64,000 nucleotides of DNA, from assembly GCA_030833445.1 (NCBI GenBank), contig JAURHD010000003.1, positions 124,001-188,000 on the forward strand, written 5' to 3'. How positions within the stretch are numbered: the stretch's first letter is position 1; each line of letters starts with the position of its first letter. This stretch comes from Cephaloticoccus sp. (lineage in GTDB: Bacteria; Verrucomicrobiota; Verrucomicrobiia; Opitutales; Opitutaceae). This document shows, one piece after another, positions 1 to 64,000 of the stretch. Below the pieces are notes generated by a model. It had not been told where the DNA came from. It saw only the letters and a program-made list of their open reading frames with translations, and searched no databases. Position numbers and translations under genes: made by a program.

Positions 1-3000
1 GTCCGGTGACCTTCACCACCAGCCGGTCCATGAGCACGTAGAATATGGGAATGACGAATAACGTCAGGAACGTGGATATGGTCAGTCCGCCAACAATCAC
101 CAGTCCCATGGGGTTACGGGTCTCCGCCCCGGGTCCGGTGGCCAGCATCAAGGGCACGGCACCAAAAATGGTGGAAATTGCCGTCATCAAAATGGGACGA
201 AACCGCATCGTGGCCGCTTCGAATGCGGCGGTGGCGGCATCACGTCCTTGGATTCGCAGCTGATTCGCAAACTCCACAATCAGAATGCCGTTCTTGGCCA
301 CCAAACCGATGAGCATGATCAGTCCGAAGCGGGAAAACAGATTATCGGTCAAACCCGGTCCCCAAAAGCGCGAGCAATACAGCACGGTAACGCCGCCGGA
401 AAGCGCAAGCACCACCCCGGTGAATATGGTCACGGGGTGAATCCATGATTCAAATTGCGCCGCCAAAATCAAAAAGGTGAACAGCAAGGCCAGTCCAAAA
501 AGAATCATGGCATCCGATGAACTATCCACAAATTCCCGGGTTTCCCCACCCCAGGTATAACCATAATTGTCCGGCAAAATATCTGCGGCCAGTCGCTGCA
601 ATTCCGCGACGCCATCACCCTGCGTGCGGCCATCGGCCAATTGGGCCGAAAGGGTAATCGAGCGTTGCCGATCCACATGCGAGTAGGACTCGGGCACCGT
701 TTCCTCGGTGTAATCCACCAGGTTGCTCAATTGCACCAAGGCTCCGGTCGTGGAACGCACATATACCCGGCCCAGATCAGATGGCGTGGCGCGATTGGCA
801 TCCTCGACCTGCACCGTTACATCATATTCATCAGCTCCCCGGCGGAACTTGGTCACGCGACGGCCACCAAAAAGAGATTCCAAAGTCGTGGCCACATCCA
901 CCAGGGGCACTTTCAGATCCGCCGCCCGGGCCCGGTCAACCGTCACCCGCAGTTGCGGATTGTTCGGCTGGGGTTCGATTCGAATTTGACCAAGAATCGG
1001 ATTGCCCTCCAAAGCTTGATTGAAGCTGGCGGCGATCTTTTGCAGTTCAGTAAATTCCGGTCCCTGCAAAATCATCTGCACGCCGCCGGAACTGCTGCGG
1101 CGCCCGCCCAATGGCCGGATCGGAGCCGCTATGATCATCCCGCCAGGATTATCCCTAAAGGGTTTACGCAACGCGGTGAGGACTTCTTGGGTGCTGCGGG
1201 TTCGATCCTCCCACGACTTAAGCGTAACAAACATAAAGCCGGTGTTGGCGCTGCTGCCAAAGCCGGTGATGCGAAACATCCGGTCGATCTCCGGCGTGGC
1301 CAGGAGCGTGGTCTCCACATCGCTCGCATACGATTCGGCGTAATCGGGGGTCGAGCCCAGCGGAAAATTCATGAGAACCCGGAATATCCCGCGATCCTCC
1401 TGCGGGGTGAGTTCACGCTGCAATTTGGTGTAGAGCCAGGGACCCAAAAACGCAAACAAACCACAGGCCAGCAGGACGATGGCGCGATGCGCAAAGGACC
1501 AACGCAGGGCACCGGCAAAAAATGCGTTGATCCGCACAAACAACGGCTCGGTCACGCGGTAAAACCAGCCGTGATGCAAATGCCCGTCCGGGTCACGTTT
1601 CGTCGCCAAAATGCGCGAGCAAAGCATTGGCGTCAGCGTCAGCGCAATCAGACTGGATACGACCACGGCAATCGCCAACGTGAGACCGAACTCATAGAAC
1701 AACCGGCCCGTCCGACCGGATTGAAATGCCACCGGCAAAAACACGGCCACCAAGGTCAGTGTGGTTGAGATCACCGCAAACGCCATCTGCCGGGCGCCAA
1801 ATATCGCCGCATGAATGGGGTTCTCCCCTTCTTCAATCCGCCGGTAGACGTTCTCCAACATCACGATGGCATCATCCACGACCAATCCCACGGCCAGCAC
1901 CAATCCGAGCAAGGTCAGCAGGTTGATGCTAAAGCCCATCCACTGCATGACTGCGAATGAGCCGATGATTGAGACCGGGATCGCGATCAGGGGAATCACC
2001 GTCGCGCGCCAGTCTCGCAGGAACATGAAAATCGTCAACACGACCAAGGCACAGGCGATGTATAGGCTGTCGTATACTTCCGCCACGGAGCGTTCCACAA
2101 ACGAGCTCGTATCGTAGGCAATCTGCAGGTTCACCCCTTCCGGCAGATTGCCGCGTATTTCCGGCAGCAGGGCCTTCACTTCACTCGCCACGCTAAGCAA
2201 ATTGGCCTGGGACTGTTTCTCAACCTGCAGGCCGATGGTGGTGCGCCCATTGTAGAAAGCGGCGATCCGATAATCGTTGGCCCCCAATTCGACGCGGCCG
2301 ATATCGGAAAACTTCACTTGCGTGTCCCCTCGCGTGGCGAGGACCAGATTATCGTAGTCGATCACACTGTTCATGCGGCCCTCCAGTCGCATGCCGAACT
2401 CCCGCGTCATCGATTCAATCTTACCACTCGGCACATCCACATTTTGCTGCCGCAAGGCGCGTTCGACATCCGCAATGGTCAGCTTGTAGGCCGCCAGCCG
2501 GTCGGTATCCACCCAGAGTCGCATCGCAAACTGTGGACCGCGAAGTCCAACCCGCGAGACGCCCGGCACGGTCTGTAACCGTTGGGCGACGTTGCGCCGG
2601 GCCATTTCAGCCAGCTCGAGCCGGGTAAACCGATCCGAGTTCATCGAGATCGTCATCACCGGATCCGAATCGGTATCGGCCTTTTCGACCTCAGGCGGAT
2701 CCACTTCCGTCGGCAGACGGTCCACTGCGCGACCGATCTTATCCCGGACGTCGTTGGCCGCTTCGTCGGTATCTCGGCGTAAATCAAATTCGAGGGAGAT
2801 GCGGGATCGACCGGCACTGGAGCTGGAGTTCAGCTGCTTCACCCCATCAATCGTCGACAACTGCTCCTCAATTGGGTCGGTGATCTGGGTTTCAATCACT
2901 TCAGCCGCAGCCCCGGGGTAATTGGCATCCACCGAAACTACGGGAGACTCGATATTCGGATACTCGCGCACCGGTAGCCGCGAAAACGCCAACCCCCCTA

Positions 3001-3070
3001 CAATCAGCACCAGCAAGGCCAGCACGATACACACCACCGGCCTTTTAATGGAGACGTCAGAGAGCAGCAT
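1..3070 (-). CDS. RND efflux transporter permease subunit (AcrB/MexF, HAE1 family), C-terminus cut by window edge
   Basis: Inner-membrane proton-driven pump of a tripartite efflux system. The reverse-strand frame opens at ATG 3070 with MLLSDVSIKRPVVCIVLALL, the typical first transmembrane segment of HAE1 permeases, and stays open to the window edge. Visible family landmarks are the periplasmic porter domain, the segment GLVLAVGLVVDDAIVMLENV with the paired Asp residues of the proton relay, and late transmembrane segments ending near LFVIPIFYVLMDRL. About 1,023 residues are present, so only a short tail is missing. The gene lies 24 bp downstream of its adaptor, so the two form an operon. Substrate cannot be told from sequence. 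Confidence 0.95.
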   Translation of the reverse strand, partial: MLLSDVSIKRPVVCIVLALLVLIVGGLAFSRLPVREYPNIESPVVSVDANYPGAAAEVIETQITDPIEEQLSTIDGVKQLNSSSSAGRSRISLEFDLRRDTDEAANDVRDKIGRAVDRLPTEVDPPEVEKADTDSDPVMTISMNSDRFTRLELAEMARRNVAQRLQTVPGVSRVGLRGPQFAMRLWVDTDRLAAYKLTIADVERALRQQNVDVPSGKIESMTREFGMRLEGRMNSVIDYDNLVLATRGDTQVKFSDIGRVELGANDYRIAAFYNGRTTIGLQVEKQSQANLLSVASEVKALLPEIRGNLPEGVNLQIAYDTSSFVERSVAEVYDSLYIACALVVLTIFMFLRDWRATVIPLIAIPVSIIGSFAVMQWMGFSINLLTLLGLVLAVGLVVDDAIVMLENVYRRIEEGENPIHAAIFGARQMAFAVISTTLTLVAVFLPVAFQSGRTGRLFYEFGLTLAIAVVVSSLIALTLTPMLCSRILATKRDPDGHLHHGWFYRVTEPLFVRINAFFAGALRWSFAHRAIVLLACGLFAFLGPWLYTKLQRELTPQEDRGIFRVLMNFPLGSTPDYAESYASDVETTLLATPEIDRMFRITGFGSSANTGFMFVTLKSWEDRTRSTQEVLTALRKPFRDNPGGMIIAAPIRPLGGRRSSSGGVQMILQGPEFTELQKIAASFNQALEGNPILGQIRIEPQPNNPQLRVTVDRARAADLKVPLVDVATTLESLFGGRRVTKFRRGADEYDVTVQVEDANRATPSDLGRVYVRSTTGALVQLSNLVDYTEETVPESYSHVDRQRSITLSAQLADGRTQGDGVAELQRLAADILPDNYGYTWGGETREFVDSSSDAMILFGLALLFTFLILAAQFESWIHPVTIFTGVVLALSGGVTVLYCSRFWGPGLTDNLFSRFGLIMLIGLVAKNGILIVEFANQLRIQGRDAATAAFEAATMRFRPILMTAISTIFGAVPLMLATGPGAETRNPMGLVIVGGLTISTFLTLFVIPIFYVLMDRLVVKVTG

Positions 3071-3094
3071 GTCGGGTCGAATTACAGGGGTTGG

Positions 3095-4201
3095 TTAGAG
3101 GCCTTGATTGAAAGGCTCGCGCAACGGTTTCGGCTCCAGGGCTGCTCCGGGAAAAAGAATCAACGCACCCACTCCTGATGCGACCACTTGGGTGCCGTCA
3201 TTCAATTCCTCGCCAATCGGGGTCACTTCCACGATGCCCCGATTGCGTAGACCGGTGGACACCGGGACATAACGCGCAACTTTTTTCCCGTCCTTCTCGG
3301 CCACGACAATGATCTGCACGCCACGGGCATCAGCCAAAACCGCGCCTTCCGGCACGGTCAGCACTTGTTTGCGCACATCGAGCACCAATTCCACATTGGC
3401 AAACATCCCCGGACGCAAAACAGGGTCCGGCTCGGCGAGGATGGCTTTGACTTCCGAAGCCCGGATATCGCGGTCGATCGTCGAACTCACAAAGTAAACT
3501 TCACCCTGAATCGTTTTTTCAAACTGTTCCACCCCGCCGCCCCGGGTGGTGGCCCGCACCATGGTGCCTGGTTTCACTTTGGCCAGATAACGTTCGGGCA
3601 CCGCAAAGGTGATTTTTAAGCGGCTGAGATCATCAATCCGGGTGATTGCTGTGGTTGTGTTCACAAAATCACCCGCAGAGATTGTGCGGGCGCCCACCAC
3701 TCCCGCAAACGGAGCCTTCACCTCCGTCTTGCCCAACCTTAATTTCAATATTTCCAATTCGGCTTTGGCCGCGGCAAATTCGGAGCGGGCGCGATCATAT
3801 TCGGATTGGGGAATCGTGCGTGATTGGCTGAGATTTTCACTGCGGGCTACATTCAGTTCCGCGAGCCGGAAACGGGCTGCAACTTGCTCCAACTGGGCCC
3901 GCAATTCGGCATCATCGATTTTAAGGAGCACATCCCCGGCCGCCACGTGCTGGCCCTCATCGAATTGGATGCTTTGCACGACCCCGCTTACTTCCGCCCG
4001 GATTTCCGCCGACTCATTGGGCTGCAATGAACCCACCAAATTAATGGTCTCGGCCAGATCTTGCCGGTGGATTGGGATCACCTCCACCACTTGGGCACTC
4101 CCGCCTCGAGCCGCGGGGGATAAACCGGATTTTTCTTTGCATCCTCCAAGGAGAATCAGGGTGGCAACGATAGGGACGATTAAGTGCTTTGAGCGCTGCA
4201 T
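3095..4201 (-). CDS. RND efflux periplasmic adaptor (membrane fusion protein), lipoprotein
   Basis: Membrane-fusion protein bridging the RND permease to an outer-membrane channel. The N-terminus MQRSKHLIVPIVATLILLGGC is a lipoprotein signal with a lipobox ending at Cys. The body has the usual order: a biotinyl-lipoyl half motif (EIRAEVSGVVQSIQFDEGQ), a helical hairpin, a second lipoyl half (VKAPFAGVVGARTISAGDFV), a beta-barrel and a membrane-proximal domain. Length is about 368 residues, normal for HlyD/AcrA proteins. An in-frame GTG at 4219 would add six residues; ATG 4201 is preferred because it gives a compact signal peptide. It is the first gene of the operon with the permease. No outer-membrane TolC partner is in view. 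Confidence 0.92.
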   Translation of the reverse strand: MQRSKHLIVPIVATLILLGGCKEKSGLSPAARGGSAQVVEVIPIHRQDLAETINLVGSLQPNESAEIRAEVSGVVQSIQFDEGQHVAAGDVLLKIDDAELRAQLEQVAARFRLAELNVARSENLSQSRTIPQSEYDRARSEFAAAKAELEILKLRLGKTEVKAPFAGVVGARTISAGDFVNTTTAITRIDDLSRLKITFAVPERYLAKVKPGTMVRATTRGGGVEQFEKTIQGEVYFVSSTIDRDIRASEVKAILAEPDPVLRPGMFANVELVLDVRKQVLTVPEGAVLADARGVQIIVVAEKDGKKVARYVPVSTGLRNRGIVEVTPIGEELNDGTQVVASGVGALILFPGAALEPKPLREPFNQGL

Positions 4202-4328
4202 AATACGATTTATGGGCACACGTTTGACGCATGCCTGCGCCGAAGCAAACCCTCACACAAAAAAGTAACCTGTTCGTGACGGATCACTCGATCCGACCAT
4301 CCGCCGAACCAGGACGGCCACCGAATGA

Positions 4329-4712
4329 TTACCCGATCTCCTGACTATACCCGGCAGCGTCGAGCATCGACTCAACCTCAGCAGGATTGGCCACCTTGAT
4401 CTTGATAAGCCAACCAGCCGCATAGGGCTCCTGATTCACCACCTCCGGAGTCGCATCCAAAGTGGCGTTAACCTCCAACACGGTCCCGGCTACCGGTGCA
4501 TAAATATCCGAGGCTGCTTTGACGGATTCGACTACGCCGAAGCCGTCCCCCGCCGCCAAGTCTGTGCCCACCGCTGGCAATTGCACGTAAGTGATATCTC
4601 CCAATGAACCTTGCGCGTAATCGGAAATGCCAATGGTCGCGGTGCCATCCGCCTCCAGTTTCAACCATTCATGGGACTTTGCGTAACGCAGTTCAGCGGG
4701 GACGTTGCTCAT
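4329..4712 (-). CDS. gcvH: Glycine cleavage system H protein
   Basis: Lipoylated shuttle protein that carries the aminomethyl group between the P, T and L proteins of glycine cleavage. The 127-residue product opens MSNVPAELRYAKSHEWLKLE and contains GVVESVKAASDIYAPVAG, where the Lys is the lipoylation site. Its ATG shares four bases (ATGA) with the gcvT stop codon, which implies translational coupling. The P protein gene (gcvP) would normally follow but the next gene on this strand is an unrelated efflux operon, so gcvP must be elsewhere. Confidence 0.97.
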   Translation of the reverse strand: MSNVPAELRYAKSHEWLKLEADGTATIGISDYAQGSLGDITYVQLPAVGTDLAAGDGFGVVESVKAASDIYAPVAGTVLEVNATLDATPEVVNQEPYAAGWLIKIKVANPAEVESMLDAAGYSQEIG

Positions 4713-5812
4713 GAGGATTTCTTTAGTTCGACGAAGGGCGGTTTGACGAGTTGCAAATTGATTTTCGTGCCCCGGATATCGACCTGCAGCAAAGATTCGG
4801 CCGCTGACTTGCTGACCAAGGCCGAACCGATGGCCTCATTGAGGATGGGTGACAGGGTGCCGGAAACGACCTTGCCCACGATCTCCCCTGCCGCGTTGAA
4901 CACGGCGGAATCTGGCCGGACGATTCGGCGGTCACCGGTCTTGAAAAACACCACGGATTGAGTCGATCCGTTTTCCTTTTCCGTCAACAAGGCATCCCGG
5001 CCAATAAAATCGGCGCCTTTCGCCAGTTTCACGGTCCAACCCAGTCCTGCCGTCAGGGGTGAGATATCGGCCGTGATCTCATGACCGTATAGCGGATATC
5101 CGGCCTCCAATCTCAGACTGTCCCGGGCCCCGAGACCGGCCAGCTCCAACCCTTGTGATTGACCAGCCGCCATCAGGGCCTTGGCCAGAGTCTCGGCGTC
5201 ACCGGCCGCATGGTAGAGTTCAAATCCGTCTTCTCCGGTATAGCCCGTGCGGCTGATCAAACAGTTCACGCCGGCCACGGTGCCTTCGACAAAGTGGTAA
5301 TAGTTGACGAGTCCGAGTTTGGCGCCGGTCAATGACTGCACGATTGGAGCGGCCAACGGTCCCTGCACGGCCAAAAGCGCGTAATCGGCCGAGCGATCAG
5401 TGATGGTTACGTCAAACCCCGCCGCTTGTTCGTGAATCCATGCCAGATCCTTCGCAATATTACCGGCGTTGATGCAAAGAAAGTAGTCATCCGGTCCGCG
5501 CATGTAGACCAAAAGATCGTCGACCACGCCGCCATTGGCATAGCACATGGGACTGTAGAGCACGCGTCCGGGATAAAGTTTGGCCACATCATTGGTGACC
5601 AAGTTATTCAAAAACGCCTCGGCCTGGGCGCCGCGCACATCGACCTCCCCCATATGACTGACATCGAAAAGACCCGCGGCCCGACGGACCGCTTTGTGCT
5701 CCTCGAGTATGCTGCGATACTGGACCGGCATTTCCCACCCGGCGAAATCCACCAAACGCGCGCCATTGGCCGCATGGAATTCCCGCAGTGGAGTGTGTTG
5801 CAGTTCGCTCAT
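4709..5812 (-). CDS. gcvT: Glycine cleavage system aminomethyltransferase (T protein)
   Basis: Transfers the methylene group from H-protein-bound aminomethyl to tetrahydrofolate and releases ammonia. The start is placed at ATG 5812 (MSELQHTPLREFHAANGARL), the classic T-protein N-terminus. The frame is open further upstream but that stretch overlaps the divergent CNNM gene and has no homology-like character. Product length is 367 residues, as expected. Visible landmarks are FDVSHMGEVDVRG, SRTGYTGEDGFELY and the GCV_T C-terminal barrel. It forms a two-gene operon with gcvH. The 106-bp upstream gap is too short for a full tandem glycine riboswitch and shows none. Confidence 0.97.
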   Translation of the reverse strand: MSELQHTPLREFHAANGARLVDFAGWEMPVQYRSILEEHKAVRRAAGLFDVSHMGEVDVRGAQAEAFLNNLVTNDVAKLYPGRVLYSPMCYANGGVVDDLLVYMRGPDDYFLCINAGNIAKDLAWIHEQAAGFDVTITDRSADYALLAVQGPLAAPIVQSLTGAKLGLVNYYHFVEGTVAGVNCLISRTGYTGEDGFELYHAAGDAETLAKALMAAGQSQGLELAGLGARDSLRLEAGYPLYGHEITADISPLTAGLGWTVKLAKGADFIGRDALLTEKENGSTQSVVFFKTGDRRIVRPDSAVFNAAGEIVGKVVSGTLSPILNEAIGSALVSKSAAESLLQVDIRGTKINLQLVKPPFVELKKSS

Positions 5813-5918
5813 GAGTAAAACTAGGCTGGGTGAAACGCCCCCGGGCAAGGCTCTTTTGCATTCAATCGGCCCTTGAAGATTATATTCGTAAATAATCCTG
5901 CCTGCATAAACTGACCCC

Positions 5919-7001
5919 ATGCACTGGCTCATCCTCGCCATCGGTTTCACCCTCGGCATTTCCTTTTTCTGTTCCCTCTTCGAGGCGCTGGTCTTGAGCA
6001 CAACCGTGGCCGATATCGAGACCCTGAAAAAGAGGCGTCCTGCCCGCGGCCTTCTCTTGGAAAAGCTGAAATCCAGTCTCGACGAGACCATTTCCGCCAT
6101 CCTGACCCTGAACACCGTGGCCAACACCCTTGGTTCGGTAATCATCGGCGGGTTGACGACCCGCTTGTTCGGGGACGCCGTGCTTGGCCTGCTGTCGGCC
6201 GCCCTGACCCTGGCCATCTTGGTCTTCTCGGAGGTATTGCCAAAAAACCTCGGCGTGGCCTATCGGCGCCAACTGCAACCTCATGTCGTGCTTCCCCTGT
6301 GGTGGATCCGACGTGTGCTGGCCCCCGTGACTTACGTTTGCGGCCTGCTCGTCCGTTGGGCCATCCCCGCGAAAATCGACAGTCATACCGATGATGAGGA
6401 AATTATCCTTCTCGCGGAACGCGGAGCACAACAGGGCACCCTGTCCAAGAGCGAATCCAGCATCATCGCCAACGCGCTTTCGTTGGATGATGTTCGCGTC
6501 AGCGAAATCATGACACCCCGCATCGTGGTTACCGCCCTGCGACGCAACATGACGGTGGGGGAAGTATTTCGCGAATACCCCAGCCTGCCCTTTGGTCGCA
6601 TGCCGGTTTACGGCGAAAATCTGGATGATATCGTCGGTCTGGTTCGTCGCCGGGAATTGCAAAATGCCAAGGCCCATGACCGTGACCTCGAACTCGTCGA
6701 AAAATTAATGCACGAGATCAATTTCATCCCGGACACCATCACCGCTGGCAACGCGCTGCAGGTGTTCCTACGCACCCATCAACAATTGCTGATGGTCGTG
6801 GATGAGTTTGGCTCCACCGCCGGGGTGCTCACCATGGAAGATGTGATCGAACATATTTTGGGCCGGGAAATTTTCGAAAAGGACGACCTTGCGGTGGACA
6901 TGCGCGAACTCGCGCGGGCCAAACAGAAAAGGCAGTCGGGAGAAGTCCAACCCGGATCACCGGACAAACCCCGGGATACAAATCCACCGATAAGTAAATG
7001 A
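5919..7001 (+). CDS. CNNM/DUF21 transmembrane and CBS domain protein (hemolysin C/CorC-like)
   Basis: Integral membrane protein of the CNNM family, which is linked to magnesium or other cation homeostasis. Residues 1-170 hold the DUF21 transmembrane domain with about four hydrophobic helices. Two CBS motifs follow, around MTPRIVVTALRRNMTVGEVF and LMVVDEFGSTAGVLTMEDVI. The protein is 360 residues and stops after the CBS pair, so it lacks the C-terminal CorC_HlyC domain of longer relatives. Its stop overlaps the lgt start (ATGA), so the two are co-transcribed. The precise ion and direction of transport are unknown. Confidence 0.88.
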   Translation: MHWLILAIGFTLGISFFCSLFEALVLSTTVADIETLKKRRPARGLLLEKLKSSLDETISAILTLNTVANTLGSVIIGGLTTRLFGDAVLGLLSAALTLAILVFSEVLPKNLGVAYRRQLQPHVVLPLWWIRRVLAPVTYVCGLLVRWAIPAKIDSHTDDEEIILLAERGAQQGTLSKSESSIIANALSLDDVRVSEIMTPRIVVTALRRNMTVGEVFREYPSLPFGRMPVYGENLDDIVGLVRRRELQNAKAHDRDLELVEKLMHEINFIPDTITAGNALQVFLRTHQQLLMVVDEFGSTAGVLTMEDVIEHILGREIFEKDDLAVDMRELARAKQKRQSGEVQPGSPDKPRDTNPPISK

Positions 7002-7810
7002 GCCTGCTCGCCTATTGGACTCATGATCTGAGTCCGTTTCTGATCCGATTCGGGGATAGTTTTGGTATCCGTTACTACGGACTGGCCTATCTCCTTGGCT
7101 TTGTGGGGGCCGGTTGGTTACTGCACCAATACGCCAAGACCGGCCGTTCTCAGCTGCGGAGTGAACTGATTGTGGATTTCATGACGGCCATGGTCATCGG
7201 CGTCATGGCGGGCGGCCGTTTGGGTTACTTCATCCTCTATCAACCTGACAGCTTGTTGCATGACCCTCTGATCTTTTTCCGGGTCTGGGAAGGCGGCATG
7301 GCCAGTCACGGCGGTTTTATCGGAGTGGCCCTCGCTCTGGCTTGGTTTGCCCGCTCCCATAAAATTCCATTTTTACACATCAGCGACCTGATTGCCTCGA
7401 CGACTGCCCTGGGTCTGTTGCTCGGGCGGTTGGCCAACTTCATCAACGGCGAATTGTGGGGCAAACCCTCCAGTGTGGCTTGGGCGGTGATCTTTCCCGA
7501 TAGCCCCTACCCTCTGGTTCCGCGGCATCCCTCCCAACTTTATGAGGCCCTGTTGGAAGGCCTGTTGCTACTCGCACTGGCCCAGTGGCGCTTCTGGCGG
7601 ACAAACGTTGTGGTCCGGCACCCTGGCCGGCTAGCGGGTGAATTCCTGATCGCTTACTCGTTGGTGCGCGCGATCGGCGAAGTCTTTCGTGAACCCGATG
7701 CCGCGCTGATCATGGGTCTGAGCCGCGGCACCTTCTATTCGATCTTTTTGATCATGATCGGGCTGGGCTTTATCGCCGCCAAACCCGTGCTGACTGCCGC
7801 TCGCAAATAA
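6998..7810 (+). CDS. lgt: Prolipoprotein diacylglyceryl transferase
   Basis: Inner-membrane enzyme that attaches diacylglycerol from phosphatidylglycerol to the lipobox cysteine, the first step of lipoprotein maturation. The 270-residue product has about seven hydrophobic segments. Signature blocks include GGMASHGGFIGVALALAW (essential His), LGRLANFINGELWG (the Lgt signature with Arg and Asn) and HPSQLYEALLEGLLLL. The start overlaps the preceding gene by four bases. It ends three bases before convergent glgC with no room for a separate terminator. Confidence 0.97.
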   Translation: MSLLAYWTHDLSPFLIRFGDSFGIRYYGLAYLLGFVGAGWLLHQYAKTGRSQLRSELIVDFMTAMVIGVMAGGRLGYFILYQPDSLLHDPLIFFRVWEGGMASHGGFIGVALALAWFARSHKIPFLHISDLIASTTALGLLLGRLANFINGELWGKPSSVAWAVIFPDSPYPLVPRHPSQLYEALLEGLLLLALAQWRFWRTNVVVRHPGRLAGEFLIAYSLVRAIGEVFREPDAALIMGLSRGTFYSIFLIMIGLGFIAAKPVLTAARK

Positions 7811-7812
7811 AT

Positions 7813-9102
7813 TCAGACCACGGTGCCGCGGGGTATGATTCCGCCTTTGGGCACGATGAGCACGCCATCGCGCACAATCACGGCTCCATCGGCATAGCGT
7901 CCATCCAACTTGCCATCGACACTCAGTTGGCAGTCATCACCGATCCGGGCATTCTTGTCGATAATCGCGCCTTTGATTCGGCAGTTCTTGCCGACACCCA
8001 GATGCGGACGGCCCTCGCGGCTGTTTTCCTGCAGCTGCGCCTCCGTTTCATAATAATCCGACCCCATTAAAACCACGTCCTCAAGCACGCAGCCTTCGTC
8101 GACGAAGGACCGAATACCAAATACACTGTGCTTGATGGTTGAGTTGCTGAGGATCGACCCGTCGCCGACCACCGCATGATCCACGGCGCACTTGTTGAGT
8201 TTGGAGGCTGGCAGATAACGGTCTTGGGTATAAATCGGCGCGGACGGATCAAAGAAATTAAACGGGGGCAAAGGTTGCGCGAGGGCGAGATTGGCCTCGA
8301 AAAACGCCTTCACCGTTCCGATATCCTCCCAATAGCCCTCAAAGATATGTGCGTAGAGTTTTTTGCGGCCGAGCAGACTCGGAATCACTTCCTTGCCGAA
8401 GTCCGTCATCGTGTTGTCGAGCGCGTCATTGAGCGCAGTGCGGTTGAATACGTAGATGCCCATCGAGGCCAGACAGTGCTTTTCCTTGGCATTCGACTTC
8501 AGCTTTTCCTCTACCTTGGCACTCAGCGTATAACTTTCGATCACCGCCGGATCTTTCGGCTTTTCCGCAAACTCCGTGATCGAAAGATCGTCCGACACCT
8601 TCAAGAGGCCCAGTCCTTCGATTTTTGATACCGGAAACGGAATCGCCGCCATCGTCACATCCGCCCCGCTGGCCAAATGCGCGTTAATGATCTCGCGAAA
8701 ATCCATCTTGTAGAGCTGGTCCCCCGAGAGAATCAGCACGAGGTCATGGTCAAACTTCCGGAAATGGATGATATTGCGTCGGACTGCGTCCGCCGTGCCT
8801 TGATACCAATCAAGGCTCTTCTCGGTTTGCTCCGCTGAAAGGATATCCACAAAGCCGCCGCCAAACGGGTCAAAATGGTAGGTGCCTTGAATATGGCGAT
8901 GCAAAGAAGCCGTATTAAACTGAGTGAGCAAAAATATCCGATTAATCTCCGAGTTGATACAATTGCTTATGGGAATATCGACCAACCGATACTTGCCCGC
9001 CAACGGCACCGCGGGTTTGCAGCGTTCCATGGTTAGGGGATGTAACCGGGTCCCCCGACCGCCACCCATGATTACCGCCAGCACCCGTTTTTGCGTAGTC
9101 AT
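7813..9102 (-). CDS. glgC: Glucose-1-phosphate adenylyltransferase (ADP-glucose pyrophosphorylase)
   Basis: Makes ADP-glucose from ATP and glucose-1-phosphate, the committed step in bacterial glycogen synthesis. The nucleotidyltransferase domain begins MGGGRGTRLHPLTMERCKPA and continues with DIPISNCINSEINRIFLLTQ. A left-handed beta-helix with hexapeptide-like repeats forms the C-terminal 130 residues. The 429-residue length matches the family. Convergent with lgt and divergent from glmS across a 67-bp gap, so the two sugar-phosphate genes may share regulation. No glycogen synthase is in this window. Confidence 0.96.
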   Translation of the reverse strand: MTTQKRVLAVIMGGGRGTRLHPLTMERCKPAVPLAGKYRLVDIPISNCINSEINRIFLLTQFNTASLHRHIQGTYHFDPFGGGFVDILSAEQTEKSLDWYQGTADAVRRNIIHFRKFDHDLVLILSGDQLYKMDFREIINAHLASGADVTMAAIPFPVSKIEGLGLLKVSDDLSITEFAEKPKDPAVIESYTLSAKVEEKLKSNAKEKHCLASMGIYVFNRTALNDALDNTMTDFGKEVIPSLLGRKKLYAHIFEGYWEDIGTVKAFFEANLALAQPLPPFNFFDPSAPIYTQDRYLPASKLNKCAVDHAVVGDGSILSNSTIKHSVFGIRSFVDEGCVLEDVVLMGSDYYETEAQLQENSREGRPHLGVGKNCRIKGAIIDKNARIGDDCQLSVDGKLDGRYADGAVIVRDGVLIVPKGGIIPRGTVV

Positions 9103-9169
9103 ATGTTAATCCTATTACCTTGCGCGAAGTTTGTGCCAGCGGGTAATTTCGCGAGCTAAAATATTTTTT

Positions 9170-11026
9170 ATGTGTGGAATTGTTGGCTATACCGGAAAGC
9201 AAAGGGCTGCCCCCCTCATCCTTGAGGGGCTCAAACGACTGGAATACCGGGGGTATGACTCGGCTGGTATAGCCGTGCCCGCAGCCGACGGATTCCATGT
9301 GACCAAGAAAATTGGCCGGGTAGCCAACCTTGAAGTCGAAACCAACCGTCACAAAGTTGCCGGGAATTATGGTATTGGTCACACCCGCTGGGCCACCCAC
9401 GGCGGCGTTACGCAGGAAAACGCCCACCCCCATGTCAGCAGCGATGGCGCTATCGTCCTGATTCACAACGGGGTGATCGAAAACTACACTTCGATTAAGA
9501 AATTCCTCCTCGGCAGGGGTTACACGTTCAAATCCGAGACCGACACCGAAGCCCTCTGCAATCTGATCGCCTATCACTACGCCAAGGAACCCAAGGCAGC
9601 CGCCGACGGTGAAAGTCGCCTCTTGGAAAGCGTGCGCAAAACCCTGCTTCACGTCGAAGGGACCTACGGCATCGTGGTCATGGGCATCGACACCCCGGGT
9701 GAACTCGTCTGCGCGCGGAAGGGATCCCCTTTGATTCTGGGCATCGGTGACGGTGAGAATTTGGTCGCAAGTGACGTCGCGGCCATTGTGAGCCGCACCC
9801 AGAATGTGGTTTACTTGAAGGACGGCGAATTGGCCCGGCACACGCCCGCTTCGTTTTCCCTGTCCACCGTGAATGAAGGCGATATCAAAGCCGTCATCGA
9901 TCAGGTCACCTGGTCAATCGCCGATGCCGAATTGGGCACCCATGCCCATTTCATGGAAAAGGAAATATTCGAGCAACCCACTGCGCTCGAAAACACCATG
10001 CGTGGCCGTTTCTCCGAAGACGGCAGCACCGCCCAATTTGGCGGGCTGAATCTGAGCGCGGCTGAATTCCGTCAAATCGACCGTTTCATGTTTTGCGCCT
10101 GCGGCACCGCCTGGCACGCCTGCTTGGTAACGGAGCATTTGATTGAGCGATTTGCCCGCGTCCCGGTGGAAGTCGATTACGCGTCCGAGTTTCGTTACCG
10201 CAACGCGCCGTTGCATTCGAACACCCTGTTTTTCGTGATGAGCCAATCCGGCGAGACGATCGACACGCTGGCCGCCCTGCGTGAGGCCAAGCGCAAAGGA
10301 TACCGGGTGCTGGCCGTCAATAACGTCGTGGGATCCACCATCGCCCGCGAAGCGGACGGCGGTATTTATCAACACGTCGGCCCCGAGGTGGGCGTCGCTT
10401 CCACCAAGGCATTTACTTCCCAATTGCTCATTGGGGCGATGATGGCACTGTATATTGGCCGGATGCGGGACATGAGTTTCAGTGATGGCGCCGCTTATGT
10501 GAACGCGCTGAAAGCCGCCCCCAACTTGGTGCGCGAGGTTCTCAAGCAGGCCCCGGCCATTCGCAAAATCGCGGAACGTTTCGCCCAATACAGTGATATG
10601 CTTTTCCTGGGGCGGCTCTCGCTCTTCCCCATTGCCCTGGAAGGTGCCCTGAAGTTGAAGGAAATTTCCTATATCCATGCCGAGGGCTATCCCGCGGCGG
10701 AAATGAAACACGGTCCCATCGCCTTGATCAGCGAACAATGCCCCAGTGTGTTTTTGGTCACCAAGGGCGAGATGTTCGCCAAAGTCGTTTCCTCGATGCA
10801 GGAGGTCAAAGCCCGCAAAGGCCTGATCATCGCCATCTGCACCGAAGGACTGGAGTTGCCGGCCGGTCTGGCGGATGAGTTGATCACCATCCCTGACTGC
10901 GATGAAGCCGTATTACCCATTGTCGCGACCATTCCCGTGCAGCTTCTCAGTTACTATATAGCCGTAATTCGTGAGTGTGATGTGGACAAACCGCGAAATT
11001 TGGCGAAGTCCGTCACCGTCGAATAA
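9170..11026 (+). CDS. glmS: Glutamine--fructose-6-phosphate aminotransferase (isomerizing)
   Basis: Produces glucosamine-6-phosphate from fructose-6-phosphate and glutamine, feeding peptidoglycan and lipopolysaccharide precursors. The start is fixed at ATG 9170 because the next residue must be the nucleophilic Cys (MCGIVGYTGKQRAAP); an upstream non-ATG frame extension is ignored. The N-terminal glutaminase domain spans about 1-240. Two SIS domains follow (FVMSQSGETIDTLAALREA; EGYPAAEMKHGPIALI), and the C-terminus ends DKPRNLAKSVTVE, as in the family. Length 618 residues. The 67-bp leader is too short for a glmS ribozyme. trpE starts six bases downstream. Confidence 0.97.
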   Translation: MCGIVGYTGKQRAAPLILEGLKRLEYRGYDSAGIAVPAADGFHVTKKIGRVANLEVETNRHKVAGNYGIGHTRWATHGGVTQENAHPHVSSDGAIVLIHNGVIENYTSIKKFLLGRGYTFKSETDTEALCNLIAYHYAKEPKAAADGESRLLESVRKTLLHVEGTYGIVVMGIDTPGELVCARKGSPLILGIGDGENLVASDVAAIVSRTQNVVYLKDGELARHTPASFSLSTVNEGDIKAVIDQVTWSIADAELGTHAHFMEKEIFEQPTALENTMRGRFSEDGSTAQFGGLNLSAAEFRQIDRFMFCACGTAWHACLVTEHLIERFARVPVEVDYASEFRYRNAPLHSNTLFFVMSQSGETIDTLAALREAKRKGYRVLAVNNVVGSTIAREADGGIYQHVGPEVGVASTKAFTSQLLIGAMMALYIGRMRDMSFSDGAAYVNALKAAPNLVREVLKQAPAIRKIAERFAQYSDMLFLGRLSLFPIALEGALKLKEISYIHAEGYPAAEMKHGPIALISEQCPSVFLVTKGEMFAKVVSSMQEVKARKGLIIAICTEGLELPAGLADELITIPDCDEAVLPIVATIPVQLLSYYIAVIRECDVDKPRNLAKSVTVE

Positions 11027-11032
11027 CTTCCC

Positions 11033-12520
11033 ATGCCCATTCAACCCACCCGCGAATCGTTTCTGCACCTTGCCCGTCAAGGCAACATCGTGCCGGTTTA
11101 TCTCGATTTGATGGCCGACTTTGAGACCCCCGTCTCCGCTTACGCCAAACTCAAGGATGCCGGCCCGGCCTACCTGCTTGAATCGATCGAGGGCGGTGAA
11201 CAGCTCTCGCGCTACAGTTTCATCGGCTGCCGCCCCCGCAAGGTCTTCGTCTGCGGACCCGAAACGACCGAGATCCGAATCCCTGGACAACCCGTCCAAA
11301 TAATCGCCACTCCGGCCGATCCATTGAAATTGATCGAGGAGGAAATGAGCGGCTATCAACCGGTCGCCCTGCCCGATTTGCCCCGGTTTACCGGTGGAGC
11401 GGTCGGGTTCGTCGGTTATGAATACGTGATGCGGATCGAGCCTACCGTCCCGGTAGCGCCCAAGGATGAATTGGGCGTGCCGCTGCTCTATTTCATGCTT
11501 TCGGATTCGCTGCTGATCTTTGACCGGGCCAAACAGACCCTGCGCCTGTGCGTCAACGCCCACATCAAAAATGACGCCGGGGCGGCCTACGATCAGGCGG
11601 TCGCCGAAATTGAACAGCTGCATTCACTCTTGAAACAGCCGCGGGAGCTCAGTCCCGCCCCATTGGTGGACTCACCCAAGATTGAAATACCTCCGGGGAA
11701 TTTTACTCGCGAACGGTTTGAAAAATGCGTCGAGGATTCGAAGGAGTATATCCGCGCCGGTGATATCATCCAAGTAGTCGGGGCCCAGCGCTTCTCGCAG
11801 CCCTTCAGCAAGACTCCGCTCGATCTCTATCGGGCACTGCGCACTATCAATCCCTCGCCTTACATGTTCATTTTGGAGACGGGCGATTTCTCGATCGTCG
11901 GTGCCTCACCGGAAGTCCATGTCCGCCTGACCGATGGTTTGGTTGAAATCCGCCCCATCGCCGGCACCCGTAAACGCGGTGCCAACCACACCGAAGACGT
12001 GGCCCTCGAAAAAGAACTGTTGGCTGATGAAAAGGAGAAAGCCGAGCATCTCATGCTGGTCGACCTGGCCCGGAATGATATCGGGCGGGTATGCGAATAC
12101 GGCAGCGTCACCGTGCCCGATTTCATGACCATCGAGCGTTATTCGCACGTCATGCACATCGTGTCCCAAGTGGAAGGCCGGATCGCCGCCGATAAAAATG
12201 CCTACGACCTGATGCGGGCTACTTTCCCGGCCGGCACCGTCAGCGGTGCCCCCAAGGTCCGCGCAATGCAGATCATTACGGAAATCGAACAACTTCAGCG
12301 TGGATTCTACGCCGGGGCGCTCGGCCACTTTGGCTACGACGGCAATATGGATACCTGCATCATGTTGCGCACCGCGCTGCTGAAGAATGGTAACGTTTAT
12401 ATTGAGGCCGGTGGCGGCTGGGTCGCGGATTCGGTTCCGGCCGATGAATACCAGGAGACCATCAACAAGGCTTCCGCCCTCTTTAAGGCCGTCGCCATGG
12501 CTGAAGCTTTCCCGGGCTAA
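11033..12520 (+). CDS. trpE: Anthranilate synthase component I
   Basis: Converts chorismate and ammonia (from TrpG) to anthranilate in tryptophan synthesis. The 495-residue protein carries the tryptophan feedback-site motif LLES near residue 42 with the downstream SRYSFIG block. The catalytic half contains IRPIAGTRKRG, DLARNDIGRVCEYG and AGTVSGAPKVRAMQII. It follows glmS by six bases, which implies readthrough although the pathways are unrelated. No trpG or other trp genes are present here. PabB is the main alternative, but the length and the feedback motif favour TrpE. Confidence 0.93.
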   Translation: MPIQPTRESFLHLARQGNIVPVYLDLMADFETPVSAYAKLKDAGPAYLLESIEGGEQLSRYSFIGCRPRKVFVCGPETTEIRIPGQPVQIIATPADPLKLIEEEMSGYQPVALPDLPRFTGGAVGFVGYEYVMRIEPTVPVAPKDELGVPLLYFMLSDSLLIFDRAKQTLRLCVNAHIKNDAGAAYDQAVAEIEQLHSLLKQPRELSPAPLVDSPKIEIPPGNFTRERFEKCVEDSKEYIRAGDIIQVVGAQRFSQPFSKTPLDLYRALRTINPSPYMFILETGDFSIVGASPEVHVRLTDGLVEIRPIAGTRKRGANHTEDVALEKELLADEKEKAEHLMLVDLARNDIGRVCEYGSVTVPDFMTIERYSHVMHIVSQVEGRIAADKNAYDLMRATFPAGTVSGAPKVRAMQIITEIEQLQRGFYAGALGHFGYDGNMDTCIMLRTALLKNGNVYIEAGGGWVADSVPADEYQETINKASALFKAVAMAEAFPG

Positions 12521-12525
12521 GCCGT

Positions 12526-12545
12526 ATTCTGACAGTTGTCAGAAT
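12526..12545. promoter_or_regulatory. Perfect 9-bp inverted repeat just after trpE
   Basis: ATTCTGACA and TGTCAGAAT face each other across two bases, beginning five bases after the trpE stop. There is no T-run after it, so an intrinsic terminator is unlikely. It looks more like a dimeric operator for the sigma-factor promoter region that follows. Function is inferred only from symmetry. Confidence 0.4.
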
Positions 12546-12754
12546 CGACTCAAAATCGGGACGTTACGCCCGATTGAAGGGCTGATATGCGCCACCCTGT
12601 CCCGCTTGGATTGCCACTATTTTGTGTCATAGCGCATCCACACCTATGAAAACGCCGTATACATAGGTTGGAACGGTATACGCTAGGCTATGTGGAATAA
12701 TTCAAAGGAACATCACTCCGACACTCAGTGACGAAACATACCGAGGATAAAACT

Positions 12755-13804
12755 ATGGCGCATAAAATTAATCGTAGAATCGCAGCCACCGAAACCGTCG
12801 CCTCAACTCAGGTTGAGACGCTTGATACGCCCCCTTCTTTCCTCGAGAAAGCCCACTCCGCGCCGACCGAGACGTTACCTTCCGATCGTTCGAATCTGCA
12901 GATGTATCTGCAGGAAATCGGCAAGACTGCCCTGCTCACCGTCGAGGAGGAGGTCAAACTCGCCAAGCGGATCCACCGCGGTGACAAGGCCGCCCGGGAT
13001 CATATGATCCAAGCAAACCTCCGGCTCGTGGTGAAAATCGCCATGGACTACAAAGACTTTGGTCTGCCGCTGCTCGACCTGATTTCCGAGGGAAATATCG
13101 GCCTGATCAAGGCCGTGGAACGTTTCGACCCAGCCAAGGGCGGCAAGCTTTCAACCTATGCCGCTTGGTGGATCAAGCAGTCCATCAAGCGCGCCCTCGC
13201 CAATCAGTCCAAGACCATCCGCCTGCCGGTTCACCTGGTCGACAAAATCGCCAAGATGCGCCGCATGGCCATGACTTTGACCGAGGAATTGGGCCGTGAA
13301 CCCTCCGATGAGGAATTGGCCCGCGAGTTGCAGATACCCACCAGCAAGGTGGCTCACTTGAAATCGGTCAGTGTCCGCCCCGCCTCCCTCGACGCCCCGG
13401 TGGGCGAAGACGACGGCTCGGCCACGTTCGGCGAGATTGTCGGCGACGACAATGCCGTCAGTCCCTACGAACAGCTGAATGCGGATACCCAAAACTCGGA
13501 CCTGCACGACATGATCAACTCGCTCGATTCACGCGAAGCGGAAATCATCAAGTTGCGCTTTGGTCTGGAAGGTCGCGATGAGTTGACCCTCGAGGAAGTC
13601 GGCAAGAAGTTCAAGGTCACCCGCGAGCGCATCCGCCAGCTCGAATATCTGGCGATCAATAAAATGCGCCGGGCGATGGCCAAGCATGAGGCCATTCGCA
13701 CCACCGAGGAAATCGAGGAGGAAGACCGCCAGCGTCAGCGGATGCAGGTCATCCGGGAATTCGTCCAGGCGAAATCCAGCCACGTCAGTCCCGAGCGGAA
13801 CTGA
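12755..13804 (+). CDS. rpoD: Primary-type sigma-70 factor (RpoD/SigA-like)
   Basis: RNA polymerase sigma factor directing promoter recognition. Regions 1.2 through 4.2 are all present. Region 1.2 is MYLQEIGKTALLT, region 2 contains NLRLVVKIAMDYKDFGLPLL and AAWWIKQSIKRAL, and region 4.2 contains LTLEEVGKKFKVTRERIRQL. The 349-residue protein has only about 50 residues before region 1.2, so the acidic region 1.1 of large RpoD proteins is missing. It could therefore be a compact primary sigma or a group 2 paralogue. Start ATG 12755 has GAGGA seven bases upstream; an in-frame GTG at 12728 is less likely. A strong terminator follows. Confidence 0.88.
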   Translation: MAHKINRRIAATETVASTQVETLDTPPSFLEKAHSAPTETLPSDRSNLQMYLQEIGKTALLTVEEEVKLAKRIHRGDKAARDHMIQANLRLVVKIAMDYKDFGLPLLDLISEGNIGLIKAVERFDPAKGGKLSTYAAWWIKQSIKRALANQSKTIRLPVHLVDKIAKMRRMAMTLTEELGREPSDEELARELQIPTSKVAHLKSVSVRPASLDAPVGEDDGSATFGEIVGDDNAVSPYEQLNADTQNSDLHDMINSLDSREAEIIKLRFGLEGRDELTLEEVGKKFKVTRERIRQLEYLAINKMRRAMAKHEAIRTTEEIEEEDRQRQRMQVIREFVQAKSSHVSPERN

Positions 13805-13843
13805 ACGTTCCATTTAGTTTACGCTGCTCCACCCATCCAGCAA

Positions 13844-13883
13844 AAAGCCCGTCCGGAATAGTCCGGACGGGCTTTGAATTTTT
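13844..13883. terminator. Intrinsic terminator between rpoD and rpsA
   Basis: A 14-bp perfect stem (AAAGCCCGTCCGGA, loop ATAG, then its complement) is followed by TGAATTTTT on the + strand and preceded by A residues. It therefore can serve both the rpoD-like gene and convergent rpsA. Confidence 0.9.
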
Positions 13884-13905
13884 AAGGGGCGGATGCCCGC
13901 TTGGC

Positions 13906-15576
<1,671 letters not shown>

Positions 15577-15886
15577 ATGCTGTGATCCCTTAAATCGGCT
15601 CCCTGCTCCGGAGGCCCCGATTTACCGGGAAGATCCCGCCGAGGCGGAACCATTTGGTTGACTGTTGAACTGACGTGAAAGGTCGGCGGGAGCACTGCGA
15701 CGACGCCGACTGAACCGATAACAATGTCGCGAACGGTCAGAATCGCCTTCGCAACCTCTTGGCTGCAAGCAGATATTTGAAAATCTACCACCTTGGGCCG
15801 ACTCGTTTGCATGGGCTTAAATCCGAATAATTCGGGTGCCGATGAATGACTAGGACTTCGCGAACCCTGCGGCGGTTCTTACGTTT
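15577..15886. other. Leader/promoter region of rpsA, no gene seen
   Basis: This stretch lies upstream of rpsA and just beyond the 3' end of the lipoprotein gene. A 79-residue frame on the reverse strand ends inside the rpsA start but has no recognizable protein features and no convincing ribosome-binding site. A 13-bp palindrome CCGAATAATTCGG lies near 15824-15836 and could be a promoter-proximal operator. Long 5' leaders on rpsA are often used for autoregulation by S1. Confidence 0.4.
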
Positions 15887-16399
15887 CTATTCATTGCTTA
15901 CCAATACGTTATCCAAGATCACGTCTACTCGCCACTTGGTATATCCAAAGTGCTGGAGTCCTTTAAATACGTAAGCAAGATTTTCAAAAAAGGCATCATA
16001 GAGCCCATGATCTTCCAATGCCCGAATCGATGGCGTCCCTTTGAAATCGGCCTCACTGTGCTCAAATAACCTCACCGCCACCTCGGATTGACCATCCAGT
16101 AATCGCTCAATCTTGATCTTGAATTCGAACTGCCGGGAGGCCCCAAAAACCTGCGTGTCACGTAAATTGCTGGTCCCCTCCACCGTCCCACTGGTCAGGC
16201 GTGACCGGGTCAGATTGTAGTCCATGCGCTTCAGCGCCTTCTGCGCCGCATAAAATACAGTCTTCTGGTCAGCCTCGAACGTGCGCACCTGCGGGGGCAC
16301 AATGCCAAACAGTCCGGCACCCGTGTAAGTCGGCGTTTCGCAGCCGGCCAAAAATAACAGGATTCCCGACAGGAACAAAGAAATGGGGCGGTTCATCAT
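15887..16399 (-). CDS. Predicted outer-membrane lipoprotein of unknown function
   Basis: A 170-residue protein whose N-terminus MMNRPISLFLSGILLFLAGC is a clear lipoprotein signal peptide with LAGC lipobox. The mature part is an alpha/beta domain starting VRTFEADQKTVFYAAQKALK that resembles the small DUF3568-type lipoproteins, though I cannot confirm this. It sits seven bases downstream of the agmatine deiminase gene in the same direction. It may be co-transcribed, but no functional link is apparent. Confidence 0.75.
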   Translation of the reverse strand: MMNRPISLFLSGILLFLAGCETPTYTGAGLFGIVPPQVRTFEADQKTVFYAAQKALKRMDYNLTRSRLTSGTVEGTSNLRDTQVFGASRQFEFKIKIERLLDGQSEVAVRLFEHSEADFKGTPSIRALEDHGLYDAFFENLAYVFKGLQHFGYTKWRVDVILDNVLVSNE

Positions 16400-16405
16400 T
16401 ATGAA

Positions 16406-17467
16406 TCAGACCAAGCCTGCCCGGGGTTGTTGCTGCGAAATGCAATGCAACGTGCCCAAACCCCAAATCAAATGGTAGCAATCGATCCCAATGATTTCGC
16501 GGTCCGGAAAGCATCCCGCAATGATATCCCGGGCCGCCTTGTCGCGTTTCGGCTGACGAAACTGCGGCACGAGCACCGCCCCGTTGATGATCAGGAAATT
16601 CGCATAACTCGCCGGCACCTGCTGGCCCTGGAAGCCAAACGGCTTGGGCATCGGCAGGGTCACGATGTCGAACTTGCGACCCGACGGCGTGCGAAAATCA
16701 CGCAGGCGCTCCAGATTTTCCACGAGGATTTTGTGGTTCGGGTCGCGCTTGTTCGGTTCGATGCACGTAATGAAACCGTCAGCTTTGTAGAACCGCGTGA
16801 TGTCGTCGATATGCCCGTCCGTGTCATCGCCGATGATGCCGTCCCCCACCCATAGAATCTTCCGCACGCCGAGCCATTCCCGGAGCGTCTTCTCGATCTG
16901 CGCCTTGGTTAGATGCGGGTTACGGTTCTTATTCAGCAGGCACTGTTCGCTGGTCAGCAACAGCCCGCGCCCGTTGACCTCGATCGAACCACCTTCGAGC
17001 ACCATGTCGTTTTCAAACCGGCGCAACTTAAGCTTTTTCGCGATGCTCGGCGGGATCTTGTTGTCGAGATCGTAAGGCGGATACTTGCCACCCCACGCAT
17101 TGTGCACCCAGTCGGTCAGGGCCACCTCGCCGGTCTGGCGATGCTTGACGAAAATCGGGCCGTGATCCCGACACCAAGCGTCGTTCGTCGGATGATCGTA
17201 AAACGTGACCCGCGACATGTCCGCCCCGGCCTTCGCACACAGTCGGATCGCTCTCGCCTGCAGCCGTGCCGCACAGTTGATCCGCACGACCTGGAAGCGG
17301 CTGATCTGCTTAACGATCTCGGCAAACACATAAGGCACCGGGCGAAACTGTCCGGGCCACGATTTCAAATTGTGCGGCCAGGACAGCCAGATGGCTTCCT
17401 GCGGTTCCCATTCGGCCGGCATGCGATAGCCCGCCGCTGCGGGGGTCTGCTGCGCCTTGGCTGCCAT
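16406..17467 (-). CDS. aguA: Agmatine deiminase
   Basis: Hydrolyses agmatine to N-carbamoylputrescine in polyamine synthesis. The 353-residue protein has the pentein fold signature set: YRMPAEWEPQEAIWLSWPHN at the start, NDAWCRDHGPIFV for substrate binding, LEGGSIEVNGRGLLLTS, DDTDGHIDDITRF, and the catalytic Cys near residue 342 in GLGTLHCISQQ. It follows aguB with a one-base gap and so forms the canonical two-step pathway operon. Peptidylarginine deiminase-like is a common alternative label, but the paired amidase supports the agmatine role. Confidence 0.95.
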   Translation of the reverse strand: MAAKAQQTPAAAGYRMPAEWEPQEAIWLSWPHNLKSWPGQFRPVPYVFAEIVKQISRFQVVRINCAARLQARAIRLCAKAGADMSRVTFYDHPTNDAWCRDHGPIFVKHRQTGEVALTDWVHNAWGGKYPPYDLDNKIPPSIAKKLKLRRFENDMVLEGGSIEVNGRGLLLTSEQCLLNKNRNPHLTKAQIEKTLREWLGVRKILWVGDGIIGDDTDGHIDDITRFYKADGFITCIEPNKRDPNHKILVENLERLRDFRTPSGRKFDIVTLPMPKPFGFQGQQVPASYANFLIINGAVLVPQFRQPKRDKAARDIIAGCFPDREIIGIDCYHLIWGLGTLHCISQQQPRAGLV

Positions 17468-17468
17468 G

Positions 17469-18344
17469 TCAGTCGCTGAAGCGTTTGGTCAGATCGCCGT
17501 AGGCATCGATCCGGCGGTCGCGTAGAAACGGCCAATGCGTGCGGGTCACGTCCACCGTATCGAGTTCGATCGGCACCAACATGACCTCTTCCTGGTCCAC
17601 GCTGGCCTTCGCCAGAATCTGACCGCTGGTGCCGGCCACAAAGCTCTGGCCCCAGAATTCAATGCCATCGCCACCGATCGGGGTTTCGTGTCCGATGCGA
17701 TTGATCGCCGCCACATAACAACCGTTGGCCACCGCATGACTGCGCTGGATCGTTTCCCATGCGCCATGCTGGTTGACGCCATACTCCGCTTTCTCACCCG
17801 GGTGCCAGCCGATCGCTGTCGGATAGAACAAAATTTCGGCACCCTGCATCGCGGTCAGCCGCGCGCCTTCGGGATACCATTGATCCCAGCAAACGAGCAC
17901 GCCGATCTTGCCGAACTTGGTTTGCCACGCCTTGAAGCCCGTGTCGCCCGGCGTGAAATAGAATTTCTCGTAGAACAGCGGATCGTCCGGGATGTGCATC
18001 TTGCGGTAGATGCCCAGCAACTTGCCATCCGCATCAATGATCACGGCCGTGTTGTGATAGAGACCCGCCGCCCGCTTCTCGAACAGCGAGGCCACGATCA
18101 CGACGCCGTATTTCTTGGCCAGTTTCTGAAATGCCTGGGTGCTCGGCCCTGGGATGCTTTCGGCCAGCTTGAAGTTCGCATGATCCTCGTTCTGACAGAA
18201 GTATTGTGAGCGGAACAGCTCCTGTGTGCAGATGATCTGCGCGCCGCGCTTGGCCGCCTTCTCCGCCAGAGCGAGGGTTTTCTTCAAGTTCGCCGCCGGG
18301 CCGGAACCACAGGCGTGTTGGAGGAGACCGAGTGTGACCTTCAT
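17469..18344 (-). CDS. aguB: N-carbamoylputrescine amidase
   Basis: Nitrilase-superfamily amidase that converts N-carbamoylputrescine to putrescine, CO2 and ammonia. The Glu-Lys-Cys triad is visible in CTQELFRSQYF, YRKMHIPDDPLFYEKFYF and GVLVCWDQWYPEGARLTA. Length of 291 residues matches the family. It lies between hisG and aguA on the same strand with ten-base and one-base gaps. The order hisG-aguB-aguA may be a single transcript. Confidence 0.96.
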   Translation of the reverse strand: MKVTLGLLQHACGSGPAANLKKTLALAEKAAKRGAQIICTQELFRSQYFCQNEDHANFKLAESIPGPSTQAFQKLAKKYGVVIVASLFEKRAAGLYHNTAVIIDADGKLLGIYRKMHIPDDPLFYEKFYFTPGDTGFKAWQTKFGKIGVLVCWDQWYPEGARLTAMQGAEILFYPTAIGWHPGEKAEYGVNQHGAWETIQRSHAVANGCYVAAINRIGHETPIGGDGIEFWGQSFVAGTSGQILAKASVDQEEVMLVPIELDTVDVTRTHWPFLRDRRIDAYGDLTKRFSD

Positions 18345-18353
18345 GATTCGATA

Positions 18354-19253
18354 TCAGTAAACGACTTTGTTGAGTGGGTATTCCACGATACCCTCGGCGC
18401 CCAAACTATTCAACTTCGGGATTAATTCCCGCGCGTCACTTTCCAATATCACCGTCTCGACCGCGCACCAGCCCTCGGTCGTAAGCGGCGAGACGGTCAG
18501 GCCACGCATTACCGGCAACAGGTCCTGCACTTTCGCCAGATTGTCGCGGTGGAGATTCATTTTGAGCCCCACCCGGCCCTCAGCGCGTAGCGCTCCTTGG
18601 AGCAACAGTGCGATGTTCTCTATTTTTTTGCGTTTTTCGGGATTGGCCCAGCTGTCCTTGTTCGCGACCAACTTGGTGTTGGTTTCCATCAACGTGTCGA
18701 TGATGCGGAGCTTGTTGGCGCGAATGGAATTGCCGGTCTCGGTAATGTCCACGATCGCATCCACCAAATCGGGCACCTTGACCTCGGTGGCGCCCCAGGA
18801 GAACTCCACTTCGACGTCGATTTTCTTTTGCTCGAAATAGCGCTTCACGGTGCCGACCAATTCGGTCGCCACGCGCTTGCCCGCCAGCTGTTCGGGCTTG
18901 GTGATCCCGGATGCCTCCGCCACGCAGAGCACCCAGCGCGACTTCAGGGTCGAGGCCCGGCTGTAAATCAGATCACAGACCTCCACCACGTCGGACTCGT
19001 TTTCCATGATCCAGTCATGCCCGGTCAAACCACAATCAAAGAAGCCATGCTCAACATAACGGCTGACTTCTTGCGCGCGAACAAAGCGTCCATCGAGATC
19101 GGGATCATCGAAGGAGGGTTTGTAGGAACGCGAACTCGTGTTGATACGCCAACCTGCCTTTTGGAACAGGTTTATCGTGGCTTCCTCGAGGCTGCCTTTC
19201 GGCAGTCCGAGCATCAGGAGTGGCTTGCGGTCGGACACGCGCCCAAAGCACAC
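18354..19253 (-). CDS. hisG: ATP phosphoribosyltransferase, long form
   Basis: First and feedback-regulated step of histidine synthesis, joining ATP and PRPP. The catalytic part begins LMLGLPKGSLEEATINLFQK and contains VDAIVDITETGNSIRANKLR, the PRPP-binding region. The protein is about 299 residues, so it has the C-terminal ACT-like regulatory domain of the long form and should not need HisZ. The start is placed at GTG 19253 because AAGGAGAGG lies immediately upstream. The frame extends to a TTG at 19292, and a GTG a few codons later is also possible. Confidence 0.93.
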   Translation of the reverse strand: MCFGRVSDRKPLLMLGLPKGSLEEATINLFQKAGWRINTSSRSYKPSFDDPDLDGRFVRAQEVSRYVEHGFFDCGLTGHDWIMENESDVVEVCDLIYSRASTLKSRWVLCVAEASGITKPEQLAGKRVATELVGTVKRYFEQKKIDVEVEFSWGATEVKVPDLVDAIVDITETGNSIRANKLRIIDTLMETNTKLVANKDSWANPEKRKKIENIALLLQGALRAEGRVGLKMNLHRDNLAKVQDLLPVMRGLTVSPLTTEGWCAVETVILESDARELIPKLNSLGAEGIVEYPLNKVVY

Positions 19254-19461
19254 GCCACCTCTCCTTCCTTCAAGTAAATTCGCGGAGCGCAAACCGGCCT
19301 CTCAATCCCCGCGCTTCACCCTTTCAGCACAGTGCACTCCGATATGACATGCGCACGTGCCCGAATTTGTGTCCGGTCCAATTTCCATATCCGCGAAGGA
19401 TGGTTTTGACAAACAACCCCAGCCTTCTTGTTGTAAGCCATTGTCTTCTTACGATAAGTCC

Positions 19462-20211
19462 ATGCGCGCCGAAGCAAAACCGCTGATTCTCGTTGTCGAA
19501 GACGAGGTGGAACTCGCCAATTTGATTGCCCTCCATTTGCAGGAGGCCGGCATGCAGACGCAGGTCTACAATCGCGCCGCCCACGCGATCAAATTCCTCC
19601 AGCGTAACTTTGCCAATCTGCTCTTGCTCGACATCGGCCTGCCCGATCAAACCGGTTTTGCGCTGCTCGACGAACTGGTCGAACAGGATATCGCGCTCCC
19701 GACGATTTTCCTCACCGGCAACGACGAGGAGGCCAGCAAGGTCCGCGCCCTGAACATGGGCGGTGACGACTATGTCACCAAGCCCTTCAGCTTTCCCGAA
19801 CTCATTGCTCGGATCAACGCCGTGCTGCGTCGCGCCGAGATCAGCCATGATCTCAACGTAACCAAGAATGTGCGCATCAGCGATGAGCCCTTCGAATTCT
19901 GCGGGGCCAGGATCAACCCGGAGCGATTGGAAATCACTTTCCCCGGTGATGTCGGCGAAAAGATCGGCCGCAAGGAACTCGGCATCCTGACCCATCTGAA
20001 TGCCAATCAAGGGGTCGTGATCACCCGCAAGGCGTTGATCCATTCGGTTTGGGGCGTGCACGCCGATATCCGCAGCCGCTCACTCGATCAATATGTGGTC
20101 AAGGTGCGCGATCTTTACAAGAAGCACGGCCTGAACCTGGACGCCTTCCGCACGGTCCACGGCATCGGATACATCTTCGATCCCAAGGGGATTTCGGCCG
20201 AGGGACGTTAA
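19462..20211 (+). CDS. OmpR-family response regulator
   Basis: DNA-binding two-component response regulator. The receiver domain (about 1-120) shows the acidic pocket VVEDEVELA, the phosphoacceptor Asp in LLLLDIGLPDQTGF and the conserved Lys in DDYVTKPFSF. A winged-helix effector domain ends with SLDQYVVKVRDLYKKHGLNL and FRTVHGIGYIF. Start ATG 19462 (MRAEAKPLILVVEDE) is preferred over an upstream in-frame extension without homology. There is no kinase next to it, so it is an orphan regulator here. It overlaps the convergent exonuclease by four bases. Confidence 0.93.
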   Translation: MRAEAKPLILVVEDEVELANLIALHLQEAGMQTQVYNRAAHAIKFLQRNFANLLLLDIGLPDQTGFALLDELVEQDIALPTIFLTGNDEEASKVRALNMGGDDYVTKPFSFPELIARINAVLRRAEISHDLNVTKNVRISDEPFEFCGARINPERLEITFPGDVGEKIGRKELGILTHLNANQGVVITRKALIHSVWGVHADIRSRSLDQYVVKVRDLYKKHGLNLDAFRTVHGIGYIFDPKGISAEGR

Positions 20212-21089
20212 AACAGCTCCGGCTGGGTGTAGCGCTTTCGCGCCTCGATCAGGGTGGATTTCATTTCCAGCTCCTCGAGCAAAGTTAACAATTCGTCCAC
20301 ACGTGGAGCCGTGCTTTCCGCCGCCACCGTCGGCAATCCCAGATTGAAAGTCGTGAGCTGTCGGTTCAGTCGCAGACGGTCCGCGTCGGCGACGACCTTT
20401 TCCCGAAAGCGATCCGGCTTCAATTCCGCGGCATGGGCGATCACACCCTCGAGGGAACCGTGCTCTTGCAACCATTTCGATGCGGTCTTGGGGCCAACTC
20501 CCGCCAGGCCGGGGATGTTATCCGCCGAATCCCCCACCAGCGCGAGATAGTCGGCGATCTGGTGCGGTCCCACCCCGAATTTCTCCACCACGCCGGCCGC
20601 ATCCAACACCCGCCAGCCGAGTCTGGGATTCGCCGTCGGGGGCGGCAGCAAAAGCTTCACCCGGTCATCCACGATCTGCGCAAAATCCTTGTCCGCACTG
20701 ACGACCAAGACTTCATGCCCCGCTTTGGCCAGCGCCACTGCTTGGGCCGCCAGCAAATCATCCGACTCCACCCCATCCTGCTCGACGCCGACCAAGCCCA
20801 TCGCCCGGGTCAGCAATTTAATGTAGGGAATTTGTTTTTCCAACGCCTCGGGCGTTTCTTCCCGCTGGGCCTTGTATTCCGGATGCAGGGCCAGCCGATC
20901 CTGCGAACCACCGAGATCAAAAAATACCAACGTCGCCACGGGTTTCTGATCATCGGCCAAACGCCACAGCGACTTCACCCAGCCATGCAGGGCTCCGGTG
21001 GGAAATCCATCCGTTCTGGTTAGCTCGGGCATCCCAAAGAACGCCCGGAACGCCAGATTGAAACCGTCAACGAGCAGCCATTTTGCCAT
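20208..21089 (-). CDS. 5'-3' exonuclease (PolA N-terminal/FEN-like), stand-alone
   Basis: Structure-specific 5' nuclease related to the N-terminal domain of DNA polymerase I. The 293-residue protein shows the metal-binding acidic blocks LLVDGFNLAFRAFFG, DGVESDDLLAAQAVALAKA and VVSADKDFAQIVDD. The helix-hairpin-helix region GDSADNIPGLAGVGPKTASK follows. No polymerase domain follows, so this is a separate FEN-type enzyme probably acting in Okazaki-fragment maturation or repair. Its 3' end overlaps the response regulator. Confidence 0.93.
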   Translation of the reverse strand: MAKWLLVDGFNLAFRAFFGMPELTRTDGFPTGALHGWVKSLWRLADDQKPVATLVFFDLGGSQDRLALHPEYKAQREETPEALEKQIPYIKLLTRAMGLVGVEQDGVESDDLLAAQAVALAKAGHEVLVVSADKDFAQIVDDRVKLLLPPPTANPRLGWRVLDAAGVVEKFGVGPHQIADYLALVGDSADNIPGLAGVGPKTASKWLQEHGSLEGVIAHAAELKPDRFREKVVADADRLRLNRQLTTFNLGLPTVAAESTAPRVDELLTLLEELEMKSTLIEARKRYTQPELF

Positions 21090-21146
21090 GATGGCGAAGC
21101 GAAACGCGCCGAACCTCAGCCGTAAACCTCAAATACGCGCCGTCGC

Positions 21147-22193
21147 TCAATTGCTTTCACCTGAACGTGGTTCTGCCCCACGCGGCGTGACGATGACCGG
21201 ATTCTGAAACAGCGAACTGGGCGCGACATTTCTCAGCGCCTGCTTTTTGGGTGAACCTCCCGGACTGAGCAAATTAGCGGTCACAAAAATCAACAGGTTC
21301 CGCTTTTGGGCACTCTCCCCTTTCGAACGAAAGAGTTTTCCAAGTAACGGGATGTCACCGATCACCGGCACCTTGTCGTTGACCTTCTTCACCTCTTCCC
21401 GGGTCAGCCCGCCCATGATGAGAGTCGCGCCATCCCAAATCGTGACCTTGGTCGAAATATCCCGCACCGAAAAAATCGGCTGATAAAATCCCGACGGCAC
21501 ATTGACCGTCGTGATGCCGGAAATCGCCACACTCGGGCCGCCGTATTCCACAAAGCCATCGAACTCCGTCACGCGCGGATTGAGATCCAGACTGATGCTG
21601 TAGTCATCTTCCTCGACCGTTGGGGTCACCTTCAATTCCACACCGACACTACGGGTCGTGAATTCCTGCGGCGTGCCCGCCGTGATCGCCACCCCCGCCG
21701 AACCGCCGCCACTCGCACTGCCGGTGCCCACCTGACTCTGGGTCTGTCCAAAACTCTGCGGATAGCGCAATTCCTGTGCTACCGTGATCGTCGCCGGATT
21801 GCCCGAGAGCACCGTCACCTTGGGTGCACTCAATAAATCCGTGCCCTGCTTTTGCGACAAGGCCCGCACGACTGCATTCACGTCGAACTCGCCGATTACG
21901 CCGGTGATGTTGGCCAGGGCGTTGGCCCCAAGTCCTAGATAGGCTGCACCGGGTATTTGCGGCGGATTGTTATTGATCAGGGTATTCAATGACGCACTGA
22001 CCGTAGAGCCATCAGCTCCGATAGTCTCGAGTCTCGTAATACTCCCCTGCTGACTCGAGGTATTGCTACTGAAGGCGTTGGCGAGATTACGACCCGATGT
22101 CTGATATTGCCACGGATCATCAGCGGGAAAAACGTTGTCGAGGAGGCCGCCACCGTCACGCTCAAAACGTGGCCGCGTCTGCGGTCGACGTAT
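21147..22193 (-). pseudogene. N-terminally truncated type IV pilus/type II secretin (Amuc_1098-like), probable gene remnant
   Basis: The 348-codon open stretch encodes only the C-terminal secretin domain. Recognizable blocks are VTVLSGNPATITVAQELRYP, GVELKVTPTVEEDDYSISL, VTIWDGATLIMGGLTREEV and KVPVIGDIPLLGKLFRSKGE, with a tail KRNLLIFVTANLLSPGG seen in Amuc_1098-type proteins. Full-length relatives have several hundred more N-terminal residues. Here the frame is closed by TGA at 22194-22196, directly at the start of the NUDIX gene on the other strand. The only in-frame start in reach is TTG 21989. The upstream part contains no start codon, so this looks like a decapitated copy left by a rearrangement. 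Confidence 0.75.
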
Positions 22194-22195
22194 TC

Positions 22196-22732
22196 ATGAC
22201 TCCCTCGCTCAATTACAAACTCGCTGTCTTGGTTTTCCTCGAAAACCAAGCCGGGGAACAGCTCCTCCTCCTCCGGGCCAAGCCGCCCAATCTCGGGGTC
22301 TGGAGCCCCATCGGGGGCAAGCTGGAAACCCAAATCGGGGAATCCCCTTTCGAATGCGCCGTCCGCGAAACCCGCGAGGAGACCGGCTTTGAGGTGACCA
22401 CCGATGACCTGCACCTTTTCGCCATGATCGCCGAAAAGGCCTACGAGGGCGAAGCCCACTGGCTGATGTTCCTGTTTCGCTGCCGCAAACCCATCGCCAA
22501 CCTTCCGCCCGCGATCAGTGAAGGTCAGTTCGGCTTTTTCAGCCGCACCGCCATCGATGCCCTGCCCATACCGGACACGGACCGCAGTGCTCTCTGGCCG
22601 ATTTATGACCGTTATCGTGACCGCTTTGTATCTTTACGCGCGGATTGCGCCCCGGGCATACCCGTGCAGGTTGAAATCGAACAAATCACGCCCGCCTTGT
22701 CCCACCCGCCCGCGGGTCCCGCCGAGGACTAA
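22196..22732 (+). CDS. NUDIX hydrolase
   Basis: Pyrophosphohydrolase of the NUDIX superfamily, substrate unknown. The Nudix box is seen as GGKLETQIGESPFECAVRET followed by REETGFEV, preceded by LLLLRAKPPNLGVWSPIGG. The start at ATG 22196 (MTPSLNYKLAVLVFLENQAG) gives a 178-residue protein of normal size. A longer in-frame extension to 22097 reads through the secretin remnant on the other strand and looks non-coding. It lies upstream of pdhA on the same strand with a 62-bp gap. Confidence 0.88.
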   Translation: MTPSLNYKLAVLVFLENQAGEQLLLLRAKPPNLGVWSPIGGKLETQIGESPFECAVRETREETGFEVTTDDLHLFAMIAEKAYEGEAHWLMFLFRCRKPIANLPPAISEGQFGFFSRTAIDALPIPDTDRSALWPIYDRYRDRFVSLRADCAPGIPVQVEIEQITPALSHPPAGPAED

Positions 22733-22794
22733 ACACTTGATTTCTATGGGTTCCGACGGAATCTTTGTCCTTTAATCTGAAAGGAATCACCACT

Positions 22795-23874
22795 TTGAGC
22801 ACCAAAACCAAAGCCAAGCCGACCACCGCCACGACAGATTACGCCGCTGCTGCAATCAACCAGAAGTTGACCAAGGAGCAAAAGCTCGAGCTGTATCGCA
22901 CCATGATGCGCATCCGGCGGTTTGAAGAGCGCAGCATTCGCGCCTATCAGGCCAAGAAGATCGGCGGGTTTCTCCACGTTTACATCGGCCAGGAAGCCAT
23001 CGCCACCGGTTGCTGCTCCCTGATGGGCAAGCATGACCACGTCATCACGGCCTATCGCGACCATGGTCACGCCCTCGCCGTCGGCATGGGCATGAATGAA
23101 TTGATGGCTGAGTTGTTCGGCAAGGCCACCGGTTGCTCCAAGGGCAAGGGCGGCTCGATGCACTATTTCGCGCCCGATCGCAATTACTGGGGCGGCCACG
23201 GTATCGTCGGCGGCCAGGTGCCCCTCGGCACCGGTCTCGCCTACGCCATCAAATACAAGGGCCTCAAGGGCGCCGCCATGGCGTTTCTCGGTGACGGGGC
23301 CGTCAATCAGGGCGCCGTCCATGAGGCCTACAATCTCGCTGCGCTCTGGCAGCTGCCCATCGTCTTTGTGATCGAGAACAACGGTTACTCCATGGGCACC
23401 AGTCAGTCGCGTTCCTCCGCCGGTGAACTCGCCAAGCGCGCCGAGGGCTACAACATGGCCTGGGCCAGCGTCGACGCCCACGATGTCTATGCCGTCCGCG
23501 CCGTGATGGATGAGCATCTCAATCGCGCCCGCGAGAAATGCGAACCGACCATCGTCGAATTGCGCACCTACCGTTATCGCGGCCATTCCGTCGCCGACCC
23601 CGATAACACCTACCGCACCAAGGCCGAGATCGAGGAATACCGCCGCACCAAGGATCCGATCCAATTCTTCCAAGACCGTCTGCTCGCGGAAAAAGTCCTG
23701 ACCGACGACACCGTCAAGTCCATCGAAAAGGCCGCCCGGGCCGAGGCCGAATCCGCCATCGAATTCGCCGAGGCCAGTCCCTGGCCCACCGTTGAGGACA
23801 TCCAGCGCGATGTTTACTGGGAAACCGACCATCCCGCCGAACGCACCTCGTCCGGTCGCCTCTTCTTCGACTAA
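22795..23874 (+). CDS. pdhA: Pyruvate dehydrogenase E1 component, alpha subunit
   Basis: Thiamine-diphosphate-dependent decarboxylation of pyruvate together with E1 beta. The protein carries MRIRRFEERSIRAYQAKKIG, the ThDP motif GDGAVNQGAVHEAYNLAA ending in VIENNGYSMGTSQSRSS, and TYRYRGHSVADPDNTYR. Length about 359 residues. TTG 22795 is the preferred start because AAAGGA lies about ten bases upstream; another TTG at 22765 would add ten residues. It is followed by pdhB after 20 bp and by E2, forming the E1-E2 operon. Confidence 0.95.
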   Translation: MSTKTKAKPTTATTDYAAAAINQKLTKEQKLELYRTMMRIRRFEERSIRAYQAKKIGGFLHVYIGQEAIATGCCSLMGKHDHVITAYRDHGHALAVGMGMNELMAELFGKATGCSKGKGGSMHYFAPDRNYWGGHGIVGGQVPLGTGLAYAIKYKGLKGAAMAFLGDGAVNQGAVHEAYNLAALWQLPIVFVIENNGYSMGTSQSRSSAGELAKRAEGYNMAWASVDAHDVYAVRAVMDEHLNRAREKCEPTIVELRTYRYRGHSVADPDNTYRTKAEIEEYRRTKDPIQFFQDRLLAEKVLTDDTVKSIEKAARAEAESAIEFAEASPWPTVEDIQRDVYWETDHPAERTSSGRLFFD

Positions 23875-23894
23875 TCCTCCAACTCTTTTCTACC

Positions 23895-24872
23895 GTGCCT
23901 ATCATTACTTATCGCGAAGCAGTTCGCCACGCCATGGCCGAGGAAATCGAGCGCGACGAAAACGTCGTGCTCCTCGGCGAGGAAGTCGGCCAGTTCAACG
24001 GCTCCTACAAGGTCTCCGAGGGCCTGCTCGAAAAATTCGGGCCCAAGCGCATCGTCGACACTCCCATCAGTGAAGCCGGTTTCATCGGCATGGGTGTCGG
24101 TTCCTCGATGCTCGGCATGCGCCCCATCATGGAGCTCATGTTCTGGAGTTTCTACTCGGTTGCCTTTGACCAGATTCTGAACAACGCCGCCAACGTGCGC
24201 TACATGTCCGGCGGACTCATCAATTGCCCGATCGTCATTCGCGGCCCCGCCAACGGCGGCACCAATGTCGGCGCCACCCATTCGCACACTCCGGAGAACG
24301 TCCTCGCCAATCATCCCGGCGTGAAGGTCGTCGTCCCCGCCACCCCTTACGACGCGAAGGGGCTGCTCAAGTCCGCCATTCGCGACAACGACCCCGTCTT
24401 CTTCCTCGAGAACACCATGCTCTACGGCGAGAAGGGCGAAGTGCCGGACGGCGAATACCTCATCCCGCTCGGCAAGGCCGACGTGAAACGCGAGGGCACC
24501 GACCTGACCATCGTCACCTATGGTCGTTGCGTGCTGCATTCCCTCAAGGCCGCGGAAGTTCTCGAAAAGGAACATGAGATTTCCGTCGAGGTGGTCGACC
24601 TGCGTTCGATCCGCCCGTTGGATATCGACACCGTCCTGGCTTCCGTGGCCAAGACCCATCGCGTGCTGATCGTCGAGGAACAGAAACCTTTCTGCAGTAT
24701 CGCGACCCAGATCGCCTACATGATCCAGCACGAAGCCTTCGATGAATTGGATGCGCCGATCAAGCGCCTCTCCACCGTCGACGCCCCCGCCATCTACAGC
24801 CCGCCGATCGAGATCGAGCAATTGCCCAATCCCGCCCGCGTCATCAAGGCCGCCCTCGAGGTCATGGCCTGA
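23895..24872 (+). CDS. pdhB: Pyruvate dehydrogenase E1 component, beta subunit
   Basis: Partner of E1 alpha in pyruvate decarboxylation and transfer to lipoyl-E2. The 325-residue protein starts at GTG 23895 with PIITYREAVRHAMAEEIERD and contains DTPISEAGFIGMGVGSSMLG, MSGGLINCPIVIRGPANGG and VVDLRSIRPLDIDTVLASV, all typical of transketolase-like beta subunits. It sits between pdhA and pdhC in the same direction. A 154-bp gap follows before E2, with no gene-like content. Confidence 0.96.
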   Translation: MPIITYREAVRHAMAEEIERDENVVLLGEEVGQFNGSYKVSEGLLEKFGPKRIVDTPISEAGFIGMGVGSSMLGMRPIMELMFWSFYSVAFDQILNNAANVRYMSGGLINCPIVIRGPANGGTNVGATHSHTPENVLANHPGVKVVVPATPYDAKGLLKSAIRDNDPVFFLENTMLYGEKGEVPDGEYLIPLGKADVKREGTDLTIVTYGRCVLHSLKAAEVLEKEHEISVEVVDLRSIRPLDIDTVLASVAKTHRVLIVEEQKPFCSIATQIAYMIQHEAFDELDAPIKRLSTVDAPAIYSPPIEIEQLPNPARVIKAALEVMA

Positions 24873-25026
24873 ACCGGGGATATCAAATATGGAACTCAGG
24901 AACTCAGAAAAGCATATCCGCCCGAAGGCGTAATCCGGGATATTCCCCGATTTCCAACCTGCCTGATTTCGACATTCCAAAATTCCGCTCTCCCACTTAC
25001 CGCTTAACCCTTATAGCTTCATTCCC

Positions 25027-26370
25027 ATGGCCGACATTATTGAAATGCCCAAACTCAGCGACACCATGACCGTGGGCACGCTGGTCAAATGGCTCAAAAA
25101 AGAAGGCGATACCGTCGCCAATGGTGACATGCTCGCCGAGGTCGAAACTGACAAGGCCACCATGGAGCTGGAGTGCTTCTTCGACGGCACCTTGTTGAAG
25201 ATCTTCGCCCCGGACGGCGCTCAGGTTGAAATCGGTTCCCCGCTCTGTGCCATTGGTGAAAAGGGTGAAAAGGTGGAGGCTCCGGCCAAAGCCGCCGCTC
25301 CGGCCGCTCCAAAAGAGGAGAAAAAGGAAGCACCCGCTGCCAAGGAAGAGAAAGCCGAACCCGCGCCCAAGCCAGAAACTTCGCCTGCGGCCAAGCCGCA
25401 GGACGAATCCGCCGAAGCCTCGGCGAAGGCGGACGAACCTGCGCCTTCCGTCAGTTCGGGCCGCGTAAAAATTTCCCCACTCGCCAAGAAACTGGCCGCG
25501 GAAAAGGGCGTGGATTACTCCCGCGTCAAAGGCAGTGGTCCCGGTGGTCGCATCGTGCGTGCCGACATACTCGAAGCCGCGAAGAATCCCCCGGCCCCAG
25601 CTCCGGCCAAATCCGCCCCCGAGGGCAAGTCCAAGGCCCCGAGTTGGCCATGGCGCTCGGCTTTCGACAAGAGCCCCATTCAAGCCGAAGGCACCACCGC
25701 CCTCAGCAACATGCGCGCGACCATCGCCAAGCGCTTGGTCGAGTCGAAGACCCAGATTCCCCATTTCTATCTCGAGATTGAGGTCGATGCCGCCGCCATG
25801 AATGCCATGCGCGTGCAGCTCAACAACGGTCTCGGTGCCGATGGCGTGCGCGTCTCGGTCAACGATTTCATTCTCAAGGCCAGCGCCCTCGCCCTGCGTG
25901 CCATTCCCGCGGTCAACTGCTCCTGGAGTGACAGCGGCATCAAGGCCCACGCGAATACCCACGTATCATTCGCCGTCGCGATTGATGACGGTCTGATCAC
26001 CCCGGTGATCAAGGACACCGATCAAAAGACGGTCTTCGAGATCAGCGCCGCGGCCAAGGATATGGCCAAGCGGGCCAAGGCCAAGAAGCTCGCCCCGGCC
26101 GAATTCACCGGCGGCACGTTCTGCGTCTCCAATCTCGGCATGATGGGCATCGAGCGTTTCTGCGCCATCATCAACCCGCCGAACTCCGCGATCCTCGCCG
26201 TCGGCACCACGGTCAAGAAGCCCGTGGTCGTCAACGATCAGATCGTGATCGGCGAACGCATGGCCCTCACCCTCTCCTGCGATCACCGCGTGGTGGACGG
26301 CGCCCTCGGCGCGAAGTTCCTCAACGCGATCAAAGATCACCTCGAGAACCCGGCGCTGCTGCTACTCTGA
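25027..26370 (+). CDS. pdhC: Pyruvate dehydrogenase E2, dihydrolipoamide acetyltransferase
   Basis: Core of the pyruvate dehydrogenase complex. One lipoyl domain (residues 1-80; EVETDKATMELECFFDG, Lys lipoylated) is followed by a long Ala/Pro/Lys/Glu linker. The E1/E3-binding domain is near 155-190 (KISPLAKKLAAEKGVDYSRV) and the catalytic domain ends with DHRVVDGALGAKFL, which carries the His and Asp of the active site. Length 447 residues. A palindromic repeat lies in frame in the linker, encoding SAEASAKAD (positions 25408-25433). No E3 gene is in the window. Confidence 0.96.
   Translation: MADIIEMPKLSDTMTVGTLVKWLKKEGDTVANGDMLAEVETDKATMELECFFDGTLLKIFAPDGAQVEIGSPLCAIGEKGEKVEAPAKAAAPAAPKEEKKEAPAAKEEKAEPAPKPETSPAAKPQDESAEASAKADEPAPSVSSGRVKISPLAKKLAAEKGVDYSRVKGSGPGGRIVRADILEAAKNPPAPAPAKSAPEGKSKAPSWPWRSAFDKSPIQAEGTTALSNMRATIAKRLVESKTQIPHFYLEIEVDAAAMNAMRVQLNNGLGADGVRVSVNDFILKASALALRAIPAVNCSWSDSGIKAHANTHVSFAVAIDDGLITPVIKDTDQKTVFEISAAAKDMAKRAKAKKLAPAEFTGGTFCVSNLGMMGIERFCAIINPPNSAILAVGTTVKKPVVVNDQIVIGERMALTLSCDHRVVDGALGAKFLNAIKDHLENPALLLL
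25408..25433. repeat. Palindromic element inserted in the E2 linker
   Basis: The segment TCCGCCGAAGCCTCGGCG followed by AAGGCGGA is self-complementary at its ends (TCCGCC/GGCGGA) and in its core (GCCGA/TCGGC). It resembles the intergenic GCCTTCGCC-type palindromes listed elsewhere and is read in frame. Confidence 0.6.
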
Positions 26371-26812
26371 GTTTTAACCCAGAGGACACAGAGTTCTCAG
26401 AGTTTGAGAATTCTGAATCGATAAGTAGGGACCGTTCTCCGAGCGTGCCGTCCGGTTCAGACCACCCATTTTAACACCGTATTGAGATAACCACGGAATA
26501 CACCGAATACACGGAAACCAATCCCTTTCGTTTAATCGAGAATCCGTGTCTTCGGTGTGTTCCGTGGTTTGGAACTCTCAGCGCTCTCTGTGAGCTCTGT
26601 GTTAAAAATAATTCCATATTCAACACAGAGAACACAGAGTTCTCAGAGATAGAGATCCCATCCATGTCTATCTGTGTTAATCCTTGGTTCAAAATTCTGC
26701 GGCTCCGCGTCTCTGCGTGAGCCCTGTGCATGATTCGCGTCGATTAGCGCTCATCAGCGGTTAAAATCCTTCCGTGTAGTCCGTGTGCTCCGTGGTAAAT
26801 ACAATCTACCAC
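26371..26812. repeat. Repeat-filled spacer between convergent pdhC and phospho-sugar mutase
   Basis: No gene is present. The spacer holds a CACAGAG-type motif (26381-26401) and a CCACGGAATACACCGAATAC-type copy (26491-26519) with its inverted partner (26543-26567) across a 24-nt loop. Inverted CTCTGTGTT (about 26585-26604) and direct CACAGAG copies (about 26621-26649) follow, then CTGCGGCTCCGCGTCTCTGC, a GATTAGCGCTCATCAGCGG motif, and a further CCGTGT...CCGTGG copy (26770-26797). The paired arms can fold into long hairpins. Confidence 0.8.
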
Positions 26813-28762
26813 TCACCCTTCCGCGCGTTGCCGCGCATCCGCATCGATCAACTTAATCAAGCCATCCAGCGTCGCCTTGGTCTTCGCCTTCACCGCGGGC
26901 AGTTCATCCGCGCTGGAGACATCCGCATTCGCGAAGAGATAGAACTTCATCTTCGGCTCCGTGCCACTGCCCCGCGCCGCAAAGCTGTAGCCATTGCTCA
27001 AGGTCACGAAATACAGGTCCTGCTTCGGAATAAGTTCCTTGTCCGCATCGTAAATATCCTGCCGGCCGAAGTCCTCGAACTTGGTCACCGTCACGTCGCC
27101 AAACTTCGTCGGCGAAGACGAACGGTAGGTCTCGAGGATGCGCTCGATCTTTACACTCCCACTCGCGCCTTCATAATAAATGTTGATCACGCCTTCGAGA
27201 TAGAACCCGTATTTGAGGTAAATCTCATCCAGGTATTCCGGCACGGTGATGCCGCGTGATTTCACCGCCGCGCACAGTTCCGCAAACATCAAGCAGGCCG
27301 AATTGCCGTCCTTGTCCCGCAGATAGTCATTGGGCAAATAGCCGTAACTTTCCTCGGTGCCGAAGGCGTAGAACGTCGCATGTTCTTGCAGGAACTTGGC
27401 TCGTTCCTTGAAGGTCATCTTCGGATCGTCCGCCTTGTCGCCGATCGCTGCGCGCAACTGATCCTCGTAACCGCGCATCTTGGCCGCGATCCATTTGAAA
27501 CCGGTGAGCGTGTTGATGACCTTCACGCCATGTCCGGCGCCGATGGCGTCCTGCAGCCTCGTGGTCACAAAGGTTTTCACGAGGCAGACCCGATCCGAGC
27601 CGGCCGCGGGAATCAATCCGCGTTCCTTGTATTTCGTGAGCCGGTATTCCGCCAGCAAAGACCCGATCTGGTTGCCCGTGAGCAATTCCATTTTGCCGTC
27701 CCGATTGCGCACCGCCACACCCATGCGATCCGCATCCGGATCGGTCGCGAGCAGCACATCCGCGCCTTCCTTTTCGGCCAAGGCTACGCCAAGGGACAGG
27801 GCTTCGGCATTTTCAGGATTTGGGGATTTGACCGTCGGAAAAGCCGGATCAAAATCGAGCTGCGGCAAGACCGGCGACACATGACAGCCGGCGTGAATCA
27901 ACAACGGCAGCGAATGCACCGCGCCCGTGCCGTGGATGTTGGTGAAGATCACCTTGAGTTTGGCCGATTTCACCAAGGCCGTGTCCAGCACCGCCGTTTC
28001 TGCCGCCGCCAGGTATTCGTCATCCGCTTCCCGTTTGAGCGTGACCACTTTGCCGAGCTCCTTGGTCAGGTATTGATCCAGCTCGTTCAGCGGCACGGCA
28101 TTCACTTCATCTACAATCCCCTTGTCATGCGGCGGCACAACCTGCGCTCCGTCATCAAAGTAAGCCTTGAACCCGTTGTCGTGCGGCGGATTGTGGCTCG
28201 CCGTGATCACCACACCGGCATGGGCCTTGAGCCAACGCACCGAGAAACTCAATTGGGGCGTCGGGCGCGGTCCGTCGAAGATATAGGCTTCGCCGCCGAG
28301 GCGCGTCCAGGTCGACGCCGCCAGTTCGCAGAAGTGCCGCGAAAAATAACGCACGTCGTGGGCCACGACAAACTTCGGAGCCGCGTCGTTCTTTTGCGCG
28401 ACTTGATACTTCTTGGTGTAGCGATACAGGCCGATGACCGCGCGGATCAGGGTGAAATCGTTCAACACATTGCTGCCAATCGCCGCATGGGCCGGCGCGC
28501 CCGTCGCACCACTTTCGCCCTGCTCCGCCTTGGTCGATACTTTGCCTATCGTCCGGCCCCGCATGCCTCCGGTGCCAAACGCGAGGTAAACATAGAACCG
28601 GTCATTCAGTTCCGACCAGGCTTCGGTTTCCACCAATTCCGTGATACTTGCCACCGCCCACTCCGGCAGCTTTGCCCCCAAAAAGGCCTGCAGGTTTTCC
28701 ACCGCGGCGGGCATGAGGTGACCGGCACTGCCGGCGGCTTTGATTTTTTCAACAAGGGTCAT
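26813..28762 (-). CDS. Phospho-sugar mutase (phosphoglucomutase/phosphomannomutase family)
   Basis: Interconverts sugar 1- and 6-phosphates. The protein is 649 residues, in the long PgcA-like class. Landmarks are FGTGGMRGRTIG at the start of domain 1, the phosphoserine loop VVITASHNPPHDNGFKAYFD, the metal-binding loop ATDPDADRMGVAVR, the sugar-binding FGTEESYGYLPNDYLRDKDG, and RGSGTEPKMKFYLF in domain 4. Glucose-1-phosphate from this enzyme would feed the nearby UDP-sugar pyrophosphorylase and glgC. It is flanked on both sides by repeat spacers. Confidence 0.95.
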   Translation of the reverse strand: MTLVEKIKAAGSAGHLMPAAVENLQAFLGAKLPEWAVASITELVETEAWSELNDRFYVYLAFGTGGMRGRTIGKVSTKAEQGESGATGAPAHAAIGSNVLNDFTLIRAVIGLYRYTKKYQVAQKNDAAPKFVVAHDVRYFSRHFCELAASTWTRLGGEAYIFDGPRPTPQLSFSVRWLKAHAGVVITASHNPPHDNGFKAYFDDGAQVVPPHDKGIVDEVNAVPLNELDQYLTKELGKVVTLKREADDEYLAAAETAVLDTALVKSAKLKVIFTNIHGTGAVHSLPLLIHAGCHVSPVLPQLDFDPAFPTVKSPNPENAEALSLGVALAEKEGADVLLATDPDADRMGVAVRNRDGKMELLTGNQIGSLLAEYRLTKYKERGLIPAAGSDRVCLVKTFVTTRLQDAIGAGHGVKVINTLTGFKWIAAKMRGYEDQLRAAIGDKADDPKMTFKERAKFLQEHATFYAFGTEESYGYLPNDYLRDKDGNSACLMFAELCAAVKSRGITVPEYLDEIYLKYGFYLEGVINIYYEGASGSVKIERILETYRSSSPTKFGDVTVTKFEDFGRQDIYDADKELIPKQDLYFVTLSNGYSFAARGSGTEPKMKFYLFANADVSSADELPAVKAKTKATLDGLIKLIDADARQRAEG

Positions 28763-29109
28763 GAGTAAAGTGGTGGATGGATTCGAAATTTAAACACAGA
28801 GTTCACGGAGAACACGGAGAGAACAAATCGAAATCTTACAAAGATAGAGCCGTGAATGAACTAGAATTAATGCTCAGGGCTACATTTCGATGCAAGCGGC
28901 GAGCGGCCATCGCCGTTAACTGGTTTTCCTTCATCGGTAACTCCTCTGCGTTCTCCGTGTAGAATAAATACACAAAAGACTGGGATCCGTTTCTGTGTAT
29001 TCAGTGTTTTCCGAGGTGATAGCTGTCCTCCCTGCCCTCCGTAGCCTAAGCCTACGCACGTGGCGAAGGAGGGTGTGCAAAAAAATTCCTCTGTGTTAAT
29101 TGATAAACC
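28763..29109. repeat. Repeat spacer upstream of phospho-sugar mutase
   Basis: No gene is seen. It holds AACACAGAGTTCACGGAGAA (28793-28812), inverted CTCTGCGTTCTCCGTGTAG (about 28945-28963), TTTCTGTGTATTCAGTGTTT (about 28991-29010) and a degenerate palindromic element (CCCTCCGTAGCCTAAGCC to GGCGAAGGAGGG, about 29035-29074). The promoter for the mutase gene must lie in or near this stretch. Confidence 0.65.
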
Positions 29110-30534
29110 TTACGCCAAGTAGAACCCCTCGGTGATCTCCGGCTTGGGCGACAACTTCGCCCAGGACGCTGCAAACGATTCCGCATCATCCCCGAACAGC
29201 GGCGACACCTCAAAGTTTAACGCCGGCAAACCGCTGTCGTCCGTCGCAATCGTTACACCCGCAGACTTCAGCCAGCGCGCATATTGACGCAGCTGGTCCT
29301 CGCGACAGGTCTGCGGCGAGTCCTTGCCCTCGGCATTCTTCACCGGGGAGAAATCGTCCGCGCGGCCGGTCTCGATCACCACGGGATTTTTCGCAAACGG
29401 CAGCGCATCGAAGACGAACATCTCAAACTTCACCCCATTCGCCTTGGCCGGCTTCACCGCCGCGCCGGCCGCATCCACGGTCGGAATCTTCTTATCGGCG
29501 CGGTGAAACGCCAGTGCCTCCGTGCCATCTGCGGCGCGAGCCATGCGACGAATGAACTCCCGGTCCAAAATATGAATCGCGATGCTTCCCGCGATGAACC
29601 GCAGACCACCCGTCGCGTCCGTTTCCTCCTGCATAGCGGCCGGCAGATCGGAATACTCCACCACCACCAGTTTGCCGCGCTGTTCGCAAAAGTGTCCGAC
29701 CTTCTCGCCCGCATAGGCCTTGGGCACCATCTTGCTGCTCATCTCGGGCCCGCGCTGCACATGCCAGCCGATAAAGGCGGGATCGATACAACGCACCAGC
29801 GGATTATCCACCTGAAAATAGCTGAGGATGTCGATGCCTTCGCGCTCCATCAAATCGAGTGCACCGCTGCGTTCCAACGCCCGCAACGAACCGCCGTGGC
29901 CATCCGGGCTCATCGCAATCGTCCCGGTCGTCTCCAGCAAAATCTTACCGTCAAAATCCACCGCTGGCATCCGCCCTTGGCGAAAGAAATGCACCTTGTG
30001 AGGCGCCATGCCGAAAAAGCCGTGCTCCGTGAAATACGCTTCGGTCGCCTCGTGATTCTGGTGACTGGTCATGATAAACCAGTGCAAGGGCCGGCCATAC
30101 CGCCGCCCCGCCGCCAGGATCTTCTCCGCGAACACCTGAAACAACGGTTTCTGCTTCACCGGCGTGACCGGAAAGGTCCCCTTCGGTCCATCGTACCCCA
30201 GTCGCGTGCCCTGCCCGCCGGCGACCGTGAACGCCGCCACGCGTCCGGCCTTGAGTGCCTCCACCCCCGCCGCCTTGGCCGCCGTCCACGCTGCTTTATC
30301 GCCCCCCGCTTCCGGCAGTCGCTCATACGGGGCCGGTGTCAGATCGCCCAGATCCACCGAGGCCGCGGATTTCCCCAGCAGCGTCGTCTTCAGTTGCGCC
30401 AATTCCTCGAGATCGATCTCCTCCGCCTCTGCCAGCAGCTGTGCCTGTCCGGCCGCATCCAGCCGGTCATAAAAGGCGAATACCTGGCCTTGGCCGGCCT
30501 GTTGAAACTTTTCGATTAGTTCGTGGGTTGCCAT
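29110..30534 (-). CDS. UDP-sugar pyrophosphorylase (UDPGP family; UDP-GlcNAc or UDP-glucose type)
   Basis: Uridylyltransferase forming a UDP-sugar from UTP and sugar-1-phosphate. The UTP-binding motif is GGQGTRLGYDGPKGTFPV, followed by the family blocks FIMTSHQNHEATEAYFTEHG, MSPDGHGGSLRALERSGALD and YFQVDNPLVRCIDPAFIGWH. The 474-residue protein starts at ATG 30534 (MATHELIEKFQQAGQGQVFA). An upstream in-frame extension overlaps the DivIC-like gene and is rejected. The pattern resembles eukaryotic-type UDP-N-acetylhexosamine pyrophosphorylases, so the exact sugar is open. Confidence 0.9.
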   Translation of the reverse strand: MATHELIEKFQQAGQGQVFAFYDRLDAAGQAQLLAEAEEIDLEELAQLKTTLLGKSAASVDLGDLTPAPYERLPEAGGDKAAWTAAKAAGVEALKAGRVAAFTVAGGQGTRLGYDGPKGTFPVTPVKQKPLFQVFAEKILAAGRRYGRPLHWFIMTSHQNHEATEAYFTEHGFFGMAPHKVHFFRQGRMPAVDFDGKILLETTGTIAMSPDGHGGSLRALERSGALDLMEREGIDILSYFQVDNPLVRCIDPAFIGWHVQRGPEMSSKMVPKAYAGEKVGHFCEQRGKLVVVEYSDLPAAMQEETDATGGLRFIAGSIAIHILDREFIRRMARAADGTEALAFHRADKKIPTVDAAGAAVKPAKANGVKFEMFVFDALPFAKNPVVIETGRADDFSPVKNAEGKDSPQTCREDQLRQYARWLKSAGVTIATDDSGLPALNFEVSPLFGDDAESFAASWAKLSPKPEITEGFYLA

Positions 30535-30553
30535 GAAGGGGGTTGATCGCGCG

Positions 30554-30835
30554 TCATTCCTTGATGCGGAAGATATATTCATCGGGTTTGGCGTAGCCCA
30601 GCCGCTGCCGGATGACCTTTCCCACGTAGGTCGGATCCGTGCGCAACCGGTCGAGGATCTTCTCCTGTTCGTGCAGGCGCTGCGTGGCCTCGGCCAATCG
30701 CTTCCGGTTGCTCTGCTCCTGCTCCCGCAATTGATCGTATTCCTGCTGGGCTTGCCAAAAGAACACGCCCGACATCACCGCCACCCCCAAAAACAGGGCC
30801 AGATACAGGCTGACGATGACGCGACGCAGATTCAC
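30554..30835 (-). CDS. FtsB/DivIC-like septum formation initiator
   Basis: Small bitopic cell-division protein of 93 residues. It has one N-terminal transmembrane helix (LYLALFLGVAVMSGVFFW) followed by a coiled coil (residues 30-65, rich in Gln/Glu/Arg/Leu). The C-terminal motif RTDPTYVGKVIRQRLGYAKP is typical of the DivIC/FtsB family. It probably works in the periplasm with FtsL and FtsQ. It is co-directional with the pyrophosphorylase gene 20 bp downstream. Confidence 0.88.
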   Translation of the reverse strand: MNLRRVIVSLYLALFLGVAVMSGVFFWQAQQEYDQLREQEQSNRKRLAEATQRLHEQEKILDRLRTDPTYVGKVIRQRLGYAKPDEYIFRIKE

Positions 30836-30944
30836 GCCAACCGTTAGAATGGATTAATGGAACTGTGTAAATTATCTCTGTAAACTTTTTACCCCATGGT
30901 TTTTGCGTGCCTTTCGACGTATCAGCCACATGCTGCCCCTTTCT

Positions 30945-31760
30945 ATGTATCAGGCATATTACGGGTTTCAGGAGATGCCGTTCAACATCACCCCCGACCC
31001 GCGGTTTCTCTATCTCAGCCCCACCCATCAAGAGGCCCTGCAACATCTGAAATACGGCGTGCAGGAGCGGAAAGGCTTCATCGTGCTGGTGGGCGAGGTC
31101 GGCTGCGGCAAAACCACCCTGTGCCGGCGCTTCCTCAACGAGATCGATGCCAAGCACTTTGATACCGCCCTCATCCTCAATCCCCGGGTTACCGAGACCC
31201 AGATGCTCAAGGCGATCCTGACCGAGCTCGGCGAAACCAAACTCGCCCGCAGCCAGGTCGACCTCGTGGCGCAGGTCAACCGGGTGCTCCTCGAGCGTAT
31301 CGAGCAAGGCCGCGACATCGTCCTCATTATCGACGAGGCCCAAAACCTCTCCTTTGCCGTGCTCGAGATGGTCCGCCTCCTTTCCAATCTCGAAACCGAC
31401 AAACAGAAACTCCTCCAAATCGTCCTGATGGGTCAGCCCGAGCTCAAGGAGATCCTCGCCCGCGAAGAACTCCGCCAGCTGCGCCAGCGCATCCTTGTCC
31501 ACTACGAGTTGAATCCGCTCACGTTCGAGGACACCAAACACTACGTCCATCATCGCCTGACCCTCGCCGGCAGCATGGGCCGTCCGACGTTCACCAAACG
31601 AGCCCTCCGCAAGATCCACAACGCCAGCAAGGGGATTCCCCGGATCGTCAACAATCTCTGCGACAAGTCCCTCCTCGCCGCCTATATCCGCGATTCCGAC
31701 GAGGTGAACTATTGGGATGCCCGACGCGCCGTGCGTGACATGGACTCGCTAACCGACTAA
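30945..31760 (+). CDS. ExeA/GspA-like AAA ATPase
   Basis: Cytoplasmic ATPase of the ExeA family, which helps assemble secretins or envelope export systems. It begins MYQAYYGFQEMPFNITPDPR, the typical family opening. Walker A is GEVGCGKTTLCRRF and Walker B is DIVLIIDEAQNLS. A C-terminal helical region includes GIPRIVNNLCDKSLLAAYI. Start is uncertain: ATG 30930 (adding MLPLS) and TTG 30903 are alternatives, and none has a strong ribosome-binding site. A GspB-like gene follows 33 bp later and a sugar transferase after that, so it may serve polysaccharide export. Confidence 0.9.
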   Translation: MYQAYYGFQEMPFNITPDPRFLYLSPTHQEALQHLKYGVQERKGFIVLVGEVGCGKTTLCRRFLNEIDAKHFDTALILNPRVTETQMLKAILTELGETKLARSQVDLVAQVNRVLLERIEQGRDIVLIIDEAQNLSFAVLEMVRLLSNLETDKQKLLQIVLMGQPELKEILAREELRQLRQRILVHYELNPLTFEDTKHYVHHRLTLAGSMGRPTFTKRALRKIHNASKGIPRIVNNLCDKSLLAAYIRDSDEVNYWDARRAVRDMDSLTD

Positions 31761-31793
31761 GACCCCGGTTACCTGCCAGCCAATTCATCCACC

Positions 31794-32540
31794 ATGAGTC
31801 TCATCAACAACGCTCTCAAAAAGGCCCAGCGGCAGCACTCCGGTGATGGCTGCAGCCTTTTCACCCCGGGGGGCGGTTCCCAAGCTCGCGGCGGCGGATC
31901 CAAGTCCGGCCAGAACCTCATGTTCGTGCTCATCGGCGGCGCCGTGCTCGTGGCGGTGTCCGTCGGCATCACCATCTATCTGGTCCGCAGCCCGGCCTCT
32001 GAACCAACCACCGTCTTGTCGCGCCAAAGCTCGCAGAGCGACCGCGGAGCCACTGCCCAAGTGTCCACCGTTCCACCGGTTGAGACCGACTCGTCACGCC
32101 CTAGCTCGCAGAGCGACGGAGGAGCCACCGCCCAACTGTCCACCGTTCCACCGCCCACCAACTTACAGGCCCCCATCGTCGCCGAAACCAGCCCCGTCGT
32201 CACCCTACCGACCGTGGTCCCCCCTGCCTCATCGCCCCAGCCTGTCCGCCAAAGCTCCCAGAGCGACGGCGGATCCACCGTCGCACAGCAACCGTCCACT
32301 GTGGCACCGTCCACCGCCCCGGCTCCAGTGCCTAGCAACGCGATCTATGCCTTTATCGATCAACTGCAGGTGATGGGCGTGCGCTCCTCCGGCACGGACA
32401 GCAAGGTCCTGATGAACGACCGCGTTTACCGCGTAAACGATTTCGTCAATCGCGAGCTCGGGCTGAAGCTGACCAAGGTCAATTCGGACAGCCTGACCTT
32501 TGTCGACGCCAACGGCGCGAGTTACACCAAGCAGTTCTAA
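31794..32540 (+). CDS. GspB-like single-pass membrane protein with repeat-derived linker
   Basis: A 248-residue protein starting MSLINNALKKAQRQ, a motif shared by GspB-like partners of ExeA ATPases. A transmembrane helix (LMFVLIGGAVLVAVSVGITI) lies at about 42-65. A long Ser/Pro/Thr-rich periplasmic linker follows, and then a compact C-terminal domain (FIDQLQVMGVRSSGTDSKVL...) that may bind a substrate or secretin. The linker contains three copies of a DNA repeat encoding SSQSDGGATAQLSTVPP-like units. It is downstream of the ExeA-like ATPase and probably forms a complex with it. Confidence 0.82.
   Translation: MSLINNALKKAQRQHSGDGCSLFTPGGGSQARGGGSKSGQNLMFVLIGGAVLVAVSVGITIYLVRSPASEPTTVLSRQSSQSDRGATAQVSTVPPVETDSSRPSSQSDGGATAQLSTVPPPTNLQAPIVAETSPVVTLPTVVPPASSPQPVRQSSQSDGGSTVAQQPSTVAPSTAPAPVPSNAIYAFIDQLQVMGVRSSGTDSKVLMNDRVYRVNDFVNRELGLKLTKVNSDSLTFVDANGASYTKQF
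32018..32313. repeat. Three in-frame copies of a coding repeat
   Basis: Copies begin near 32018, 32092 and 32243. Each contains GCTCGCAGAGCGACGGAG or a close variant followed by GAGCCACCGCCCAA and, in the first two, GTGTCCACCGTTCCACCG or CTGTCCACCGTTCCACCG. The third is more diverged. They encode SSQSD(R/G)G(A/S)T units. Confidence 0.8.
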
Positions 32541-32558
32541 ATTCGGCCGCTTCCCTCC

Positions 32559-33938
32559 GTGCTCAACAGTCCGCAATACCCCCGGATGCGCCTGCAGCAA
32601 TTGGCGGATGGTCTGCTTACCGCCCTCGCCGTCGCCCTCGCCTACGCCCTGCGTTCGGAGTTTCCGCTGATCGCCCTGCCGGAGCTGGAAAACTTCACCG
32701 ACTACATCTGGCTGCTCCTACTCGCCGGTCTGCTCAGTCCAGTAATGCTCGCCCAGCAGGGCTTTTATGAACCCAGCCTCGTTTCCCGCGCCGCCACGAT
32801 CTTTAAGATCATGCGCGGCTGCACCTACACGGTCTTGGGCCTCGTGCTGTTTCTCTTCATTGTGCGCGTCCAATACGCCCGTTCCGTCATCATCCTCGGC
32901 GGCACCTTCGCGTCCTTTCTCATCTACGGCCGGCACGAGCTGACCCAAGCCTTTGTCGCCCGGCGTCCCGGCATCCGCGAGCAATTGCAGAAACGCGTGC
33001 TCTGGATCGGCCGCGGCGCGGCGACCGCCGCCCTGCGCAAAAACCTCACCCCCGCGGAGGCCGACCTGATCAACACGGTCGCGGACATCGATCCCACCAC
33101 CGGCACCTTTGAGATCGTGGCGCTGCTGCACACCCACGCGGTCAACACCGTTATCCTCCACCTCGACGGCCTCGACCCCATCGTCGTCCACACCGTCGTC
33201 ACCGCCTGTGATCATGAAGGCGTCGAGATGCTTATCCATCCCGGCGTGCAACTCAGTTCGCCCTTCCGCCTCTCGCTCGATCACCTCGGCGGCGCACCCG
33301 TCTTTTACTACGGTGCGCAATCCGCCCGGCCCATCGACCTCGCGCTGAAACAGGTCGTCGACTACCTCGGCGCGGTCCTCCTCGCGGTCGTGCTCTCGAC
33401 GCTGTTCGTGCTCTGCGCCCTGCTCGTGCGGCTCAGTTCACGCGGACCCGTCATCTTCCGCTCCCAGCGCGCCGGGCTCAATGGCCAGCCGTTCACGATG
33501 TATAAGTTTCGCACCATGCACGCCGGCGCCGAATCCGCGCAAGCCGCCCTCGCCGACCGCAACGAAATGGACGGCCCCGTGTTCAAGATCGCCAACGATC
33601 CCCGCATCACTCCGCTCGGACGCTTCCTGCGCCGCCACAGCCTCGACGAACTGCCCCAGCTCTGGAACGTGCTGCGCGGCGAGATGAGCCTCGTCGGCCC
33701 GCGGCCCTTACCCATAGAGGAAATCAATCGTATCGCCGAGAACGCGCAACGCCGCCGGTTGAGCGTGAAACCCGGGCTGACCTGCCTCTGGCAAATCCGC
33801 GGCCGCAACGAAATCTCCAGCTTCGAGGACTGGGTGCGACTCGACTTGGAATACATCGACCAATGGTCGCTGTGGTTGGATTTGAAAATCCTCTTCGCGA
33901 CGATCCCCGTAGCGCTCTTCGGCCGCGGCGGACGGTAG
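32559..33938 (+). CDS. Polyprenyl glycosylphosphotransferase (WbaP/WcaJ-like)
   Basis: Initiating enzyme of exopolysaccharide synthesis that transfers a sugar phosphate to undecaprenyl phosphate. The N-terminal part has several hydrophobic helices and a CoA-binding-like domain. The C-terminal bacterial sugar transferase domain shows SRGPVIFRSQRAGLNGQPFT, MYKFRTMHAG, RRHSLDELPQLWNVLRGEMS and LVGPRPLP. Length 459 residues from GTG 32559; ATG 32583 (MRLQQLADGL) is an equally possible start. With the ExeA-like and GspB-like genes upstream it suggests an envelope polysaccharide locus. Confidence 0.92.
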   Translation: MLNSPQYPRMRLQQLADGLLTALAVALAYALRSEFPLIALPELENFTDYIWLLLLAGLLSPVMLAQQGFYEPSLVSRAATIFKIMRGCTYTVLGLVLFLFIVRVQYARSVIILGGTFASFLIYGRHELTQAFVARRPGIREQLQKRVLWIGRGAATAALRKNLTPAEADLINTVADIDPTTGTFEIVALLHTHAVNTVILHLDGLDPIVVHTVVTACDHEGVEMLIHPGVQLSSPFRLSLDHLGGAPVFYYGAQSARPIDLALKQVVDYLGAVLLAVVLSTLFVLCALLVRLSSRGPVIFRSQRAGLNGQPFTMYKFRTMHAGAESAQAALADRNEMDGPVFKIANDPRITPLGRFLRRHSLDELPQLWNVLRGEMSLVGPRPLPIEEINRIAENAQRRRLSVKPGLTCLWQIRGRNEISSFEDWVRLDLEYIDQWSLWLDLKILFATIPVALFGRGGR

Positions 33939-34522
33939 AATCTGTTTTTAACACAGAGATCACTGAGTCAGAGTTCCTAAATTGTAGGGCGGGCGTCGCT
34001 GACCCCGCCTCTTGAGCGATCCAAAACAGTCTCACGCAGAGGCGCCGAGCCGCAGAGAGAATACTGTCTTAAGGTAGGGACGGACCGCCGGGCCGTCCGT
34101 TCAGATTATTTAACGCACCCAGCCTTCGCATAGCCTACGGCGGGCAAGGAGGTCACTGAGATCACTGAGTTATCACCACGGAATACACGAAACACACGGA
34201 AGTGTTTTGTTCAGAACCTACTTTTGAACCACGAATGGACACTAATAGCCGCGAATTTTCTGAAGTAACCTGGTGGATTTGATCCATTCGTGAGCATTGG
34301 TGTTCATTCGTGGTTACTCAACTGGATCGGTTTCTGTGTATTCTGTGTTTTCTATGGTTAATACCTCTCCGCGTCTCTGCGTCTCCGCGTGATACAAGCC
34401 ATTTCAACACAGAGGTCACAGAGATCACAGAGATTGAGGACAAATTCTTTGCGAGTTCTGTGCCTTTTTGCGGCCAATCCAACTTTCCGTGTGTTCCGTG
34501 TATTCCGTGGTTTAACAACCAC
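33939..34522. repeat. Repeat spacer between convergent sugar transferase and fusion gene
   Basis: No gene is seen. It contains TTTTTAACACAGAGATCACTG (33946), GTAGGGCGGGCGTCGCTGAC (33985), CACGCAGAGGCGCCGAGCCG (34032), and a palindromic element CCCAGCCTTCGC...CTACGGCGGGCAAGG (about 34118-34150). A CCACGGAATACACGAAACAC copy (34176) follows. A separate inverted pair AACCACGAATGGACAC / GTGTTCATTCGTGGTT lies at about 34225-34317. Further CCGTGT...CCGTGG and CACAGAG copies follow up to 34514. Confidence 0.75.
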
Positions 34523-35611
34523 CTACATCCCCGATTTAACATACGGCTCGATCGGACGGAACCCTTCCTCCTGGCACAGCGCATCGCGCACCTCCTGCGT
34601 CGCACACAGATACAGCGCATAGCCACCGAAGCCACCACCCGAATATTTCATCGCGAGCACGCCCGCGCCCTTGGCCGGCAACGGATCCATGCCCTCGCCC
34701 AGTTGCACGGCATAGGACTGACCGACCGCTTGCGCCAGCCCTTCGAGACTCGAGGCCCAGACCGCGTCGCGCGCGGTTTTGCCCGCCGCCTCGATCGCAT
34801 CAAAGTCGCGCTTGTGCTGCACCACTCCCGGCGTGTCATGCGGCTTGCCGGTCCAGTAGAGCGCCATCCGACCGCGCAAAAAACCGCCGTGATGCTTCAG
34901 CTCGAGTTCCGGACGTGCGCCGCTCTTCCAAATGCACAGCCCCGTCTCGGCAATGATCGCGGGATCCTGCCAGCCCACGCCCAGATCGAGCTCGGCGGTC
35001 ACGCCGTTCTTGCCGTTGAGGAGGGCCCAGGCGCCGCTACCCCCCAGACCCGCGTTGCGCTCGTAGGGCCAGTCGCGCAGCGACACCGTCGGCGTGATCG
35101 AGCAGTTCACGATGTAAGCGCCCGGGCGCGCAAACTTCGGCACGTCGAGCCACCCGCCGCCGAAATCGACCCGCATCGGGGCTTCCTGCGGCGCGCGGAT
35201 GTAGCGCACGATCTCGGAAGTGGAGATCGGCGGAAACTCCGGCGGCGTCTTCGGCAGCACCACGTATTCCGCGCCCACCTCCGCGCACAACGCCTTCTTC
35301 AACGGCGCGTATTTGTCGTCCTCGGTCACGGCCAGGACCTGCGGACGGATCCGCAGAAAATGCTCCCGAAAGTCGATGCCCTCCTCCGTGCCGCAACCCA
35401 CCACGACCTCGTCGACGACGCGCAACCCGGCGAGCAAAGCCCGCTTGTGTTCGTCCGGCAGGGAACTCCGGCGGTTCTTGTGCAGCCATAGGACATCGGC
35501 GGAGGCAAAGCAGACCGTCAGGAAATCACCGAGGGCGCGGGCCTCCCGGAAAAACTGGATGTGCCCGGCATGGATGATGTCGTAGCAGCCTGAGACGAAG
35601 ATCTTGCGCAT
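34523..35611 (-). CDS. Nucleotidyltransferase / GHMP kinase-like fusion protein
   Basis: A 362-residue two-domain protein. Residues 1-140 form a cytidylyltransferase-like domain with GCYDIIHAGHIQFFREA (HxGH at 14-17) and the late motif ISTSEIVRYIR. Residues 145-362 resemble a GHMP sugar kinase: motif 1 RVDFGGGWLDVPKF, the ATP loop NAGLGGSGAWALLNG, and motif 3 KYSGGGFGGYALYL. This combination suggests a bifunctional sugar kinase and nucleotidyl-sugar synthase, analogous in concept to heptose or fucose activation, for surface glycans. The exact sugar is unknown. It is flanked by repeat spacers and lies next to the polysaccharide genes. Confidence 0.75.
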   Translation of the reverse strand: MRKIFVSGCYDIIHAGHIQFFREARALGDFLTVCFASADVLWLHKNRRSSLPDEHKRALLAGLRVVDEVVVGCGTEEGIDFREHFLRIRPQVLAVTEDDKYAPLKKALCAEVGAEYVVLPKTPPEFPPISTSEIVRYIRAPQEAPMRVDFGGGWLDVPKFARPGAYIVNCSITPTVSLRDWPYERNAGLGGSGAWALLNGKNGVTAELDLGVGWQDPAIIAETGLCIWKSGARPELELKHHGGFLRGRMALYWTGKPHDTPGVVQHKRDFDAIEAAGKTARDAVWASSLEGLAQAVGQSYAVQLGEGMDPLPAKGAGVLAMKYSGGGFGGYALYLCATQEVRDALCQEEGFRPIEPYVKSGM

Positions 35612-35921
35612 GGGGATTGAGGGATAAGGAGTTGGGCCAATGTGGAAAGGAGGAAAGTTAGAACGGACCCAATCCTCTTTCTCTTAATCTTTATCATTCT
35701 CTTTCTCCCACTCCACGCTCCCGGCCTCGTCGCGCCATCTTGTCCGCCATAGCTACACTCAATCCCTTGCGCTCTTTTCGACTTTTTGCGGCCATCCAGT
35801 TTCTAACACAGAGAGCACAGAGTTCTCAGAGGATAAAATACCCAAGTCTCCATGTTCTCTGCGTCCTCTGTGTTTAATCCTATTTCCGTGTTTTCTGTGT
35901 GTTCTGTGGTCAATCCCATTT
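35612..35921. repeat. Repeat spacer downstream of polX
   Basis: No gene is seen. It carries a pyrimidine-rich stretch TCTTTCTCTTAATCTTTATC, a degenerate palindromic element GTCGCGCCATCTTGTCCGCC at about 35729, TTTTTGCGGCCA (35784), CACAGAG motifs (35803-35829), inverted CCTCTGTGTT (35869) and CCGTGTTTTCTGTGTGTTCT (35887). Confidence 0.65.
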
Positions 35922-37682
35922 CTACTTACGCTCGGCGAACCACCGCTTAACCCCCGCGAGGTTCCGCGTGTTCAGGATAGACTCCTTCGTCAGCCAGCCC
36001 TTGCGGGCGGAGTTGATCCCCGCGGCCACGTGCCGCAGCCCCTCGGTTTCGTGCGCATCCGGATTGATCGCGCACATCAGCCCCTTGTCCGCCGCTTTTG
36101 CCCATAGCCGCCAGTCCATGTCGAGTCGCCACGGGCTCGCGTTGAGTTCGATGATGACCTTGTTCGCAATCGCCGCGTCGATGACCTTGCCCGCATCGAC
36201 CTTGTAGGACTCGCGCCGCAGCAGGAGCCGGCCGGTCAGGTGGCCGAGCATCATCGTGTGCGGATTCTCGATCGCGCGGATGATCCGCTTGGTCATGACG
36301 GCCTCTTCCTGCGTCATGGCGTTGTGCACCGACACGACCACGTAATCGAGTTTCGCCAGCAGGGCGTCGTCGTAGTCGAGCCGCCCGTCGGTCAGGATGT
36401 CGCACTCGACGCCGGTGAACACGTGGGTCTTGAATTTATTCTCCTGGTTCAGGGCGTGGATCGCGTCGATCTGCTTGAGCAGGCGTTCCTCGCTGAGCCC
36501 ATTGGCCTGAAAACTGGATTTGGAGTGATCGGCGATGCCGAGATAATCCCAGCCGAGGTCCGCCGCCGCCGCGGTCATTTCCGCCAGGGTGTTGCGGCCG
36601 TCGGACTCGGTCGTGTGATTGTGAAACGCGCCGCGCAGGTCGGACAGTTCCACGAGCGCGGGGAGTTCGTTTTTCTCGGCCGCCTCGATCTCGCCCAGGC
36701 CCTCGCGCAGCGCCGGGGGAATGAAATGCAGACCGAGCGCCTTGAACAAATCCGCCTCGGTGTCCGCGGGGGTGCGCAACGCCTTGTTCTCCGCCTTTTC
36801 CTTGGCCGTCCCCTCGCCCTCCGCCGGGACGAGCCCCCACTCGCTCAGGCTCAGGCCGCGCGCCAGCGCGCGCTGCCGCATGGCGACGTTGTGGTCCTTT
36901 GACCCGGTGAAGTGATGCAGGGCAAAGACAAACTGGTCGGCCGGCACGATGCGCAGGTCCGCCTGCAGGCCGCTCGCTAATCGCACGCTGGCCTTGGTCT
37001 CGCCCCGGGCGGTGACTTCCTGCACGCCATCCTGCTGAACGAACCAGTCGACGATCGGGCCGACGTCCGACGCCGCCACGAGAAAGTCGAGGTCCCCGAT
37101 CGTCTCCATGCCGCGACGTAGACTCCCGGCCGCCTCGGCCCGCTCCACCTGGGGCAGCGCCTTGAGGCCCTCGAGGATCGGTTGGGCGACCTCGTTCGCC
37201 TCCCACCAGAGATGCCGTTTCCCGTAGGCCTCGCGGTGGGCGATGCCGGTCATGATTTTTTCCTGCGACTTCGCGCCGAAGCCGTCGAGCTCGGCCACCT
37301 TGTTCTCCGCGCAGGCCTTGCTGAGGCTGGCGATGTCGGTCACGCCGAGCTTGTCGTGCAGCGCGCGGACTTTTTTCGGGCCCATGCCCGGGATGTCGAG
37401 CAGCTCCACCAGGCCGGGTTCGATCGAGGCGCGCAGCTTTTCGAGAAACTGCAGTTTGCCGGTGGTGTGCAGCTCGGTGATCTTTTGGGCGAGCGCGTCA
37501 CCGATGCCCTTCACGCTGTCGAGCTCCTCCGCCGCGATCAGTCGCGCGAGTTCGCTCTCCTCAATCGCCTCGAGCGCCCGGGCGCCGCTTTGATAGGCGC
37601 GGATCTTGAACGGGTTCTCGCCCTTCAGTTCGAGCAGCACCCCGATCTCGTTGAGCAGTTCTGCGATCTCGTTCTTGGTCAT
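35922..37682 (-). CDS. polX: DNA polymerase X family polymerase/3'-5' exonuclease
   Basis: Family X repair polymerase with a C-terminal PHP nuclease domain. Length 586 residues from ATG 37682 ([20 protein letters not shown]). The N-terminal helix-hairpin-helix domain shows [20 protein letters not shown] and [19 protein letters not shown]. The polymerase palm has [18 protein letters not shown], with metal-binding Asp pair. The PHP domain begins [19 protein letters not shown] and includes [19 protein letters not shown] and [11 protein letters not shown]. It probably acts in base-excision repair. It is divergent from the thioesterase gene across a repeat spacer. Confidence 0.95.
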
Positions 37683-38260
37683 GGGAGAAGCGATAAGCAC
37701 TAAGCGGTAAGCCGTAAGCTAAAAAAGCGGGGAGTTGATCGGAATTGGCCTCACGCACCCAGCCTTCGCTGAAGCTTCGGCGGGCAAGGAGGTCGCGGAG
37801 CCGCAGAGAGACATGAAGTAAACCACGGAATACACAGAAAACACGGAAGGGAAATAACACAGAGCACACAGAGGCCGCAGAGAAAGACTTGATATCCGTA
37901 AAAAGGCACAAAATTCACAAAAGGATTCTATGTCTCTGAGGACTCCGTGAACTCTGTATTGAAAATATAGGACTGAGGTTTGGAAGCCTTTTCCGTGTAT
38001 TCCGTGTGTTTCGTGGTTAATCAAATTCTGCGTCCTTTTGCGCCTCTTTGCGGCCAATTTTGCCTTGGTTATAATTCCTCTGAGAGCTCCGCGTCTCTGC
38101 GTGAGCCTTAGTCACTGTCATCAGCGACCATCAGCGTTCATCCTTGCCGCGCCATAGCTTCAGCGAAGGCGGGAGCGGTTAAATCTCTCTGCGTCTCTGC
38201 GTGAGACAATCCCCGCATTTGTATTCTCGCCCACGGACCCAATATCCCCAGATTACCCCC
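37683..38260. repeat. Repeat spacer between polX and thioesterase
   Basis: No gene is seen. In order it contains a palindromic element (37754-37794), CGCGGAGCCGCAGAG, CCACGGAATACACAGAAAAC (37823), ACACAGAGCACACAGAG (37857), AAAAAGGCACAAAATTCACA, inverted GAACTCTGTATT, a unique loop (about 37959-37990), CCGTGTATTCCGTGTGTTTC (37993), TTTTGCGCCTCTTTGCGGCC, CGCGTCTCTGCGTGAGCC, two ATCAGCG copies, and a second palindromic element near 38146-38176. The order is roughly mirror-symmetric. Confidence 0.75.
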
Positions 38261-38668
38261 ATGCCCCATACCTACCAGCGCACCATCCGATTGGCCGACA
38301 CCGACGCGGCGGGGATCGTCTTTTTCGCCAACTACCTCGTCCTCTGCCACGAGGCCTACGAGTCCGCGCTGAGCGCCGCCGGACTGCCCGTGCAGGAATT
38401 CATCACCAGCGGGGACGTCATCGTGCCGATCGCCAAGAGTTCGGTGGACTACCTGCGGCCGCTGCAGTGCGGCGATGAGGTCAGCGTGACGGTGAAGCCC
38501 AGCCTGCTTTCGGAAACCAGTTTTGCGATTGATTACGAAGTCACGCGCCTGGGTCCGCCCGCCAAGGTCGCCGCCCGCGCCCGCACCGAGCATGTCTGCA
38601 CGTCGCGCAGCAAACGCGAACGTGTCGCGTTGTCGGCCAAGCTAGCGGCGTGGGTGAACCAGGGCTGA
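38261..38668 (+). CDS. Hotdog-fold acyl-CoA thioesterase (DHNA-CoA hydrolase candidate)
   Basis: A 135-residue 4-hydroxybenzoyl-CoA thioesterase-type protein. It begins MPHTYQRTIRLADTDAAGIV, with the catalytic Asp in the DTDAAGIVFFANY motif. It lies convergent to menE, with a 27-bp 3' overlap, and next to menC. This context suggests hydrolysis of 1,4-dihydroxy-2-naphthoyl-CoA in menaquinone synthesis, but substrate assignment is by neighbourhood only. Confidence 0.82.
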   Translation: MPHTYQRTIRLADTDAAGIVFFANYLVLCHEAYESALSAAGLPVQEFITSGDVIVPIAKSSVDYLRPLQCGDEVSVTVKPSLLSETSFAIDYEVTRLGPPAKVAARARTEHVCTSRSKRERVALSAKLAAWVNQG

Positions 38669-39823
38669 AGCCGCCGCGCGCAAGGCCGCGCGATTGAGTT
38701 TTCCCTGGGCATTGCGCGGCCAGTCGGCCGCGGCAAAGGCCAGCCAGTGTTTGGGCCGTTGGTGCCGCGACAGGTGGGCGTTGATCACTGGGTCCGATTC
38801 AGCGGGATCCGCCGGGCCGGTATGGCAAGCCACGATGACTTCTCCCCATTCGACATCCGGCAGCGCCACCACGGCGACATCGTCGAACCGCCCGAGTCCG
38901 CGCAGAACTTCCTCGACCGTCCGCAAATTCACCTTTTCCCCGCCGGTGATTACGACGTCGTCGCGCCGCCCCTCGACCTGCAGCCGGCCGGCCGCATCGA
39001 GCTGACCGCGATCCGGGGTCGTGAACTGCGGGCCCGTCGGGGCCTCGCCGTAGTAGCCGCGCATCAATGTCTCACCCGCGACCTGAATGGCGCCGGTGGC
39101 GTCATCAATGGTGATCTGCGCGTGCGGCATGACCCGGCCCGAGCTCGTGTCACCCGCAGCGAAATCCTCGGGCCGTTGCGCGCACACCATCGCCGCGGTC
39201 TCCGTCATGCCGTAACTCAGGATGACAGGCAGTTCCGCCTCCCGCGCTGCCTCGGCCAAGGCCGGCCAGACCGGACCGCCGCCCACGGGGATCAAGGCCA
39301 GTTGTCGCAACCAGGCCACGGCCGCGGGTTGACCCAAGAGACGTTGCAACTGCGTGGGCACCAGTGAAAGCGTCCACGGTTCGCCGGGCGTGATCTCAGG
39401 AAAGTTCCCCTGCTCCAGCTCCTTCCATGCCCACGGCAAATGCCGGCCCTGCGTTTCGGCGCAACGCACCCGGGCCATCAGTCCGCTGACGTGCCACGGC
39501 GGCAGGACGTCCACGGTGTTGATCTGCGTGAATTTGAAATGCTCGGCAAACCCACGGGCCGCGGCGGTCAGCGTTTGTTCATCGTGCCGCGCAAACTTCA
39601 GGCCACCGCTCGTGCCGCCGGTGGGAATGCAGAGCCAACCTTGGTCGAGCCGGGAGCTGGGAGCCGGGAGCTGAGAGCCAAGGGCTGGGAGCTGGGAGCT
39701 AATTTCCTCAAAGGCGGCTCGTTGCGAGGCAGACCAATGCGGATCGACCAAAAAGGTATAGTCGCCATGCGACTCGGCACACCCGGTGGCCGCGACGAGC
39801 GACTCTAGTTCAGCGCGTTCCAT
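38642..39823 (-). CDS. menE: o-Succinylbenzoate--CoA ligase-like AMP-binding enzyme
   Basis: Adenylate-forming enzyme that activates o-succinylbenzoate in menaquinone synthesis. The P-loop-like motif is GWLCIPTGGTSGGLKFARHD. Other blocks are VILSYGMTETAAMVCAQRPE, DAAGRLQVEGRRDDVVITGG and KHWLAFAAADWPRNAQGKLN with the catalytic Lys. The protein is short at 393 residues because the N-terminal subdomain is reduced. A repeat encoding SSQLPALGSQLPAPSSR precedes the P-loop region. It overlaps menC by 19 bp, so the two are translationally linked. Confidence 0.88.
   Translation of the reverse strand: MERAELESLVAATGCAESHGDYTFLVDPHWSASQRAAFEEISSQLPALGSQLPAPSSRLDQGWLCIPTGGTSGGLKFARHDEQTLTAAARGFAEHFKFTQINTVDVLPPWHVSGLMARVRCAETQGRHLPWAWKELEQGNFPEITPGEPWTLSLVPTQLQRLLGQPAAVAWLRQLALIPVGGGPVWPALAEAAREAELPVILSYGMTETAAMVCAQRPEDFAAGDTSSGRVMPHAQITIDDATGAIQVAGETLMRGYYGEAPTGPQFTTPDRGQLDAAGRLQVEGRRDDVVITGGEKVNLRTVEEVLRGLGRFDDVAVVALPDVEWGEVIVACHTGPADPAESDPVINAHLSRHQRPKHWLAFAAADWPRNAQGKLNRAALRAAASALVHPRR
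39652..39701. repeat. GGGAGCTGGGAGC-type simple repeat inside menE
   Basis: Five imperfect copies of a GGGAGCT/GAGAGCC-type heptamer occur in tandem, encoding Ser-Gln-Leu-Pro-Ala-like units. It is an in-frame low-complexity insertion just before the ATP-binding motif. Confidence 0.7.
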
Positions 39824-40932
39824 ACGGCCTCCTCGTTGATGCGCGACACGTCGGCCCAGCGGACAAACGGTGTGGCGGTGGGACCGTTCAATTCCGGCAG
39901 CGCAAACAAAGGCCAGACGCCGAAACCCAAGGCGAAGGGCTCGCCCGTCGACGCAAACGCGGTCCGCAAAGCCGCCTTGGCACCGACGCCCGTTTCCAAG
40001 GCACTCGAGAAAACCACCTTCGCTTTGGCCGCGGCCAGCTTGGCCGTCACGGCTACCGGATCGGCGAGCAGCGACGGCTTCAGCACATAAAACCCGGGCC
40101 AGCCCAGATCGAGCCAGCGCTCCACGTGTGCAGCCCGGATGACCGATTCGTCCAAGGCCAGCGGCGTCGGAAAATCCTGCGCCAACCCCAGCAAGAGATC
40201 CTCAAGCTTCCGCTGCTCCGTAGTGCCCTGCGACTTGTCCGCCATAGCCTTGGCGAAGGCGGAAGGCTCGGCAAAGCAAGGCTGCTCCACGAATTCGATC
40301 GGACGTTCCGCGCAGCGTTCCAGCCAGCGTTGGGCAGTGCGGCGGTCCCACGCGCCGTTGGCGTCGAGCCGCAGCTTGGCCCCGCTCGGCAATCGCCCGC
40401 ACAGCTCATCCAGCAGACCCAGCTCCTCGGTCAGCTCACCCACGCCGACTTTCCATTTTAAGATGCGAAAACCGGCGTCCGCCAATGGCTCAATTAGAGG
40501 CATGGCCGCTTGACCCGCGGGCAACAGTGCCGCGATCTGCCGCGGAGCAACGTTCGCCGGATCTACGGCCGGGGTGCGGGCCACCCGCAAGGCGTTGACC
40601 AAACAGCCCAATTCTTCCGGCACGGCATCCAGCCGGGCGTCGTCCACCTTCTCACCCAGTTGCGCACAGGCCTCGGCCACCTCGTCGACGGTCTCGGTGC
40701 CAAACCAAGGGATCGGCGCCGCCTCCCCGTAGCGGACGACGCCATCCGACCCGGTCAGCCGCACGATCACACCCTCGCGGTGCGTCCACAAACCATGGGA
40801 GGTTCGCACGGGACGGCGAAACTCCAAATGATAGCGACGATAGGCCAGACGGTAATCCACGGTGCGTATTAGGGCATAAGCGGATCCATCTGCAAATACC
40901 GAGTCAATTTGAGGGTGAACTACCGAAGACAT
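39805..40932 (-). CDS. menC: o-Succinylbenzoate synthase
   Basis: Enolase-superfamily dehydratase producing o-succinylbenzoate for menaquinone. The barrel shows FRILKWKVGVGE (catalytic Lys), LRLDANGAWDRRTAQRWLER (metal Asp), LALDESVIRAAHVERW and FYVLKPSLLADPVAVTAKLA (second Lys). Length about 375 residues. Start ATG 40932 gives MSSVVHPQIDSVFADG; a GTG at 40947 lies inside a spacer repeat, and a later GTG in RTVDYR is also possible. A palindromic repeat encoding FAKAMADKSQG is inserted in frame near 40236-40264. Confidence 0.92.
   Translation of the reverse strand: MSSVVHPQIDSVFADGSAYALIRTVDYRLAYRRYHLEFRRPVRTSHGLWTHREGVIVRLTGSDGVVRYGEAAPIPWFGTETVDEVAEACAQLGEKVDDARLDAVPEELGCLVNALRVARTPAVDPANVAPRQIAALLPAGQAAMPLIEPLADAGFRILKWKVGVGELTEELGLLDELCGRLPSGAKLRLDANGAWDRRTAQRWLERCAERPIEFVEQPCFAEPSAFAKAMADKSQGTTEQRKLEDLLLGLAQDFPTPLALDESVIRAAHVERWLDLGWPGFYVLKPSLLADPVAVTAKLAAAKAKVVFSSALETGVGAKAALRTAFASTGEPFALGFGVWPLFALPELNGPTATPFVRWADVSRINEEAVWNALN
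40236..40264. repeat. Palindromic element inserted in menC
   Basis: TTGTCCGCCATAGCCTTGGC followed by GAAGGCGGA (+ strand) carries the TCCGCC/GGCGGA ends and matches intergenic copies such as the one near 38146-38176. On the coding strand it reads AFAKAMADK in a surface region between two barrel motifs. Confidence 0.7.
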
Positions 40933-41631
40933 GGAAAGCAGCCTCACGCAGAGACGCAGAGTCGCGGAGAGATGCGACCAAGTAGGAGTTTAGAAACGTT
41001 GCCTCACGGCTCTGCGGCTCTGCGTGAGCCAATGCTGTCTTCTGCATTCCACTTAGTGGTTAAGCCAAACCAGACTTTCCAATGCAAAGCGCACAAAGAA
41101 CTCGGTGTTTAGCACACCCACCGTCACGCCAATCAGGATTAGCCGCGAAAAGTCGCAAAAATCATTAACTGATGAGACATTAAAGGCGCCTATAGGCGCG
41201 CGGGTGAGCCAATAACAGTGACGCTATTTTGTGCATTTTTGCGGCCAAAGGATTTCCAACACACCCAGCCTTCGCCACTTGTTTCTCAGAGGATTTGCAT
41301 ATCTGGAAGGCTACGGCGGGCAAGGAGTTCACAGAGGTTGTAGGGCGGGATCGCCGATCCCGCCTTTTGCATTTCACCCCAATCGATTGGCGGGATCAGC
41401 GATACCCGCCCTACATCGCATTCATTACCTCACGGCTCTGCGGCTCCGCGCCTCTGCGTGAGCCAATGCCTTCTTCCGTGTGTTCCGTGTGTTCCGTGGT
41501 TAATAACTGTGCGTCCTCCTTGCCCGCCGTAGCCTAAGGGGCGAAGGCTGGGTGCGTGAGACCATTTCCAGTGTATTCAAAGTTCCCACTTGCATGGCGT
41601 CAGAATCCCGATATTCCGTTTACGGCAACTC
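40933..41631. repeat. Repeat spacer between menC and guaB
   Basis: No gene is seen in this 699-bp divergent interval. It holds CACGCAGAGACGCAGAGTCG (40944), inverted CTGCGTGAG copies, GTTGTAGGGCGGGATCGCCG and its inverted partner GGGATCAGCGATACCCGCCC (41337-41412), an interrupted palindromic element (41260-41330), CCGTGTGTTCCGTGTGTTCC (41476) and a reverse-oriented palindromic element (41515-41560). Promoters of both genes must be embedded here. Confidence 0.75.
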
Positions 41632-43218
41632 ATGACTAAGGTTGCCACGCATTCACCCTCCCACCAAGCCGCGTCCGACGCCGAATTCTACCTGCCGGCC
41701 GACGCGTTTTTCCGAGCCAACCTCCCCTCGGGCCTGACCTTCGACGATGTGTCCCTCGCGACGCTTTACTCGAATATCCTGCCGAAGGACGCCGATACGT
41801 CCACCAGCCTATCCGAGGCGCTCAAGCTACAGATCCCGATCATTTCCTCGGACATGGACACGGTCACGGAATCCCGCATGGCGATCGCCATGGCCCTCAA
41901 TGGCGGCCTGGGTCTGATCCATTACAACATGCCGGCCAAGGAACAAGTGAAGGAAATCGCCCGGGTGAAGCGCCACATTCACGGCCTAATTCAAGACCCG
42001 ATCACCGTCAAACCGGACGAGCACATCGGCGACGTCCTCGCGATGATGGCCGAGCGCAAGTTTACCTTCAGCACCTTCCCGGTCGTCTCCGAGGACGGCA
42101 AACTGGCCGGCCTCCTCTCCGGCAACGTCGTCAAAGATCGCTACCGCACTAAGAAGGTCGTCGATGTGATGACCCCCCGGTCGGAATTGATCACCGAGTT
42201 GGAAAGTGCCGTCGCCCACGATCCCATTGCCGCCGCCGACAAATTTTTCACCACCCACATCGGCATCAACAAGATGCTGGTCGTGAATGCGAAGGATGAA
42301 CTCCGCGGCCTCGTGACCAGTTCCGACGTTGAGAAGATCACCAGCGAATCCAAGGCCCGCCGCAAGCCGGCCCGCGATGCCCAGTTCCGCCTCGTGGTCG
42401 GCGCCGCCATCTCCCCGGTGCGCAAGTCCAACGGCGAACTCGACCACGATAAGATTCGTGATCATGTCGGCCACCTCGTCGACGAGCACATTGATGCCGT
42501 CGCGATTTCCTCGGCCCACGCGCACACCTCAGGCGTCGGCGAAATGACCAAGGCCCTCCGCGAAGCCTTCCCGCAACTGACTATTATTGCCGGCAATGTC
42601 ACCAGTGGGTCCGGCGTTGAATTTCTCGCCGATTGCGGCGCCGATGCGATCAAGGTCGGTCAAGGCCCCGGCTCCATCTGCACCACCCGGGTGGTCGCGG
42701 GCGTGGGCATTCCCCAACTCACCGCGCTCCACGTCGCCTCCAAATCCGCCGCCCAAAAAGGCGTGAAGCTCATCGCCGACGGTGGCATTACCAAGTCGGG
42801 CGACATCGTCAAAGCGCTCACCATCGGTCACGCCGTCATCCTCGGTGGACTGCTCGCCGGTTGCCGCGAAGCCCCGGGCGAGATCATGGAAATCAGCGGC
42901 AAGGTCTACAAAGCCTACCGCGGGATGGGATCCCTCGCCGCCATGCAGGCCGGCAGTGCCGCCCGTTACGGTCACGACAAAAATGACAAGGTCCGCAAGA
43001 TCGCCGCCGAGGGCATTGAGGCCCTCAAGGAAGTCAGCGGATCGACCGACGACGTTTTGGCCAATCTGATCGGGGGCGTGCAAAGCGGCATGGGTTACCT
43101 CGGGGCCGCGACCTTGGATCAACTCCGCGAAAAGGCCCGTTACATCCGGGTGAGTCCCGCCGGGCAAAAGGAATCCGCTCCGCACGACGTGATCGAGGTC
43201 TCCACGCGGAAGAACTGA
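41632..43218 (+). CDS. guaB: Inosine-5'-monophosphate dehydrogenase
   Basis: Oxidizes IMP to XMP, the committed step to GMP. The 528-residue protein starts at ATG 41632 ([20 protein letters not shown]). The barrel begins [20 protein letters not shown], two CBS domains lie at about 110-230, and the catalytic Cys loop is [19 protein letters not shown]. The flap region includes [18 protein letters not shown]. An upstream in-frame TTG at 41590 is less likely. purA, the AMP branch enzyme, lies downstream on the same strand behind a repeat spacer. Confidence 0.96.
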
Positions 43219-43764
43219 GATTTAGGCGGAAGTCTAACACACCCGCCTTCGCCGCAGGCTATGGCGGGCAAGGATGTCACAGAGGACACTGAGAAATACT
43301 CAGGGCACCACGGAATACACCGAACACACGGAAAAGACTCACGCACCCAGCCTTCGCCCCTTAGGCTACGGCGGGCAAGGAGGACGCGGAGCCGCAGAGG
43401 AAAACGTCCTAAATACAGGTATTAAACACAGAGTACACAGAGGCCACAGAGGGAAATACCCTGATAGTCTCTGCGCTCTCTGTGTGCTCTGTGTTAGTAA
43501 ACTTCCGTGTTTTCCGTGGTCGAACTCATCCGTGGTTTTAAACTCTGCGCCTCAGCGGCTCTGCGTGAGTATTTGCAACCTTTTGTGCCTTTTACGGCCA
43601 ATGTCTCTGCGTCCTCTGTGAGCTCTGTGTTAAAAGGTCTGTAAGCTCCCTGATGACACAGCCGGCCACCCCCGGTGATCGGTTTTTTATTGCCCTACCC
43701 CCTCCCCTTGGTTTTTCCCTTAACGGCAACAGGGGTCCTGCCGACTTCGGTTGCCGCGCCAACC
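43219..43764. repeat. Repeat spacer between guaB and purA
   Basis: No gene is seen. It contains palindromic elements at 43238-43277 and 43341-43385, CCACGGAATACACCGAACAC (43308), CGCGGAGCCGCAGAGG, then AACACAGAGTACACAGAGGC (43424). Inverted CTCTGTGTGCTCTGTGTTAG (about 43478-43497) and CCGTGTTTTCCGTGG (43504) follow, so the block is mirror-ordered. CTGCGTGAG, TTTTGTGCCTTTTACGGCCA and CTCTGTGTTAAAA close it. Confidence 0.75.
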
Positions 43765-45297
43765 ATGTCTCTCCCCGTTTTCTCCAGTCAATTGATCGCC
43801 GATGTGGGCATTTCACTCGGTGACGAAGGCAAAGGTCGTCTGATCCCCGAGGTCGCCGAGGAGCTCCGCGGCACCCCCGCCGCCGTCTCGGTGGTATTCA
43901 AAGTCAACGGTGGCGCCAATTCCGGTCACACGGCCGGCGGCATCAAACTCAACCTGCTTCCGGCCGGCGTGGTCGTGAAGGATGTGCCCCATCTTTGCAT
44001 GGGTGCCGGGGTCGTGGCCGATCCCCGCAAAATCTGGTGGGAAGCCAAGCCACTTGAAAAGAAGGGCTATGAGATTCTCAGCCGCCTGCGGATTGACGAA
44101 CGCACGATGGTCTCCGATCTCTCGCACCGTCTGCTGGACCTCGCGACCGAGCACTACCGCACTGCCATCCTCAAGGAAGAGCCGCGCGGCTCCACCGGCC
44201 GCGGCATCACCCCGGCCTATTACGAGGAAGTCGGGCAATGGCAGATCACCTACGCGGATTTTCAAGCCGGCCCCAATTTCTTCGCCCGCAAACTGGCGCA
44301 ACGCGCGACCCGGGCCCTGGCCCTGATCCAACACGTCTATCAAGTGGATGCGGCCACGTTCGCCGGATTCTTCGACACCCTGACTGCGGCGGAACTGCGC
44401 GCCAATGCCGAGGGATTGGAAATGGGTGTCTTCGACAAATCAGAATTCGATTTCACAGTGTTCCGTGGCGCGGAGCCGTTCACGTTGAACCTCGAACGCT
44501 TGACCGAGGTTTACTGGCAGGCCGGCACCGCGCTGGCGAAGAACATCGGCGAAGTGCGCGAATTGATCCTGCGCGAAAAGCAGGCGGGCCACACCATCCT
44601 CGGGGAATTTGGCCAAGCCTATTGGCTCGACAAGCGTCACGGGTTCTCACCCAACGTCACCGCTTCGCACACCTATACGCCGGAGTTTTTCGAGAGCGCC
44701 GGCATACCGCTGCAACCGGTCCACACCATCGGCGTGGCCAAGGCCTATGACACGAAAGTCGGCACCCACACCTTTATCACCCAGATGGATGACGCCCACC
44801 CGTTGGCGGTGCGGTTGAAGAAAATCGAGTTCGGCACCAGCACGGGTCGGCAGCGCATGGTCGGCTGGTATGACGCCGTGGAAAAAGGCGACGCCCTGCG
44901 CTATGGCGGTTTTCAGGATTTGATGATCAACAAGGCCGATGCGTTGACCGGCGCCGACGAACTGTTGATCTGCACCGCGTATCAGGATGCGGCAGGCAAG
45001 GTCTATCACCACGTGCCGCGCAATGAAGCCGTGCGCAAAACGCTCAAGCCGGTTTACGCGACTTACCCGGGATGGACGGAGGACATTTCGAAAGTGCGTA
45101 AGTTTGCCGATCTGCCGGTCCATGCGCAGAGGTATGTCGCCGGCATGGTGAAGGCACTGTTCGACGTCGCCTACGAAGGCTTGGATTGGCCGGCCGATGA
45201 CAAGTTACCCAATCTGCGCTATCTCGGGGTTGGTCCGGAGCCGTCCCAGATTATCAAGGACCTGCCGTCCGCCGCCGAGCTGATCAAACTGGCTTGA
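43765..45297 (+). CDS. purA: Adenylosuccinate synthetase, long divergent form
   Basis: GTP-dependent ligation of aspartate to IMP, the first step to AMP. The active-site loop is [19 protein letters not shown] rather than the usual WGDEGKGK, and the IMP motif is [19 protein letters not shown]. Further blocks are [17 protein letters not shown] and [20 protein letters not shown]. The product is 510 residues, about 80 longer than typical bacterial PurA, and diverged around the nucleotide loop. Start ATG 43765 ([16 protein letters not shown]). It follows guaB on the same strand. Confidence 0.9.
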
Positions 45298-45526
45298 GGC
45301 TCAGGTTACCTACCACGGAATACACAGAATACACGGAAGAAGGTTCCAGTCCCTAGTCTCTGATTTTTAACACAGAGGTCACAGAGGCTGCAGAGAAAGA
45401 GGGATTGTTTTAAACTCCGTGATCTCTGTTTGCTCTGTGTTAGTAGACTTCCGTGTGTTCTGTGTATTCCGTGGTGATAATTCCGTATACTCTGCGGCTC
45501 TGCGTGAGACTCTTCCCTGATTTGCC
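45298..45526. repeat. Nested palindrome between convergent purA and folC
   Basis: The outer arms are CCACGGAATACACAGAATAC (45313) and its inverted partner ending CTGTGTATTCCGTGGTG (about 45449-45476). The inner arms are AACACAGAGGTCACAGAGG (about 45369) and CTCTGTTTGCTCTGTGTTAG (about 45424-45443). The whole can fold as one long hairpin and could act as a bidirectional terminator. Confidence 0.8.
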
Positions 45527-46828
45527 CTAAAAGTCCTGCAGGTGGCCCTCGCCCACTTGCGGGCCAAGCAACGTCATCACTTCACCGATCAGGTAAATTG
45601 AACCGGTAACCACGATCACATCATCGGCCTCACCCGCCGTGCATTGATCCGCACTCGGAAACAACGACGGCAAATCCGTGTGAGTCACCGTCCCTTTGTA
45701 TTCCGCCGGAATCAACGCCGCCAGATCACTTTGGCTGGTTGCGCGGGGCTGATGCGGCACCACCAAATGAATCGCACTCGCGTGCTGCGCGATCGTGGCC
45801 AGCAGTGGACGCGCCCGCACAGTGCCCAACACTCCGGTGATCACAACCGGCTTGCGTCCGGTCTCCGCCACCAGACTCCTTAAATTGCTCTCCAAGACTT
45901 CGGCGCCTTCCGGGTTGTGCGAGGCATCGAGAATCAGCAGCCGGTTGCCCAACTTGACCCGTTGCCAGCGGCCCGGCCAGTCGACGTGCGTCAGGCCATC
46001 CACAATTGCCTGTTCAGTGATTCGCCAGCGTTCACCCAGCACGCGGGCCGTCAGGGTCGCGGTCGCCGCATTCCAGCGCTGATAGTCACCCTCGAGATTC
46101 GTGTGCGGGTAATGCGTCACTTCCTCGCCAAATTCCTCCCGCACCGAACGCAGCGGGGATCCCAATTCGGCGGCGCGCGCCCGAATCACGGTTTCAGCCT
46201 CAGGTGGCACGCGACCGACCACCACCGGGATGCCCTGTTTGATGATCCCGGCTTTTTCACCGGCGATTGCCGCGTAGGTTGTGCCCAACATTTCGCAGTG
46301 ATCCATCCCGATCGAGGTGATCACCGTGATCTCCGGCGTGATGATATTCGTCGCATCGAGGCGTCCGCCAAGTCCGACTTCGAGCAAGGCGATATCACAT
46401 TGGCGGCGGCGAAACTGCAGCAGCGCCATCGCGGTCATGAATTCAAAGAAACTCGGATGATCATCCGGATTGCCCTTGGCCAGGGTTTCGGCGATTGGAC
46501 GCAGTTCCGTCACATAGGCGGTAATTTCATCCTCGGTCAGCGGAGTGCGGTCCACCTGCACGCGTTCCCCCAGTTTCACCAAATGCGGCGAGGTATACAT
46601 GCCGGTATGCCATCCGGCCGCATGCAGGATCGCATCGAGCATGGCCACCACGGACCCCTTGCCGTTGGTTCCGGCCACATGGATGAACGATTGCCGCTGC
46701 TCCGGATGATCCAGGGCCGCCGCGAAGAGCCGCATCCGGTCGATGCCAAACTTCAAGCCATGCGTCGACTTGAGGCCAAAGAGATACGAAGTGACCGCCG
46801 TATAATCGGGAGTAACACCCAGTGCCAT
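45527..46828 (-). CDS. folC: Folylpolyglutamate synthase/dihydrofolate synthase
   Basis: Mur-ligase-type enzyme adding glutamate to folates. The ATP loop is HVAGTNGKGSVVAMLDAIL, and downstream blocks include VGLGGRLDATNIITPEITVI, SIGMDHCEMLGTTYAAIAGE and LLILDASHNPEGAEVLESNL. Length 433 residues. It starts eight bases after accD and completes a comF-accD-folC order that is common for accD and folC in bacteria. Confidence 0.95.
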   Translation of the reverse strand: MALGVTPDYTAVTSYLFGLKSTHGLKFGIDRMRLFAAALDHPEQRQSFIHVAGTNGKGSVVAMLDAILHAAGWHTGMYTSPHLVKLGERVQVDRTPLTEDEITAYVTELRPIAETLAKGNPDDHPSFFEFMTAMALLQFRRRQCDIALLEVGLGGRLDATNIITPEITVITSIGMDHCEMLGTTYAAIAGEKAGIIKQGIPVVVGRVPPEAETVIRARAAELGSPLRSVREEFGEEVTHYPHTNLEGDYQRWNAATATLTARVLGERWRITEQAIVDGLTHVDWPGRWQRVKLGNRLLILDASHNPEGAEVLESNLRSLVAETGRKPVVITGVLGTVRARPLLATIAQHASAIHLVVPHQPRATSQSDLAALIPAEYKGTVTHTDLPSLFPSADQCTAGEADDVIVVTGSIYLIGEVMTLLGPQVGEGHLQDF

Positions 46829-46836
46829 GGCCGGCT

Positions 46837-47745
46837 TTACTTCTTGCGCGGCGGAGCCGGATTATCCGGCTTGGACTTCACATACAGGGCCTCGAGAATA
46901 TCGCGCAGTCGATCCCGCATCTCCGTGCGTTTCACGATCAAATCCACCAAGCCGTGCTGCAGTAAAAATTCCGAGGTCTGAAATCCTTCCGGTAAAGTCT
47001 GCTTCGTGGTGTCCTTGATCACACGCGGACCGGCAAAGCCAATCAGAGCACCGGGCTCGGCAATGATGACGTCACCCAATGTCGCGTAGCTGGCGGACAC
47101 TCCCCCGGTCGTCGGATGGGTCAGCACCGAGATATAAGGCAATTTCGCTTCGGCCAAACGGCCAAGCGCGGCACTCGTCTTGGCCATCTGCATCAGTGAA
47201 AGGATACCCTCCTGCATGCGGGCGCCGCCCGAAGTGCTGAAGATGATGCAGGGAATCTTTTTGGCCAATGCCACCTCAATGGCGCGGGTGATCTTTTCCC
47301 CGGTCGCGGAACCGAGCGTGCCACCGCAAAAACGAAAATCCATCACCGCCAAGGATACCGGAATACCGTGAATCTTGCCGGTGCCGCAAACCACCGCCTC
47401 TTTCAAGCCGCTCGCTTTTTCGTATTTTTTGATCCGGTCGGGATAAGGCACGGAGTCCTTGAATCCGAGCGGATCAGCCGAACGGACGCCTGCATCCGCC
47501 TCTTTGAAGGATTTTTCGTCCAGCAGCGCCGCAATGCGTTCACGCGCCCCGATCGGGAAATGATAGCCACTGGTCGGCACGACCATGAGGTTCTCCACCA
47601 CTTCCTTCGTGAACAGCGTTTCACCGCTGACGGGATCCTGGGTGTAGAGACCGTGCGGAATCTCCTTTTTGCGGGTTTTCCGGACCGAATAGGTCGGCTT
47701 GTCGAAATTAATCACGGCTTCAGCCGTGTCCGAAGGTAAAGACAT
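46837..47745 (-). CDS. accD: Acetyl-CoA carboxylase carboxyltransferase beta subunit lacking the zinc ribbon cysteines
   Basis: Transfers carboxyl from biotin to acetyl-CoA with AccA, making malonyl-CoA. The crotonase-like core is intact: MDFRFCGGTLGSATGEKITR, IIFSTSGGARMQEGILSLMQ, and LTHPTTGGVSASYATLGDVI. Length 302 residues. At the N-terminus the two CxxC pairs of the usual zinc ribbon are replaced by DPVS (37-40) and VPTS (56-59), although the surrounding framework (LYTQ, GETLFTKEVVENLMV) still aligns. It overlaps comF by 26 bp and is followed by folC. Confidence 0.94.
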   Translation of the reverse strand: MSLPSDTAEAVINFDKPTYSVRKTRKKEIPHGLYTQDPVSGETLFTKEVVENLMVVPTSGYHFPIGARERIAALLDEKSFKEADAGVRSADPLGFKDSVPYPDRIKKYEKASGLKEAVVCGTGKIHGIPVSLAVMDFRFCGGTLGSATGEKITRAIEVALAKKIPCIIFSTSGGARMQEGILSLMQMAKTSAALGRLAEAKLPYISVLTHPTTGGVSASYATLGDVIIAEPGALIGFAGPRVIKDTTKQTLPEGFQTSEFLLQHGLVDLIVKRTEMRDRLRDILEALYVKSKPDNPAPPRKK

Positions 47746-48451
47746 CGAGATTTAGGCAACCTGCGCGCCGGAGCGTGCGGGCACAGCTGTTAAGGGTGGA
47801 ACCAGTCGTGAAAACGTCATCAATCAGGATAGTATGCTGGGCGGTATTAATGGTCACCCCTTGGGCCAGTGCAAAGGCATTTTTCAAGTTCGCTTGGCGG
47901 GTCTTTTTGTCGTGATGCGTTTGCGATACGGTATCCACGTCCCGAATGAGCAAGTCCTCGACTCTAGTGGTCCCGCCCGCCAACCGGGCAACCGATTCGG
48001 CAATCAACCGGCTTTGGTTGTAACCGCGTTCCCGCTCCCGACGGGAATGCAGCGGCACGGGCACCAGCACCGCATCACGCAGCCAACTCACCAACGATTC
48101 GTTCTGGGCGATGATTGCCACCATGTCCCCGAGCACGTGCAAACCGCGGTGATATTTCAAGGTGTGCACCAGAGCCCGGGCCGGGCCCTTGAGCAGGACG
48201 GCCGTGCGTCCTTCCCGGAAAGCCGGAGCCAACCCCTGGCAATGCGGACACATCCGCTCACCCTGCATTTCGCCATAAAAAGGATGCCCACAAGTCGAAC
48301 AGTGCGGCGCATGAACCAGGTGCAGCAACGGCGCACATTTCGCACAGAGATGGCGGTAGCCGGATCCCTCAACCAACGCCTCACACTGCACACAGACCGG
48401 AGGAAATACCACATCGAGTAAACCCCGGCCGATCTGCTGGACAGTGTTCAT
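47720..48451 (-). CDS. ComF family phosphoribosyltransferase-like protein
   Basis: A 243-residue ComF-type protein linked in other bacteria to competence or DNA uptake. The N-terminal zinc-finger region has CXXC-like pairs in VFPPVCVQCEALVEG, HLCAKC, HCSTCGHPF and MCPHCQGL. The phosphoribosyltransferase domain ends with HTILIDDVFTTGSTLNSCAR, the PRPP-binding motif, after RERERGYNQSRLIAESVARL. The stop lies inside accD, so the genes are coupled. Confidence 0.92.
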   Translation of the reverse strand: MNTVQQIGRGLLDVVFPPVCVQCEALVEGSGYRHLCAKCAPLLHLVHAPHCSTCGHPFYGEMQGERMCPHCQGLAPAFREGRTAVLLKGPARALVHTLKYHRGLHVLGDMVAIIAQNESLVSWLRDAVLVPVPLHSRRERERGYNQSRLIAESVARLAGGTTRVEDLLIRDVDTVSQTHHDKKTRQANLKNAFALAQGVTINTAQHTILIDDVFTTGSTLNSCARTLRRAGCLNLDVFTFGHG

Positions 48452-48844
48452 GGTGAGGTTTTACCACAGATCACCCGGAATACACGGAATTATGGATGGC
48501 CGCAAAAAGATCAAACGACCGCGAACTAAGTAACCACAGAACACATGGAACACACTGAAAAGGCTTCCAAGCCTCTGTCCTATATTTTCAACACAGAGGA
48601 CACAGAGAAGAGGTTCTTAGTTTTAACTCTGAGATCTCTGTGTGCTCTGTGTTATTTCCCTTCCGTGTTTTCTGTGTATTCTGTGGTTAACTTCCTATTG
48701 CAAACTCTGCGTCTCCGCGGCTCTGCGTGAGTTCACTCCTGATCTTCGTTGAATCAGAATCCGTGTGTTCGGTGTATTCCGTGGTGACCATGGATTAATA
48801 TGCTTCTGGCTCAGCCATACCGCGGGCTGGCTAGTGGTTCCCGA
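48452..48844. repeat. Nested palindromic spacer downstream of truA
   Basis: No gene is seen. A degenerate CCACAGATCACCCGGAATAC copy (48463) is followed by a complete nested set: AACCACAGAACACATGGAAC (48531), a unique segment AAAAGGCTTCCAAGCCTCTG (48557), AACACAGAGGACACAGAG (48590), inverted CTCTGTGTGCTCTGTGTTA (about 48634) and CTTCCGTGTTTTCTGTGTAT (48660). CTGCGTCTCCGCGGCTCTGC and another CCGTGTGTTCGGTGTATTCC (48764) follow. Confidence 0.75.
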
Positions 48845-49633
48845 TCAGTAAAATACCTTGGTTAAAAACAAGCCCTGGGCAGGGGCGGTCTGGACAACTT
48901 CCGTGCGCCGCCGGGACTTCAGGATCCGCTCAACTTCATCCGGGCCGAGGCGTCCTTCACCCACCGAGACCAAGAGCCCGGCCAAACTGCGCACCATCTT
49001 GTAGAGAAAGCCATCGCCCGTCGCCGTAATCCGGATCTGCGCGCCGCGTTTGACGACATCCAACCGACGCAAGGTGCGGATCGTGTCGTCTTTTTCGGGT
49101 CCATTGAGCGCGGTGAGCGCGCGAAAATCATGTTTCCCGCAGAGCCGCTTCGCCGCGGCCTGCATCGCCGCGATATCCAGCGGCCGATAAACCACCCAGG
49201 TGTAAGGCCGGGTAAACGGATCCGCATCGCCCAGGTGCACATAGTAATCGTAACGCTTGCCGCTGGCATCGAAGCGCGCATGAAAATCCGCTTTGGCTGG
49301 TCGGGCCGATTTGATCTGAATGCTCGCCGGCAAACCGTTGCGCAGCGCCATCAGCAGTTTCTGTTCACCATGCGGCCAGACTGCATCGAAATGAAAAACC
49401 TGACCGCGCGCATGCACCCCGGCATCAGTCCGCCCACTGCCGTGAATACGCACCGGCGTTTTCATGATGTCAGCCAAGCGTGTCTCGATGATATCCTGAA
49501 TCGCCCGGCCGCGGACCTGACTCTGCCAACCCGCCAAGCCCGTGCCATCGTAGGCGCAGATACATTTCCAACGGGAGGGTTTGGTTACCACGGAATTCAC
49601 GGAAGACACGGAATTAACGGACGATCCTTTCAT
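48845..49633 (-). CDS. truA: tRNA pseudouridine(38-40) synthase
   Basis: Isomerizes uridines 38-40 in tRNA anticodon arms. The catalytic Asp is in HGSGRTDAGVHARGQVFHF; other blocks are CAYDGTGLAGWQSQVRGRAI, KRYDYYVHLGDADPF, and FLYKMVRSLAGLLVSVGEGR. The N-terminus is odd: ATG 49633 overlaps the upstream GxxExxY gene and is followed by codons VNSVSSVNSVV read from the CACGGAA repeat. A GTG at 49591, giving MVTKPSRWKCICAYDGTG, may be the real start. Either way, translation initiation lies in the repeat. Confidence 0.92.
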   Translation of the reverse strand: MKGSSVNSVSSVNSVVTKPSRWKCICAYDGTGLAGWQSQVRGRAIQDIIETRLADIMKTPVRIHGSGRTDAGVHARGQVFHFDAVWPHGEQKLLMALRNGLPASIQIKSARPAKADFHARFDASGKRYDYYVHLGDADPFTRPYTWVVYRPLDIAAMQAAAKRLCGKHDFRALTALNGPEKDDTIRTLRRLDVVKRGAQIRITATGDGFLYKMVRSLAGLLVSVGEGRLGPDEVERILKSRRRTEVVQTAPAQGLFLTKVFY

Positions 49634-50026
49634 ATTCAACCAGCGGATGATGTCCAAAATCGACCAATAATCCCACCCGATGCCCTGTGGCTTTTAAATA
49701 GTTGTGCACCTGTGCCCGGTGTTCATCGGCCAAATGAGTGACTGCTTTGATTTCCAAGATCACTTTGTTGAAACAAACGAAATCCGGCTGATAAACCTGC
49801 TTCAGCTGTTCGCCACGATAATGAAGTTTCAAAATCGGTTGAGCGATGACCTCGATCTGCCGGTGTGCAAACTCGATGGTGAGACACTCCTGATAAACCG
49901 ACTCCAGAAAACCGCAGCCCTTGTCTTTATAGACTTCAAAGCAGGCACCAAGAATGGCATGCGTCTCCTCACGTAAGATCAGTTCAGCCATAGGTCTTCT
50001 TTCCGTGTATTCTGTGTCTTCCGTGG
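49588..50026. mobile_element. Candidate GxxExxY-carrying element with 26-bp inverted repeats
   Basis: The left repeat (49588-49613) begins CCACGGAATTCACGGAAGAC and ends directly at the GxxExxY stop codon. The right repeat (50001-50026) is the inverse type, ending TGTCTTCCGTGG, and abuts the yqgF stop codon at 50028. The 439-bp unit contains only the GxxExxY gene. No transposase signature is present, so mobility is inferred from structure. Confidence 0.45.
49614..49991 (-). CDS. GxxExxY family protein (PD-(D/E)XK nuclease-like)
   Basis: A 125-residue protein of the GxxExxY group. It starts MAELILREETHAILGACFEV and carries the name-giving motif G-F-L-E-S-V-Y at residues 27-33. A nuclease-like core is visible with Asp70 in YQPDFVCFNK and Glu80-x-Lys82 in VILEIKAV. 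The biochemical function is not established. It is enclosed between inverted copies of the repeat that fills other spacers of this window, and the right repeat lies just upstream of its start. Homologues are widespread and often multi-copy. Confidence 0.88.
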   Translation of the reverse strand: MAELILREETHAILGACFEVYKDKGCGFLESVYQECLTIEFAHRQIEVIAQPILKLHYRGEQLKQVYQPDFVCFNKVILEIKAVTHLADEHRAQVHNYLKATGHRVGLLVDFGHHPLVEYERIVR

Positions 50027-50027
50027 T

Positions 50028-50465
50028 TTATTCCGATTCTTCCTGGGACACGATGGGCGGGAAGCGTTGGTCCAAATAATCCTGCAGGATGATGGTGGCC
50101 GCGCGGGAATCCACCAAGCCACTCGCCCTCACTTCGCGGCGTTTGTGTTTCGCGATCGATGACTCCGCCTCAAAGCTGGTCAGCCGTTCATCAATCAAGT
50201 GAACCGGGAGCCCGAAACTGTTTTTCAAAGCCTCGGCAAAGGCATCCACTTCCTGGGCTTTGAACCCCACCGTGCCGTCCATGTTGTAGGGATAGCCCAG
50301 CACCAAGTCGGTGATTTTGCGTTGCACGATGATCTCCCCCAAGGCCAGCCAACGCAGTTCAGGGGTCGCCTGCACCAAAGCCGGCAGTGGGGTGGCCACG
50401 CCAATGTCATCGCCGTAGCCAAGGCCAATCCGGCGGGTGCCATAATCAATCCCGAGGCAACGCAT
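50028..50465 (-). CDS. yqgF: YqgF/RuvX family Holliday junction resolvase-like protein
   Basis: RNase H-fold protein linked to pre-16S rRNA 5' end maturation. The 145-residue product starts MRCLGIDYGTRRIGLGYGDD and contains the catalytic-type segments LVLGYPYNMDGTVGFKAQEV, LIDERLTSFEAESSIAK and LVDSRAATIILQDYLDQRF. The essential Asp residues are conserved. It is divergent from the ThiF-rhodanese gene across 76 bp, and its stop codon abuts the GxxExxY element. Confidence 0.94.
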   Translation of the reverse strand: MRCLGIDYGTRRIGLGYGDDIGVATPLPALVQATPELRWLALGEIIVQRKITDLVLGYPYNMDGTVGFKAQEVDAFAEALKNSFGLPVHLIDERLTSFEAESSIAKHKRREVRASGLVDSRAATIILQDYLDQRFPPIVSQEESE

Positions 50466-50541
50466 GCGGCAATTTGGATGGGGCGCCCGCTTGGGTGCAA
50501 TTTCATTTGCGAGCGCCGGTGAATCGCCTCTCTTAACCTTA

Positions 50542-51717
50542 ATGCCAGATCAAACGCCCAATCTCGATGCCGCAGCCCTGCGCCGCTACAGTCGTCAAAT
50601 CCTGCTGGAGGAAGTGGGTGTGGCCAGGCAGCAGAAACTCGCCGCCGCCAAGGTATTGATCGTCGGGGCCGGTGGACTGGGCAGCCCGGCCGCGCTCTAT
50701 CTGACCGCCGCCGGGGTTGGGACCTTGGGGATCGCCGATCTCGATATCGTTGAGGAACACAATTTGCAGCGGCAGTTGTTGCATACCACCGACTCGGTTG
50801 GCCAAGCCAAGGTGGAGTCCGCCGCAGCCACTCTGCGGGCCTTGAATCCGTTGGTAAAGATCGTCCCCCATCCCAAGGGGATCACGGCTGAAAACGCGGT
50901 GGAATTGTTTACCCACTACGATGTAATCGTGGATGGCACGGATAATTTTGCCGTGCGTTATCTCAACAACGATGCGGCGTATTTTGCGCAAAAGCCTTTG
51001 GTGCACGGCAGTGTTTTCAAATTCGAAGGTCAGGTCAGCGTGTTCGACCCCGCATCGGGCGGCCCCTGCTATCGCTGCCTGTTTCCGGCCCCCCCGGCGG
51101 CAGGCAGTGTGCCGGGTTGCGGTGAAGCCGGCGTGATCGGCGCCCTGTGCGGGATCATCGGCAGCATGCAAGCCATGGAAGTGATCAAGCTGATCACGGG
51201 TTGCGGCGAAACGTTGCGCGGCCGATTACTCACTTACGATGCTCTCAGTCACCAAGTGCAGACCATTGCGATGGCGCGCAATCCCACCTGCCCCTTGTGC
51301 AGTCAGCACGCCACCATCACCGGCATCACCCCTACCCGCTATGCGCCCACGTGCGAAAACGTCAATCCCACTCTTATGAACCATTCTGAACACCCCTTGG
51401 AAATTTCGGTAACAGAGGCCCACGCGCTGCTGCAAAATGCCGCGGATGACACCGTCGTCCTGATCGATGTGCGCGAACCATTTGAAGTGGAATTGTGCCG
51501 GGTGGAGATTGCCCGGCATATTCCCATGCGACAAGTTCCCGAGCAGTTGGATGAGCTGTCCAAGGATCACCATCTGCTGATCATGTGTCACCATGGCGGT
51601 CGCAGTCAGCGGGTCGCTGAATTTCTCCGCGCCCAAGGTTACCCAGCCGTAACCAATGTGGCCGGAGGGATTGACGCATGGGCCGTGGAAATCGATAGCA
51701 CCCTCACCCGTTACTGA
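50542..51717 (+). CDS. ThiF/MoeB-type adenylyltransferase fused to rhodanese domain
   Basis: E1-like enzyme that adenylates a sulfur-carrier protein (ThiS or MoaD type) and, via the rhodanese domain, may transfer sulfur to it. The adenylation domain (about 1-270) shows LRRYSRQILLEEVGVARQQK, VLIVGAGGLGSPAALYLTAA and DGTDNFAVRYLNNDAAYF. A CPLC motif lies in the linker. The rhodanese domain (about 295-391) carries MCHHGGRSQRVAEFL with active Cys near 348. Start ATG 50542 (MPDQTPNLDAAALRRYSRQI). The arrangement resembles MoeZ/MOCS3. Confidence 0.92.
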   Translation: MPDQTPNLDAAALRRYSRQILLEEVGVARQQKLAAAKVLIVGAGGLGSPAALYLTAAGVGTLGIADLDIVEEHNLQRQLLHTTDSVGQAKVESAAATLRALNPLVKIVPHPKGITAENAVELFTHYDVIVDGTDNFAVRYLNNDAAYFAQKPLVHGSVFKFEGQVSVFDPASGGPCYRCLFPAPPAAGSVPGCGEAGVIGALCGIIGSMQAMEVIKLITGCGETLRGRLLTYDALSHQVQTIAMARNPTCPLCSQHATITGITPTRYAPTCENVNPTLMNHSEHPLEISVTEAHALLQNAADDTVVLIDVREPFEVELCRVEIARHIPMRQVPEQLDELSKDHHLLIMCHHGGRSQRVAEFLRAQGYPAVTNVAGGIDAWAVEIDSTLTRY

Positions 51718-51729
51718 TCCACCGGGCGC

Positions 51730-52644
51730 TCAGTCCAAACGTTGCCCGGGATGCGCCGCCACATAGCGGGCCACATGCTCGGCGAAAGCGTGCTTCAATT
51801 GCATGGTCTGTGAGTCGACCGCGACCCGGAACGGATGCTGATCTATCGCCCCCACCGGTGAGATATCCCGGGTGGTGGACATGATAAAACACTCCCCCAT
51901 GGATTTCATATCGTCGGGTTTCAACGCCACTTCACGAACGGTAAAACCGGCCTTGGCCGCTACTTCCCGCAACACCAATGCCCGGGTGATCCCACCCAGA
52001 ATTCCCGCATCCAACGGCGGCGTGAGGATAACGCCATCCCGGATGAATGCCAGATTGCTGGTGGCCGCCTCGGTGATTTCCCCGGCCTGGTTTACCATCA
52101 CCACATCATCCGCCCCCCGCTCCCGGGCCGCACGCAGACAGAGAATATTATTGAGATAGTTGCCCGTTTTCCACGCCGGGTTGATCGTATTGGCCGGATT
52201 GCGGCGCAGCGTTGTCTCCAAGGATAGTGTATAGCCTTTCGCGAGAATGGCCGGCGTCAGGTCTTTGTTGGCCTGCACCAACAACGTATAATCGGGGCCC
52301 TCCGCCAGGGCCGTATCGAGACCGATCGCGCCGCCGCCGCGGGTGATTTGCAATCGCACATACAGTTCGCCGCCAAATTCCGTATGCTGACGAAATGCCG
52401 CCGCGGTGCGTTTAATCTCCGCCAACATCATGGCGGCATCGCCCGGTATGGCGATGTGCAGGGCGGCCCCGGATTGGTGCAGTCTCCGACAATGTTCTTC
52501 CCAGGCAAACAGCACCCCCTGGTAGGTGCGCCACACTTCATAGATGGCATCCCCATACAAAAAGCCCCGGTTCAAAGGCGACAAGGCCGGCTCCCGGGCA
52601 TCATGCAAGCGCCCGTTGGTGTTGGCTTGAATATAGGTGGACAT
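51730..52644 (-). CDS. Class IV aminotransferase (branched-chain/D-amino acid/PabC-like)
   Basis: PLP-dependent aminotransferase of fold type IV, 304 residues from ATG 52644 (MSTYIQANTNGRLHDAREPA). The family signature is NRGFLYGDAIYEVWRTYQG at the start. The catalytic Lys region is in PAWKTGNYLNNILCLRAARE, followed by ADDVVMVNQAGEITEAATSN and GGITRALVLREVAAKAGFTV. Whether it acts on branched-chain amino acids, D-alanine or aminodeoxychorismate cannot be decided. It is downstream of the terminator of the small HTH gene and convergent with the ThiF gene. Confidence 0.9.
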   Translation of the reverse strand: MSTYIQANTNGRLHDAREPALSPLNRGFLYGDAIYEVWRTYQGVLFAWEEHCRRLHQSGAALHIAIPGDAAMMLAEIKRTAAAFRQHTEFGGELYVRLQITRGGGAIGLDTALAEGPDYTLLVQANKDLTPAILAKGYTLSLETTLRRNPANTINPAWKTGNYLNNILCLRAARERGADDVVMVNQAGEITEAATSNLAFIRDGVILTPPLDAGILGGITRALVLREVAAKAGFTVREVALKPDDMKSMGECFIMSTTRDISPVGAIDQHPFRVAVDSQTMQLKHAFAEHVARYVAAHPGQRLD

Positions 52645-52681
52645 CTGGCGCCAGCAGAACCAATTCGCCAAACTTGCACCA

Positions 52682-52712
52682 CAAAAAAGCCCCGCAGGCT
52701 GTGCAGGGCTTA
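52682..52712 (-). terminator. Intrinsic terminator of the small HTH gene
   Basis: Read on the minus strand, AAGCCCTGCACAGCCTGCGG followed by GGCTTTTTTG forms a short GC-rich hairpin ending in a T-run, about 24 bases after the stop of the 52736-53098 gene. Confidence 0.75.
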
Positions 52713-52735
52713 ATTTTTGGAATCTGGCCGGCGGG

Positions 52736-53098
52736 TTACTTCTTCCGAGCCTTGGTCAGGCCAAGTTCTTTTTTGATGTTCTGCACGCTGGGCACAGAGA
52801 TACCCACGGTGGCTGCAATGTCCGCACCGGTTTTTCCGGCGACGGTCATGGCCTTCACCTTGTTCTTGGTATCATCGGTGATGATGGCGCGTTTGCGGCG
52901 TTTGCCGCCCTTGGTCTTGCTGAGGGAACGACCGCCAGCGGCGGCCTTCAGGGCTTTGACGAAGGCATTGACATCCTGAAAGCCATACTTGGCTGGCAGG
53001 GTGGCCAATTCCTTGGATTGTTCGGCGGCGATGGCTTGCTCCAACTTTGTGATTTTGGCGCGGGCGGCCTCGAGTGCTTTTATTTTATTAGTAAGCAT
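52736..53098 (-). CDS. Small basic coiled-coil/helix-turn-helix protein, possible nucleoid-associated or regulatory protein
   Basis: A 120-residue protein not recognized by name. Residues 1-35 form a charged coiled coil (MLTNKIKALEAARAKITKLE). The middle is basic (LSKTKGGKRRKRAIITDDTK). The C-terminal segment AGKTGADIAATVGISVPSVQ resembles the HTH of Hin-type resolvases. This layout recalls H-NS-like DNA-binding proteins, but no assignment is certain. It has its own terminator, and an AT-rich leader with an inverted repeat 16 bp upstream of the start, which could be an autoregulatory site. Confidence 0.7.
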   Translation of the reverse strand: MLTNKIKALEAARAKITKLEQAIAAEQSKELATLPAKYGFQDVNAFVKALKAAAGGRSLSKTKGGKRRKRAIITDDTKNKVKAMTVAGKTGADIAATVGISVPSVQNIKKELGLTKARKK

Positions 53099-53113
53099 GG
53101 TGGTGGATTAATT

Positions 53114-53141
53114 AATGTTCAATACGAGTTGTATTAACATT
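53114..53141. promoter_or_regulatory. Imperfect inverted repeat in AT-rich leader
   Basis: AATGTTCAATAC and GTATTAACATT face each other over a 5-base spacer (11 paired bases and one bulge). It lies 16-43 bases upstream of the small HTH gene in a strikingly AT-rich stretch, compatible with a DNA-binding site. Confidence 0.4.
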
Positions 53142-53240
53142 CGCATAGCAGAGCAAGTCCTATATAGATAAAATTCCTGTATCGATATATTCTTCTCCCA
53201 TTATGTTATGAAATCCCTATACAAGTAGATACATTCAGAC

Positions 53241-54068
53241 CTACTGGGCCGGATGATCCCCTCGTCGGAACGTGGCCGGACCACAACCGGCATACTTGGC
53301 AAATACCCGGCTGAAATGATGCCGGTTGCTATAGCCCAAACGCTCCGCGATTTGCTCGATCGATTCGTCCGTCAGGGCCAGACGACGGCAAGCCTCCTGC
53401 ACCCGATTTTCCGCCACATAGGCGGCCGGCGTTTTACCCGTGCGGGCCTTGAACCAGCGAATGAATCCCTCCACGCCCATGCCCGCCTGCTGGGCGAGTA
53501 ATTCGTTGGTGATTGCCGAACCGAGATTCAGGTCCAGCCACGTCAACACCTTGTGTAATCGCCGACTCGGTATCGCCGTCCAACCCGATCCCAAGTCCGA
53601 TAGGACGACATGCAGAAGCGCCGTCGCCAAATGGGCCGACTTGTCGGTGAATTTGGCTGTCACCGCCGCCTGCAAGGCAGTCGCCACCCCCTGAAAATCC
53701 GGTCCCGCGTCCACCATCAACATTTTCTGCGCATCCAAGGGCCGGCTCAATTGCAGGGTGAAATGTAGCCAAAGGTGATCCACCCCGTCCTGACTGCCGC
53801 AATCGAACGGCACGCCGGCCGGCAACAGCACCACCCGTTCTTGATTCAGGGCCACTCGTTCACCCGCACAGTCCACCCAGGTGCCGGAGCTAAATTCGTA
53901 AAACAATCTCCAGAAAGGACTGCAGACCGCGCGGTGTTGCCAATTGCCGTCCAACCGCAACACCCCGGTCTCATGAATTTGAAAGACACCGGTGCCACGA
54001 TCGGCTGGTATTCTTAAACCCTGCTCCGTAAACGGATTTTGCCATCGGGTTCGGTCAATTATAGACAT
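53241..54068 (-). CDS. AraC family transcriptional regulator
   Basis: A 275-residue regulator with an N-terminal cupin-like sensing domain (FQIHETGVLRLDGNWQHRAV) and a C-terminal double helix-turn-helix (LAQQAGMGVEGFIRWFKART; SIEQIAERLGYSNRHHFSRV). It is divergent from the putative diiron protein gene at a 55-bp spacing, so it probably controls that gene and perhaps the following cluster. The inducer is unknown, but AraC proteins of this type commonly respond to sugars. Confidence 0.9.
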   Translation of the reverse strand: MSIIDRTRWQNPFTEQGLRIPADRGTGVFQIHETGVLRLDGNWQHRAVCSPFWRLFYEFSSGTWVDCAGERVALNQERVVLLPAGVPFDCGSQDGVDHLWLHFTLQLSRPLDAQKMLMVDAGPDFQGVATALQAAVTAKFTDKSAHLATALLHVVLSDLGSGWTAIPSRRLHKVLTWLDLNLGSAITNELLAQQAGMGVEGFIRWFKARTGKTPAAYVAENRVQEACRRLALTDESIEQIAERLGYSNRHHFSRVFAKYAGCGPATFRRGDHPAQ

Positions 54069-54123
54069 AAGTCAGTTCCTACTAGGCATAGCCCTCACGC
54101 AAGATAATTGATATATTGGAACC

Positions 54124-55605
54124 ATGAGCCTGTCCCCACTCGCCCCACCCCTTAAACCAGCCGCGCGCAAAGTCTTGGTCGACGCCCAAGCGAAGCAAAA
54201 GCCCCGCACGGTCGACCAGCTTTGTGATTGGCAATATGTGGAGAAGTCCATCCACCGATTGATCTGCGCCTGGGGTCGCGATGTCTCCGCGTGGGATGAC
54301 AAGAGCACTATTCACCGCCACGTCTGGGATCAGGCCGAATGCGTGCGACGCCTGCGTGAACGCACGGAACAGTTCCCCGGCGGCAAACCCGATGCCCCGG
54401 TCTCGGGCCAACTGGAACGGCTCGTCAACACCGTGCTGCTGGCCCCCACCCACCACGATGCCCTCGATGGCATTTACGTGCACCTGCTCAAGACCCTCGT
54501 CGCGGCCTACGGCGAATACAGTGTCACGGTCCACCCGATCCACGATGCCCCGACCATCGCGTTGTTGCATGAGATCAACCAAATCAAAAGCCAGCAGTGG
54601 CTTTGGTATCGCGACTATCGCCGGCGCTATCCGCATGAGACCGACCCCGTCTACCGGCAAAAGGTGGAAGCCGCCCTCGCCGATTGCGGCCACCTCAAGT
54701 CTGCCCTGCCGCTAAACGCCGCCGACACCGCGCAACCGGCCGGCGTGGCCACCGATTTTAAGCTGCGTCGTTTCTTTGCCCGCGACGAACCCACCCGCGC
54801 CAAACAACCATTCATGGATTATGTGCGCGCGGATTTCACCACCAGTATCGAAGCCCGCCGGTTGTTCTGGGCCTACGGTTACATGATGGAAAAAAACATT
54901 CCGGACGACCAGTTGGCGTGGATCTATTACGGCCATTATATGCCGTGGCAGTGGCATCATGACATCTCGCGCCATCTTTGGGATGAATCCCGTCACGGCG
55001 ATTCCGGTTATTCGCGCCTGTGCGACTTTGGCATCGGTTTGGATGAAGTCGGCTTCGGTCCCTACGACCTGCAGGACCGCGACAAGGCCCTCGAGGAAAT
55101 CGCCAAGGAACGCGGCATTTCCATTCCTGAAGCCCGTGAACGGCACAACGAGCTGCTCGCTCCGCTGCGCATGGAACCCATTTCCAAGGCCCTGCTCTAT
55201 CAGCACGTATTCATGATCGGCATGGTCGCCGAAACCGGTCACTTTGTCGTCAAGAACGAGGGCTACGTCGACTTCAAGGAAGGTCAGGATCTCGAATCCG
55301 CGGAGATGATGCTGTTCGACATCATTGATGAAACGGCCCACGTGCAATACGCCCACCGCTGGTTGCCGATGCTCGCCGAGCATGCCGGGATCGATAATTC
55401 CGATTACCGCGAACGGGCCGCGAAGGTGCGCGAGGAAAGTCAGGCCAAGGCCAATCACGACGCGGGCAAACTGCAGCGCGAACTCTCCCGCACCCCCGGC
55501 GACCCGTCCTTCGATTTTTATCAAAGCCTGCTGAGTCGCATCCGCGCGTCCTATCCACTGACCAACGCCACGACCTGCCCGCCTCGTTCGCCGAAGCCAA
55601 TGTAA
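54124..55605 (+). CDS. Putative ferritin-like diiron protein of unknown function
   Basis: A 493-residue protein that I do not recognize by name. It is strongly helical and contains several Glu-x-x-His motifs spaced as in ferritin-like diiron enzymes: LWDESRHGDSG (about 284), VAETGHFVV (about 368) and IDETAHVQYAHRW (about 402). A further Glu lies in HEINQIKSQQWLWY (about 148). These could ligate a di-iron or di-manganese centre. It is divergent from the AraC regulator and precedes an HTH-metallo-hydrolase gene. An oxygenase or oxidase role is inferred only from motif layout. Confidence 0.65.
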   Translation: MSLSPLAPPLKPAARKVLVDAQAKQKPRTVDQLCDWQYVEKSIHRLICAWGRDVSAWDDKSTIHRHVWDQAECVRRLRERTEQFPGGKPDAPVSGQLERLVNTVLLAPTHHDALDGIYVHLLKTLVAAYGEYSVTVHPIHDAPTIALLHEINQIKSQQWLWYRDYRRRYPHETDPVYRQKVEAALADCGHLKSALPLNAADTAQPAGVATDFKLRRFFARDEPTRAKQPFMDYVRADFTTSIEARRLFWAYGYMMEKNIPDDQLAWIYYGHYMPWQWHHDISRHLWDESRHGDSGYSRLCDFGIGLDEVGFGPYDLQDRDKALEEIAKERGISIPEARERHNELLAPLRMEPISKALLYQHVFMIGMVAETGHFVVKNEGYVDFKEGQDLESAEMMLFDIIDETAHVQYAHRWLPMLAEHAGIDNSDYRERAAKVREESQAKANHDAGKLQRELSRTPGDPSFDFYQSLLSRIRASYPLTNATTCPPRSPKPM

Positions 55606-55678
55606 GTTCCGCCTCGCCGCAATTTTGACAGGCATTCGGCTTGCACGCCTCTTGCCCGGCAGCATTTACTAAACGGCC

Positions 55679-56503
55679 ATGGCCCGAATTCCGATTGAAG
55701 ATAATTTCGACGACGTAATCAACAAGACCCAACGCGGTCTAAAAATCACGGACGAGCAATTGGCTCAACGCGCAGAAGTCAGCGCGGAGGATCTCGCCGC
55801 CGTCAAGGGGGGCAAACCGCTCTTCCCCGTCATTCGTCGCGTGGCCCGTCATCTGCGCCTCGGTCCTGACGCGCTCGAATCCCTCGCGAAAAAGGAATGG
55901 TATCCCGAGCAACCGAATTTTCCGCGGGGTTTCGCCATGTCGAACACCACTTTTGAGGACATGACGGTGAACAGTTACCTCATTTGGGACAGCCGGACCA
56001 AGCACGCCGCCGCCTTTGATAGTGGCGCCAATTGCGACGCGATCATTGATGTCATCAAACAGGAAGGACTCAACCTGCGTTACATTTTCATCACCCACAC
56101 GCACGATGATCACATCGCCGATCTCGCGAAGCTCGCCGCGGTGGGCTCTCCCGAAGTCTGGGCCAGTGAACTGGAACCGGTTGATTTTCCCGGGGCCAAA
56201 ACCTTCAAGGAAAACGCGCATTTCCATGTCGGTGAGCTGTCGATCAAGACGCTGTTCACCTTCGGTCATTCTCCCGGCATGACCACGTTCTACGTGACCG
56301 GTCTCAGCTGGCCGCTGGCGATTGTCGGCGACTCTGTTTTCTGCTGCTCGATGGGTGGCAGCCCCACCAATTTCGAAGATCAATATCGCAACAACAAGGA
56401 TAAGATCCTGCCCATGCCCAAGGACACCGTGATTGCTTCCGGCCACGGCCCGTTGACCACCTTGGGCCAAGAGAAGCAGCACAATCCCTACTTTGCCCGC
56501 TGA
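55679..56503 (+). CDS. Metallo-beta-lactamase-fold hydrolase with N-terminal HTH-like domain
   Basis: A 274-residue two-part protein. Residues 1-75 look like an XRE-type helix-turn-helix (ITDEQLAQRAEVSAEDLAAV). Residues 85-274 form an MBL-fold hydrolase with the metal motif FITHTHDDHIADL (about 138-150) and later metal ligands in TFGHSPGMTTFYV, LAIVGDSVFC and VIASGHGPLTTLGQ. Related MBL proteins are glyoxalase II-like hydrolases. The HTH may be a structural remnant or a regulatory domain. It follows the diiron candidate by 73 bp and precedes the dehydrogenase. Confidence 0.82.
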   Translation: MARIPIEDNFDDVINKTQRGLKITDEQLAQRAEVSAEDLAAVKGGKPLFPVIRRVARHLRLGPDALESLAKKEWYPEQPNFPRGFAMSNTTFEDMTVNSYLIWDSRTKHAAAFDSGANCDAIIDVIKQEGLNLRYIFITHTHDDHIADLAKLAAVGSPEVWASELEPVDFPGAKTFKENAHFHVGELSIKTLFTFGHSPGMTTFYVTGLSWPLAIVGDSVFCCSMGGSPTNFEDQYRNNKDKILPMPKDTVIASGHGPLTTLGQEKQHNPYFAR

Positions 56504-56546
56504 TCAGCGCAGACCCTTTTTCATCAAAACCCAAAACCTCATCACT

Positions 56547-57431
56547 ATGTCTGAAAAAATCGCCTTCGTAGGAGTTGGCCGCATGGGCGGCAACATGGCC
56601 CGCCGTCTCAAGGACTGCGGCTACAAAGTCACTGCTGTTTACGACAGCTACACCCCGGCCGCCGCCGAACTCGCCAAGGAAATTGGCGCCAAGCACGCCA
56701 AGACTCTCGCGGCTGTCACCGCCGCCGCCGATGTCATTTTCACGGTCGTCACCGACGACGCGTCCCAGCTGGCCGTGTTCGCGGAATCCGGCGACTCCCT
56801 GCTGGTGAAGGCCAAGGGCAAGGTATTCGTCAACTGCGCGACCATCACGCCGAAGACCCACGTCGAAGTCGAACGCCGCGCCAAGAAGGCCGGGGCCGTC
56901 ACCCTCGAAGGGTGCATGGCTTCCTCGATTCCCCAGGCCCGCAACGGCACGCTCTATCTGATGTGCGGCGGCGCCAAGAAGACCTTCACCCAGGTGAAGC
57001 CGATTCTCGACAAGCTTTCCACCGCGCTCCGCTACGTCGGCAAGACCGGCCAAGCCGCGCAGGTCAAGGCCCTCGTCAACATGGTCATGAACATCAACAC
57101 CGCGGGTCTCGCTGAAGGTCTCGGGCTCGGCAATGCCCTTGGGCTCGATCTCAACATGCTGCGTGAAGTATTCCTCCAAACCGGTGCGAACTCACAGGTC
57201 CTCAAGACCGACGGCGAGGACATGCAGAACCGCGACCACGCCTGCTATTTCTCCGGGGCGCACGCCGCCAAGGACAGCACGATCGCCTGGGTGCTCGGCG
57301 CCGAGGCCGGTATAAACATGCCGCTCGCTTCCGCCACCAAGCAGCAGTTCGACAAGATGGTCGCGCTCGGTCTCGGCAATCTCGACAAATCCGGCGTGGC
57401 CGAACTCACCTTCAAGGGTCGTCACGCTTAA
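56547..57431 (+). CDS. NAD(P)-dependent beta-hydroxyacid dehydrogenase (3-hydroxyisobutyrate dehydrogenase family)
   Basis: A 294-residue oxidoreductase. The Rossmann motif is IAFVGVGRMGGNMARRLKDC, the substrate loop is LEGCMASSIPQARNGTLYLM, and the catalytic Lys is in GQAAQVKALVNMVMNIN. Start ATG 56547 (MSEKIAFVGVGRMGG). Tartronate semialdehyde reductase, 6-phosphogluconate-like and hydroxyisobutyrate dehydrogenases are possible. It stands 43 bp after the HTH-MBL gene and 18 bp before the sugar isomerase, so they probably form one operon. Confidence 0.9.
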   Translation: MSEKIAFVGVGRMGGNMARRLKDCGYKVTAVYDSYTPAAAELAKEIGAKHAKTLAAVTAAADVIFTVVTDDASQLAVFAESGDSLLVKAKGKVFVNCATITPKTHVEVERRAKKAGAVTLEGCMASSIPQARNGTLYLMCGGAKKTFTQVKPILDKLSTALRYVGKTGQAAQVKALVNMVMNINTAGLAEGLGLGNALGLDLNMLREVFLQTGANSQVLKTDGEDMQNRDHACYFSGAHAAKDSTIAWVLGAEAGINMPLASATKQQFDKMVALGLGNLDKSGVAELTFKGRHA

Positions 57432-57449
57432 TCCTCCTCTCTTATCCCC

Positions 57450-58298
57450 ATGCCTAAAATAGCCCATATTGCCAACCTCTGGTCGCTCGTCGGCCATCCC
57501 ACGCCCAAGAAGGAATGGTCCCTCGAGAGTAAAATTGCCGCCGTGGCCGCCGCGGGTTTCGACGGTTTTACCACCGCCCTCACCCCCGAGCACACCCGGC
57601 TCGCCGCCAAATACAAACTAAAGCACCTGCTAGGTTTCATCTCCAACAACTCGGGTGAAGCCAAGCAATACGCCAAGGCCATCCAAGCGCAGAAGGACGC
57701 CGGCGCCGTGCAAATCAACGTCCAGTTGGACGACGAGGACACCAAGCCCTCCGTCGCCGCCAAGAACTGGGTGAAGATGATGAAGGAAGCCGACAAGATC
57801 GGCGGCGTGGTCATGTCACTCGAGGTGCATCGCGACACCTGCACCGAGACCCCGGAGAAGACCTACGAGATCGCCAAGCTCTACAAGCAGGCGACGGGCA
57901 AGATGATCAAAATCAACTTCGACTTCTCGCACTTCGCGGTGGTGAAGCACATCCATCCCGGCAACTACAGCTCCTACCTGCTGAAGTATCCGAAGCTGGT
58001 GCAGAACGGCGAACAGTCGCACTGCCGCCCCTTCAATGGCCACCACTGTCAGGTTTCGGTCACGCACAACGGCAAACTCACCGACGAGGTGAAGAGCTAC
58101 CTCAAGTTCACGGAAGATCTTTTCCGCTGCTGGAAGAGCGCCAAGCAGAACCAAGACAAGACCCTCTTTGTCTGCCCTGAACTCGGGCCCTATCATGCAG
58201 GTGGCGCCGGCTACAACATCACGGGCCTCGCCCCGGCTTGGCCGGATGCGGCCATCCTGCGCAAGGAGCTGCACAAGGCTTGGAACCGCGCCAAGTAA
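57450..58298 (+). CDS. Sugar phosphate isomerase/epimerase (xylose isomerase-like TIM barrel)
   Basis: A 282-residue AP-endonuclease-2-type TIM-barrel protein. It begins MPKIAHIANLWSLVGHPTPK and contains IGGVVMSLEVHRDTCTETPE and INFDFSHFAVVKHIHPGN, where the His/Glu/Asp metal ligands of sugar isomerases fit. Substrate is unknown. It is last in the gene line that starts with the diiron candidate and is followed by a strong terminator. Confidence 0.85.
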   Translation: MPKIAHIANLWSLVGHPTPKKEWSLESKIAAVAAAGFDGFTTALTPEHTRLAAKYKLKHLLGFISNNSGEAKQYAKAIQAQKDAGAVQINVQLDDEDTKPSVAAKNWVKMMKEADKIGGVVMSLEVHRDTCTETPEKTYEIAKLYKQATGKMIKINFDFSHFAVVKHIHPGNYSSYLLKYPKLVQNGEQSHCRPFNGHHCQVSVTHNGKLTDEVKSYLKFTEDLFRCWKSAKQNQDKTLFVCPELGPYHAGGAGYNITGLAPAWPDAAILRKELHKAWNRAK

Positions 58299-58319
58299 AC
58301 GAAATCCTACATTCAACGA

Positions 58320-58348
58320 AAGGCCGGCTCATTTGAGCCGGCCTTTTT
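58320..58348 (+). terminator. Intrinsic terminator
   Basis: An 11-bp perfect stem (AAGGCCGGCTC, loop ATTT, then GAGCCGGCCTT) ends in a T-run. It terminates the 54-58 kb operon and separates it from the convergent Gfo/Idh/MocA gene. Confidence 0.92.
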
Positions 58349-58352
58349 GTGC

Positions 58353-59387
58353 TCAGACGTAACGGGCCGGCAGCGCCCGGCCTTCGACTGCACTTTGGTT
58401 GGCCAAATCCAAAATATGGATCGGTCGACGAGCCCACTGCGGCGTGATCACGAGCGGCACACCCTTGCTCAGGTGATCCGCAATGTTCGCGTAATAGTTT
58501 TCCCACTGCTCCTTCGGGTTTTTGCCCTTGGTCACAACCGTGCGGTCACCGTCGCGAATGGTAATCTCATGATTTTCATAGTCCCACCAGTAGGATCCCT
58601 TGGTGCCGGTGATATCCAACATCCCCCGCTTCGGATTGGCATCAATGTGAGTGATGCAAAGCGTCAGCCAAGCGCCGCTTTTGAACCGCACCACGGCATA
58701 GCCTTCATCCTCAATCGTGTCGGCTTTCCAACGTGTTTGGTCCGCCCAATAGCCGCGTTTGGCAAAACCGGATACTTCGGAAATTTCTGAATCTATGATC
58801 TGCAGCGAATACTCCAGCAAATGCACGCCCCAGTCATACAAAATGCCGCCGGAGATACTCTTGCTACCGCGCCAGACATCCCCCGGCTTGCTGTGCTGAC
58901 CCATGTGACATTCGACGCGAATCACGTCACCAATGACGCCGCTCTTGATCACCTCGAGTGCTTTCACGACCGAGCCATCCCAGTGGCGATTGTGGAAGGT
59001 CGACAACATCACGCCGGCTTTTTCCGCGGCCGCGATCATTGCGTCGCATTCCTCGGTGGTGATCGCAAACGGCTTTTCGCAAACCACGTGCCGCCCCGCG
59101 GCAATGCACTGCAGCGCCAGCGGGGCATGGGTGTTATGCGGCGTGATCAATATGACCAGGTTGACGTCCGACTTCGCCAGCATCTCGTCCACCGTGGTGT
59201 AAGTTTGAATGCCGGGAAAATCCTTGGGCGCCAACGCCAGCCGTGTCGCGTCCAGCTCCACGACGGCAGTGGGAGTCATGCCGGCCTTTTGCACGTCCTG
59301 CAAATGGATGCGCCCCATGTTGTAGATGCCGCCATAGCCGACGACGGCTACCTTGATATCCGCGGGGTTGGAGAAGAATGGTTTCAT
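58353..59387 (-). CDS. Gfo/Idh/MocA family oxidoreductase
   Basis: A 344-residue NAD(P)-dependent dehydrogenase acting on sugars, inositols or related polyols. The Rossmann motif is KVAVVGYGGIYNMGRIHL. The signature EKP is in CIAAGRHVVCEKPFAITTEE, and the substrate domain contains GGILYDWGVHLLEYSLQI (Asp and His catalytic positions). It is preceded by the ThuA gene on the same strand with a 12-bp gap. Gfo/Idh/MocA-ThuA pairs are common in Verrucomicrobia and Planctomycetes glycan catabolism. Confidence 0.94.
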   Translation of the reverse strand: MKPFFSNPADIKVAVVGYGGIYNMGRIHLQDVQKAGMTPTAVVELDATRLALAPKDFPGIQTYTTVDEMLAKSDVNLVILITPHNTHAPLALQCIAAGRHVVCEKPFAITTEECDAMIAAAEKAGVMLSTFHNRHWDGSVVKALEVIKSGVIGDVIRVECHMGQHSKPGDVWRGSKSISGGILYDWGVHLLEYSLQIIDSEISEVSGFAKRGYWADQTRWKADTIEDEGYAVVRFKSGAWLTLCITHIDANPKRGMLDITGTKGSYWWDYENHEITIRDGDRTVVTKGKNPKEQWENYYANIADHLSKGVPLVITPQWARRPIHILDLANQSAVEGRALPARYV

Positions 59388-59399
59388 AGGAGGTAAAAT

Positions 59400-60059
59400 T
59401 TAACGGGCCGCCCAGCTCATGCCACGCAAGGTGATCTCGAGTTGCTCGGGAAAATCAGTGAATTCAGACGCTTGGTGACCGCAGGCGGAATAGAATACCC
59501 GACCGGCGCCGTGAACCTTTTTCCAGATGAACGGCATCTCCACGCCATTGGTCCAGACCGCGCTTTCCGACTGATGCGTGGTCACCGCCAACACCTCGTT
59601 GCGCGGGTCCACGAGCATGTAGTATTGTTCACTCCTCACCTTGAAGTCGGGGATGCCCTTCGTGATCGGATCATCGTGATTCACGATTCGAATCTGGTAT
59701 TCCTTGATGTTGTCCGGATGCGCGAGAAATTGCCCGCCAGTCATCCATTGATAGTTGATCGAGCCGCGAAACGCATCGCACATCCCGCCGTGAAATCCGG
59801 CGATCCCCACGCCGCTGATCACGGCATCAACGAGGTTTTTCTCCCGGGCGGGTTCGAGCGTGCCACAAGTCCAGAGCGGGATGAAAAGATCCAGCGACTG
59901 TAGACGGGCCGCATCGTCCAATACCGCATGGTCATCGACAATCTCCACCGAGAATCCACGGGCACTGAGCTTTTCCGCCATGAGAGTGGCACATTCCACG
60001 GGTTGGTGGCCATTCCAACCGCCTTGCATGATGAGGGACTTTTTGGGTGAGGAGGACAT
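59400..60059 (-). CDS. ThuA domain-containing protein
   Basis: A 219-residue ThuA-like (glutamine amidotransferase fold) protein, associated with sugar catabolism such as trehalose utilization. Visible elements are IMQGGWNGHQPVECATLMAE, VISGVGIAGFHGGMCDAFRG and FIWKKVHGAGRVFYSACGHQ. It lacks an obvious nucleophile Cys at the expected amidotransferase position. First gene of the ThuA-Gfo/Idh pair; its precise reaction is unknown. Confidence 0.9.
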   Translation of the reverse strand: MSSSPKKSLIMQGGWNGHQPVECATLMAEKLSARGFSVEIVDDHAVLDDAARLQSLDLFIPLWTCGTLEPAREKNLVDAVISGVGIAGFHGGMCDAFRGSINYQWMTGGQFLAHPDNIKEYQIRIVNHDDPITKGIPDFKVRSEQYYMLVDPRNEVLAVTTHQSESAVWTNGVEMPFIWKKVHGAGRVFYSACGHQASEFTDFPEQLEITLRGMSWAAR

Positions 60060-60215
60060 GAATCGATCCAGGATACAGATTTAGGGGTGAACACCGACAT
60101 GCGTCGGTCAATGCGTAGAACCGTGGCCAAGGTTGGCCCGCAATCAAATCCTTTTCAGTCGGATATTTGGGTTAGACCTTTATCTGTGGTAGAGCAGCTT
60201 TGTCATAACTACCCC

Positions 60216-60587
60216 ATGCCAGATTCTGCGAATCGTAAGACGATACTCATCCTCACCCTGTCGATCTCCCTGGTGGTGGCACTCCTTGCCCTGATTGCTC
60301 AGGAGGATTTGCGCGAAAAGCTCGGTTCAGCTTTTTATGTCGTAGGATTGGCCATCATTGGGTGCGTGCTGCTGGTCCTGGCGGGCTATATTTGGGATCG
60401 CACCCTGACGGAAAAATTGCGGTCGCTGCGGGATTCTTCCATGGCGGGATCCAGGGAAGAAACTCACAGCGAGGACACCGATCATGACGAAATTATCGGA
60501 TTGGCCCGCAATATCGAACGCATGGCCAAGTCCCTGCAAAAGTGGAAGCCAGTTACCGCGGAATCGTGGAGGATCAGGTGGACCTGA
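60216..60587 (+). CDS. N-terminal membrane part of a sensor histidine kinase (frameshifted from the next gene)
   Basis: A 123-residue product from ATG 60216 (MPDSANRKTILILTLSISLV). It has two transmembrane helices (ILILTLSISLVVALLALIA; AFYVVGLAIIGCVLLVLAGY) followed by a charged HAMP-like segment ending RNIERMAKSLQK. At 60540-60544 the frame passes into a nonsense tail, while the kinase continues in the frame shifted by one base. Adding one G there would join the two into a single kinase. A sequence error, a recent mutation or a programmed shift are all possible. Confidence 0.7.
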   Translation: MPDSANRKTILILTLSISLVVALLALIAQEDLREKLGSAFYVVGLAIIGCVLLVLAGYIWDRTLTEKLRSLRDSSMAGSREETHSEDTDHDEIIGLARNIERMAKSLQKWKPVTAESWRIRWT

Positions 60588-61651
60588 TCTGCCGCTACCG
60601 GGCTGATGGCCGGCTGACTTTCGTCAATGGCTCCTACGCCCGGGCCTTTGGCCGCAAACGCAACGAACTGGTCGGCGAATTGATCCCCTTTCTGGATGCG
60701 GGACGGATTTCCAATCGGGAAATCCAGAATTATGAGCACTTGCTGAAGATGGCGGATGGAAGGGAGGCGTGCGTTAACTGGACCCAACGGCCCATTTATG
60801 ACGATCGCGGCGATTTGTTGGAATACCAAGCCGTGGGCCACGACATCACTGAACGAAAGTCGGCCGAAATCGCGTTGATGAATGCGAAGGAAGCAGCGGA
60901 ATCCGCCGATCAGGCCAAAGGTCAGTTCCTCGCGGTCGTCAGCCATGAGATCCGCACCCCGATCAATGGGATCATGGGCTTCGCAGACATGCTGGCCGGC
61001 ACAGAATTGACTGCCGACCAACGCGAGCAGGTGCGACTGATACGCTCCAGCGGTCTGGCTCTGAGCAAACTCATAAATGATATTCTCGACCTCTCCAAGA
61101 TTGAGGCTGGCAAAATCGAAATCGAACACGCGCCCTTCGGCCTGCACAAGTGCGTGGAGGACGTCTGCGCGATATTCACTCAAAGTGCCCGCAACGCCGC
61201 GATCAAATTGGAATACACCATCAGTGAAGGCGTGCCCGTGATTGTGAATGGCGACGAGACCCGTCTGCGCCAAATCCTGACCAACCTCCTGGCCAATGCG
61301 GTCAAATTCACCGAGCGCGGCGGGATCACCGTCAATTTGAGCTGCAGCAAGAAAGGCCGCAATGGAGACGACCGGCAGGACCTCCGGCTTTTCTTCACGG
61401 TGACCGATACCGGCATCGGCATTGATGCCGACAAAATGAGCCAACTCTTCCAACCTTTCAGCCAAGTGGACAGTTCCTTGCAGCGGCGGCGCAACGGCAC
61501 CGGCCTCGGCCTGACCATTTCGAAACGCCTATGCGAACTCATGGGCGGTTCCATTTCGGTGGAGAGTCGCAAGGGCGAAGGCAGCACCTTCCGCTTTACC
61601 CTGCAGATGGATTACGAAAAGGGCGACACCGCGCCCCCCATCCCCGCTTAA
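60542..61651 (+). CDS. Sensor histidine kinase, PAS and kinase domains (frameshifted from upstream part)
   Basis: A 369-residue frame from GTG 60542. It starts with a PAS domain (QVDLICRYRADGRLTFVNGS) and continues with a PAC-like end (VGHDITERKSAEIALMNAKE). The HisKA domain has VVSHEIRTPINGIMGFADML with the phosphoacceptor His. The ATPase domain shows NLLANAVKFT, TDTGIGIDADKM and GTGLGLTISKRLCELMGGS. No receiver is attached. The sequence just upstream encodes the matching membrane part in a different frame, so the intact protein would be about 478 residues. Confidence 0.85.
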   Translation: MEASYRGIVEDQVDLICRYRADGRLTFVNGSYARAFGRKRNELVGELIPFLDAGRISNREIQNYEHLLKMADGREACVNWTQRPIYDDRGDLLEYQAVGHDITERKSAEIALMNAKEAAESADQAKGQFLAVVSHEIRTPINGIMGFADMLAGTELTADQREQVRLIRSSGLALSKLINDILDLSKIEAGKIEIEHAPFGLHKCVEDVCAIFTQSARNAAIKLEYTISEGVPVIVNGDETRLRQILTNLLANAVKFTERGGITVNLSCSKKGRNGDDRQDLRLFFTVTDTGIGIDADKMSQLFQPFSQVDSSLQRRRNGTGLGLTISKRLCELMGGSISVESRKGEGSTFRFTLQMDYEKGDTAPPIPA

Positions 61652-61752
61652 GACCCGTCCATACCCGCCCGGTAAGCCCACCGGCAGGGTTTTTGATTTC
61701 AGGTCTTGCGGCACCGATTTTTTTCCTGCAACGTGCGCGCCCTTGTTTGAAG

Positions 61753-61826
61753 GGCGCGGTAGCCAAGTGGTAAGGCCGAGCTCTGCAAAAGCTCTATCGC
61801 GAGTTCGATTCTCGCCCGCGCCTCCA
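61753..61826 (+). tRNA. tRNA-Cys (GCA)
   Basis: Cloverleaf is clear: acceptor GGCGCGG/CCGCGCC, D arm GCC-AAGTGGTAA-GGC, anticodon stem GAGCT/AGCTC with loop CTGCAAA giving anticodon GCA, and T arm GCGAG-TTCGATT-CTCGC. The discriminator is T, as required for Cys, and the 3' CCA is encoded. Confidence 0.97.
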
Positions 61827-62004
61827 AACAGTCATAGAACCCGTTCGCCCGTAGGATTACGGATTGCCAAACGGTTTCCGGCTCTCACGTTTACGAGCGA
61901 CTGAGCCTACAGCTAACCATGCCGCGCCATACATACCAGCACACTCCCAGCGAAGCCGGCCGATTGATGCGGTCCCGCTACCAGAAATTACACGGGATGG
62001 CATA

Positions 62005-63399
62005 ATGAAGGCATTTCGCGCTTGGATCAGCCGGTTCCTTTCCCCCGGCGCCTTGGTTATTCTGACCATCGCCGTGGTCACCAGTTTGATTGTGGCGTCC
62101 CTGCCGACCAAGGAAGTCAAAGGCATCCCGTTTTGGATTTCCGCCATCGTTCACTACGAGGCCTATACCCCTTTGATCAAGGAATGGAACGAACAGCATC
62201 CCGAGTCCGAATTCGGCATCACTTTGCTCAATGCCCGCGCCTTGGAAAGACGCATGCTGTCCGGATTTTTGTCGGGCAGCCCCGTCGCCGATCTGATCGA
62301 AACCCACCTCGCCATCGTCGCCAAAGCCTTTCTCGGCCCGGTCGATGAAATCGGCTTTGTGGATCTCACCGAACGACTCCACCGCGAAGGAATTTACGAT
62401 CAAATCAACACGCCATCCTTTGCACCCTATACCTCACGCGGCCACATTTTCGGCATCCCACACGACGTTCACCCCGTGCTGCTTTCCTATCGGGCGGACA
62501 TTGTCGAAGCCGCCGGGATCGACGTATCCCAAATTGAAACCTGGGAGGACTATTTCCGGGTGATGCGGCCCTTGATGCGGGACTACGATAGCGATGGCCG
62601 GCCGGATCGATACCTGATGACCGCCTCGGAAACCCGCGGCGATGTCATCACCATGCTGATCCTCCAAGCCGGCGGGTCCCTTTTTGATCAGGATGACCGG
62701 CCGAATTTCAATGATCCGATCAACGCGGAAGTGCTGGCCCGGCTGACCACCTGGATCACCGGACCCAAACAAGCCTGCACCGATGTGCCCGCCTTCACTG
62801 CCGCCGGTCATCGGCAGCGTCTCGATGGCGTGGTGATCGCCACCATGACACCGGATTGGATGGCGGGATCGTGGAAAATTGAAAACCCCGGGCTCAGCGG
62901 CAAACTCAAGCTCATGCCCCTGCCCGCCTGGCGGAAAGGCGGCATTCGCACCAGTGTCGCCGGCGGGACGATGATTGGGATCGCCAAAACCAGTCATCAC
63001 ATCGACGAGAGCTGGGCGTTGATCAAACATCTCTACCTGTCGCCCAAACTGGCCGAGCACATGTATCGCACGACCACGATTATCTCCCCGGTCAAGACCC
63101 TGTGGAACCAACCGTTCTACGATGAGCCTGATCCCTTTTTCAGCGGCCAGCCCACCGGGCGGATGTATATCGATCAAGCCCCCGACGTTCCATCCCGTCC
63201 TTCGTCCCCCTACAATGAAGCCGCCGGACAAAAAATTGTGAGCGCCATGATCGCACTGCGCGCCTATGCTGATAGTAATAAGATCTACGACGAACCCACC
63301 TTGAAAATCGAAGCTCAGCGTCTCCTCGATCAAGAGCAGCAGTCCCTCGTCAGGTTGATTTCCCGCAATGTATTTCTGTTGGAGGACAAGACCCCGTGA
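62005..63399 (+). CDS. Sugar ABC transporter substrate-binding protein
   Basis: A 464-residue extracytoplasmic binding protein (family 1). The N-terminus MKAFRAWISRFLSPGALVIL has one membrane helix acting as a signal-anchor or signal peptide. The body shows IKEWNEQHPESEFGITLLNA, VTSETRG-like region ASETRGDVITMLILQAGGSL and SVAGGTMIGIAKTSHHIDES, typical of solute-binding proteins. Start ATG 62005. Its TGA overlaps the permease GTG start, so the transporter genes are coupled. The sugar transported is unknown. Confidence 0.9.
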   Translation: MKAFRAWISRFLSPGALVILTIAVVTSLIVASLPTKEVKGIPFWISAIVHYEAYTPLIKEWNEQHPESEFGITLLNARALERRMLSGFLSGSPVADLIETHLAIVAKAFLGPVDEIGFVDLTERLHREGIYDQINTPSFAPYTSRGHIFGIPHDVHPVLLSYRADIVEAAGIDVSQIETWEDYFRVMRPLMRDYDSDGRPDRYLMTASETRGDVITMLILQAGGSLFDQDDRPNFNDPINAEVLARLTTWITGPKQACTDVPAFTAAGHRQRLDGVVIATMTPDWMAGSWKIENPGLSGKLKLMPLPAWRKGGIRTSVAGGTMIGIAKTSHHIDESWALIKHLYLSPKLAEHMYRTTTIISPVKTLWNQPFYDEPDPFFSGQPTGRMYIDQAPDVPSRPSSPYNEAAGQKIVSAMIALRAYADSNKIYDEPTLKIEAQRLLDQEQQSLVRLISRNVFLLEDKTP

Positions 63400-64000
63400 A
63401 GAAACGCCTGAACTTCGCCCCTTGGATTTTCCTGGCTCCCTTCCTGGGTATCTTCGCGGTTTTCACCGTCTGGCCGCTGATCCACTCCCTATTTCTGGCC
63501 ATGCAGCAAACCTATGGACCGGGCCGGGTCGAATGGGTCGGACTGCATAATTTCAAGTTCCTCCTCACCGATCCGTTGTTCTGGAAGGCCACGGCCAATA
63601 CCGTCAAATTCGCCCTCGGTTCGTTGTTCATTCAACTGCCGGTGGCGCTGGGCCTGGCCTTGTTGCTGAACCGCCCCAGCCTGAAGGGCCGGGCGATTTT
63701 CCGGCTGATCTTCTTCGCCCCGTCCCTGGTCGGCCTGCCCTTCGTCGCGATGCTCTTCGCCCCGATCTTCGAACAGCGCACTGGCCTGCTCAATGTCACG
63801 CTGCACAAATTTATCTCGGCGTGGGATCCAAATTTCGCCTGGACGCAGAACTACATCATGACCGCGCTGATCATTGCCGCGCTCTGGATGTATGCCGGAT
63901 TCAACATGGTCTATTTTCTCGCTGCGCTGCAGAACGTGTCGAAGGACCTGATCGAAGCCGCCGAGATCGATGGCGCGAGCCCGTGGCAGCGTTTCTACCA
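63396..64000 (+). CDS. Sugar ABC transporter permease (MalF/UgpA type), partial at window edge
   Basis: Inner-membrane permease of the binding-protein-dependent system. Start GTG 63396 overlaps the preceding stop. The first helix is APWIFLAPFLGIFAVFTVW-like (PWIFLAPFLGIFAVFTVWPL), with further helices around LALLLNRPSLKGRAIFRLIF and LIIAALWMYAGFNMVYFLAA. The EAA loop begins at LIEAAEIDGASPWQRF near the window edge. The second permease and ATPase would follow outside. Confidence 0.92.
   Translation, partial: MKKRLNFAPWIFLAPFLGIFAVFTVWPLIHSLFLAMQQTYGPGRVEWVGLHNFKFLLTDPLFWKATANTVKFALGSLFIQLPVALGLALLLNRPSLKGRAIFRLIFFAPSLVGLPFVAMLFAPIFEQRTGLLNVTLHKFISAWDPNFAWTQNYIMTALIIAALWMYAGFNMVYFLAALQNVSKDLIEAAEIDGASPWQRFY

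Follow-up and report, generated by a model that had tools for sequence, protein, structure and literature searches.

A GxxExxY gene enclosed by inverted arrays of 7-nt words: a candidate protein-repeat partnership in Cephaloticoccus and beyond

The window analyzed here is a stretch of 64,000 nucleotides from Cephaloticoccus sp. (genome G000; G001-G008 are its congeners, L numbers denote individual loci and C numbers contigs). Between truA and yqgF it carries a small gene of the GxxExxY family enclosed by inverted arms, and this gene and its arms form one hereditary unit. The element at this junction is an insertion, and the arm-flanked arrangement is found more widely than the window, in relatives and in many named groups. 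Taking the analysis as a whole, we lean towards reading it as a small insertion element with a partnership resembling that of REP sequences and RAYT proteins, in which the GxxExxY nuclease would recognize the units of its own arms and re-insert both the element and arm-only copies.

The GxxExxY gene at the yqgF-truA junction

The whole insertion spans 49583-50027, between truA (48845-49582) and yqgF (50028-50465). Within it, the GxxExxY gene (49614-49991, minus strand) encodes 125 residues. The upstream arm (50001-50027, minus strand) reads ACCACGGAA-GA-CACAGAA-TA-CACGGAA towards the gene and adjoins the yqgF stop codon; the inverted downstream arm (49587-49613, plus strand) reads ACCACGGAA-TT-CACGGAA-GA-CACGGAA and adjoins the stop codon of the GxxExxY gene itself. 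The original prediction had described inverted repeats abutting these two stop codons, and the arms lie where it placed them, each 27 nt long, 85% complementary to one another and 387 nt apart. Each consists of three CACGGAA-like units of 7 nt separated by 2-nt spacers, the spacer letters not being the same in the two arms; built of direct 7-nt iterations, the arms lack GTAG. Clusters of at least two units number 37 in the window, compared with 0-3 in 20 second-order Markov resamplings. At 49576-49590 the downstream arm seems to have displaced the start of truA, and a GTG within the end of the arm (CCGTGGTAACC) is an in-frame candidate start.

The protein matches PF13366 (E 8.6e-40; 136.2 bits against a cut-off of 22) and TIGR04256 (E 1.2e-39; 135.3 bits against a curated cut-off of 35). 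PF13366 is its only Pfam match, and its gene is the sole ORF of the element, without the identity of a known transposase. The AF2 model (pLDDT 93.4) has a predicted PD-(D/E)XK nuclease fold, the apparent nearest structure being Cas4 SSO0001 (4ic1; Foldseek 6.1e-5; Z 10.0 over 99 aligned residues, rmsd 3.5). Lambda exonuclease ranks second to the model by Foldseek; by Z, the predicted structure next resembles a Wolbachia CinB chain and the restriction enzyme SwaI (8.1 each), among others, and Hjc resolvases score Z 6-7 against it, a range that the tool rates as common. Across 56 aligned GxxExxY proteins, D70 and E80 never vary and K82 is present in at least 90%. Profile matches, predicted fold and residue conservation agree on the PD-(D/E)XK-like core that had been proposed for this 125-residue protein. 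The likeness to Cas4, lambda exonuclease and Hjc nucleases lies in the predicted fold and the active-site residues; unlike them, the protein is a 125-aa core, and none of its four near neighbors and ten further window genes scanned is a cas gene.

No PDB chain matched the protein by sequence at E 1. Membership of a defense system was set aside, as PADLOC gave no match to the window protein and a single weak Cas4 match for locus L008 (E 6.4e-4). A phage or plasmid vehicle is likewise unsupported: PHROGs held no match for the window protein or L008, and a GPGLLE-type query protein matched 0 of 50,697 phage records and 8 of 72,556 plasmid records. Judging from copies kept vertically at one site in several congeners and from the sequences of one orthologous GxxExxY pair (dN 0.053, dS 0.93), the elements appear to be long-lived and under purifying selection.

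Empty sites at the yqgF-truA junction of relatives, for which the original prediction had suggested looking, are present in six congeners (G001, G002, G003, G006, G007 and G008), in which the two genes abut or lie a few bases apart, compared with 445 nt in G000. Not counted as empty were G005, where about 106 nt separate the genes and no arms were seen, and G004, in which N runs break the locus. In another genus, G023 carries at the same junction a gene-free element with the word CGCGGAA (L192). The converse pattern is found between an ABC-transporter ATPase and its permease, where 456-462 nt hold the GxxExxY loci L023, L247 and L267 in G002, G006 and G008; this junction is empty (5-16 nt) in G000, G001, G003 and G004, and G005 and G007 gave no permease match. 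The same element type therefore occupies different junctions within one genus. Neither a target duplication nor an excision product was seen; for the former, the nearest empty sites belong to relatives whose proteins are roughly 75% identical, a distance that puts base resolution out of reach. Certain copies have been inherited vertically at a single junction, in as many as four congeners (L004, L290, L293 and L294), so the element is not highly mobile. At the gatB and alaS junctions, so named by eye from the start sequences of the genes, different genera carry elements whose words differ, in one case a PF05635 element (L007, L008, L015, L017, L060; L012, L022, L032), which suggests preferred junctions.

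Arms and words across GxxExxY loci

Matched arms were sought by aligning each upstream flank with the inverted downstream flank, at a threshold score of 15. The first set held 113 loci, 33 from G000 and its relatives and the best 80 from named genomes, covering many bacterial groups and one archaeon; as the top matches to a GPGLLE-type alignment among more that existed, these 80 lean to that subtype. After 7 were dropped, 106 of the 113 were testable, and matched inverted arms flank 74 of these genes, with none at threshold in 32. Arm pairs mismatched between different loci reached the same score in 16.9% of cases, the longest other ORF of each locus in 6 of 101, and yqgF genes in 1 of 29. A similar run on 104 loci (9 dropped for short flanks, N runs or short proteins) gave matching inverted flanks in 73, direct in 21 and shuffled in 0. 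For PF13366 matches in relatives, flanks were read at the given loci and at 60 more, those left out being mostly fragments, second domains and stop-containing frames; in this second set, 48 of the 60 genes have matched inverted arms and 12 have none at threshold. An earlier arm detector, lag-9 autocorrelation in the flanks, failed, probably because codon periodicity swamped the signal, and matched-arm alignment with controls was used instead.

Parsing into three units, the general-pattern counts, the first Mantel coefficient below and the last-letter code all rest on the unit consensus CRCNRAD, which fixes letters by construction; those letters are therefore not independent findings. Free of this consensus are the matched-arm counts in both sets, the PF05635 arm counts and the second Mantel coefficient.

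Among GxxExxY loci, the best repeat step falls between 8 and 10 nt at 67 of 78 in the first set and at 39 of 50 in the second. Unit chains were found in the right orientation at 54 and 56 of 106 loci, compared with 8 and 12 in the opposite-orientation control. Where at least three units were parsed per arm, the spacing vector is identical in both arms at 36 of 39 loci (permuted mean 9.1, maximum 18).

Arm similarity follows protein lineage, not genome. Protein identity correlates with unit similarity across 70 loci (Mantel r 0.504; 0 of 2000 permutations), and among the armed loci of 25 relatives, limited to the 74 with an arm score of at least 15, r is 0.431 (0 of 1000 permutations) with a same-genome coefficient of -0.01. 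In these 74 armed loci, pairs from different genomes show an arm similarity of about 0.26 where the proteins are less than 40% identical and of 0.72 where identity exceeds 70%; for pairs with identity of at least 0.7 it is 0.614 without a shared flank (n=15) and 0.800 with one (n=19). Linkage of gene and arms by shared descent alone can yield such a protein-arm correlation. The four GxxExxY genes of G000 carry four different arm words. Of the four nearest relatives of the window protein, L023, L247 and L267 (identity 0.55-0.62) share its CACGGAA word, and L026 (identity 0.59) has CGCGAAT.

A simple code, by which residues of the protein would predict the word's final letter, was dropped. In the first loci, the word ends in G for 54 of 56 GxG-L proteins and in A or T for 9 of 11 GxG-F proteins. 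In the second set, where words could be parsed at 23 of 60 loci, the GxG-F half recurred (6 of 6) but the GxG-L half failed: only 3 of 8 words end in G, since those of GPGLDE- and GAGLHE-type proteins end in T. By eye, in several genomes, GPGLDE-type proteins go with CGCGGAT and GPGFLE-type proteins with TGGAAGGC-like words. From these sequences, it seems that the finer protein subfamily sets the arm word.

Gene-free arms in the window and repeats across genomes

A unit scan located gene-free copies in many spacers of the window. A closed CACGGAA arm pair with a short loop lies at 26480-26578, and a CACAGAG-type arm together with a degenerate CACGGAA-type arm at 28783-29018. The spacer at 34165-34521 has CACGGAA arms (34177, plus; 34485, minus) around a CACGAAT pair and CACAGAG. 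Further along are a lone CACGGAA-type arm beside a CACAGAG-type arm (35855-35920), a CACGGAA pair around a CACAGAG arm (37812-38027) and a lone CACGGAA arm on the minus strand (41463-41510). Composites follow at 43297-43530 (a CACGGAA arm, a CACAGAG pair and a CACGGAA arm), at 45302-45485 (a CACAGAG pair nested in a CACGGAA pair) and in the truA-comF spacer at 48523-48795. The claim that the repeat occurs as inverted pairs in about eight gene-free spacers holds for its occurrence, with CACGGAA in eight or nine, and has to be reduced for the pairs: by eye, only about six are closed and the rest are single arms. The same spacers contain at least four further repeat kinds, which the original prediction did not tell apart (CACAGAG, CGCAGAG, CACGAAT/CGCTGAT and CGCAAAA), so that spacers of G000 hold at least five words, often nested. 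As far as observed, the gene-free copies share only arms with the gene-bearing element, from which they may or may not descend by internal deletion.

G002 and G006 are syntenic with the block at about 26-50 kb. Most of the spacers that the gene-free copies fill are much shorter in these two congeners, congener lengths being distances between match ends. The spacer holding the arms at 28783-29018 measures 347 nt, compared with 20 and 38 nt in two congeners, and the truA-comF spacer 393 nt, compared with 8 and 29 nt; other inflated spacers are 642 nt versus 89 and 90 nt and 456 nt versus 154 and 50 nt in G002 and G006. For two spacers, one of the congeners has the longer one: at folC-purA, the spacer is 229 nt in G000, 2 nt in G002 and 962 nt in G006, and that at 35.6-35.9 kb is 310 nt in G000, 57 nt in G006 and 821 nt in G002. 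By eye, no three-unit arrays were found in the congener spacers inspected, including these last two.

The repeats are strongly clustered. The CCACGGAA triplet has 24 matches in G000 at no more than 2 mismatches (0 in a reversed control), 18 of them within C33:150.4-174.1 kb, and 34 of 51 three-unit clusters in the 422 kb scanned fall in one 24 kb. Local hopping of the window element was dropped as a cause, as every repeat kind is gathered in that 24 kb. In this repeat island (26371-50027), at least five words fill most spacers, and over the remainder of the 422 kb they are sparse, the first 20 kb of C33 excepted. GC content in 4-kb bins is 0.57-0.64 in the island and 0.56-0.59 in the rest of the window, with a peak of 0.635 at 36-40 kb. 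Elsewhere, G009 has a dispersed element of about 230 bp (L084-L091) whose ends resemble AACCTAAA...GCAGTT and which contains CACGGAT arms; its arm is found in eight identical copies in mostly similar surroundings, and the same genome has a CACGGAT-armed GxxExxY gene (L279). On C73 of G027 (L093), about a dozen tandem copies of a gene-free hairpin of about 112 bp carry CACAGAT-type arms, and one copy contains a GxxExxY gene.

Across genomes, repeat number goes with the presence of GxxExxY genes, the correlation on which the original prediction had been staked. Matches to the general pattern are found in 25 of 27 genomes with PF13366 and in 2 of 11 without (Fisher 1.6e-5), and gene count correlates with repeat count (Spearman 0.62; 0.43 with genome size taken out), both statistics treating the genomes as independent of kinship. 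PF05635 counts correlate with the repeats about equally (0.60). As background, the reversed pattern gave 63 matches, spread over 20 of the 38 genomes and with 23 in G031 alone, versus 1087 for the pattern itself. For individual words, at least 5 matches to CACGGAA are found in all 4 genomes with a CACGGAA-armed gene versus 2 of 34 others, and at least 7 to CGCGGAT at spacing 2,3 in all 5 genomes with such a gene versus 4 of 33 others; G018 is counted among the others, as its CGCGGAT gene has spacing 2,2. These word-specific counts include the arms of the genes themselves, and arm words were assigned by eye.

Several repeat kinds are orphans. CACAGAG in G000 has no cognate among all four genes read, CACGAAA none among those read in G006 (4 of 4) and G004 (4 of 5 matches), and CACGGAA in G023, with 40 matches, none among all three read. 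Orphan kinds may be relics, the product of movement in trans, or evidence against a role of the protein.

Proposed mechanism, alternatives and related systems

In the reading that we favor, a minimal GxxExxY protein, resembling Cas4 and lambda exonuclease, would recognize the units of its own arms, with perhaps one protomer or dimer bound per unit. It would process DNA at these units, and the element and arm-only copies would occasionally be re-inserted at gene junctions. Arm-only copies could be moved in trans by the cognate protein or be relics of one since lost. REP sequences are imperfect palindromes with a GTAG tag, and RAYT transposases are thought to move REP and REPIN sequences. The partnership is inferred by likeness to the published features of that system (Nunvar 2010, PMC2817692; Bertels and Rainey 2011, PMC3116915). 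In both, a nuclease gene is enclosed by an inverted pair of repeat copies, the repeat is dispersed between other genes without the gene as well, in part as inverted pairs, repeat and protein co-vary, and repeat abundance follows the cognate gene. Unlike RAYTs, GxxExxY proteins belong to the PD-(D/E)XK nucleases and not to the Y1 HUH transposases (PF01797); in place of GTAG-type palindromes, the arms have 7-nt units in arrays; and dN/dS is low in the one GxxExxY pair, whereas rayt genes are reported to be fast-evolving.

This reading is supported by the matched arms set against controls, the equal spacing vectors, the correlation of word and protein, the empty and filled sites and the spacer inflation, and further by the low dN/dS, the conserved nuclease residues and the predicted fold. 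RVT_1 had no match in G000, which also leaves movement based on a reverse transcriptase unsupported there. It is weakened by the half-failed residue code, the orphan repeat kinds and the loci without matched arms, by a clustering that goes beyond local movement of one element, and by a Y1 transposase match in G000; moreover, PF05635, which is not a nuclease family, has the same architecture. The earlier proposal that the protein mobilizes or maintains the repeats, with gene-free copies as non-autonomous derivatives, accordingly stands in part. The gene-arm unit, empty sites, inflated spacers and co-presence of gene and repeat favor it; orphan kinds, the architecture shared with PF05635 and vertical copies do not.

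PF05635 genes, which gave no match in G000, were sampled in two sets of 30 loci, one of which was dropped from each. Arms are present at 22 of 29 loci in relatives and at 23 of 29 in other named groups, with a 7-nt step in 19 of 23 in both sets; across the GxxExxY and PF05635 families, arms match in 2.5-3.4% of pairs. A host or mobile process might make and insert iterated inverted arms, with GxxExxY and PF05635 genes persisting as passengers caught between them. Two unrelated families with one architecture would fit such a process, as would their co-occurrence (27 of 35 GxxExxY genomes have a PF05635 match) and the several arm kinds without a gene among those read in the same genome. However, a passenger needs neither a family-specific step, 8-10 nt for GxxExxY and 7 nt for PF05635, nor arms whose similarity tracks the protein and not the genome. 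We consider this the strongest of the alternatives and an unlikely one.

Second comes an RNA element like the intervening sequences (IVS) of 23S rRNA, in which the arms would pair in the transcript and loop out the gene, RNase III may cut, insertion in an operon would be harmless, and the protein would act on RNA or have no role in mobility. In the predicted mRNA fold, the arms do pair around the whole gene (z -2.35; 2 of 100 shuffles equally good). Equal spacing vectors in the two arms would also be expected of it, and PF05635 is the S23 ORF of 23S rRNA intervening sequences, which are excised by RNase III, according to passages of PMC4990558. Units agree at 0.91-0.93 within an element versus 0.74 between loci, but units that face each other in the hairpin agree no better (0.913) than those out of register (0.918), and spacer letters agree at only 0.53 (0.44 out of register). 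Base pairing itself thus seems not to be conserved, which weakens a pure hairpin account of the arms; equal likeness in and out of register together with free spacer letters is better explained by units being recognized one by one at a fixed spacing than by selection for base pairing. The predicted GxxExxY fold, moreover, resembles DNA nucleases. We regard the RNA account, too, as improbable.

That the arms are regulatory or terminator hairpins of the host with a positional function, the gene being a spacer resident and nothing moving, would agree with their place between genes and with the vertical copies in four congeners; it is hard to reconcile with clean empty sites, inflated G000 spacers and similar arms across genomes without shared flanks, and we think it very improbable. 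Hardly any credence is due to the arms being REP sequences served by a RAYT of G000, for which there are one Y1_Tnp match (C2:14725) and a separate palindrome, since no unit triplets lie in the 4 kb examined near the Y1_Tnp gene, the window arms lack GTAG and such arms flank GxxExxY genes in many groups. The palindrome in question is a REP-like sequence (GCTACGGCGGGCAAGGA) with copies at 41310, 41517 and 43365 of the window.

The favored partnership of nuclease and arms can also be set beside other known elements. With MITEs and insertion sequences, it shares inverted ends around an ORF and gene-free derivatives; unlike them, it encodes no transposase and displays no visible target duplication, at the resolution that the distant relatives allow. 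With 23S intervening sequences, it shares a small ORF within inverted arms that could pair as RNA, a sporadic distribution and a role in mobility proposed earlier for the ORF in passages of PMC4990558; it differs in lying at the protein-gene junction yqgF-truA and not in rRNA, in encoding PF13366 and not S23 (PF05635), and in having arms of iterated units. Cyanobacterial STRR sequences are short 7-nt words repeated between genes. They and intergenic heptamer direct repeats such as TAACTGA resemble the present arms in being 7-nt words in few repeats between genes. The heptamers are described in parts of MacGregor (2015, PMC4679880) as patchy across phyla, with few repeats between genes and an origin left unreported; unlike here, those parts name no gene partner or inverted-arm architecture. 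TAACTGA-type heptamers may possibly be PF05635-type arms.

The GxxExxY family is named in PMC8934634 and PMC12085832, and in searches of the open-access literature no listing, abstract or passage that came up, those of PMC4853749 included, links GxxExxY or PF05635 genes to such arms; a partnership of this protein with a mobile repeat looks to be undescribed. TIGR04256, a common family of unknown function, gains a likely partner sequence, and the results suggest a possible cause for short iterated intergenic repeats that were reported without an origin. If true, this would add to REP/RAYT a second, unrelated example of such an arrangement, and a protein family whose many lineages differ in DNA word and spacing would form a natural data set for a recognition code. 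The PF05635 parallel bears on the old question of how 23S rRNA intervening sequences and S23 ORFs spread.

With more doubt than confidence, we also put forward that these elements may belong to a general class of minimal selfish elements in many phyla, whose ends are arrays of a word of about 7 nt per lineage. At least two unrelated proteins, the GxxExxY nuclease with a step of 8-10 nt and the four-helix bundle S23 with one of 7 nt, would each read and maintain their own word, and 23S intervening sequences, TAACTGA-type heptamers and CACGGAAT-type spacer repeats would be forms of it. Among the PF05635 loci, L034-L063 and L214-L243 are four-helix-bundle S23 genes in spacers between protein genes, with inverted arms of mostly 7-nt words such as AGTCAGG, GAGTTGA and CGTTGGT. 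A single genome, G057, has 35 PF05635 matches.
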